From positions 1-36,936 of the forward strand of contig JAGXKG010000004.1 of the NCBI GenBank assembly GCA_018335335.1: DNA of 36,936 nucleotides, written 5' to 3'. The position numbers and the translations under genes are program-made. The notes below the pieces were generated by a model. It did no database searches, had not been told where the DNA came from, and worked only from the letters and a program-made list of their open reading frames with translations. Positions 1 through 36,936 of this stretch are shown here, one piece after another (positions within the stretch are counted from its first letter, which is position 1; each line of letters starts with the position of its first letter). Origin of the DNA: Candidatus Thorarchaeota archaeon (GTDB lineage: Archaea > Asgardarchaeota > Thorarchaeia > Thorarchaeales > Thorarchaeaceae).

Positions 1-183
1 GGACTGTCGCCCGCTTATGCATACCCAGATTTGTCTGGCGGGTTTCAGATAGTTGAAGCGGACAATGTTGAGGAAGTTATGGCTCTTGCAGCATTCTACG
101 AGGATGTTGGTGAAATTAGTATCAGTCCAATCGTAGAAGCTGATGAGTTAATAGAAATCCGTGAACAGGTTTCTAAGCTCTGA
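1..183 (+). CDS. C-terminal part of a DUF3303-like small protein
   Basis: The frame is open from the first base and ends at TGA 181-183, leaving the last 60 residues; the start lies outside the window. The visible part has a GGFQIVEADNVEEVMALAAFY stretch followed by an acidic segment with ISPIVEADE. This resembles the archaeal DUF3303 family (about 90 residues, ferredoxin-like fold), where a G-G-x-x-(I/L)-VEAD motif and a V-x-P-V-(V/L) strand occur near the C-terminus. No function is known for that family. There are no membrane segments or cysteines. The next gene-like stretch starts about 200 bases later, so this is probably the end of a transcription unit. The family assignment is by eye and tentative. 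Confidence 0.5.
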   Translation, partial: GLSPAYAYPDLSGGFQIVEADNVEEVMALAAFYEDVGEISISPIVEADELIEIREQVSKL

Positions 184-382
184 ATGATTATCCGACCTAG
201 CACGACTCCTTTCCTCCTGAGCAGCCATGCTTCACCCATTTAGAGAATCGTATCACTGTATCAGCCACATCTATTTCGAAAAGTTCCATCCGCAAGGTGG
301 CAATTTGGAGTAATGCTTATCTTTCTCGCTCCAGTGGTAGTTAACAATTGCCGTACCCAAGGGACACTAACTGAGGAAGAGC

Positions 383-661
383 TTGCTACTATTCTGCGTT
401 ACTGTATTTCTGCTATTCACTGCTTTACCTCCCAATAACCTAGATGAGACAATAGTACCAGTCAACGATCCCCCCAATCAACTCATTGTAGCATCGTACA
501 TTGAGCATAATCCGATTGTTATCACTAGCAATGCTGATTTTGAATCTCAGGGGTGGTCCGGGAACGGGACGGAAGGAATGGAACGGGTTTTCCTTATTGC
601 AGAGGTAGATATTGCCGCTGTTGCAATCGTTGTTATCATTTGCGCCAAGAAGACGAGGTAA
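383..661 (+). pseudogene. Collapsed remnant of a NosD-like beta-helix surface protein
   Basis: A TTG-started frame of 92 residues with a GAGGAAGAG-like ribosome site just upstream. It opens with a hydrophobic signal-like segment (LLFCVTVFLLFTAL), then has ITSNADFESQGWSGNGTE at about residues 47-64. That is the same entry motif found in the full-length beta-helix protein starting at 8344 (ITSNDDFASMGWPGSGTEE). Instead of several hundred residues of beta-helix repeats it goes almost directly to a hydrophobic stretch and basic end (DIAAVAIVVIICAKKTR), like the C-terminal anchor of that protein (VAAVVIVIAALIKRR). The simplest reading is an internal in-frame deletion that fused the signal/entry region to the anchor. 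It could still be translated as a tiny membrane protein. Confidence is moderate because the match is short. Confidence 0.5.
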
Positions 662-767
662 TACTGTAAACACGCTCTGATTCCAACTGAGTGTTCAGTT
701 AGCCGTTAGACAGCTGTCCCTGTCCTTTCTGAAAACGCTTATCTGATATTCTGAAGAACAAGCCGGC

Positions 768-2861
768 ATGCCAAAGCCTCCTGTTGCCAAGAAAAGCCCT
801 CGCGAAACGAAAATCCATGGAGAGATATTCAAAGATGACTACTTCTGGTTGCGGAAAAAAGACACAGAAGATGTTCTTGATTATCTCCGGGCTGAAAACG
901 AGTACACTGCTGAGACAATGAAACACACGGAAGATCTCCAGCAGCAGCTATTCGAAGAGATGAAAGCCCGCATCAAGGAAGATGACAAGAGCGCTCCGAT
1001 CAAATATGGCGATTACTATTACTACTACAAGGAGATTGAGGGTAAGAACTACAAAATACACTGCCGGAAGAAAGGCTCCCTCGATGGTCCAGAAGAGGTC
1101 ATACTGGATGAGAATGAACTTGCAGAGGAACGAGAATATCTCAATATCGGAACTCTGCGAATCAGCAGTAATCATGACTTATTGGCATACACCGCTGATT
1201 TCTCAGGTAATGAGACATATGAGGCGCATGTACTTTCTATTGATACTGGGAAGACGATTGATAAGATAGAGGATGTTGGCTCTCAGCTGGAATGGGCTGG
1301 AGATGATAAATCATTCTTCTATACTGAACTCGATGATATTCATCGCGAGTACGCTGTTTCTCATCACATAATTGGTACCGCCAAAGCGGAGGATACACGG
1401 ATTCTTGAAGAAGACAACAAGCGATTTATGGTTCGCCTATCAAAATCGGCAGACCGGTTCTTTCTATTCATCTATCTAACGAATATGACTTCAGAAACAA
1501 CGGAAGTCCAGTATCTTGATTTGCGCCCCGATAAACATGATCTGACTGTTCTCTTTCCAAGAAATACGGGAACAGAATTCCTTGTTGAGCACCATAAAGA
1601 GTACTTCTACTTCCTTACGAATTACGAAGCAGAAACCGTTTTTCGATTGAAGCGAACTTCCTCCAATAGTTACGATACAGAGAGCTGGGAATCCATAACA
1701 GACCGGAATTTCAAGGCAAGACAACCTCAGCTCTTAGCCTTTCGGGGTCATCTCGCCATCCTTGCAAGGAGAGATGGTTATCCACTATTGAGCATCTATG
1801 ATCTTGCATCTGAAAATCTACACGATGTCGAGCTCCCAGGAAACCTCTATGGAGTGGCATTTGCTCCCTCTGGGACTTCTGACGTATTCTACCTAAGAAA
1901 TCCTGCATATGAAACGGGGATTCTACGGCTCTACTATAGTTCGCTTGTCACTCCCAAAACGACCTACGATTACAATATGGACACTCACGAGCTAAATTCG
2001 AAGAAAGTGGAGGAAATCTCCGGTTTTGATCCTTCACTGTACACCACCGAAAGAGCATATGGTACGGCTTCTGATGGCACTCAGATACCCATCTCATTGG
2101 CGTATCGCAAAGATGTTCCACTTGATGGAGGCGCTCCACTGTTGCTTTACGGCTACGGGTCGTATGGATACTCTCTGGACCCAAGATTTGATCATAAACG
2201 ATTATGTCTTCTTGAACGGGGCATGATATTCGCTATTGCACACATCCGTGGTGGTGGCGAGTTCGGAAAGAAATGGTATCACCAGGGTAAGTTACAGTAC
2301 AAAATGAACACATTTACCGATTTTATAGCCTGCGCCGAGCATCTGATAGCAGAAGAATATACGACACGTGACAAGTTGTGCGCTTGGGGTGGAAGTGCAG
2401 GGGGGTTGCTTATGGGTAGTATTGCCAATCAACGTCCTGACCTATTTGGCTGCATAGTGGCATCGGTTCCATTTGTTGATTTGATAAACACGATGCTTGA
2501 TGATACAATCCCCCTCACGACTTTCGAGTATACCGAGTGGGGCGATCCGCGTATCGAAGAGCAGTTTGAATGGATGCTCGAGTATTCCCCCTATGATAAT
2601 GTGGCGGAACAGGAATATCCACCTATACTCATTACGGCGGGGTATAATGACCCACGGGTCCATTATTGGGAACCAGCAAAATGGGCTGCAAAGCTACGGG
2701 ACAAGAAAACCGATTCCAATCGTTTGCTGCTCAAGACAAAGATGGAGACCGGACACTTCAGTTCGAGCGGACGCTACGATTACATGAAGGACTATGCTTT
2801 CAATTATGCTTTCATCTTAGATACGCTAGGGCTAACCGAAGAGAGTAGATCTACAGTATGA
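768..2861 (+). CDS. Oligopeptidase B-type serine peptidase (family S9A)
   Basis: The 697-residue product has the size and order of oligopeptidase B: an N-terminal segment (DDYFWLRKK at about residues 24-32, ENEYT at 45-49), a seven-bladed beta-propeller region (about 75-400) and a C-terminal alpha/beta-hydrolase domain. The catalytic triad is visible: Ser543 in GGSAGG, Asp628 in YNDPRV and His663 in ETGHFSSSGR. The FAIAHIRGGGEFG motif of the family lies before the nucleophile. There is no signal peptide, so it is expected in the cytoplasm, cleaving short peptides, classically after basic residues. Prolyl oligopeptidase is the close alternative; the spacing and the RGGGE-G-WY motif favour the OpB branch. 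It converges on the M20 gene with a 37-base gap. The ATG start has only a weak ribosome site. Confidence 0.88.
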   Translation: MPKPPVAKKSPRETKIHGEIFKDDYFWLRKKDTEDVLDYLRAENEYTAETMKHTEDLQQQLFEEMKARIKEDDKSAPIKYGDYYYYYKEIEGKNYKIHCRKKGSLDGPEEVILDENELAEEREYLNIGTLRISSNHDLLAYTADFSGNETYEAHVLSIDTGKTIDKIEDVGSQLEWAGDDKSFFYTELDDIHREYAVSHHIIGTAKAEDTRILEEDNKRFMVRLSKSADRFFLFIYLTNMTSETTEVQYLDLRPDKHDLTVLFPRNTGTEFLVEHHKEYFYFLTNYEAETVFRLKRTSSNSYDTESWESITDRNFKARQPQLLAFRGHLAILARRDGYPLLSIYDLASENLHDVELPGNLYGVAFAPSGTSDVFYLRNPAYETGILRLYYSSLVTPKTTYDYNMDTHELNSKKVEEISGFDPSLYTTERAYGTASDGTQIPISLAYRKDVPLDGGAPLLLYGYGSYGYSLDPRFDHKRLCLLERGMIFAIAHIRGGGEFGKKWYHQGKLQYKMNTFTDFIACAEHLIAEEYTTRDKLCAWGGSAGGLLMGSIANQRPDLFGCIVASVPFVDLINTMLDDTIPLTTFEYTEWGDPRIEEQFEWMLEYSPYDNVAEQEYPPILITAGYNDPRVHYWEPAKWAAKLRDKKTDSNRLLLKTKMETGHFSSSGRYDYMKDYAFNYAFILDTLGLTEESRSTV

Positions 2862-2898
2862 TTCCTGCCCCTCAGACTTACTAAAATGCCAGTCTAGG

Positions 2899-4338
2899 TT
2901 ATCTGGACGCTTCTGCAGCCTCCTTTGCTGTTTCCAACGGTGGCTTGAGGTCGTCAGGCACTGCTGGTTCGTACTCTCGACCATGCTTTCTCTTCTCAAA
3001 CTCTTCATGTACCTTTTCCAACAATCCCGGCTTCGTGATTAGATCAAGTGCCGAAGCAGCGATTACTTTGGCTGCGAAAATCAGCGACTTGTGGCCGATA
3101 CTCATCCCATTCAGGGCCACGTTCTGCCAGGAATGACCTGGAATGCCAAGTACCCATGTTGCTGTATTGAACTCCATTGTAGGTGTTATCCAGCTTACGT
3201 CTGCAACATCAGTGGACCCTGGCATGACCATGCCTTCATCCCATGGATCCGGGATAGACCTATCCATCAGTACATCCATCAGGTCCTCCCAGCCGGGCCG
3301 CTTGGTTTGTCTCAAGGCTGCCCTCTTCTCTTCCTTCGAGATGGTGTCTGAGAGTTCCTTTGCAAACCTCATCTCCTCATCTGTATACTCGGGCGCCCCA
3401 ATATCTCTCATGTTTGCTGTGACTAACTCACTGAGCTTCTTGTTTGGCAGCACATTGTAAGTGCCTTCCAGGAATTCAACCTCATGGGTTGTTCGGGCCA
3501 TCAAATCTGCACCGTCTGCTATTTTCAAGACCCGATCGTAGATGTGATCTACTTGCTCACGCTCGGGAGCTCGCACATAGAACCATGTCCGAGCATAGGC
3601 GGGGACAACATTTGGCTGCATACCCCCTTTCTCAATGACATAGTGGATACGTGCTTCCTGTACCACATGTTCTCGCATATAGTTGACACCGACGTTCATA
3701 AGTTCAACAGCATCCAAGGCGCTTCGCCCTCGATCTGGTGAGGCAGCTGCATGTGTTGAAAAACCGTGGAAGTGGAATTTCACCGAATTTACCGCAAGAG
3801 AGCTTCCAACTCCGGCCCAATTCATAGCCCCTGGGTGATGACTGAGTGCTGCTTCAACGTCATCGAATAGGCCATCTCTAACCATGAACATCTTGCCGCT
3901 ATAATTCTCCTCTGCTGGACAACCAAAGAATTTGACAGTGCCATCGATGCCTTCCTTTTCCATTGCCGTCTTGACAGCGATAGCTGCTGCCATTCCGGAA
4001 ACCCCATGGATGTTATGTCCACACCCATGCCCTGGTGCCCCCTTCTTCAGTGGCTCCTTGTGGCTTACTGGTTTTTGTGACAGTCCAGGTAATGCATCAT
4101 ATTCACCCATTATGCCGATTACGGGGTGTCCGCTTCCATATGTGGCTACAAATGCTGTTGGCATATCTGCGACTTCACAATCAACCTTGAATCCAAACTT
4201 CTCCAATGTGTCAGCAATCAAGGCTGCCGACTTGAATTCTTGAAGGCCGAGCTCCGCAAATTCCCAGACCTGGTCACTCACTTCAATCATATGTGCTTCG
4301 TTTTGGGTGATCCAATCCCATGCTGTTTCTTTACACAA
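2899..4338 (-). CDS. M20-family amidohydrolase, AbgB-like
   Basis: The 479-residue product matches the length and layout of the AbgB branch of M20 peptidases (p-aminobenzoyl-glutamate hydrolase subunit B and relatives). Visible elements are GEYDALPG (about residues 79-85), the metal-binding GHGCGHN (103-109), PAEENYSGK with the general-base glutamates (about 141-149), SHHPGAMNW (166-174), a dimerisation domain with STHAAASPDRGRSALDAVEL, and GSTDVADVSW near the C-terminus. It should hydrolyse an amide bond of an aminoacyl conjugate in the cytoplasm using two metal ions. The natural substrate cannot be read from the sequence and no AbgA partner is present. The TTG start is supported by an AGGAGTG site (complement of 4346-4352) seven bases upstream; the first ATG is 16 codons further in. 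Confidence 0.85.
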   Translation of the reverse strand: MCKETAWDWITQNEAHMIEVSDQVWEFAELGLQEFKSAALIADTLEKFGFKVDCEVADMPTAFVATYGSGHPVIGIMGEYDALPGLSQKPVSHKEPLKKGAPGHGCGHNIHGVSGMAAAIAVKTAMEKEGIDGTVKFFGCPAEENYSGKMFMVRDGLFDDVEAALSHHPGAMNWAGVGSSLAVNSVKFHFHGFSTHAAASPDRGRSALDAVELMNVGVNYMREHVVQEARIHYVIEKGGMQPNVVPAYARTWFYVRAPEREQVDHIYDRVLKIADGADLMARTTHEVEFLEGTYNVLPNKKLSELVTANMRDIGAPEYTDEEMRFAKELSDTISKEEKRAALRQTKRPGWEDLMDVLMDRSIPDPWDEGMVMPGSTDVADVSWITPTMEFNTATWVLGIPGHSWQNVALNGMSIGHKSLIFAAKVIAASALDLITKPGLLEKVHEEFEKRKHGREYEPAVPDDLKPPLETAKEAAEASR

Positions 4339-4437
4339 GCCTTTTCACTCCTATTGTGATTAAATGATGCCTTGACTCTGCCAAAACCAATAATTGAAGG
4401 TATTGTCCAAGTGCGGTGGATAGATGCACAAGGATGA

Positions 4438-4940
4438 GTGAATCTAAAAATGAACAAGCGGGAACTGGAGGACAAGGAGCAATATGACTATTCTCCTGCG
4501 AAGATAGGTGCTATTCTAGCGGTATGTGCCCTTCTACTGCCTAACTGGTTTCAATATGACCCTTCTTATGTTGTGATTTGGGCTGGCGGGTGGATGTTTC
4601 AAGTACGTGATTTACAACATACACCCTACATTGAATTTTATGTCGCGAACTTCGGCATGCTTTTGCCTTTGATAGTAGTTATTGGGGGCCCCAGATGCTC
4701 TTTGCATACTTCGTATATCGTGTCTATAAACGTAAATCAACGATTAGGAAGGCTTTCGCGGCGGGCAGTCTCGGATTTATACCTCCTATGATACTGAATA
4801 TTCCCAACCTACTCTATGACTTCACAAATCCAGGCTTCCCTTTCTGGCCGATTTTTCCAGCTCCTCTAACCCTCGTTTTGGGTTACTTGATTCTCAAAAG
4901 ATATCCGCCACCTGAAGACGTACCCAGCTGGCTCCAATAA
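4438..4940 (+). pseudogene. Small multi-pass membrane protein, frameshifted
   Basis: Two overlapping frames make one sensible protein. The first (GTG 4438, or ATG 4450) encodes a charged N-terminus, a helix (IGAILAVCALLLPNWF) and a second hydrophobic stretch ending LLPLIVVIGG. It then degenerates. At GGGGGCCCC (4684-4692) the coding signal moves to the other frame, giving PQMLFAYFVYRVYKRK, a further helix region and a C-terminus rich in Pro and Phe, ending SWLQ at TAA 4938-4940. The frame change equals one missing base in the G5C4 run, so an assembly or sequencing undercall is as likely as a true mutation. After the TAA the same frame stays open to TGA 5100-5102 and includes a hydrophobic stretch (FGVCIAIIITI), which could be a lost C-terminal extension. 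The family is not recognised. Confidence 0.6.
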
Positions 4941-5102
4941 TCGAAAGAGTGGAATTACAAATGGAACCGCAGCTACCCGTTTATCATGGAATTTGGGGTT
5001 TGTATTGCAATCATCATCACAATCCATCCGCGGCTGATTTCGTATTTTGGAAACAAGGATGTTTCAGATAGAAACCGAAGTCCATTCAGTCAGTTTATCT
5101 GA

Positions 5103-5699
5103 ACTTTTTCGTCAGAATATTCAGATATCTTTCTGGGTAACAATTGACAAAACGAAAAGGTCCCCTCCCTCCCAGCATCGTATGGCATGACATCTGCTGT
5201 CTGCCATATCCGTAACATGCGCATCCAAGTTAAAGCTCTTTTTGAAGTATATAAGGTGTCGTTGATGGATGGGACGCTCACAGAATGCTTTTAGAAATAC
5301 TCTCCTTTCATTTTTCAGCACCCCATTCTATGGTGTTTAATTTGACAAGTCGGGGCGGAAACAAACAGGAACTATTATAATCTTCACAGCTGTATTTTGT
5401 TTCCGGGATATTCCTAGGTACTATCGATTTGGAATGATGATTGTTGATGAATCGCCATTGAAACCATGACGATACGATTGAAGGAGCCGCAGGCCATTCG
5501 GCCCACAACTCCGGCAAGGGACAAGCCCTTACCATGGCGGGTCTTCGGGATCTCCAGGAATCACCATCTCACCTCCTCAACGTTCTGAGACGATGATTGG
5601 ATGGAATACATAGGAAACAGCAGGTTCGAAGTTCCAACGTATGACCATAGTTCGGCTTAGCGGCCGAAGTTCGGAGAGTATGCAATAGAAGGGAATAAC
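5103..5699. other. Long non-coding leader region with promoter-like and hairpin elements
   Basis: About 600 bases contain no convincing gene. TATA-like boxes on the plus strand occur at 5248-5255 (TATATAAG) and 5373-5380 (TATTATAA). Downstream of them, from about 5480 to 5560, lies an unusually GC-rich patch with consecutive small hairpins: GGCC-ATTC-GGCC at 5492-5503 and AAGGG-ACAAG-CCCTT at 5516-5530. A further stem, TTCGGC/GCCGAA, sits at 5651-5668, about 30 bases before the next start codon. This looks like either a small RNA gene or a long structured 5' leader of the CARF-regulator operon. I do not recognise a known RNA family here; no RNase P or SRP core motif is visible. Confidence 0.35.
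5248..5255 (+). promoter_or_regulatory. Candidate archaeal TATA box
   Basis: TATATAAG is a near-consensus archaeal TATA element. It stands about 450 bases before the CARF regulator, with no gene in between, so a transcript from here would carry a long leader or be a separate RNA. A second, weaker box lies at 5373-5380. The call rests only on the motif and on its place in an intergenic region. Confidence 0.35.
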
Positions 5700-6338
5700 A
5701 TGCCAGAGAAAGTGCAGATTGCCACGGTTGGGAAACACGAGACAGGAAGGCTACAATTTGTTCTATACCGGAAGGAATCGGACAAGTTGATTATGCTCCA
5801 TACCGAAACAACACGAACTCAAGCAGAGAGCATCAAAGAGAAGGTGGAAACACGTCTCCCGGTAGAGCTCGTAAGCGTTGAACCATGGGACTACCATGAT
5901 GTCTTAGGGAACGCTTTGGACGCCGCCTACAGGAATCGAGCTTGTGAGCTGCGATTCAACCCTTCTCTCGGAACCAGAGTCATGACTTCTGCTCTGATTA
6001 TGGCAGCTATGTTCACCAATTCACCAGTGTATCTCGTTAAAGAAGAAGAAGGAAAACCAGTGGATGTCGTAGACGTATTGCCCATAAGACGCACAATGCT
6101 AACCCAACCAAAGAAGAACATTCTGAACAAGCTGTTATCGGAAAGAGACTGCGTTTCCAGTCAGAGAGAACTCGGTTCGAGGACAAGTTTGGCTGCCTCC
6201 ACCATAAGCGGTCATGTTAGAGATCTTGAGGACGCAGGGTATGTCAATCGATCCAAAGGCCCAGAAGGCAATGTGATTTGCATTACCGATTTGGGTAGAA
6301 TCGTGCTCAGAGTGGCTCAACATTGGAAAGAGATGTGA
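5700..6338 (+). CDS. CARF-wHTH transcriptional regulator (Csa3/HFX_2341-like)
   Basis: The 212-residue product has two parts. Residues 1-130 have a Rossmann-like CARF pattern: a strand-rich start (VQIATVGKHETGRLQFVLY), then LRFNPSLGTRVMTSALIMAA at about 90-109, where a strand and small loop lead into a helix. This is the place of the ligand-binding motif in CARF proteins, which bind cyclic oligonucleotides or related nucleotides. Residues about 138-212 form a winged helix-turn-helix (ILNKLLSERDCVSSQRELGS, then STISGHVRDLEDAGYVNR and a wing). It should be a cytoplasmic DNA-binding switch. No CRISPR array or cas gene lies in the window, so it may be a stand-alone regulator. The gene 27 bases downstream is probably in the same operon. 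Assignment to the exact CARF subfamily is uncertain. Confidence 0.7.
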   Translation: MPEKVQIATVGKHETGRLQFVLYRKESDKLIMLHTETTRTQAESIKEKVETRLPVELVSVEPWDYHDVLGNALDAAYRNRACELRFNPSLGTRVMTSALIMAAMFTNSPVYLVKEEEGKPVDVVDVLPIRRTMLTQPKKNILNKLLSERDCVSSQRELGSRTSLAASTISGHVRDLEDAGYVNRSKGPEGNVICITDLGRIVLRVAQHWKEM

Positions 6339-6365
6339 AATTCCAATCTACTGGATTGAATTTCG

Positions 6366-7997
6366 ATGGATGAAGACCGATTGATTCAGCTTTGGCATGA
6401 AGCGGTTGATTCAGTAGAATCCCGTTTCGATTTGACCTGCCCACAGAGAACTCCTGAGCTATCACCGGAGCTAGATTCTTCCCAGAAACACGCAGTTTGG
6501 AGCATTGAAGTATCCGAAAGCAAAATCCTGTATCCCGAGAGTCTCTCCCTTTCACATCCTCTTCTTGAGGGTGTTCTCGCCCGAGAAGCTTGTCGAATCA
6601 GTCTACCTTCATCGCTACAGAGTGAGAAGGCAAGAATGGATATTGCTTGTGAATATGGACGACAAGTTGGTGACGATGCTATTGCCGACCAATGGCTCTC
6701 TTTGTGGAAAAAAGCTAGTCCTATCATCAAATTGCCGGATGGAACGAAATATCGACCACACACTTTCTTCGAGATTCTCTGGCATCTTGGAAAGGAACGC
6801 GCTTTCAATAGTATGATTTCTCGACTATCCCGAATGAACAAACATGAGATCGTAATCGACTTTCGGGAATGGGTAGAGTGGTTTCTCAGGTATGTCCTTG
6901 AATATGAACGGCCACTTTCGGAAACCGAAGCTAGTATAGTAGATACACTTTTGAGAAATCCTGAAGCTGACGGAGAAGCACTTGCAGAACGTGCAGATGT
7001 TAGTCTTCGATGGGCGAGGTCAATTCGCAAGAAAATGAAAAAGCGGGGGCAGTTGATGGAGTTTGATGTGGTAGTCTACTCCAAAATCGGGATTCGGGCG
7101 TTCCAAGTTATATTGTTGTCAGATATCGACGAGCAAGAAGATTGTTCTTATCTTATTGAAGACTGTCCGTTTGTATTCTCAAGTTCATCCATTCTGACAG
7201 GAGGGCGGGGTTTGTATGTGACCCTTTGCATGCCTGATAATCCGGAGAATCTCATGCATCTTGACAACCTCGTGGATACCGCCAAAAGTCAGGGACTGAA
7301 AGCATTCATCTTTGAACGTCACAGGTCAGGCAACTGGTTGAATCTGAATGATTACGAGCCAAATACAGGTGATTGGTCAATTGATTGGGGAAGCGTACGC
7401 ATGGAAGGCCAGATGCTTCAACGAGAGGGGCTTTCATTTGTTTATCCCGAGCTGCGACTTTCAGACCCCACTAAGAGTATAGAGCTTGATGAAACCGATA
7501 TCCGACTCCTATCAGAGTTTGAAAAGGGTAAAAAAACTGCAAGGAGTTTGCAAAACACCTTAGGTATCAGGATGGATACCATTCTAGAGCGGCTTGATCG
7601 TCTTAGGGAGGATGACATCATCAGGAAATCCTGGGAGGTGCATCATATCGGACTTATCGAGGAAAGCATAGTATTCACTGAAGATGAGAACGCAAGGAAT
7701 TGTACGACTGCGCTCGCACTACGTTTACCTCGTTGTTTTGTTGATTATGATCAAGACGAGCGGTTGTTCATGCGCAGTCGACTGCCCGAAGGGGGCTCAT
7801 TTGGGCTTGCACACGCTCTTGAGCCAATCAACTCGCTATCTGGCATCCACCTAGTAGGTGATAGGATATGGGGACGATGGCACCTTGGCGATTGGATTGA
7901 TGAATGGAATCCCAGAACCGGCCAATGGAGACCCACATCCAAGGATCTTAGTCGTTGGTACCGTTCAATGGGTAGAGGGCCAGATACAGCCGTCTAG
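6366..7997 (+). CDS. Large regulator with two Lrp-like helix-turn-helix domains
   Basis: The 543-residue soluble protein contains two separate HTH regions of the Lrp/AsnC kind. One spans about residues 184-235 (SETEASIVDTLLRNPEADGE, a recognition helix with SLRWARSIRKKMKKRG). The other spans about 373-425 (LDETDIRLLSEFEKGKKTAR, TILERLDRLREDDIIRK). Each is followed by a mixed alpha/beta segment in the position of a ligand-sensing domain. The first 180 residues form an unrecognised alpha-rich domain. The order HTH-sensor-HTH-sensor suggests an internal duplication in which one chain does the work of a dimer. It starts 27 bases after the CARF regulator, without an evident ribosome site of its own, so co-transcription is likely and the two proteins may act together. 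The specific targets are unknown. Confidence 0.65.
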   Translation: MDEDRLIQLWHEAVDSVESRFDLTCPQRTPELSPELDSSQKHAVWSIEVSESKILYPESLSLSHPLLEGVLAREACRISLPSSLQSEKARMDIACEYGRQVGDDAIADQWLSLWKKASPIIKLPDGTKYRPHTFFEILWHLGKERAFNSMISRLSRMNKHEIVIDFREWVEWFLRYVLEYERPLSETEASIVDTLLRNPEADGEALAERADVSLRWARSIRKKMKKRGQLMEFDVVVYSKIGIRAFQVILLSDIDEQEDCSYLIEDCPFVFSSSSILTGGRGLYVTLCMPDNPENLMHLDNLVDTAKSQGLKAFIFERHRSGNWLNLNDYEPNTGDWSIDWGSVRMEGQMLQREGLSFVYPELRLSDPTKSIELDETDIRLLSEFEKGKKTARSLQNTLGIRMDTILERLDRLREDDIIRKSWEVHHIGLIEESIVFTEDENARNCTTALALRLPRCFVDYDQDERLFMRSRLPEGGSFGLAHALEPINSLSGIHLVGDRIWGRWHLGDWIDEWNPRTGQWRPTSKDLSRWYRSMGRGPDTAV

Positions 7998-8343
7998 CGG
8001 ATTCAGATATCCCGCTACTTAAAATACGCTGAAATTCAGAATTTGGTCCTACTCCGCTAGTGTTATGACTAAAGGATTCTTCGCCTTGAAGATTGCAGCT
8101 CATTCTTTTGGGGATACGTTGAGCTTTGAAAAAACCAATCAACTTTATTTTCCTATCATACCTTATCTAATTCAGTCGGTTGCGGAGTGGGAATCTTACA
8201 GTTATCACCGCTAAAGATAGTGTCCCACTCTTTTAAGGCTCTTTAAATATCCTACCAAGATTTTATATGACTTAATCGCCATATTCTTGATTTGAGTGGA
8301 TAGGTAGGTAGCACTTCTATCTAATCTTGGGAGATGAACTTTC
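7998..8343. other. Intergenic region with inverted repeat and TATA-like boxes
   Basis: This 346-base gap separates the regulator operon from the beta-helix pair. It holds an 8-base inverted repeat (8185-8192 and 8223-8230) and AT-rich TATA-like elements (TTTAAATAT at 8242-8250 and TTTTATATGA at 8261-8270) that could drive the next gene. A 49-codon frame (8065-8214) is open but has no ribosome site and no recognisable features, so I do not call it a gene. Confidence 0.5.
8185..8234 (+). terminator. Candidate terminator hairpin with T-run
   Basis: GAGTGGGA (8185-8192) pairs perfectly with TCCCACTC (8223-8230) and is directly followed by TTTT. TCTT and AAGA inside the arms can extend the pairing. 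The loop is long, about 30 bases. It lies 190 bases after the regulator gene and about 110 before the beta-helix gene, so it could end the former transcript or form a structure in the leader of the latter. Confidence 0.4.
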
Positions 8344-10176
8344 GTGAGAAACCGGATTGTTTTTACCCTTCTTTTTGTTGGGATTCTATGCCTGTTGCCC
8401 ATGACTCCGAATAGACCGAGGACTCTTGGCGGTCATGTAATGCAGAATAATGAAAAAGCGCTTGCTCAGACGAGCCATGCTCCCTTCAACATCACAAGCA
8501 ATGATGATTTTGCATCGATGGGGTGGCCTGGCTCTGGAACGGAAGAGGATCCATATGTAATAGGTGATATCCTCATAGAAAACGATAGTCTTTGTATCTA
8601 TGTAACCAACACCACGGCGTACTTCAGAATCGTGGATTCACTTTTCAGGGGCACAGGAAATGGAACGGGCATCTGGTTTCAGAATGTTACTCATGCAACA
8701 ATTTCCAACTGTTCAATGGAGCAGTTGAGTCAAGGTATCGATATCTGGGAATGTAACCGCTCCGAAGTGGTTGATTGTGTGTTTGAAGATATGACCGGTA
8801 CAACTTTTTCTGCTTTCGATGTAGAACATTTCAACTTCACCCAAAACGACATGCAGAATGTTGCATGGGGCGTAAGCTTGGGGTACTCTCTGAATGTATC
8901 AGTAACTCATAACCAAATGAGTGATTGCGAGTGGGCAGGAATTTCTGTCCATTCTGATGGGAATGGCTCCGTGATTGCTCATAATGAAGTCGTTGGAGTA
9001 GATGAGGCGGATCTTGGTTGGGGCGCAATATCTGTAGAGTGGGGTTCTAATTGGGTTGTTGAATCAAATACAATAATGGATTCGACAGCAGGTATTGCTC
9101 TCTCATATTCTGATGATAACACGCTCTCAGGTAATACAATACGAAACGTCTCTTCTCCGATATCACTGACAGATTCCAGTTCAAACACAATCGATTCAAA
9201 CACAATTGAGAACTGTCCTTCAGGGATTTACTCACTTGAGGGAGAAGATAATACCATTTCCAACAATGAGTTTGATTCAATATACTATCAAGGGATACAT
9301 CTGCGGTATTCTGTCTCATGCACAATAACTGACAACTCAATGTATCATGGCATAACCATCACTGGGAACTCTCCCTCCTCGTGGAACCATGATGTCACTG
9401 GAAATACGTTGCCAAACGGAGAGCTGATGTATGTATCGGGAAAGAGCGATTTGCTACTTGATGGCTCCAATGTGTCACAGTTGATAATTGCAAATTCCAA
9501 TAATGTGACTGTTGAGAATGCAAAGCTCATTGATACTGTGAGGGGTGCCGCAATAGCATATTCAGAAGGGTGTTCACTCATTGGATCAACAATCATGAGT
9601 AATTTGAATTCGGGAGTCGAGGTATGGTATTGTCAAGATATTGTGCTTGATCAGAACAACATTACAGACAATACCAAGGGGCTGTATGGACGATACGGAG
9701 GCATTGCATTATGGAACTCAGATGGGGTAAACATAACTCGAAGCGTCATCTACAACAATACTGGTCAGGGTATCCGTATGTTCGACTGTGATGACTGTTT
9801 TGTCTATAATAACTGGATTTCCAACAATACAGGTTATGGTATTTATCTGGGGGAAGGCAAAGATAATACCATATTTGGAAATGCTATTGGGTGGAATGAA
9901 GACGGGAATGCCTACGATGATGGAACAGACAACCAGTGGGATAATGGTGAAGATCTCGGAAACTGGTGGAGCAACTACAATGATACAGAAACCTATGAGA
10001 TAGAGGGAGATGCGGACAGTGAAGACAGATATCCCAATTCTCTCAACGAACTTTTCCTCACGATTCCCATTGGGGAAGAAAAGCCCATTGATTGGGCTGT
10101 TCCCGTGATTCTGTTGGTGGGGGTAGCGGCAGTCGTTATCGTAATAGCAGCTCTCATCAAAAGAAGAGGTAGCTAA
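8344..10176 (+). CDS. NosD-like right-handed beta-helix surface protein, membrane-anchored
   Basis: The 610-residue product starts with a signal peptide (NRIVFTLLFVGILCLLPM). The mature part opens with ITSNDDFASMGWPGSGTEED and then runs as parallel beta-helix repeats to about residue 540. These show up as recurring N-x-I/V-x-x-N, S-x-x-N-T-I and SGNTI-type turns (CASH/PbH1 style), for example NTIMDSTAGIALSYSDDNTL. A closing motif, NGEDLGNWWSNYND, is typical of this group. One transmembrane helix (about 586-604) and a short basic tail (KRRGS) anchor it facing outward. N-glycosylation sequons are frequent. Such domains usually bind or process polysaccharide; no catalytic site is evident. The GTG start has a GGGAGATGA ribosome site seven bases upstream. 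The next gene follows after three bases. Confidence 0.82.
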   Translation: MRNRIVFTLLFVGILCLLPMTPNRPRTLGGHVMQNNEKALAQTSHAPFNITSNDDFASMGWPGSGTEEDPYVIGDILIENDSLCIYVTNTTAYFRIVDSLFRGTGNGTGIWFQNVTHATISNCSMEQLSQGIDIWECNRSEVVDCVFEDMTGTTFSAFDVEHFNFTQNDMQNVAWGVSLGYSLNVSVTHNQMSDCEWAGISVHSDGNGSVIAHNEVVGVDEADLGWGAISVEWGSNWVVESNTIMDSTAGIALSYSDDNTLSGNTIRNVSSPISLTDSSSNTIDSNTIENCPSGIYSLEGEDNTISNNEFDSIYYQGIHLRYSVSCTITDNSMYHGITITGNSPSSWNHDVTGNTLPNGELMYVSGKSDLLLDGSNVSQLIIANSNNVTVENAKLIDTVRGAAIAYSEGCSLIGSTIMSNLNSGVEVWYCQDIVLDQNNITDNTKGLYGRYGGIALWNSDGVNITRSVIYNNTGQGIRMFDCDDCFVYNNWISNNTGYGIYLGEGKDNTIFGNAIGWNEDGNAYDDGTDNQWDNGEDLGNWWSNYNDTETYEIEGDADSEDRYPNSLNELFLTIPIGEEKPIDWAVPVILLVGVAAVVIVIAALIKRRGS

Positions 10177-10179
10177 GAC

Positions 10180-11388
10180 ATGAGTGGCCCCCTCGAATCA
10201 AGGTCCACCATAATTGCTATACTATCAATTGCACATCTGCTAGTCTTTGTTATGCCGGGAGTTATTGCAACTGGACCATTACCACCTGAAATGGATGTTT
10301 CTCAGAACTACGATGAACATGAAGCTATAACTATTGCAGACGAATCTGATTTCACATTATACGGGTTTACAGGAGCTGGAATTGCTGAAAATCCCTATAT
10401 TATTCAAAATCTCAGCATTGTTTCGAATACGTACTGCATTTCTGTTGATTTATCGTATGAAGACCTCCACTTCGAAATAAAGAACTGCTATTTGCGTTCA
10501 ACTGGCGACTATGTTTCCTGTGTGTACATCAGAGATTCAGTCAATTTTTCTTTGAATGGCTTGTATGTTGAAGATGGTACGTACGGGATTAACTTGGAAC
10601 ACTGTCAATTTGCCAATATTACCGCCTGCAGAGTCTTTGACGCAGGTACGAACTACCACATGCGGGGTTGCGAGTACATAGAAATGGAATCCTGTGTATC
10701 CGCAGCTGGGACTACTGGTGTCGACATCTCAAACACTTACATGTCTGAATATGTCAATAATCGTTTCTATTCAAACACTAACCTTGGCATGCTAATCGAG
10801 AACTATTCCCACAATAATACAATTTATGGGAATTATTTCGGCTGGAATGTACCTCTTTTGGAGGCCTTAGAACCTGAATATGTTGAAGATAATGGCTACA
10901 ATAATTCCTGGGATGACGGTGTATCACAAGGGAATTACTACTCCGACTATGATGGGTCTGGCTTGAAGGAAATCCAGGGAGATGCTGATGCTGTAGATCA
11001 TTTCCCGTCCCGGCTTGATGATTCAGTAGCACCAGAAATTGAGCCTGTGAGTGATATTCATCTCGCTGTTGATGAGCAAGACACAACCGTAGTTGCGGAA
11101 GCTTCGGATGAGTTCCCTCTCACCTTTCAATGGTATCTTGATGGTGCTATCCATGATGAGGGATACTGGATGTTCGATGCTGTTGCCACAGAGGTAGAGG
11201 TAACTGAATATGGGTCTCACAATCTTACAATTCTATTCACAGATGCAGCTGGAAATTCTGCTTCTGCCGAAATCGAGATTCAGAAAGATGCTCCATTTCC
11301 TTGGCACATAGGAATAGCCGTAGCTGCTGCAGCTGTGATTTCAGTACTCGTACTCGTCGAGATTCGTGATCGCAGACTGGCCTCCTAA
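10180..11388 (+). CDS. Second beta-helix surface protein with Ig-like domain and membrane anchor
   Basis: The 402-residue product repeats the architecture of its upstream neighbour on a smaller scale. It has a signal peptide (about residues 9-32, IIAILSIAHLLVFVMPGV) and an entry motif ADESDFTLYGFTGAGIAENP. A shorter beta-helix ends in NNSWDDGVSQGNYYSDYDG at about 245-263. An Ig/PKD-like beta-sandwich follows at about 280-370, then a transmembrane helix (about 375-393) and a short charged tail. It begins three bases after the preceding stop, with AGAGGTAGC upstream as ribosome site, so the two are one operon and probably work at the same surface. No enzyme active site is visible, and glycan binding is an inference from the fold. 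Confidence 0.8.
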   Translation: MSGPLESRSTIIAILSIAHLLVFVMPGVIATGPLPPEMDVSQNYDEHEAITIADESDFTLYGFTGAGIAENPYIIQNLSIVSNTYCISVDLSYEDLHFEIKNCYLRSTGDYVSCVYIRDSVNFSLNGLYVEDGTYGINLEHCQFANITACRVFDAGTNYHMRGCEYIEMESCVSAAGTTGVDISNTYMSEYVNNRFYSNTNLGMLIENYSHNNTIYGNYFGWNVPLLEALEPEYVEDNGYNNSWDDGVSQGNYYSDYDGSGLKEIQGDADAVDHFPSRLDDSVAPEIEPVSDIHLAVDEQDTTVVAEASDEFPLTFQWYLDGAIHDEGYWMFDAVATEVEVTEYGSHNLTILFTDAAGNSASAEIEIQKDAPFPWHIGIAVAAAAVISVLVLVEIRDRRLAS

Positions 11389-11390
11389 CA

Positions 11391-11415
11391 CCTTCAAGCA
11401 CCTGGTGGGTGAAGG
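11391..11415. terminator. Hairpin between convergent genes
   Basis: CCTTCA (11391-11396) pairs with TGAAGG (11410-11415) around an inner CAC/GTG stem. It lies between the beta-helix operon and the convergent small membrane-protein gene and could terminate either. There is no long T-run. Confidence 0.35.
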
Positions 11416-11444
11416 AATCACCTGCCATCGTTCCATCTTCTTGG

Positions 11445-11654
11445 TTACTCCATATCCGCTGAAGCAAACGCTATGATACAGACTGCTACAATCAAACCAA
11501 TAATCATTGTCCCGGGCACTACTGTCCAGAAGGCTTCTTCGAAGTTTCCACCGAAGTTAGCGCTTATGCTTCCGAAAGCTACTGCGAATATGACACCAAG
11601 AAAAATAGCTACGATGATGTAGCAACCCCCTAAGACTTTTGTTTTTGATGTCAT
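11445..11654 (-). CDS. Small two-helix membrane protein
   Basis: The 69-residue product has two clear hydrophobic helices: about residues 9-28 (GGCYIIVAIFLGVIFAVAFG) and about 44-65 (VVPGTMIIGLIVAVCIIAFA). They are joined by a short loop with NFGGNFEEAFW. Family and role are not recognised. The start is well supported: AGGA lies six bases before the ATG, and a TATATATTT box (complement of 11687-11695) stands about 35 bases upstream. It ends close to the convergent beta-helix operon and appears monocistronic. Confidence 0.6.
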   Translation of the reverse strand: MTSKTKVLGGCYIIVAIFLGVIFAVAFGSISANFGGNFEEAFWTVVPGTMIIGLIVAVCIIAFASADME

Positions 11655-11686
11655 CGGAATCCTATTTCTGCTCGAATTCTTGCCTC

Positions 11687-11696
11687 AAATATATAG
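11687..11696 (-). promoter_or_regulatory. TATA box of the small membrane-protein gene
   Basis: Read on the minus strand, this is CTATATATTT, centred about 37 bases before the ATG at 11654. That is the usual distance for an archaeal promoter with a short leader. Confidence 0.5.
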
Positions 11697-11799
11697 CCTT
11701 CACCAGTATAGAGTATCGATTAATTGTCTAATTGAGAGATTCTTCTCGGCGAATGATTATACCCTCTCCGCCGTAACTCTTGATTCGGCTTCTTCATCA

Positions 11800-11943
11800 C
11801 TATTCTAACATCACAAACACATGGCCACATTTCGGGCATTTATGGTGCGTCCTTTTGATTCCACCAGTTCGTACCTCTACAAGGTTTTCCGGTTCGGTGT
11901 GTACATCACAATGTGGGCATTTGATGCCCCCTCCTTTATTCAT
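11800..11943 (-). CDS. 47-residue zinc-ribbon protein
   Basis: Read on the minus strand from ATG 11943, this short frame gives a compact two-knuckle zinc ribbon: CPHC at residues 9-12 and CPKCGH at 36-41, separated by 23 residues that include EVRTGGIKRTHHK. The four cysteines should bind one zinc ion. AGAGGAA and AAAGG lie just upstream of the ATG as ribosome sites. Proteins of this kind act in transcription, RNA or ribosome-associated roles; here no specific function can be assigned. It is divergent from the CopB-type ATPase (157 bases between the starts), so a shared control region is possible. It was judged real because all four cysteines sit in canonical CPxC knuckles in an otherwise empty gap. 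Confidence 0.65.
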   Translation of the reverse strand: MNKGGGIKCPHCDVHTEPENLVEVRTGGIKRTHHKCPKCGHVFVMLE

Positions 11944-12061
11944 CGCCTTTATTCCTCTAGTATTCTGTTATTCCCATGTATCCTCCTACGTTCTCTGCAA
12001 TACCCCTTGCTAATAGTGGATTAGCACGCTACTCTACTGATTAGACCGGGCTTAACAATAA

Positions 12062-12069
12062 TTTATATG
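12062..12069 (+). promoter_or_regulatory. TATA box of the CopB-type ATPase gene
   Basis: TTTATATG lies 32-39 bases before the first ATG. The expected transcript start near 12090 would leave a very short leader, with GGGAG (12095-12099) at its head. Confidence 0.45.
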
Positions 12070-12100
12070 TACTTGGCTGGAATGACTATTTCTTGGGAGC

Positions 12101-14131
12101 ATGCGAGAAATGCCTGAAAACGGTGAAAACACCCCAAAAGGCCATCAAAATGAAGGTAGACAACATAATCAAGAGGACCACCATCGAAAGATGATGCGGG
12201 ATTTCAAACGACGTTTCTTTGGTTCACTTGTAGTCACAGTTCCAATTCTGGCATTATCTCCTACCGTTCAAGCTTTCCTTGGAATTGAATTCCAGTTTCC
12301 GGGATCGTTGTTTGTTCTGTTTGGTATCTCGGCAGTGGTCTACTTCTGGGGTGGATATCCATTTCTCAAGGGCCTTGTTGATGAGATTCAAGATGGACAA
12401 CCGGGAATGATGACACTAATCTCCGTTGCAATCACAGTGGCATTCGCATATAGTTCTGCTGTGGTCTTTGGCCTTCCGGGTTCGTTGTTCTTCTGGGAAC
12501 TTGTCACGCTAATCGATATCATGTTACTCGGGCACTGGATTGAGATGCGGTCAGTCTTGGGAGCCTCTCGCGCACTGGAGGAGCTTGTGAAGGTTCTGCC
12601 GTCAGATGCCCATCTTGTGAAGGATGGTTCAATTGAAGATGTGAGTGTTGAGGAATTAGAGCCTGGAGATATTGTGCTTGTTCGTCCAGCTGAGAAGATT
12701 CCCGTTGATGGAATCATAGTCGAAGGGGCATCAAATGTCAACCAGGCTATGCTTACTGGCGAGTCTAAGCCCGTTTCCAAATCAGAGGGAGACGAGGTTA
12801 TTGGAGGCTCAATCAATCAGGAAGGATCGCTACGGATAGAAGTCCAGAAGACAGGCAAAGATACCTATCTAAATCAAGTTGTTGACATGGTTCGCGAAGC
12901 ACAAGCAAGCAAATCAAAGACCCAGGATTTGGCAAATCGAGCTGCTTTCTGGCTGACTCTCATCTCTCTCTCAGTTGGAACCTTTACCCTTGCATCATGG
13001 GTGTTGCTAGGAGCGAATTTCGGCTTTGCTATTGAGCGAGCAGCTACGGTAATGGTCATAACTTGCCCCCATGCTCTTGGTTTAGCCATTCCGCTTGTGG
13101 TAGCCGTATCAACCTCTCTAGCTGCCAAGTCTGGCCTTCTTATTCGCGATAGACAGGCCTTTGAACGTGCCCGTGACATAGAAGCAGTCATGTTCGACAA
13201 AACTGGTACGCTAACAGAGGGCTCCTTTGGGGTTACAGATATCATCTCGCTTGGTGATATGAGTGAAGAAGAGCTCCTTCAGAAAGCGGCATCTATAGAA
13301 ACACATTCAGAGCATCTCTTGGCTCGGGGTATTACGGAGAGCGCGAAGGGTCGCGATTTACCGCTACTTGATGTTGATGATTTTGAAGCCATTCCAGGAA
13401 AAGGTGTAGCTGGAGTAGTAGAAGGTGAAGAAATCAAAATCATAAGCCCCGAGTACCTCAAAGAACTAACGGGGGGATTCGAAAATGAAAAGATTGAGTC
13501 TGTTGAACAACAGCGTAAGACCGTTGTCTACATTGTGAAAAACAAAGAACCAATCGGAGCATTAGCGCTGGCTGACAGAATACGAGCCGAATCGCGTGAA
13601 GCTATCGATGCTCTGAAGGCACAAGGAATCAAGTGTCTTATGTTGACAGGAGATAACAAACATGTGGCGGAATGGGTAGCAGAAGAGCTTGGTCTTGACG
13701 ATTTCTATGCTGAAGTCCTTCCAGATGAGAAAGCAGACCAAATCAAGAAGGCCCAAGAAGCATATGGTTCGGTTGCTATGGTTGGGGATGGTGTTAATGA
13801 TGCTCCTGCACTTGCCCAAGCTGATGTGGGGATTGCCATTGGTGCTGGGACCGACGTTGCGGTAGAAACCGCAGACATAGTCCTCGTGAAGAACGACCCT
13901 CGAGATGTGGTGGATATCCTCGGTCTCTCCAAGCGAACCTATTCAAAAATGATTCAGAATCTTGCGTGGGCAACAGGATACAATGTTTTGGCAATACCAT
14001 TAGCAGCAGGCATACTTGCAGGTTTTGGCGTCCTTCCCGGGCCTGCCTTTGGGGCGATTGTAATGAGCCTCAGCACCGTTATTGTTGCGGTAAATGCTAT
14101 GCGTCTCGAAACGCCTGTAGCACATGGCTAG
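12101..14131 (+). CDS. copB: P1B-type heavy-metal ATPase, CopB subgroup (CPH motif)
   Basis: The 676-residue product is a complete P-type ATPase. It has a His/Asn/Glu-rich soluble N-terminus (about residues 1-32, GHQNEGRQHNQEDHHRK) in place of a CxxC heavy-metal domain, then membrane helices. The actuator domain contains the TGES loop, followed by the CPH motif (Cys322-Pro-His324) in the metal-carrying helix. Further on are the phosphorylated Asp366 in DKTGTLTEG, an HSEHLLARGI-type nucleotide-binding element, and GDGVNDAPAL (562-571). CPH together with a His-rich tail marks the CopB group, which exports copper (often reported as Cu2+ and Cu+) across the cytoplasmic membrane. The first ATG (12101) sits almost on the GGGAG ribosome site. 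The ATG at 12110, ten bases from it, may be the true start and would drop three residues. Confidence 0.88.
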   Translation: MREMPENGENTPKGHQNEGRQHNQEDHHRKMMRDFKRRFFGSLVVTVPILALSPTVQAFLGIEFQFPGSLFVLFGISAVVYFWGGYPFLKGLVDEIQDGQPGMMTLISVAITVAFAYSSAVVFGLPGSLFFWELVTLIDIMLLGHWIEMRSVLGASRALEELVKVLPSDAHLVKDGSIEDVSVEELEPGDIVLVRPAEKIPVDGIIVEGASNVNQAMLTGESKPVSKSEGDEVIGGSINQEGSLRIEVQKTGKDTYLNQVVDMVREAQASKSKTQDLANRAAFWLTLISLSVGTFTLASWVLLGANFGFAIERAATVMVITCPHALGLAIPLVVAVSTSLAAKSGLLIRDRQAFERARDIEAVMFDKTGTLTEGSFGVTDIISLGDMSEEELLQKAASIETHSEHLLARGITESAKGRDLPLLDVDDFEAIPGKGVAGVVEGEEIKIISPEYLKELTGGFENEKIESVEQQRKTVVYIVKNKEPIGALALADRIRAESREAIDALKAQGIKCLMLTGDNKHVAEWVAEELGLDDFYAEVLPDEKADQIKKAQEAYGSVAMVGDGVNDAPALAQADVGIAIGAGTDVAVETADIVLVKNDPRDVVDILGLSKRTYSKMIQNLAWATGYNVLAIPLAAGILAGFGVLPGPAFGAIVMSLSTVIVAVNAMRLETPVAHG

Positions 14132-14183
14132 ATTAGACTTTGAAAGGTGGCTTTTTCATGAATTCCGTACAGCCTATTCTCTC

Positions 14184-14741
14184 TCATGTTTGCTTCAGTC
14201 TCTCATGAACAGCTATCTCCAGTATCCACACAATGGGCGCAAGAACTACAAAAACGAATCCAAGCCCTATAATTAGCGAATCCAGTCTTGCTATGTAAAA
14301 GAACACGGCAAATAAGGCCGGCAGAAATAGAGTGGTGAAACACTCTGTATCAAGCTCCCACTGATGCTCACCTAGCAGGTCTGTCATTGAATAGCGACAA
14401 GGTATCCAAAATAGAACTATGGTCGCTGGTACGAGCAGGAAAATCCAGTTATCCCACACTAGAAACGGCATAGTCCCTTCTGTTCTTTTCAGAAGAATGG
14501 AAATAGGAAGATACACATATTCTGTGACCAAAACCCTATCTGCACCGCCACTTAAGGTATCGTGATGAAGATTCAAAGAAGTGAGGGTGAACCATGGGAA
14601 GAAGATGCTTAATGTCAAGAGCACCACTGGAGCAAACCGTGGATTGGTGAAAATTCTCTTTATATCATGGGTTAAAGCCACAAAAGCTACCACCAAGATA
14701 TGTCTTGATATCAGCTTCGGATGTGCTGATTGTTGTTTCAT
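14184..14741 (-). CDS. Four-helix integral membrane protein of unknown family
   Basis: The 185-residue product has four probable helices: about residues 37-56 (FAPVVLLTLSIFFPWFTLT), 98-114 (IFLLVPATIVLFWIPC), 137-152 (FTTLFLPALFAVFFYIA) and 155-177 (SLIIGLGFVFVVLAPIVWIL). Between the first two is a loop of about 40 residues containing HHDTLSGG, probably outside. The ends are basic and cytoplasmic. The family is not recognised. It converges on the CopB-type gene with a 52-base gap and lies 109 bases downstream of the 1956-residue surface-protein gene on the same strand. It has its own ATG but no strong ribosome site. A role linked to the giant surface proteins is possible only by proximity. 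Confidence 0.6.
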   Translation of the reverse strand: MKQQSAHPKLISRHILVVAFVALTHDIKRIFTNPRFAPVVLLTLSIFFPWFTLTSLNLHHDTLSGGADRVLVTEYVYLPISILLKRTEGTMPFLVWDNWIFLLVPATIVLFWIPCRYSMTDLLGEHQWELDTECFTTLFLPALFAVFFYIARLDSLIIGLGFVFVVLAPIVWILEIAVHERLKQT

Positions 14742-14850
14742 GTGTTACTGCCACACTCTTTTTCACATGAATTCTGTTTAATCTTTTGTCTGGACCACTT
14801 ATTATTGACTCTCACGTACTGAACCAAGGCAACTGGTTACTCCAGAAATT

Positions 14851-17800
14851 TCAAAGCGTATCCGGAGCGCCCTCATCTTTTTCTGCTATTGCACCGTTTT
14901 GTAATGCATCCATTATGATTGAATAGGCCTTTCGTTCTTCAATGCCGCGTGTTGCCAGACTCTGAACTAGATTTTGCAGAAGAAATCCATCCGACTCGAT
15001 TCCCTCCATCTCCTCCTCCACGAATTGCAATTCGTCTGGGAGATTTGATACATCGATCACTCTATGTTTCTTCAACAGGCTTGCATCCATGATGTCATCA
15101 AACAACCTATCAAACTGTTTCTTGGTTTCAGAATCAAGCACTTCGGATGGTGTCCCTTGGTAGACATCCTTCCAGATAGAAGCGACTTCTTGAGCAAATA
15201 GTTTCATCTTCTCCTTTTGTGAGTCACTCGGCTCTCGCAAAACAATGAATGCGCATATGAGATTCTTAGTGGCTACTATCCGGATTAAATCGGATATGGG
15301 GGTTACATCCCACTCCTCATAGGGAGACGCAAGATCAAATTCCGCTTTGAATTGAGTTATCGCCGATATGAATGCCGAAATCACCGTATCATCAAGACCC
15401 TTCTTGATAATTCGTGAATAAAGCGGAACACCACTCTTTGTGTGAAGGATCAATACTCCGAGCAGATTCTGTGCATCCGCGAAAATTCTCTTGATGCGGT
15501 TTTGCTCACTAATCTCCTCTCGCTTCTTTCTTCTGTAAATCACATAGGCTCCATAGGCAACAACCAGTCCCACTCCTATGATAGAGGGTGGTAATACGTA
15601 TGTCGTGACAAATCGACTCATTATTTCTCCTTCACTCAAGTATGGAGTTAAGGCATACGTCCCAGAACTTTCTTCCATGAAGTGGTTGGGTTTATCCATT
15701 CTGATTTCGAGATGATAGTCTTGGTTATCTGCGGATGGCATTGTGAAGATAGCCACATATATGCCGTTACTTCCTTCAGAGAAAGCCCCTTGTTCCATCA
15801 ATCCGCTTTCTGAGCCGAATATCAGATAGGTGACCGTAGCGTTTGAAACGGGTCTATTCATATCTTTCTCGTAAATCCGAATTCGTAGGGTCTTCTCCCT
15901 TCCTGCAATGTCAGTCAATTCGTCAAGAATTGAAATACTGACTGGAACCTCGTCAACCCTGAACTGAAGCGTTGAGCTACCTGCCACATATCCTGTTTTG
16001 GAGAACGTGAAGATAGCCGAATGAGCGCCAAGACTTGTTGGGGTCAGGTTGATTCTGTACAACCCTGCTCCTTGATAGAACACCTGAATCCAATCGCTAT
16101 CAATTCCCGATACGGAAATATCTGCCTCACTGATACCTGTTCGATTCGCATCAATAAGATAGTAGTAGTCTAAGCTGTATGTATGATTGTATAGAAGATC
16201 GTCTTGTAAAGTTAAGTCCGTGATTCTAGTGTCGATATTCTCTACCGTCAGTTTGAATTCACGTATTTTGGATTCGTGATTCTCTTTGTTCACTTCGATG
16301 TTAATGGTCCAGGATCCTGTGCAACAGGTGTCAAATATGACATTGTATATTTCGCCAGAAGCCGTAATGGCGAAAGAGGGACCATATGGTTGAATCAGGG
16401 CAATACTGACATTAGCTCCTGTGATATTTTGATTCAAATCCGTCCGGGCGTACACCATTTCTAGATTGAATGGTTCAGAGAAGTTCACCGCTGCTGATCC
16501 ACTACTTCGTAGGAATTCGAGATTGGTTGGTATCTCTTTCACAAACAAGCTGAAACCAACTGTGGAATTCTGATAATTGGTCAGACTGGCTCTTAGTAGA
16601 ATCGAATACGACCCAATTTCGCTTGGATCAAGAATGACTTGGTATACTCCATCACCCAGTTCCTTGATATCTGAAACACCCAGCCCTCCAGGAGCATTCA
16701 ACACTGATATAGTGGCATTCTCAAGCCTATTGAGATCCTCATCTACAAATGTTAGGTTTACCGTCTGGGTCAAATCAAAGGCGATTGTGTTTGATGTTGT
16801 TGAAGACGTAAGGCTCGTAGGTATTTCACTTATTGTCAAAGAGAAGGTCGTGAATTGCGTCTTATGATTCGTGAGATTTGCTTTAACGACAATCGTGTAC
16901 GTATCGGCCAAAGTGGATGTTAGAAGAATGCTGTAGTATCCATCATCAAGTTCTTCGGTTGTACCGATACTTATCCCGATTTCTGGTGATACACTGGAAA
17001 CCGTGACGTTGGCACCGAACAAACCGTATCCTGAGCTGTTAACATATCTTACAACCAGGTTGTATGACTGACCAAATCGTATGCTGTCCGCTGTTCCATT
17101 CTGACGAATCAGTGTTGTGCCAACCTCGTCAACATTCAGTGAGAATGAATCATAGCCCGACAGGTAATTCCCCTTCGAGGCTGAGAACGTTAGAAGATAT
17201 GATCCAAAGAGCATTGGTCTGATGATCAGTGAATAATTACCATCACCATAATCGTTAGCAGTAGAGATGTCTAGCTCTGCAGGCGGGTTCTCAGCTGTGA
17301 TAGTGGCCCCTGGCACCCCTGTTCCGAACTCGTCCTTGAAAACAAGCCCAAGCATGAGTTGCTCTTCAACTGAAATCGTCACGCTTGATACATTGAGGGT
17401 CAACGAAGTAGGAATCTCGGTGACGGTGAGCGTGAAGGTTGCGTATTGCACCTTGTGATTCGTGTAATTGGCTTCTATGAGTGTATTATATGTGTCAGTT
17501 GATGTTGCATTCAAAAGAATGGAATAGTATCCTTCTCCCAAGTCTTGAGTAGTGCCAACACCCAACCCGGTTTCGGGTGTCACACTCACAATTGATACCT
17601 GGGCTTCTTCAATACCATAGCCCGAACTATTTACGTAGCGCACAACAAGATTGTATGTCTCTCCAAAAGATAATGTGACTGCTGTCCCATTCTCTCGAGT
17701 CAGACTTGTATCAACAGCATCAACTACCAGTGAAAAGGAATCTACTGCGCTCTTGTAGTTTGGTTTGGAACCAGAGAATGCTAGTAAATACGTACCGAAA

Positions 17801-20721
17801 TAGATAGGGTCGATGACAAGCGAGTAATTGCCATCACCATGGTCCGTCACCGGGGAGATATCAAGCTCGGCTGGCGGACTCTCATCTATGATAGTAGCAC
17901 CAGCGATTCCTGTTCCAGATTCGTCTTCAAATACTAATCCAAGGATAAATTGCTTATTGATGGAAATTGTCTCACTGGTTGCATTGAGTGTTAAGACTGT
18001 GGGGACTTCAGTAACTGTAAGTGTGAATGTTCCATACTGTATTTCATGATTGGTCTTGCTAACTTTGATTACAATTGTGAATGTGGTTGTATTGGATGGA
18101 GTAAAGAGAATGGAATAGTATCCATCTCCTATATCCTGTGTTGAGCCATACTCAAGACCAAGCGAAGGATCTGTGTTTTCTATACTGACGTTGGCTCCTT
18201 CCAGACCAGAATCCGTGGAGTTCTCGTACTGAACTACATACCTGTAGTCGAGCCCATATCTCACGAAACACGCTGTACCATTGACTTGCGCGAGTGTGGT
18301 CCCTGTTTCGTTGATAATAAGTGTGAACAACTCGGATTGAATATGATAGAACTCCTTGGAAGCTTCAAGTGTGATGATATACGTTCCAGCCTGTCGCCCT
18401 GTAATTGCTACTTGATAGTCCCCGGGGCCTTGCGGCACCACAGAACCGATATCCAAACCACCTGTAATCCCACTGTAATCAAATTCGATTGTTGCTTCCT
18501 CAATGCCTGTCCCATTCGAGAATCGATAGGACACATTCAGCGTATACGGTTCATTCATGCCACTTTCTGCAGGAACATCTTGAGGAGCATCTATTTCCAT
18601 CTGAGTTGTGTACGTGGCAACAATGTGGAAGGTACAATTCGTGCTATCATAGAACGGTTTTGATGCTTGCACAAGAACCGTGAAGTTCCCCCCACCTGAT
18701 AGTGAAGTATCGAAATCTCCTTCCCACCAGTTCTTAATTACATTGGGGGCAAACTGGACTGAAGCTCCTGACCAGTTTCCCGTCAATATGGCATCATCAT
18801 CCATCAGATATTCACCGGTGTAACCGTTTTGAAAACGAAGCACGTTGGTGATGGTTTGTCCAACATCGCCTTCTACGATGTCATAGTCGGGGGTTAGAAT
18901 GGCGATATGATAGAGTGAGAATGAAGATGATATGTAGGCTAGCTCAGACCCATTCGACCATATCATCTCGATATGCCATTCGCCTACAGTCGTGTTCGTC
19001 GCACCGAAGGCTACCGAGCTAGAGTTTAGGGATCCCTCTACTGCGGAAGAGCTCGATTCGTACCACCAAACTGAGTTATTGGGAAGATACCATGTTAGAT
19101 TCACTGGGTTCGATAAAACGGGTGTTTCTGATACTGTTCCTATCTCAACAGACGCTCTAGTGTTATTGCCAGGTCTAAACTCGTTTGCTGTGATCCAACC
19201 GGAGGAATCTACGTATTTCTGTACAGTGAGCGATTTTCCATAATTTGGTGATTCAAGCCTAACCTCCCACCACCCTAGGGAGGAAAGGAGTGGAGTTGGA
19301 ATGATCAGTTTGCCTAGGGTTATCGTGCATCCTGTCGTTACGTCGTTAAGGAATGGATTATAGACTGTCACATTTTCCCAGTCATGTGGATACCTGATTG
19401 TCACATTGAAATCTTGGTAATTCCCCTGAGTTCCTACATATGTATGCAGAGTCAGTTCGACGCTTTGGTTATCATAGACGGCGTAACTCACTCCTATCTG
19501 TTCTGCATTTGTTGTCCAGCTTGAATTGAGAAATCGATGTTCAAGCAAACGTGCTTCATAGCTGAATGAGATACTGACATTCGAAGTAAAAGCGGTATCT
19601 AGCTGTTCAGTTGACCAATAGCCGGTCTTGAGTATCGTTGCACTTCCATTTCCTAAGGAGCCGGTAGCGAATGTAGTATCGTTACCAGCGTGAAATTCGA
19701 AATTGACTTCCTCAAAAGAGGGTGGATTCAACCCAGTAAATGAAATATCATCAATCTGCGCTCTTATGTAAATGGTATTGATGAAACCGTTTGATAAGCT
19801 ATCATTATTGTAATCATCATCTGCATTCAATGCCATTGTCTCATCTATTACGATGCCAACAGCAAACTCCAGGGTATTTCCTGGATTCCCAATGTTGACA
19901 GGAACATCACCTGTTTCTATCCATACATTTCTCTGAGTGAGATTTGGAAGGCTCTGACTCCATACAGAAGATCCATTAACGAATACTTTCAGCGAGCAAT
20001 CACCCGGATTAGTAGCCCCACCTGGCCCGTACAATGGCCCCCTCACGTACATGTATCGGAGATTTAGCGTGAAATTCTTGGTATATGGTGCATTGGTAAT
20101 ATTCTGTTTCCAGAGAATCTTCGTTCCTGCTTCGTGAGTAAATTGTCTTCCACTCGGCCCCTCCTTTCTTCCCTGATTTTCGACTATCACAAATCCATCA
20201 TCATCATAACCAGCGATTTGTTCTTGTTCTGTGTTTGTTGTGATTCTATCTGCTCTCCATCCATAAGGATAGTATATTGGTGTATCATTCACTATCGTGT
20301 ATTCTCCCGGAACCCCGTCATCGAATGTTCCATTTACTGCATACCTTCTTTCTAGATTCCAGATATCAGCGGCTGCTTCGCTAGCCAGCCAACCGTTCGT
20401 AGTGTCAATATCTAGGGTAGTATTCGTATTCAAGCTGGTGTCTGTCCTTGCATTTGTGAATCCTGTTGAAATGAAACCTGATTGCTCAACATCTGCAGGA
20501 TTGAGAATTCCTTCCAAGGTTGAATCGGACAAAATGTTGGTTCCTGGAGGCATTGAGATATTTTCGCTATCTTGTCTTGTAATCTTGTCAAATTCTTTAG
20601 CTCTTGACCTTGAAACATTCGCTACATCGTTCATGTGAAATCCGGGATTATTGCTATTCGTCACGTAAAATGACAGAATAACTAGGAATCCTATGACAAC
20701 GAATCTCCGTGATGGGGACAA
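14851..20721 (-). CDS. Giant single-pass surface protein with Ig-like array and longin/roadblock-like cytosolic domain (long paralog)
   Basis: The 1956-residue product has these parts in order: signal/anchor peptide (about 7-25), a beta-rich ectodomain (about 69-705), at least ten Ig-like modules of about 98 residues (about 707-1690), one transmembrane helix (about 1708-1728, IIGVGLVVAYGAYVIY), a basic stop (RRKKREE) and a cytosolic domain (about 1735-1956). The ectodomain is dense in N-x-S/T sequons. Module ends carry V-x-E-(V/I)-(P/G)-T. The cytosolic part reads strand-strand (LLGVLILHTKSGVPLYSRII), helix (DDTVISAFISAITQFKAEF), strands (ISDLIRIVATKNLICAFIVL), helix (KEKMKLFAQEVASIW). This is the pattern of longin or roadblock domains, known partners of small GTPases; no structure search was possible. 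The TTG start follows GAGGAGG by 11 bases, exactly as in the paralog. Likely role: adhesion or sensing coupled to an intracellular GTPase. Confidence 0.75.
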   Translation of the reverse strand: MSPSRRFVVIGFLVILSFYVTNSNNPGFHMNDVANVSRSRAKEFDKITRQDSENISMPPGTNILSDSTLEGILNPADVEQSGFISTGFTNARTDTSLNTNTTLDIDTTNGWLASEAAADIWNLERRYAVNGTFDDGVPGEYTIVNDTPIYYPYGWRADRITTNTEQEQIAGYDDDGFVIVENQGRKEGPSGRQFTHEAGTKILWKQNITNAPYTKNFTLNLRYMYVRGPLYGPGGATNPGDCSLKVFVNGSSVWSQSLPNLTQRNVWIETGDVPVNIGNPGNTLEFAVGIVIDETMALNADDDYNNDSLSNGFINTIYIRAQIDDISFTGLNPPSFEEVNFEFHAGNDTTFATGSLGNGSATILKTGYWSTEQLDTAFTSNVSISFSYEARLLEHRFLNSSWTTNAEQIGVSYAVYDNQSVELTLHTYVGTQGNYQDFNVTIRYPHDWENVTVYNPFLNDVTTGCTITLGKLIIPTPLLSSLGWWEVRLESPNYGKSLTVQKYVDSSGWITANEFRPGNNTRASVEIGTVSETPVLSNPVNLTWYLPNNSVWWYESSSSAVEGSLNSSSVAFGATNTTVGEWHIEMIWSNGSELAYISSSFSLYHIAILTPDYDIVEGDVGQTITNVLRFQNGYTGEYLMDDDAILTGNWSGASVQFAPNVIKNWWEGDFDTSLSGGGNFTVLVQASKPFYDSTNCTFHIVATYTTQMEIDAPQDVPAESGMNEPYTLNVSYRFSNGTGIEEATIEFDYSGITGGLDIGSVVPQGPGDYQVAITGRQAGTYIITLEASKEFYHIQSELFTLIINETGTTLAQVNGTACFVRYGLDYRYVVQYENSTDSGLEGANVSIENTDPSLGLEYGSTQDIGDGYYSILFTPSNTTTFTIVIKVSKTNHEIQYGTFTLTVTEVPTVLTLNATSETISINKQFILGLVFEDESGTGIAGATIIDESPPAELDISPVTDHGDGNYSLVIDPIYFGTYLLAFSGSKPNYKSAVDSFSLVVDAVDTSLTRENGTAVTLSFGETYNLVVRYVNSSGYGIEEAQVSIVSVTPETGLGVGTTQDLGEGYYSILLNATSTDTYNTLIEANYTNHKVQYATFTLTVTEIPTSLTLNVSSVTISVEEQLMLGLVFKDEFGTGVPGATITAENPPAELDISTANDYGDGNYSLIIRPMLFGSYLLTFSASKGNYLSGYDSFSLNVDEVGTTLIRQNGTADSIRFGQSYNLVVRYVNSSGYGLFGANVTVSSVSPEIGISIGTTEELDDGYYSILLTSTLADTYTIVVKANLTNHKTQFTTFSLTISEIPTSLTSSTTSNTIAFDLTQTVNLTFVDEDLNRLENATISVLNAPGGLGVSDIKELGDGVYQVILDPSEIGSYSILLRASLTNYQNSTVGFSLFVKEIPTNLEFLRSSGSAAVNFSEPFNLEMVYARTDLNQNITGANVSIALIQPYGPSFAITASGEIYNVIFDTCCTGSWTINIEVNKENHESKIREFKLTVENIDTRITDLTLQDDLLYNHTYSLDYYYLIDANRTGISEADISVSGIDSDWIQVFYQGAGLYRINLTPTSLGAHSAIFTFSKTGYVAGSSTLQFRVDEVPVSISILDELTDIAGREKTLRIRIYEKDMNRPVSNATVTYLIFGSESGLMEQGAFSEGSNGIYVAIFTMPSADNQDYHLEIRMDKPNHFMEESSGTYALTPYLSEGEIMSRFVTTYVLPPSIIGVGLVVAYGAYVIYRRKKREEISEQNRIKRIFADAQNLLGVLILHTKSGVPLYSRIIKKGLDDTVISAFISAITQFKAEFDLASPYEEWDVTPISDLIRIVATKNLICAFIVLREPSDSQKEKMKLFAQEVASIWKDVYQGTPSEVLDSETKKQFDRLFDDIMDASLLKKHRVIDVSNLPDELQFVEEEMEGIESDGFLLQNLVQSLATRGIEERKAYSIIMDALQNGAIAEKDEGAPDTL
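16820..18305 (-). repeat. Tandem Ig-like module array with two extra A-B double units
   Basis: Within the long giant gene the modules run, in coding order with approximate borders, A (18305-18010), B (18010-17720), A' (17720-17420), B' (17420-17125) and A'' (17125-16820). The double-unit period is about 590 bases. A modules share YNLVVRYVNSSGYG and DDGYYSILL-type segments; B modules share LGLVF-DE-GTG and PPAELDIS. The shorter paralog has only one A module at this place and no B module. Confidence 0.75.
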
Positions 20722-20790
20722 TTCGATATTTTCCTCCTCAGAGCCAAACGATCATATACGAACGGGCTTCAATATATTCGGAATTTGACC

Positions 20791-20814
20791 ATATAGAATT
20801 TTGTCTTGTCTATA
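20791..20814 (-). promoter_or_regulatory. Promoter motif of the long giant gene, shared with its paralog
   Basis: Read on the minus strand: TATAGACAAGACAAAATT followed by a CTATATGG box, about 70 bases before the TTG start. The short paralog has TACAAGACAAATT followed by CTATATAT at the same distance (25755-25776). The conserved ACAAGACAAA block directly upstream of the TATA box is in the place of a BRE or a regulator site. Confidence 0.5.
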
Positions 20815-20986
20815 GTTACTCTTTTTGATGTTTTTACCATTTGTACCATCTATCTCATCTTCACCCCCAGGGGTAGTGAATTGGAAAACAAACATCCAGA
20901 TTTTTTGGAATTCCTGTAAAACTTACTCTGTCAAGAAGCACCAAGTTTGATGCTCTTTTTAGCTATGGCTATGGTAGTCAACCGTT

Positions 20987-23900
20987 CTAAGAGCCTCGAT
21001 ATCTCTCGGGTGCAGCTCCATCCTTTTCGACTATTGCGTCTCTCTGCAAAGCTTCCATTACGACACTGAACGCCTTTCGTTCTTCAATGCCGCAGTTCAC
21101 CAAACTCTGTGCCAGCTTATATAGGTCGAAACTATCTGCATCGATTCCCTCAAGCCCATCTTCAAGGCATTTCAATTCATCAGGAAGCTGTGATTGGTCG
21201 GCTACTTTGTGTGTTTCAAGTAGGGATGCATCAAGTATGTCATCGAACAGTTTGTCGAATTGCCTTTTTGTCGTTGAATCAATAACCTCTGATGGCGTTT
21301 CTCTATAGACATCTTGCCAGACAGAGATTACCTCCCGCGTGAACATCTTCATCTTCTCCTTTTGTGCATCACTTGGTTCGCGCAAGACGATGAATGCACA
21401 TATCAGATTCTCGGTAGCTATTATCCGAATCAAATCAGAAATGGGGGTTACACTCCATTCTTCGTAGGGTTGTGCCAGGTCAAATTCGGACTTGAACTGA
21501 GTAATCGCTGATATGAACGCGGAGATTACCGTATCGTCAAGCCCTTCCTTGATGATTCTGGAGTAGACGGGAATACCGCTGTCTTTGTTGAGAACAAGTA
21601 CTCCAAGCAGGTTGTGAACATCTGTGAAGACCCTCTTGATACGATTCTGCTCGATGATTTCTTCTTGTCTCTTCCTTTTATATAATACATAACCGCCGTA
21701 CCCGACCAACAAACCTGCCAATATAATGGATGATGGAAGCACGTAGGTTGTGATGACACGACTCATAAGAGCCTCTTCGCTTAGATACGGGGTCACTTCA
21801 AATGTTCCAGAATCCTGCTCCAATACGTGGTACGGTTTATCGAATCTGATTTCGATACGGTAGTCTTGATTGTCTGCGGGGGGCATGGTAAATGTAGTCG
21901 AATAGATACCCTCCTCTTCTTCAATGAATGTTCCCTGTTTCCACAATCCACTCTTTGAGCCAAATATGAGATATGTGAGTGTTGCGTTTGATACCGGGGT
22001 GCCTCTGTCGGCTTCATAGACATGGATTCTAAGTGTTTTTTCTTCTCCTGCAATATCAGTTAGTTCATCAAGTACTGAAATCCCCACTTTAACTTCATCA
22101 ACATGGAATTCAAGGAGTGATGTTTGAGCTGCATAACCTGTTTTGGAGAAGGTGAAAGTGGCAGAATGGGTGCCTAGGCTTGTTGGTGTCAAATTGATTT
22201 TGTACAATCCGTTCCCCTGATAGAATACCTCAATCCAGTCATCATCGATTCCTGATGCAGAAACATCTGCTCCTTCGATTCCTGACCGGTTCGAGCTAAC
22301 AAGGTAGCTGTAGCCCAAGCTGTACGTATGGCCATAGAGCAAATCCTCCTGCAATGTCAAGTCTGTAATTCTGGTTTGGATGGCCTGTACTGTCAGTTTG
22401 AATTCACGGGTTTTTGCTTCGTAATTTTCTTTTGTTACTTCGATATTAAGTGTCCATGATCCTATGTCTCCGGTATCAAGGGAAAGGCTATACACATCGC
22501 CAATATGTTCAAGGGTGAACAATAGACCGTTTGGCTGCGCGAGAGTTACACTAACATTCGCCCCGGTGATATTTTGATTCAAATCTGTCCTCGCATAAAT
22601 CATCTCCAAGACGTACGGCTCGGAGTAATTAACGGATGCCGATGCACCATTTTCTAAGAACACCAGAGCAGTTGGAATCTCCTCGACAAGAAGACTGAAA
22701 CCAACTGTTGAATTCTGATAATTCTGCAAACTAGCTCTTAGAAGGATTGAATATGATCCAACCTCAGTTGGATCAAGAATCACCGAATAGTTGCCTTGAC
22801 TTAGATTTTCGATTTGTAGAACTTCGAGCCCTTCGGGCAGATTGAGAACTGATATGGTTGCACTATCGAGGCCATTGCCGTTCTCATCCACAAATGCGAG
22901 ATTCACAGTCTGCGTTAAATCGACGGCGATTGTGCTACTGGAAGGTGAGGCCGTGAGACTTGTAGGAATCTCACTTACAGTGAGGGAGAAGGTCTTATAC
23001 TGCGTCTTATGATTTGTTAGGTTTGCTTTCACCACAATAGTGTATGTATCGGCAGAGAACCCGGTCAAGAGAATGGAATAGACACCATCTTCCAGACTAT
23101 TTGTTTTACCAATTTCAAGACCTGAAGATGGGTCGACATCGACGACAGTCACGTTTGCTCCTTCTAGACCACCCCCAGAGGAGTTCTCGTATTGAACAAC
23201 GTATCTGTAGCTCAAACCTAACTTGACAACATCCCCTGTCCCATTCAGCTGAATGAGATTGGTTCCAGTTTCATCGACTATCAAGGTGAAGTCTTCAGAC
23301 TGAGAATGATGGAACTCCTTCGAGCCCTCAATTGTCACAACATAAGTACCGGACTGGCGTCCCGTCATGGTTACTTGATATTCCCCCGTGGATTGAGGAA
23401 TCGCGGAATAGACCTCCAAACCATCGGTAAGACCTGAATAGTCAACGTTGATGGTTGCTCCTCCAATGCCTGTATCATTTGATAGCGAGTACGATACATT
23501 GACCGTATAATTCTCGTTCAATCCAGTTTCTGCTGGAATATCTGAAGGGGCATCAGTTTCCATTTGGGTTGCATACATGGCGACAACGTAGAAAGAGCAA
23601 TTTACAGCATCATAGAATGGCTTTGATGCTTCAACAAGAACTGTAAAGTTCCCTCCACCTGATACCGATGTATCAAAATCTCCTTCCCACCAATTCTTCA
23701 CCACATTCGGAGTGAACTGAACTGAATCTCCCGACCAGTTTCCTACCAGCGTGGCATCGTCACCCATCAAATACTCTCCTGTATACCCGTTTTGAAAACG
23801 GAGAACATTAGTTACTGTTTGTCCAACATCTGCCTCCACAATGTTGTATTCAGGTGATAGGATGGCAATGTGAATCAATGAGTATGAAGTTGTTGCGTAA

Positions 23901-25687
23901 GCCACCTCTGATCCGTTTATCCACTCGACCTTGATATACCACTGGCCTGCAGTAGTATTAGTTGTGCCAAAGGTTAGGGAGCTGGAGTTCAGGGACCCCT
24001 CTATTCCTGCAGTACTTGATTCAGACCACCAGATTGTACCGTTTGGAAGGTGCCATGTGAGATTCACTGGATTTGATATTACTGGTGTTTCCGTTTCTGT
24101 TCCAAGTTCAACAGATGCCCTAGTAATATTCGCCGGTCTGAACTCAGTAGCCGTTATCCATTGAGAGTCATCAATATGCTTCTGCGAACTAACTGATTTG
24201 GCATAATTCGGTGACTGAAATGTAACTTCCCACCAACCAAGCGAATCAAGAAGGGGAGTTGGAATGACGAGCATACCTTGTGTTACTATACAATCGGAAG
24301 TTACATCATTTAGGAACGGATCGTAGATTGTCTCATTCTCCCAGTCATCTACATACCTGATTGTTACATTGAAGTTTTCATAATCACCCCTGCTTCCCAA
24401 ATATGTGTACAATATTAGTTCTGCACTTTGATTGGGATATACACTGTACGACACTCCCTGTTTTTCTATACTTGTCGTCCAACTCGAGTTGAGAAATCTA
24501 TGCTCCAGTAGATCTACATTGTAGCTGAATGAGATGCTTACGTTTGAAGTAAAGGCAATATCCAACTGTTCAGTTGACCAGTATTCAGACTTCTGAATTG
24601 TCCTACTTGCATTCCCCGAGGATCCCATAACGGGCGTAGTTTCATTACCTGCATGGAACCTGAAATTGACCTCCTCAAAAGATGGGGGGCTGATTCCAGT
24701 GAATGCAATATCATCAAGGTTCGCGGTTATGTACCTAGTATTATCCAGCCCGTCCTCGGAGCCATCTTGGTCATAATCTGACTCTGAATTTAGTTCCAGT
24801 TTATCATCGATTAGAATCCCTATAGCAAATTCCATCGTATCTGTGACGCTAGGGATGTTGATGGCAATATCACCTGTCTCTATCCATACGTCTCTCTCAC
24901 TGACGACTGTAAGTATCTGTTTCCATACGACAGAGCCGTTAATAAACACGTTTAGTGAGCAATTCCCACCAATATTGTACTCACCTCCAGGCCGATCTAT
25001 CGGCCCTCTCACATATCGATATCTGAAATTCAATGTGAAATTCTGAGTGTAGGGTATATTGGTGATATTCTGTTCCCAAAGAATCTTAGTCCCAGCTGTG
25101 TGCTCGTATTTGACTGCACTTCCCTGAAGTGGTGTTCCTCGGTTTTCCACAATGGCAAATCCAGCATCGTTATAGCCTGCAACCTGTGTGGTCTCAATGT
25201 TAGTTGTTGTTCTATTCACTCTCCAGCCATAGGGATAGTAGACTGGAGTGTCATTCTCAACTTCGTACTGTCCAGGCACTCCATCATCAAATGTACCATT
25301 TACAGCATATCTTCTTTCAAGATTCCAGATATCAGCTGAAGCCTTGCTAGCTACCCAGTTGTTCGCAGTATCAATACCGAGTGTAGTGTTTGTATTGAAT
25401 CCGCTATCGGTTCTCGCGTTTGTGAATCCGGTCGAAATGAAACCAGATTGCTCAACATCTGCAGGATTGAGAATCCCTGTAGAACCAGAATCAGAAAGGG
25501 TATTTTCCCGGGTGGGAGTTGGAATGTTCTCGTTATGTTGGATATCTTCCGAATCGAAACTCTGTGGGGTCTCGTTGGTTCTATCAAACCTATTGCTGAG
25601 TGGCCGGCCGAGATTATTGCTATCGAATACAGATAGGGATACAATAACAACTAACCCTATAACAGCGAATTTCTGGAGTTTCTCCAA
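20987..25687 (-). CDS. Giant single-pass surface protein with Ig-like array and longin/roadblock-like cytosolic domain (short paralog)
   Basis: This 1566-residue paralog of the downstream neighbour has the same plan: signal/anchor (about 7-22, FAVIGLVVIVSLSVF), a shared ectodomain (about 71-700) with ILNPADVEQSGFISTGFTNA, Ig-like modules (about 702-1300) in the order X-A-C-D-E-F, a transmembrane helix (about 1316-1336) and a cytosolic domain (about 1342-1566). The two cytosolic domains agree at about three residues in four by eye, with ISAFISAITQFK and ICAFIVLREPSD unchanged. It lacks the four modules B, A', B' and A'' of the longer copy. Its A module begins like A and ends like A'' of the paralog. 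The gene lies 265 bases upstream of the paralog on the same strand. The Rab-like GTPase is divergent, with 237 bases between the start codons. The TTG start has GAGGAGG 11 bases upstream. Confidence 0.75.
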   Translation of the reverse strand: MEKLQKFAVIGLVVIVSLSVFDSNNLGRPLSNRFDRTNETPQSFDSEDIQHNENIPTPTRENTLSDSGSTGILNPADVEQSGFISTGFTNARTDSGFNTNTTLGIDTANNWVASKASADIWNLERRYAVNGTFDDGVPGQYEVENDTPVYYPYGWRVNRTTTNIETTQVAGYNDAGFAIVENRGTPLQGSAVKYEHTAGTKILWEQNITNIPYTQNFTLNFRYRYVRGPIDRPGGEYNIGGNCSLNVFINGSVVWKQILTVVSERDVWIETGDIAINIPSVTDTMEFAIGILIDDKLELNSESDYDQDGSEDGLDNTRYITANLDDIAFTGISPPSFEEVNFRFHAGNETTPVMGSSGNASRTIQKSEYWSTEQLDIAFTSNVSISFSYNVDLLEHRFLNSSWTTSIEKQGVSYSVYPNQSAELILYTYLGSRGDYENFNVTIRYVDDWENETIYDPFLNDVTSDCIVTQGMLVIPTPLLDSLGWWEVTFQSPNYAKSVSSQKHIDDSQWITATEFRPANITRASVELGTETETPVISNPVNLTWHLPNGTIWWSESSTAGIEGSLNSSSLTFGTTNTTAGQWYIKVEWINGSEVAYATTSYSLIHIAILSPEYNIVEADVGQTVTNVLRFQNGYTGEYLMGDDATLVGNWSGDSVQFTPNVVKNWWEGDFDTSVSGGGNFTVLVEASKPFYDAVNCSFYVVAMYATQMETDAPSDIPAETGLNENYTVNVSYSLSNDTGIGGATINVDYSGLTDGLEVYSAIPQSTGEYQVTMTGRQSGTYVVTIEGSKEFHHSQSEDFTLIVDETGTNLIQLNGTGDVVKLGLSYRYVVQYENSSGGGLEGANVTVVDVDPSSGLEIGKTNSLEDGVYSILLTGFSADTYTIVVKANLTNHKTQYKTFSLTVSEIPTSLTASPSSSTIAVDLTQTVNLAFVDENGNGLDSATISVLNLPEGLEVLQIENLSQGNYSVILDPTEVGSYSILLRASLQNYQNSTVGFSLLVEEIPTALVFLENGASASVNYSEPYVLEMIYARTDLNQNITGANVSVTLAQPNGLLFTLEHIGDVYSLSLDTGDIGSWTLNIEVTKENYEAKTREFKLTVQAIQTRITDLTLQEDLLYGHTYSLGYSYLVSSNRSGIEGADVSASGIDDDWIEVFYQGNGLYKINLTPTSLGTHSATFTFSKTGYAAQTSLLEFHVDEVKVGISVLDELTDIAGEEKTLRIHVYEADRGTPVSNATLTYLIFGSKSGLWKQGTFIEEEEGIYSTTFTMPPADNQDYRIEIRFDKPYHVLEQDSGTFEVTPYLSEEALMSRVITTYVLPSSIILAGLLVGYGGYVLYKRKRQEEIIEQNRIKRVFTDVHNLLGVLVLNKDSGIPVYSRIIKEGLDDTVISAFISAITQFKSEFDLAQPYEEWSVTPISDLIRIIATENLICAFIVLREPSDAQKEKMKMFTREVISVWQDVYRETPSEVIDSTTKRQFDKLFDDILDASLLETHKVADQSQLPDELKCLEDGLEGIDADSFDLYKLAQSLVNCGIEERKAFSVVMEALQRDAIVEKDGAAPERYRGS

Positions 25688-25754
25688 TTCAGTGTTGTCC
25701 TCCTCGGGGCGAACTAACGATCTCAGAACCTGATTGAATTTGACATGAAACTAA

Positions 25755-25776
25755 ATATATAGTAATTTGTCTTGTA
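25755..25776 (-). promoter_or_regulatory. Promoter motif of the short giant gene, shared with its paralog
   Basis: Read on the minus strand: TACAAGACAAATT followed by ACTATATAT, with the TATA box about 70 bases before the TTG at 25687. Both the block and its distance match the promoter of the long paralog (20791-20814). It lies in the divergent gap shared with the GTPase gene. Confidence 0.5.
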
Positions 25777-25864
25777 TACTTTGTCGGTTTTTCGATTTCT
25801 GCTATTGAACATACAGCATGGCATCGCTTTTCACCAAATTGAACGACCACAAACAGGATACTCC

Positions 25865-25870
25865 TATATA
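25865..25870 (+). promoter_or_regulatory. TATA box of the Rab-like GTPase gene
   Basis: TATATA within CTCCTATATACATT lies about 57 bases upstream of the ATG at 25925. It would give a leader of roughly 30 bases carrying the GGAGGAG ribosome site. Confidence 0.5.
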
Positions 25871-25924
25871 CATTCTAAGCAAAACATTGACCGCGCCGCC
25901 TTTCGCAATGGAGGAGATAAACAA

Positions 25925-27013
25925 ATGACAGAAGGCATCCGCAGACAGTTCAAAATATGCCTGATAGGAGACGGATATGTGGGGAAGACATCGATAAGAC
26001 GGCAGTATTTGGGCTCTGGTTTCAAAGCGAGTTACCTTCCAACTCTGGGTGTAGATTTTGCGCATACAACTGTAACCTACGATGATACGAAAACACAGCT
26101 TGTGATCTGGGATATTGCCGGCCAACCGCTGTTCAAGAGTCTGCGCAAGAGGTATTATCAGGGGTGTAGCGGTATCATTCTCGTATATTCCGTTGTAGAT
26201 CGAGCAACTTTTGATAATGCTTCGAAGTGGCTTGTTGAGGCTCATGGCTTTATGGGCGAGTTACCTCCTGTCATTGTGGCGGCGAATAAAATCGACCTCC
26301 GAAGTACCCGACCAGAACGGGAGATTGTGTCTCCTGCAGAGGGTCAGGCATTTACGCAGAAATTCAGTGAGGAGTTGGACACGGAAGCAGTATTCATCGA
26401 GACTTCGGCTTTGACGGGCGAGAATATTGACAAAGCTTTCATGAAACTGACTGAATTGATGTTTCAAGAAACCGAAAAGGTTCGTAGAGGGGTATCAGAG
26501 GAAGCAGCTCCATCTGAGAAAGCAGAAACGCCTTCTGCAGAATACGCCGCCACTCAAGACAGTGGTACTGCAGTCTCATCATCTCAAGACACTACATCGA
26601 CCCAGCTTCCTGATTTGGACCCGGTCACCTCCTTGGTCAAGGATTCTGAAGTTCTAAAACAAGACGAGATTGGAAAACAGATGGCTGAGTTACTTGAGCT
26701 TCGCAAAGAGCTCAGAAATGCGGAAGATGAACTCGCGAATGTTGTTTCAGATTATGAGACCAAGCTTCTTACCCTTAGAAACACGATTCATGTGAAGAAG
26801 ATGATGTATGAACATCTTAAGCGTCAAATCAGTGAGACAAGACAGGAATGGGCCGAATCGTATGATGAATACATGGAGACTGAGGAGAAGAAAAAGAAAG
26901 CGATTGCAGAACGAAGTCAACAAATTGAGGATTTGCGAAAGGATATTGAGAAGCTTGGAAAACGAATACGCACTCGCGTTAGTGATTTAAACCTAAAGAA
27001 GTTGGCAGAGTGA
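25925..27013 (+). CDS. Rab/Ras-like small GTPase with C-terminal coiled-coil extension
   Basis: The 362-residue product has a full G domain (about residues 8-185). Its motifs are P-loop GDGYVGKTS (15-23), switch I Thr40 in LPTLGVDF, WDIAGQ (62-67, with the Gln that Ras-type enzymes use for hydrolysis), NKID (121-124) and ETSA (159-162). The YYQG after switch II is Rab-like. A Ser/Thr/Glu/Ala-rich linker (about 186-245) leads to a highly charged coiled coil (about 248-350). The C-terminus (LNLKKLAE) has no prenylation cysteine, so membrane attachment must be indirect. The frame is open further upstream (to 25772), but ATG 25925 has GGAGGAG eight bases before it and the conserved domain starts right after. 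It is divergent from the giant surface-protein genes, whose cytosolic domains resemble GTPase partners. Confidence 0.85.
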   Translation: MTEGIRRQFKICLIGDGYVGKTSIRRQYLGSGFKASYLPTLGVDFAHTTVTYDDTKTQLVIWDIAGQPLFKSLRKRYYQGCSGIILVYSVVDRATFDNASKWLVEAHGFMGELPPVIVAANKIDLRSTRPEREIVSPAEGQAFTQKFSEELDTEAVFIETSALTGENIDKAFMKLTELMFQETEKVRRGVSEEAAPSEKAETPSAEYAATQDSGTAVSSSQDTTSTQLPDLDPVTSLVKDSEVLKQDEIGKQMAELLELRKELRNAEDELANVVSDYETKLLTLRNTIHVKKMMYEHLKRQISETRQEWAESYDEYMETEEKKKKAIAERSQQIEDLRKDIEKLGKRIRTRVSDLNLKKLAE

Positions 27014-27219
27014 AATACCGGTGTTAATCGAGATCCCACCTGCACAGATTGCATTATACAGACAAGAAACACAACATAGTGATTTATTCTTAATTGGTCG
27101 AGATTCAATCAACGACAGAACCTCTAGGGTTTCTTCTGGGGTAGTACGATTGTGTACTAATCCAGCTGCGATTTACTTTCAGGAGATTCACTCTGCAAAG
27201 TCGAAATTGAATTGGGGCC

Positions 27220-27507
27220 CTAGAGCTTAAACACGATTCTATTCTTCTTTACTGAGCAGATTTTCTTTAGACCGTGTTTTCCGGCTTCGTATTCTGCTTC
27301 GATAATACCTACTTCTTCCAGTATTTTGACTTGAGCACTCGAGTTTGCCTCTGTCATGTCAAGATTCTTTGCAATCTCTGTGATCATCATTGGCCCTTCT
27401 TCTTGCAGGAGCCGTATGATCTTGAGGCGAGACGCAGTACCTAAAGCACTGCCAACTGCTATAATGTCATCTCCAGTAAGTTCTAGTGTATCATTCGAGG
27501 AAGGCAT
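27220..27507 (-). CDS. ArsR-type winged-helix transcriptional regulator
   Basis: The 95-residue product is one winged-helix domain: a helix with ALGTASRLKIIRLLQ (about 21-35), EEGPMMITEIAKNLDMTEAN, a recognition helix with SSAQVKILEEVGII, and a wing ending in YEAGKHGLKKICSVKK. This is the ArsR/SmtB layout, without the usual metal-binding cysteine pair, so a different or no ligand is likely. It should bind DNA as a dimer. Two imperfect direct repeats stand in its promoter (27530-27551 and 27564-27586), in a good position for self-regulation. No co-transcribed gene follows; more than 200 bases without a gene separate it from the GTPase gene, which converges on it. Confidence 0.78.
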   Translation of the reverse strand: MPSSNDTLELTGDDIIAVGSALGTASRLKIIRLLQEEGPMMITEIAKNLDMTEANSSAQVKILEEVGIIEAEYEAGKHGLKKICSVKKNRIVFKL

Positions 27508-27529
27508 AAAACCGACTTTATCGCCACTA

Positions 27530-27586
27530 TTAGATAAAACTTTTCATATGCTTGTCAATTCAGTTAGATGAAAACTTTTTATATTC
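27530..27586 (-). promoter_or_regulatory. Paired direct repeats in the ArsR-type gene promoter
   Basis: Written on the plus strand, TTAGATAAAACTTTT-CATATGC (27530-27551) recurs as TTAGATGAAAACTTTTTATATTC (27564-27586), 34 bases apart. The first copy ends 23 bases before the start codon and includes the TATA-like element of the regulator gene. The spacing is close to three helical turns. This fits an operator for two dimers or overlapping divergent promoters. Confidence 0.4.
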
Positions 27587-27700
27587 GCGCCACCCGTGGA
27601 ATGTCTCTCAATCAAGCCATACGCCTTATCTAAGCTTCTAAGATTCTTCAATGGAATGTGATCATGCTTCTGTGGCTTGGCTATTTCCGCATAGAAGAAA

Positions 27701-27952
27701 TTACCCAACCACGAAGTCCGGAGGATACATCACGAAGTACTGCACAACGATTGACAGGATTATGCCACTCATGACAAGACTTCGTCCTTTTCCGATGTTA
27801 GCTTCAGTAAACCAGAGGATAGCCCCTGCTAGAACTACAATCGCTCCCGAAATTCTGCCTATGAGGATTAGAAAGTCCCAGATTTCGACGAAGTAGGTTG
27901 AAATCATCTCTGCGAATTGGCTCAACGGGCTTAGTATTTTGAGATGCTGCAT
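27701..27952 (-). CDS. Small membrane protein with two helices
   Basis: The 83-residue product has an amphipathic N-terminus (MQHLKILSPLSQFAEMISTY) and a helix at about 25-48 (IWDFLILIGRISGAIVVLAGAIL). After a basic loop (NIGKGR) comes a second helix at about 58-75 (LVMSGIILSIVVQYFVMY). The layout recalls small pilin-like or accessory membrane proteins of the TrbC/VirB2 size class, but no diagnostic motif is present and no secretion genes are nearby. AGGT lies before the ATG. It stands alone between the ArsR-type gene and the Fe-S gene, all on the same strand. Confidence 0.5.
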   Translation of the reverse strand: MQHLKILSPLSQFAEMISTYFVEIWDFLILIGRISGAIVVLAGAILWFTEANIGKGRSLVMSGIILSIVVQYFVMYPPDFVVG

Positions 27953-28069
27953 GATTTGAACCTATTATTGGTTTCTGCAAGATGATTTAAACACCCACAA
28001 GGGAATCCGACATCATGAATATTGTCCTGGCTGGAACGGGCGTTACTTCAGAGCAAATTTCGTGATATT

Positions 28070-28930
28070 TCATGTGTTCAGTGATGAACTTCTTGGAATC
28101 CCGGACTCACACGATACCCCAACTTGGCACAGTCCACACGCATCAGACCCAAAGCCATATCGTTCTTTTGCCCTTTTCCTTGCTTTCTCCAAATGCTCCA
28201 CGCATTTTCCTTTGTCATGACCTTCTTCAGAAATCGCACCGACAGGACATCGGTCAATGCAATCAGTACATGAATTGTCGACAAAGAACAAACAATATTC
28301 TCTATGGTCTGAATAGGGTCGTTTCGAAGGGGGGATTTTTGCGTGCACAATTACTGACCCACATCGCATGGCTTTTCCAAGAGGAGTAATCAAACCATCA
28401 CAAAGGCCAAATGTACCTAGACCAGCCGCATAAGCTGCATGACGTTCTGACCAAGTAGATGCATAACTATAATCCTCGGAGAATTTCTCACAGAATTCTG
28501 GTCTGAGAACTGGAGCAACTGCCCGATAACCTTGCTCAGATAGAGAATCCACCACGTATTCTCTTAACTTATTGTTGACTTCCTCGCCGAATACTTTTGC
28601 TCGCATCCACTTTTCTGAAGGAAACGTTGTTCTTTTCCTTTGGCTCATCTTCGTAGCCTCAGTCTGGGGAAGAATCCAAGTCAAAATAGTAAGGTCTGAA
28701 GCCTCAACCTTAGCTTGTGGAAACTTTTGGAGAAAAGATTCTTGGGGTGTGAGGATGAAATCTCCTATGTCTTTCTTATAGAATTTGTACAGTGGGTCTG
28801 CTCCATTCGAGAAGCCTATCAGCGGATTACCCCATGCTTTTTCTTCTGTATCCTCTCCCAGGGAGTTGATCGGCGATTCCTGGATGAACGCCTGAATAGA
28901 GTTACATAGCCAGTCTCTTGAAATAGCCAT
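28070..28930 (-). CDS. QueG-like (COG1600-type) iron-sulfur protein, short form
   Basis: The 286-residue product ends in two cysteine clusters typical of epoxyqueuosine reductase relatives: CTDCIDRCPVGAI (Cys221, 224, 228) and CGLCQVGVSCESGIP (Cys265, 268, 274). Cys243 lies between them, and the set can hold two [4Fe-4S] clusters. The central region has AAYAAGLGTFGLCDGLITP and GSVIVHA, which match the cofactor-binding part of the family, where cobalamin is used. It is shorter than typical QueG and lacks the C-terminal HEAT repeats, so the substrate may not be epoxyqueuosine-tRNA. It is cytoplasmic. The start ATG at 28930 faces the divergent glutamine amidotransferase gene; the two share a promoter region of about 150 bases. 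Confidence 0.7.
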   Translation of the reverse strand: MAISRDWLCNSIQAFIQESPINSLGEDTEEKAWGNPLIGFSNGADPLYKFYKKDIGDFILTPQESFLQKFPQAKVEASDLTILTWILPQTEATKMSQRKRTTFPSEKWMRAKVFGEEVNNKLREYVVDSLSEQGYRAVAPVLRPEFCEKFSEDYSYASTWSERHAAYAAGLGTFGLCDGLITPLGKAMRCGSVIVHAKIPPSKRPYSDHREYCLFFVDNSCTDCIDRCPVGAISEEGHDKGKCVEHLEKARKRAKERYGFGSDACGLCQVGVSCESGIPRSSSLNT

Positions 28931-29083
28931 TGTATGTTTTTCTCTCCACAGTATTTTCGAAAAGGAAATACTACATTAGAGTTCAACTATATCCCCCTTC
29001 TGATTCAGACCACTAGTAAAACATCCGGGCTGAGTAAGTGTCCTTATAGCATGGATATGTGCACAAGAAAATGGGGAACACGG

Positions 29084-29902
29084 ATGTGCGACTTACTCGG
29101 ACTCAACTTTAGCCACCCAATCAACACGAAAATTTCACTTGACCTATTCCAGCTTCGTGGAAAAGAGAATCCCGATGGTTGGGGCGTGGCCTATTATGGT
29201 GAGAATAAACTCCACGTGATAAAGGAACCAATGCCTTCAATCAAGAGTTTGTTATTCGATTTCGTAGAAGATTACCCTCGGACCTGCACCCTTATCTCTC
29301 ATGTCCGTCGTTCAACATGTGGGGGAAAACGTTATGCTAACACCCACCCATTCTACAGAGAGCTTAGTATTGGCTCCCACGTACAGGAATATGCATTTGC
29401 ACATAATGGCACCTTACAGGATGTATCATCCCTTACATCCGATTTCTACAAGCCAGTTGGGGAGACTGATTCAGAGCGAGCATTTTGTTACCTTCTAGAT
29501 ATCATTAGAGAACAGTCGATTACCACCTGGGGTTCTCAAGAATTCGCTCGAATTGAGAGTTTACTGCAGGATATGAACACTCCTGATAATACACTAAATT
29601 GCATCTTCTCGAATGGTGACCTGCTTTTCTGTTATTCCGATGAAACTGATCACAATGCTGGATTGCGGTTCCTTTCGCTCTCGAATATCTCCAAGAGTTT
29701 TGAATTGAGAGAAGAAGAAAAACGATATGGCGAAGTCAAGCTGGGGACCTCACTAGTTGATAACAGTAACCATATACACATACAAGGTGTGCTTGTTTCA
29801 ACTCGTCGATTAGGTAATCATGACTGGACTGAATTTAAAGGTGGAGAAATGATGGTTTTCAAGGACGGAAGAATAGTCTACCCTTCGGATAGAAAGGAAT
29901 AG
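29084..29902 (+). CDS. Class II glutamine amidotransferase, YafJ-like
   Basis: Starting at ATG 29084, the 272-residue product begins MCDLLGLNFSHP, placing Cys2 as the N-terminal nucleophile after removal of Met. This is what this enzyme class needs, so the longer open frame from 28934 is not the true start. Further family motifs are NPDGWGVAYY, HVRRSTCGG, NTHPFYRELS, FAHNGTL and PVGETDSERAFC, the same order as in the YafJ family of about 255 residues. It should release ammonia from glutamine, or act on a related gamma-glutamyl compound, in the cytoplasm; no synthase domain is attached and the acceptor is unknown. A GGGG run lies before the ATG. It converges on the short-chain dehydrogenase. 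Confidence 0.85.
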   Translation: MCDLLGLNFSHPINTKISLDLFQLRGKENPDGWGVAYYGENKLHVIKEPMPSIKSLLFDFVEDYPRTCTLISHVRRSTCGGKRYANTHPFYRELSIGSHVQEYAFAHNGTLQDVSSLTSDFYKPVGETDSERAFCYLLDIIREQSITTWGSQEFARIESLLQDMNTPDNTLNCIFSNGDLLFCYSDETDHNAGLRFLSLSNISKSFELREEEKRYGEVKLGTSLVDNSNHIHIQGVLVSTRRLGNHDWTEFKGGEMMVFKDGRIVYPSDRKE

Positions 29903-29903
29903 C

Positions 29904-29924
29904 CGGGACCATATCTAAGTCCCG
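29904..29924. terminator. Hairpin after the amidotransferase gene
   Basis: CGGGAC (29904-29909) pairs with GTCCCG (29919-29924) around a nine-base loop, starting two bases after the amidotransferase stop. It lies between two convergent genes and could serve both. No T-run follows. Confidence 0.4.
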
Positions 29925-29964
29925 ACGTAATCTTCCTTGACTTCGAAGCCTGACAGGGCCGAGT

Positions 29965-30759
29965 CTATAGCGCTGTCCAGCCACCATCTATGAACAATGT
30001 CTCACCGGTCATGTAGTCTGAAGCTGGTGATGCCAAGTAGATGAGTGCTCCTTGCAGGTCGAAGGGCTCGCCTACCCTTCCAAGGGCTGTTCGCGATTTG
30101 ATGAGTTGTCTTGCCTGTTCATCATCAAGGATGTCTTCCGTCATCTCGCTCCGGAAGAAACCTGGCGCTATTGCATTCACGTTGATATTATATGGCGCCC
30201 ACTCGATCGCAAACGCTCGTGTGAGATTGATGACAGCTGCTTTTGATGCATAATAGGGTGCAGCATGGAACTTGTCGCCCACAGCTCCGTATATCGATGC
30301 GATATTGATCATTTTGCCGAATTCTTGCTCTATCATTTGTCGAGCAGCTGTTCTAGCTGTAAGAAACACGCCTGTAAGATTGACATCTATGACCTTTTTC
30401 CAAACATCGAGTGGCATATCCACTGACGGTTCCATAGCTGCTATTCCTGCGTTATTGACCATAATCTCCAGTGAACCAAATTCCTCAACGGCCGCATCGA
30501 CCATGTTGATGACTTGGTCTTCTTTAGTTACGTCTGTTTCTACTGGTAAAACTCTGACATCATCATTTTCTTCCATGATTTCTTCTGCATTTTCAACAAG
30601 TCGTTCGTATCGTCTTGCAGCAATTACAACATTGGCTCCAGCTTCTGCTAGTGCCTTCGCAAAATCAACACCAAGACCGGAGGAAGCACCAGTGACTATG
30701 GCAGTATCACCTTCAATTCCGAAACACATCTCTGTGATATCCCGAGACATTATTATCAC
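29965..30759 (-). CDS. Short-chain dehydrogenase/reductase (FabG-like)
   Basis: The 264-residue product is a classical SDR with a Rossmann fold. TGASSGLG (residues 23-30) binds the cofactor, and Arg49-Arg50 after the second strand suggest NADP(H). NNAG lies at 102-105, and the catalytic set Asn127, Ser155, Tyr169 and Lys173 (YYASK) is complete. APGF and the C-terminal YMTGETLFIDGGW follow the 3-oxoacyl-reductase/gluconate-dehydrogenase subgroup. It should reduce or oxidise a small carbonyl or alcohol; the substrate is not known. It is 121 bases after the dihydrolipoyl dehydrogenase gene with its own AT-rich promoter, so it is probably separate from that operon. The start may be GTG 30759 or ATG 30750; neither has a ribosome site, so a leaderless message is possible. 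Confidence 0.85.
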   Translation of the reverse strand: MIIMSRDITEMCFGIEGDTAIVTGASSGLGVDFAKALAEAGANVVIAARRYERLVENAEEIMEENDDVRVLPVETDVTKEDQVINMVDAAVEEFGSLEIMVNNAGIAAMEPSVDMPLDVWKKVIDVNLTGVFLTARTAARQMIEQEFGKMINIASIYGAVGDKFHAAPYYASKAAVINLTRAFAIEWAPYNINVNAIAPGFFRSEMTEDILDDEQARQLIKSRTALGRVGEPFDLQGALIYLASPASDYMTGETLFIDGGWTAL

Positions 30760-30880
30760 GGTTACACTTAGTTAACTATGTTTAATAATATTGGCTTTTG
30801 CCCTTTTCCAATTGAATCTTCTCTATCAGAATTGCCCCTTCTCTTTCAACCATTCTGAAACCATGATATATTCTCGTTTT

Positions 30881-32296
30881 CTACCGTTTCCTGTTCATTA
30901 CGTGGATGGCTTCACCCCGAACCGAACCGACGGCCTCCATAATCATCTCTGGGAGGGTGGGATGAGGATGAACAGTGAATGCCAAATCTTCTGCTACAGC
31001 TCCCATCTCCAGAGCTAGAGAGACTTCACTGATCAAGTCTGAAGCATCAGGTCCGATGATCTGTACACCAAGGATTACGCCTGTTCCTTCTTCTGCTACG
31101 ACCTTCACGAAACCGTCAGTTTCGGCCTCGGTCATAGCCCGACCAGAAGCAGAGAAAGGTGCTCTGCCAGTGACTACCTCATATCCTTCTTCTCTGGCTT
31201 CTTCTTCTGTCATTCCTGCATAGGCGATTTCGGGATCAGTGAATACGACTCCCGGCATTGCTCGAAAATCAGCTTCAGATTCTTCTCCAGCGATGACCTC
31301 TGCTGCTATTACCCCCTGTTTTGTTGCACGATGGGCCAAGAATGGGGGACCAGTACAGTCTCCGACGGCATAGTAGTGTGGGACATTGGTCTGCTGTTTA
31401 TTGTTGATTGATATAAACCCGTGATTGTCAGTTTCTATTCCCAGATTCTCAAGTCCTATATCATCAGAACTGGCTTCTTTTCCGTCTGATGCAACGATTT
31501 GGGTAGCTTCTATTTTATGGATTTCACCATCGAACCTCACATGAACGGTGGCTTTTCCGTTCTCGCCTGTTTTCATATCTTGGATGACAGCTCCCATGAC
31601 AACATCTATGCCCAGTTTCTCCATGCTCCTTTTCAGAAAGCGCCCAAGCTGGGGATCTATTTCCTGTAACAGCACCTTTCGTTCGCCAATCAGTGTGACT
31701 TTTGAACCGAATTTGGAATAGATTGTAGCAAGCTCGAGAGCAACATAGCCATCTCCCAGTACCACCAGGGAGTCTGGAATCTCCTCCATTTTCAGAGCAT
31801 CACGAACACTTAGGATGTTAATTCTGTCACTCCCCCTTCTCTCGAATGTTCTTAGAGCGGCTCCTGTGGCTATGATGATGTCTTTTGCCTTGACTATCTG
31901 GGTCTCTTCGTCACCAGAAGTAATCTCGACCTCTTGGGTTTCGACAAGGCGCGCGGAACCCATAATTACATCGACCTTGTTAGCTTTGAGTAACTGCTTT
32001 ACCCCACCAACAAGCTTCTTTTGGATTCCATCTTTCCAGCTATGGAGTTTCTTCGTATCAAGGGTCGCATTTTCAACTTCAATACCCATCTCTTTTGCTT
32101 CGTGAGCAATTTTATGGTAGAGCCCACTAGCAGAAACAAGCGCCTTCGATGGGATACATCCCCAGTTCAAGCATTCCCCGCCAATATTTTCTTTTTCTAC
32201 GAGGAGTACATCTTTTCCAAGCTGAGCCGACCTAATTGCAGCTGGATATCCACCAGGTCCCCCACCTATTACCAGAACATCAATTTCACGTGCCAT
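30881..32296 (-). CDS. lpdA: Dihydrolipoyl dehydrogenase (E3)
   Basis: The 471-residue flavoprotein has the FAD-binding GGGPGGYPAA (11-20), the redox-active disulfide Cys42-Cys47 in GGECLNWGCIPSK and a second dinucleotide fold for NAD(H). The C-terminal His445-Glu450 pair in HPHPTLPE completes the active site. It reoxidises the dihydrolipoyl arm of the E2 subunit and passes electrons to NAD+. It starts three bases after the E2 gene and is the last member of the operon. All residues needed for activity are visible. Confidence 0.93.
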   Translation of the reverse strand: MAREIDVLVIGGGPGGYPAAIRSAQLGKDVLLVEKENIGGECLNWGCIPSKALVSASGLYHKIAHEAKEMGIEVENATLDTKKLHSWKDGIQKKLVGGVKQLLKANKVDVIMGSARLVETQEVEITSGDEETQIVKAKDIIIATGAALRTFERRGSDRINILSVRDALKMEEIPDSLVVLGDGYVALELATIYSKFGSKVTLIGERKVLLQEIDPQLGRFLKRSMEKLGIDVVMGAVIQDMKTGENGKATVHVRFDGEIHKIEATQIVASDGKEASSDDIGLENLGIETDNHGFISINNKQQTNVPHYYAVGDCTGPPFLAHRATKQGVIAAEVIAGEESEADFRAMPGVVFTDPEIAYAGMTEEEAREEGYEVVTGRAPFSASGRAMTEAETDGFVKVVAEEGTGVILGVQIIGPDASDLISEVSLALEMGAVAEDLAFTVHPHPTLPEMIMEAVGSVRGEAIHVMNRKR

Positions 32297-32299
32297 AAT

Positions 32300-33520
32300 C
32301 TATTCCCCCAGCAGAAGCATTGCGGGATTTTCCATATACTCAATCACTTTGTTGGTGAATCTTGCCACAACCGCCCCATCTACAACTCTATGATCGACGG
32401 ATACTGAGAGAAACAAGGTTGGCCGAATAGCGATTTCTGGCCCGTCTTCCCCATCAACAACAACGGGACGGAGCTTCTTTCTCATTACGCCCAGAATGCC
32501 CACCTCCGGCCAATTGATAATTGGCGTTGCCATGGTGCCTCCTATATTGCCAACGGAAGTTATGGTGAAGGTTCCTCCCTGCACGTCATCAAGTGTCAAT
32601 TCTCCGGATCTTGCCTTTTTCGCAACTGTTTCAATCTCTTCAGCCAGCTGCCACACACTCTTCTTGTCTGCATTCTTGATGACTGGAACCATCAACCCCT
32701 CTTCAGTATCCACTGCTATTCCAATATTGTAGTACTGCTTCACTACAATCTCCTCGTTTTCCTCATCAAGGGTGGAATTAAGCATTGGAAATTCTTTGAG
32801 AGCGGGTATTAGGGCTTTGATAATCAAGGGCAGATATGTGATATCGACCGCTCGCTCTTTTTCCATGGGTTGGGCTTGTTCTCTGAGCTTGTCTAGGGCT
32901 GTCATATCCACTTCATCAAAGTAGGTGAAATGGGCTGCTCTGTCCTTTGACTTCCGAAGGCGACGCGCAATGGCTCGTCTTGTTCCCCTAAGCGGGATTC
33001 TTTCTTCACGTTGAGGATACTTTGGCTCCTCGGCTGTTCTTTCACGTTTCTTCATTGCTTTCTTGTATTTTTCTAAATCTTCTTGTCTCACTCGACCAGC
33101 TGGTCCAGTACCTGGCACATCGCGTAAATCGATTCCTGCTTCTCTAGCTCGTCTACGAACTGCAGGGGCAGCAAGCACCTTCCTGGTCTTTTTTCGAGAT
33201 TTTGACTTGCTTTTGAATGGAGCAGTGGGCTTAAACAGAGAATCATCCTTTTCTTTAGTGACGGGTTTCTCTTCCACTTCATCCATTGTTTCTATTTTGA
33301 CAAGTGTCTCACCAACACTAACAATATCTCCTTCTTCCTTCTCCAGTGATTTCACTTCGCCATCGACAGGGCTGGTTATTTCCACATTGACCTTCTCAGT
33401 ATTGACTTCGACTACTAGTTGTTCCTCCTCTACCGAATCACCTGGCGAGATATGCCACATCATAATCTCACCTTCTTGCACACCTTCACCGATATCCGCG
33501 AATTTTAGCTCATAAATCAT
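32300..33520 (-). CDS. Dihydrolipoamide acyltransferase (E2) of a 2-oxoacid dehydrogenase complex
   Basis: The 406-residue product has one lipoyl domain (about 1-78) with the likely lipoylated Lys43 in VNTEKVNVEI. A charged linker leads to a peripheral-subunit-binding domain (about 115-152, AAPAVRRRAREAGIDLRDVP) and a catalytic acyltransferase core (about 175-406). The core ends in SVDHRVVDGAVVARF, where His377 and Asp381 form the active site. It forms the core of the complex and moves the acyl group to coenzyme A. The substrate-specific acyl group cannot be read from the sequence. It begins 14 bases after E1 beta and ends three bases before E3. No lipoate ligase or lipoyl synthase gene is in the window. 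Confidence 0.92.
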   Translation of the reverse strand: MIYELKFADIGEGVQEGEIMMWHISPGDSVEEEQLVVEVNTEKVNVEITSPVDGEVKSLEKEEGDIVSVGETLVKIETMDEVEEKPVTKEKDDSLFKPTAPFKSKSKSRKKTRKVLAAPAVRRRAREAGIDLRDVPGTGPAGRVRQEDLEKYKKAMKKRERTAEEPKYPQREERIPLRGTRRAIARRLRKSKDRAAHFTYFDEVDMTALDKLREQAQPMEKERAVDITYLPLIIKALIPALKEFPMLNSTLDEENEEIVVKQYYNIGIAVDTEEGLMVPVIKNADKKSVWQLAEEIETVAKKARSGELTLDDVQGGTFTITSVGNIGGTMATPIINWPEVGILGVMRKKLRPVVVDGEDGPEIAIRPTLFLSVSVDHRVVDGAVVARFTNKVIEYMENPAMLLLGE

Positions 33521-33534
33521 CTATTGTCACTCCT

Positions 33535-34521
33535 CTAGAAGTTGTATACTCGTTGTATTCCTTCCAAAACTCTAGCTGGCGTGGGAAGATAATCCTCCTC
33601 TTGCACAAACGGGAATGGAGTATCAAATCCCGCCACTCGTACTATTGGACCTTCCATGTATTCTATCCATTTCTCGGCGACCAATGCCGAAAGCTCAGCC
33701 CCAAAACCCGTTGTTTTCGGTCCTTCTGTGACACTAACAACTCTTCCGGTTTTGGTGACTGATTCTTCGATGGTCTCTATATCAAGTGGCATCAGAGTCC
33801 GAAGATCCACGACTTCACATTCGATTCCATGCTTCTCAGATGCTTCCTCTGCGCTGTCCAATGCGACATGCAGCATTGAGCCATATGAGATGACGGTGAC
33901 ATCACTTCCTTTCCTAGCAATTTTGGCATTTCCAAGCGGTATGCTATATTCATCATGGAGGACCTCTTCTCTGAATGCTCTATAGAGCCTCTTGGGCTCC
34001 ATGAATAATACTGGATCTGGATCCTTGATGCTGGACATTAGCAAACCTTTGGCATCATGTGGTCCGCTTGGAACAACCACTTTGATTCCTGGAGTGTGCG
34101 TGAAGTAGGCTTCCGGACTCTGGCTATGATAGATTGCCCCGCCAACTCCACCACCATATGGAGCTCTAATTGTCACAGGAGTCTCAAAGAGCCCCCCGCT
34201 TCGATACCTGAACTTGGATAGCTCCGACATAATCTGGTCGAAGCCGGGCCAGATGAAATCTATGAACTGAATCTCTGGTACTGGGATTAAACCATTCAAC
34301 GCCAACCCGATTGAGAAACCAATCACACCACTTTCATTCAACGGCGTATCTATTACACGTTCAGAACCAAACTCCTCGATCAAACCTTCAGTTGCCCTAA
34401 ACACACCACCATTGACCCCAATATCCTCTCCCACGAGGATTATCCGGTCATCTTCTGCCATCACGTGTCGAAGAGTGCTTCTTATGCTCTCAACCATTGT
34501 ATGGTCTGGCATAACTTTCAC
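33535..34521 (-). CDS. 2-oxoacid dehydrogenase E1 component, beta subunit
   Basis: The 328-residue product is the beta half of the thiamine-diphosphate-dependent E1 enzyme. GEDIGVNGGVFRATEGL (about 36-52) and DTPLNESGVIGFSIGLALNG (about 58-77) are typical, with the catalytic Glu in the latter. IQFIDFIWPGFDQI follows, then PYGGGVGGAIYHSQSPEAYF, and a C-terminal transketolase-like domain with LMPLD. The start is either GTG 34521, overlapping the alpha stop by four bases, or ATG 34512. GAGGAGGGG just before favours the ATG slightly. The overlap implies coupled translation with E1 alpha. Confidence 0.92.
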   Translation of the reverse strand: MKVMPDHTMVESIRSTLRHVMAEDDRIILVGEDIGVNGGVFRATEGLIEEFGSERVIDTPLNESGVIGFSIGLALNGLIPVPEIQFIDFIWPGFDQIMSELSKFRYRSGGLFETPVTIRAPYGGGVGGAIYHSQSPEAYFTHTPGIKVVVPSGPHDAKGLLMSSIKDPDPVLFMEPKRLYRAFREEVLHDEYSIPLGNAKIARKGSDVTVISYGSMLHVALDSAEEASEKHGIECEVVDLRTLMPLDIETIEESVTKTGRVVSVTEGPKTTGFGAELSALVAEKWIEYMEGPIVRVAGFDTPFPFVQEEDYLPTPARVLEGIQRVYNF

Positions 34522-35600
34522 CCCTCCTCCTCAATGGACTTGAGCTGATTCAATTGTTCCTCGAGATGCCATGGCATATCAGCGTAGACATCAGTGAACA
34601 TCTTGTCAGTTGAAGCCTCTTTCTTCGACGAAGCCTCTTTTATCAGGCGCTTTATCTTTGTATCATATTTTTCACGGATGTTTTGGTCCTTTTCTTCAGT
34701 GAGTATTCCTTCCCGTATGAGATAGATTTTGAACCGTTCAATCGGATCTTTCTCTTTCCATTTCTCCACTTCCTTTTCTGAACGATATCTGGAAGGGTCA
34801 TCCGACGAGGTATGTGGACCAAGCCTGTACGTCACGTTCTCTATGAGTGTTGGTCCTTTACCTTTCCTGGCTCTTTCAGCGGCTTCCCGCACAGCGCCAT
34901 AAACTGCTAGGATATCATTACCGTCCACTCTGACCCTAGGCATACCGTATGCTTGTGCCTTCTGTGCAATGGTGTCAGCAGCTGTTTGGCGTTCACTAGG
35001 TAGAGAGATGGCATACTGATTGTTCTGACAAATGAGTACTGAAGGGGTCTTGAATACTCCCGCGAAATTCATACCTGAATGGAAATCATTGCTACTGGTT
35101 GCACCTTCTCCAAAAAAAGCCACAGTTATCTCGTCATCTCCGCGATACTTGGCTGCATATGCTGCTCCTACAGCATGAATGATCTGTGTTCCAATTGGTG
35201 CTGATGGATTAACAAATCGGTACTTAGGGTCTCCAAAGAGTCCTGGCAGCCTTCTGCCTTTCTGTGGATCATCCTCATTGCCGAAGTATTGGTCGATAAT
35301 CTTGCTGAGGGGCATTCCACGATAGATAGCTGCTCCGTGCTCCCTATACGCTGGGAAAACCCAGTCTGAGGGTTTCAGAGCTGCGGCCGCACCCACATGA
35401 GCTTCTTGTCCTGTGGTGGGGATATGAAAGCCAATTCTCCCTTGTCTTTGTAGCCGCATGCCTTTTTCATCAAGCGTACGAACGGCTATCATTGTCTTGT
35501 ACCATTTAATCAATTCTTCTGGTGATATATTGAGTTCAAAATCTGCTTTCACTGAACCATCGGGTTCGAGTATCTGTTTCATACTAACACCTAGTTCCAT
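34518..35600 (-). CDS. 2-oxoacid dehydrogenase E1 component, alpha subunit
   Basis: The 360-residue product carries the thiamine-diphosphate motif from GEGATSSNDFH (164-174) to QNNQ (192-195). It also has IPTTGQEAHVGAAAAL (60-75) and YREHG (85-89). The loop GPHTSSDDPSRYR is the phosphorylation-loop region of the eukaryotic branched-chain enzymes and resembles the archaeal/Bacillus-type branched-chain and pyruvate enzymes. With E1 beta it should decarboxylate a 2-oxoacid and hand the acyl group to lipoyl-E2; pyruvate and branched-chain 2-oxoacids are both possible. It is the first gene of the operon. ATG 35600 opens the frame, but ATG 35582, six bases after AGGTG, is better placed as start and would remove six residues. 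An AT-rich TATA-like stretch lies near 35649-35659. Confidence 0.92.
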   Translation of the reverse strand: MELGVSMKQILEPDGSVKADFELNISPEELIKWYKTMIAVRTLDEKGMRLQRQGRIGFHIPTTGQEAHVGAAAALKPSDWVFPAYREHGAAIYRGMPLSKIIDQYFGNEDDPQKGRRLPGLFGDPKYRFVNPSAPIGTQIIHAVGAAYAAKYRGDDEITVAFFGEGATSSNDFHSGMNFAGVFKTPSVLICQNNQYAISLPSERQTAADTIAQKAQAYGMPRVRVDGNDILAVYGAVREAAERARKGKGPTLIENVTYRLGPHTSSDDPSRYRSEKEVEKWKEKDPIERFKIYLIREGILTEEKDQNIREKYDTKIKRLIKEASSKKEASTDKMFTDVYADMPWHLEEQLNQLKSIEEEG

Positions 35601-35608
35601 ATTCTTGC

Positions 35609-35892
35609 TTGATGTATCCCAGAATAGAGGGTAGCACCAATCTATCTAATATTATTAACTATAGTGAACTTATTAAGTTTGTTGCTGGCACACCAATTGA
35701 ACTTTTAAATTCCCGAACAAAGGAGGAAATCGATGATTTGCTCCTGGGGATTTTGGTGTTATTCTGCTTAGATGTTACAAGATTCGTGATGGTACCGATA
35801 TTTCAGAAACTGATAGCTGTATCGACATGGGTATCCTCAGTTTCATGGATTCTGAATTCTTGCTGGATACCCCTGCAGAAGTAATAGCCTAA
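35609..35892 (+). pseudogene. Degraded short reading frame, apparently frameshifted
   Basis: A frame opening at TTG 35609 gives protein-like sequence (ELIKFVAGTPIELLNSRTKE, EEIDDLLLG) up to about 35745. It then turns hydrophobic and unlikely. From the same point another frame gives acidic, protein-like sequence (LLRCYKIRDGTDISETDS, ILSFMDSEFLLDTPAEVIA) to TAA 35890-35892. The change equals one missing base near GGGGATTTT (about 35747-35755). The upstream part overlaps the E1 promoter, so the true start is unclear. No family is recognised. It may be a decayed gene, an undercalled homopolymer or chance. Confidence 0.3.
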
Positions 35893-35986
35893 TGTAATTT
35901 TGCGGCGGAACCTATGTATCAATACTTAATGCGCCAACGGTGCAACCGTTACACCCATTGAAGAACAAAGCTATACTCGGTCAATC

Positions 35987-36026
35987 AAAAAAAAAAAAAG
36001 ACTCCGGAGCGGTGCTCCACTCCGGA
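35987..36026 (-). terminator. Strong hairpin/poly-T terminator
   Basis: On the minus strand, 27 bases after the stop of the surface-protein gene, TCCGGAG (36020-36026) pairs with CTCCGGA (36003-36009) around a ten-base loop. Shortly after follows a run of 13 T (complement of 35987-35999). Poly-T is the archaeal termination signal, and here it is combined with a GC-rich stem. Confidence 0.75.
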
Positions 36027-36053
36027 ATTATTCTAATCTATACTATGTGAGGA

Positions 36054-36936
36054 CTATCCCTTGCGCTTGAAGGCTAGGATGACTATGACAACTAGTGTAA
36101 TACCCCCGCCAAGGATCGCCAACTGAGTGTAGTCGATACCTAAACCATCATCAGTACCATCACCGGTTGAAGAGACTCCGATGGTCGGGTCGTATTCTAG
36201 TGTCTCATTTCCGAAGTACTCGAAAGCCAGATAGACTGACTTGCCAGCTTGCTCTTCCGGTCCTTGGCCGTATGCACCTCGAACCTGAACTTGGTGTTCA
36301 CCAGCAGAGGCGTCCTCGGCATATTCCATGAAAGCTCCACCAAATTGGAACTTATTACCTTGCTTCGCAAAGTCTGATGGTTCACGATTGCCTTGGTTCT
36401 CACCATGCTCACTTTCAGAGACGGTGAACTGGAAGACAAGGATTGAGTCTTCTTGCGCCCATTCCCAACCGTCAACAACAAGGTCGAACTTCATCTGGTC
36501 GGGATTTTCCACATCCATGTGGACCCTAATCTGGATCATCACATCAAATGAGGTCATCCCTGATCCGGGACCAGTCACTGGTGGTTCGAATGTCTCAGTA
36601 GTGGTGAAATTGAAGTGGACCGCGGTTACGTTTCCGCTACCATCCTCCTCAGTTTCGAAACCACTGAAGTCCCATCCACTAGAAGGTAGTGCGAAAGGCG
36701 CACCTACAACAGTGTCATCCTCTGGATCATATGCTCCATCAGTGTTATTGTCAGTAGCCTCAAAGAGCTTCAGGAACATTATATGATAGTCTGCCCCTGG
36801 GTCACTAGCATTCCACCAATGGAAGTGCGGGACCTGATCCATTGCCGTCACTTTGATACCGATTTCATCAGTAGTCAGCTGAACCATGCCTTGGCTATGC
36901 TGATACTGCATTCCATTGCCCTGTGCTGTCACGAGT
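36054..36936 (-). CDS. C-terminal part of a membrane-anchored surface protein
   Basis: The frame is open to the window edge; about 293 residues are visible and the N-terminus, with a likely signal peptide, lies beyond. The sequence just inside the edge (LVTAQGNG) looks like the end of a signal peptide. The ectodomain is acidic and beta-rich, with a calcium-loop-like stretch (ATDNNTDGAYDPEDDTV) and several N-x-T sequons. A linker (about 240-262) leads to a transmembrane helix (LAILGGGITLVVIVILAF) and a short KRKG end. No enzyme motif is visible and the family is not recognised. The topology is the same as in the beta-helix proteins at 8344-11388: large outer part, one helix, short basic tail. 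Confidence 0.6.
   Translation of the reverse strand, partial: LVTAQGNGMQYQHSQGMVQLTTDEIGIKVTAMDQVPHFHWWNASDPGADYHIMFLKLFEATDNNTDGAYDPEDDTVVGAPFALPSSGWDFSGFETEEDGSGNVTAVHFNFTTTETFEPPVTGPGSGMTSFDVMIQIRVHMDVENPDQMKFDLVVDGWEWAQEDSILVFQFTVSESEHGENQGNREPSDFAKQGNKFQFGGAFMEYAEDASAGEHQVQVRGAYGQGPEEQAGKSVYLAFEYFGNETLEYDPTIGVSSTGDGTDDGLGIDYTQLAILGGGITLVVIVILAFKRKG

Follow-up and report, generated by a model that had tools for sequence, protein, structure and literature searches.

The two giant genes in the 36,936-nucleotide stretch of Candidatus Thorarchaeota DNA that we analyzed (hereafter, the window) encode single-pass surface proteins of a class spread across the Asgard phylum; their cytosolic tail is probably a longin fold followed by a winged helix, as judged from a predicted structure. 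We lean slightly towards the view that this tail docks small GTPases and that contact outside the cell changes the GTPase locally. The original prediction had read the giants and the neighboring Rab-like GTPase gene as a possible receptor signaling through a dedicated GTPase. This reading was not supported for the window pair but gained partial support elsewhere, where a giant with a homologous tail lies beside a roadblock-Rab GTPase and where a tail-like domain is fused to GTPases. It is plausible that Asgard archaea have a receptor/GTPase module, of which the window is a weak example.

Both giant genes were present as predicted, as adjacent paralogous open reading frames in tandem (Table 1), and each starts with TTG with a GAGGAGG ribosome-binding site closely upstream. 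Dozens of genomes carry homologues with the architecture of the giants, and we therefore regard the giants as real genes rather than chance open reading frames. The GTPase open reading frame was listed from a TTG at 25772; the likelier start is the ATG at 25925, which is preceded by GGAGG. With this start, the gap to giant 2 is exactly 237 bases, and the divergent arrangement described originally holds. Giant 1 differs from giant 2 mainly by approximately 390 additional amino acids of Ig-like repeats. The cytosolic domains had been called nearly identical, which overstates their similarity: they are 70-71% identical, no closer than much of the ectodomain (52-80% identical, block by block). A third giant of the same genome (G000:C3:53518-54165, locus L111; 1173 aa) has a tail that is 40% identical and lies in another conserved neighborhood. 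Further, two more predicted surface proteins, with parallel-beta-helix-like repeats discerned by eye, are encoded at 8344-10176 and 10180-11388 of the window, and this pair is also kept in the sister genome G001 (L115).

Table 1. Features of the giant genes and the GTPase gene in the window.
Feature	Position	Strand	Description and basis
Giant gene 1	14851..20721	-	1956 aa, single-pass surface protein; ORF and RBS, Pfam Ig-like matches
Giant 1 head, aa 64-598	18928..20532	-	Predicted beta jelly-roll, glycan-binding-module-like; AF2, Foldseek
Giant 1 Ig-like stalk, aa 599-1700	15622..18927	-	Invasin_D3, CarboxypepD_reg, Big_1
Giant 1 transmembrane segment, aa 1704-1723	15553..15612	-	Hydropathy
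Giant 1 cytosolic longin domain (predicted), ~aa 1752-1883	15073..15468	-	AF2 model, Foldseek PDB, family alignment A1
Giant 1 C-terminal winged-helix-like part, ~aa 1901-1948	14878..15021	-	AF2; weak MCM_C winged-helix match
Giant gene 2	20987..25687	-	1566-aa paralogue of giant 1, like architecture, fewer Ig-like repeats
Giant 2 cytosolic longin/winged-helix tail (predicted)	20990..21685	-	70-71% identity to giant 1 tail
Giant 2 transmembrane segment, aa 1310-1330	21698-21760	-	
Intergenic region between giant 2 and GTPase	25688..25924	.	237 bases, divergent
Ras/Rab-family GTPase	25925..27013	+	362 aa; Pfam Ras, TIGR00231 small_GTP; divergent from giant 2
GTPase C-terminal coiled-coil extension	~26627-26989	+	

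The predicted single-pass topology with an Ig-like ectodomain was confirmed by one transmembrane segment before each tail and by matches of the ectodomain to the Pfam families Invasin_D3, CarboxypepD_reg, Big_1 and filamin-type Ig-like families. Each giant ectodomain contains dozens of N-glycosylation sequons. The head of approximately 535 aa is conserved among 40 aligned Thorarchaeal sequences, and its AF2 model is all beta (pLDDT 92). In Foldseek searches this model resembled modules that bind hyaluronan or xyloglucan, among them the hyaluronan-binding one from a streptococcal lyase (TM-score 0.66, normalized to the target); the resemblance to Eph receptor ectodomains was looser. The predicted fold suggests that the head may bind a ligand. 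The evidence thus supports a layout like that of a receptor or adhesin, with a head resembling glycan-binding modules. The Ig-like repeat stalk is shared with archaeal and bacterial adhesins of the Invasin/Big type, from which the giants differ by their large conserved cytosolic domain.

This cytosolic tail, approximately 230 aa long, follows the single transmembrane helix. A model built by AF2 on an alignment of 45 tails (A2) shows the order H-EE-H-EEE-H-H and then a winged-helix-like C-terminal part (pLDDT 79, pTM 0.78), with the elements E26-33, E39-44, H51-68, E79-81, E86-90, E94-100, H106-122 and H137-151. The model has the beta-beta-alpha-beta-beta-beta-alpha-alpha topology of longins. 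It departs from the roadblock/LC7 layout by a second C-terminal helix, and from that of longin SNAREs in that the transmembrane segment precedes the longin and a winged helix lies behind it. When the model was compared with the PDB using Foldseek, the best 50 matches were all longin/roadblock proteins, or complexes containing them, from AP sigma/mu, zeta-COP, TRAPP, Mon1-Ccz1, MglB, Gtr1 and Asgard roadblocks. The probabilities were mostly near 1, E-values were approximately 1e-3 to 1e-2 and TM-scores were moderate. AP-2 sigma (E = 1.2e-3, the best), zeta-COP and AP-3 sigma ranked at the top, and roadblock GTPase regulators matched the fold about as well as AP sigma and zeta-COP. The predicted structure therefore bears out the original assignment of the tail to the longin/roadblock kind, while sequence profiles gave no confirmation. 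No longin-family Pfam profile scored over its cut-off, Robl_LC7 did not match the tail, and searches of NCBIfam and Pfam gave no useful name; Fuz_longin_1 weakly matched 3 of 66 tail-family members (best E = 0.0056). A profile search against PDB sequences returned chance matches only, those of A4 being designed helical proteins.

The tail domain is widespread. Matches to its profile were found in 182 of 228 Asgard genomes, and a broader profile retrieved 152 proteins, 108 of which reach 600 aa or more and carry a transmembrane segment directly before the domain; soluble proteins with the domain also occur. The longest open frame (L312:3-14702, 4900 aa) has a transmembrane segment and a predicted longin tail near its C-terminus. 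Among other architectures, L319:9023-11182 has nine predicted transmembrane segments with a longin-like domain at the end, and L258:3727-5895 is soluble (723 aa); inspection by eye suggests that a zinc finger at its N-terminus and several winged helices precede the longin-like domain. In Lokiarchaeota, one chain (L179:1379-3235) carries a RagA-like GTPase, a tail-like domain and a Rab-like GTPase, and its middle domain, used as a query, retrieved giants throughout the phylum. This fusion, a single instance, is the most direct link of the tail to GTPases, as read from sequence comparison.

The GTPase of the window is a member of the Ras superfamily (Pfam Ras E = 1.9e-40; match to TIGR00231) with all of the motifs G1-G5 (GDGYVGKTS, TLGVDF, DIAGQ, NKID and ETSAL). 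It has neither the C-terminal prenylation cysteine of eukaryotic Rabs nor a CAAX-type end, but ends in a coiled coil (...LNLKKLAE). Orthologues bearing the coiled coil were found in 25 of 47 genomes of the family. The notion that this GTPase is the dedicated partner of both giants in the source genome is unlikely to be right. It draws on the divergent arrangement over 237 bases, which is kept in G001, the second genome of the genus, on a loose convergent arrangement in G028 (2.2 kb apart) and on a co-occurrence across the 47 genomes (23 with both, 2 with the GTPase only, 13 with the giant only and 9 with neither). This association is weak, and kinship confounds it: Fisher's p was 0.014 over all genomes, uncorrected for kinship, and 0.14 in near-complete genomes. 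Outside the genus, no giant was present in the retrieved stretches (311,801 bases) at 20 of 21 orthologue loci, and the lone exception fits chance (0.4 expected from density). Within 5 kb of Thorarchaeal giants (300,921 bases), there were two GTPases, those of the window and of G028, against 1.9 expected. Instead, a UPF0047 gene recurs beside GTPase orthologues (8 of 23 loci), and Thorarchaeal giants have two recurring gene contexts, both lacking a GTPase. Further, G012 and G021 possess the GTPase without a window-type giant, and G004 and G016 the reverse. The neighborhood is thus kept in the same genus only, apart from the loose G028 case, and, by the refutation criterion set with the original prediction, dedication to these giants is not supported. 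The window GTPase is more likely a recent, genus-specific neighbor, and the true partner of the giants may be encoded elsewhere.

In Lokiarchaeota-type genomes, by contrast with the window pair, a giant-GTPase neighborhood is kept across genera and families. Here, giants of type d0, which have a homologous tail, adjoin a GTPase of 358-391 aa. Its C-terminal half is Ras/Rab, and we read the N-terminal half as roadblock, Robl_LC7 scoring over the Pfam cut-off in the G104 orthologue (E = 2.1e-5). The two genes occur together, with the GTPase within approximately 3 kb of the giant's end, in nine genomes of five genera and two families (g14, g32, g38 and g29 in family f2; g34 in family f18). Four of these loci (L240, L245, L320 and L318) were available as sequence; for G207, G206, G201, G083 and G104, placement came from search coordinates, and the lengths of the open frames were used to estimate where the genes start. 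At the f18 locus (L318:295-11333), the roadblock-Rab GTPase, an ATP-grasp_5 protein and a 3031-aa giant with the predicted longin tail follow one another on the same strand in an operon-like order, 75 and 94 bases apart, and of the genes in this stretch only these three are common to the f18 and f2 loci. In the remaining genomes with both genes, these lie on separate contigs, mostly truncated. The second copies that G207 and G104 carry show no linkage, G186 and G192 keep the giant and the ATP-grasp gene while missing the GTPase, and seven paralogous roadblock-GTPases in the same genome set have no listed giant close by. Because the trio includes a metabolic-looking ATP-grasp gene, the linkage could reflect gene order passed down from an ancestor rather than a shared function. 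A total of 11 GTPases lay no more than 5 kb from giants in Lokiarchaeota-type genomes, where 5-7 would be expected; we did not use this density as evidence because the independent contexts are few.

We propose the following working for the class. Its members combine a signal peptide, a jelly-roll head (in Thorarchaeota), an Ig-like stalk, one transmembrane helix, and a predicted longin and winged helix. The outer part would contact neighboring cells, polymers or surfaces, and a signal would pass through the single transmembrane helix. The longin tail would serve as a membrane-fixed docking platform that holds or regulates small GTPases, so that a GTPase would be recruited, or its nucleotide state altered, locally at the membrane when the outer part binds or clusters. 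The architecture, the predicted fold, the phylum-wide spread, the one fusion and the Lokiarchaeota-type neighborhood support this proposal, whereas we infer the ligand, dimerization, GTPase binding, direction of regulation and signaling. Weighing against it are the modest Foldseek E-values, the lack of a longin-family sequence match at cut-off, the single occurrence of the fusion and the chance-level number of GTPases near Thorarchaeal giants. Further, longin folds also work without GTPases, as in AP sigma and SNAREs.

We weighed two other accounts of the tail. The giants could be structural adhesins or envelope glycoproteins, in which the longin tail would serve only to dimerize them or to anchor them to other components of the cytosol, with no part for a GTPase. 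The invasin-type Ig-like repeats, the abundant sequons, the glycan-binding-module-like head and the absence of a nearby GTPase from most Thorarchaeal giants would all fit, as would the many protruding surface proteins, without an ordered S-layer, of Lokiarchaeal cells (PMC9834061). We nevertheless consider this account rather unlikely, since the tail is conserved phylum-wide with residues that are invariant across the family alignment, beyond the needs of an anchor, and since the roadblock-Rab linkage in other families and the L179 fusion point to GTPases. It is more improbable still that the tail is a sorting or coat-adaptor element, resembling AP sigma or zeta-COP, that sends giants into buds or protrusions of the membrane. 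Proteins of this type head the list of structural matches, and Asgard proteins that join longin, adaptin-appendage and Vps28-C domains have been described, multidomain Asgard longin proteins having been linked to ESCRT (PMC10936438); however, roadblock GTPase regulators fit the fold about equally well, and casual inspection of the giants' neighborhoods showed no adaptin-type large subunit. A wider form of the GTPase-docking reading is a tentative possibility that we rate short of even: an Asgard-own receptor class of giant adhesion proteins, reaching approximately 4,900 aa, whose longin-fold tail would pass signals straight to Ras-superfamily GTPases, with a dedicated adjacent roadblock-Rab GTPase in Lokiarchaeota-type lineages. 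If true, membrane signaling through GTPases in eukaryotes may have had a precursor in this class.

On its predicted structure, the tail shares its fold with longin/roadblock platforms (TRAPP longins, Mon1-Ccz1, MglB and Ragulator), and the fusion and gene neighborhood suggest a similar tie to Ras-superfamily GTPases. It differs from them in its place on a giant single-pass surface protein, in the winged helix behind it and in lacking sequence-level membership. In the SRP receptor, the longin of SR-alpha works with the SR-beta GTPase; a longin-type domain thus acts with a small GTPase at the membrane, as proposed for the giants, although the SRP receptor has no ectodomain and another function. 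NPRL2 (GATOR1) has a longin and then a winged helix, the order predicted for the giants' tail. An arginine-finger GAP of the NPRL2 type was rejected, as no arginine reached at least 90% conservation among the 45 tails. NPRL2-like longins are reported to be enriched in Lokiarchaeum ossiferum (PMC9834061). Further, two reports describe Asgard longins and roadblocks, some fused to GTPases (PMC10933270; PMC4917890), which share phylum and fold class with the giants' tail. One of them states that small GTPase genes of MK-D1 are generally not in operons with RB, longin or TRAPPC3 genes (PMC10933270); the other, a 2016 review, names operon analysis for GTPase targets as an outstanding question (PMC4917890). 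In the passages of open-access literature searched, with subscription papers mostly outside that scope, neither a longin-tailed, single-pass giant of the cell surface nor the roadblock-Rab linkage was described. Asgard archaea are rich in small GTPases and longin domains. For finding their targets, the surface class and the conserved trio offer concrete candidate pairs, which would tie GTPase switches to the cell surface in a pre-eukaryotic setting.

Other genes also recur beside giants. The order giant, RsmB/F methyltransferase, d7, d8 and Arf-like GTPase was found at six loci in four Lokiarchaeota-type genera (L222, L224, L232, L233, L243 and L244; the methyltransferase is absent in L222). 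Although conserved, this group was not counted as a module, given the housekeeping gene in between. In genus g29 (L221, L239 and L269), the next gene after the giant, 60-183 bases downstream on the same strand, encodes a Ras-type GTPase. Single-domain MglB-like roadblock genes (L320:12949-13308 and L235:6406-6777) are located one gene from the giant's tail end, with Robl_LC7 matches at similar places in G201:C50 and G206:C63. Near Thorarchaeal giants, a methyltransferase of the PEMT/ICMT type recurs (cluster c3, 10 loci, with L117:5284-5910 and its homologues). In eukaryotes, prenylated GTPases are substrates of ICMT; for this methyltransferase, PEMT scored better.
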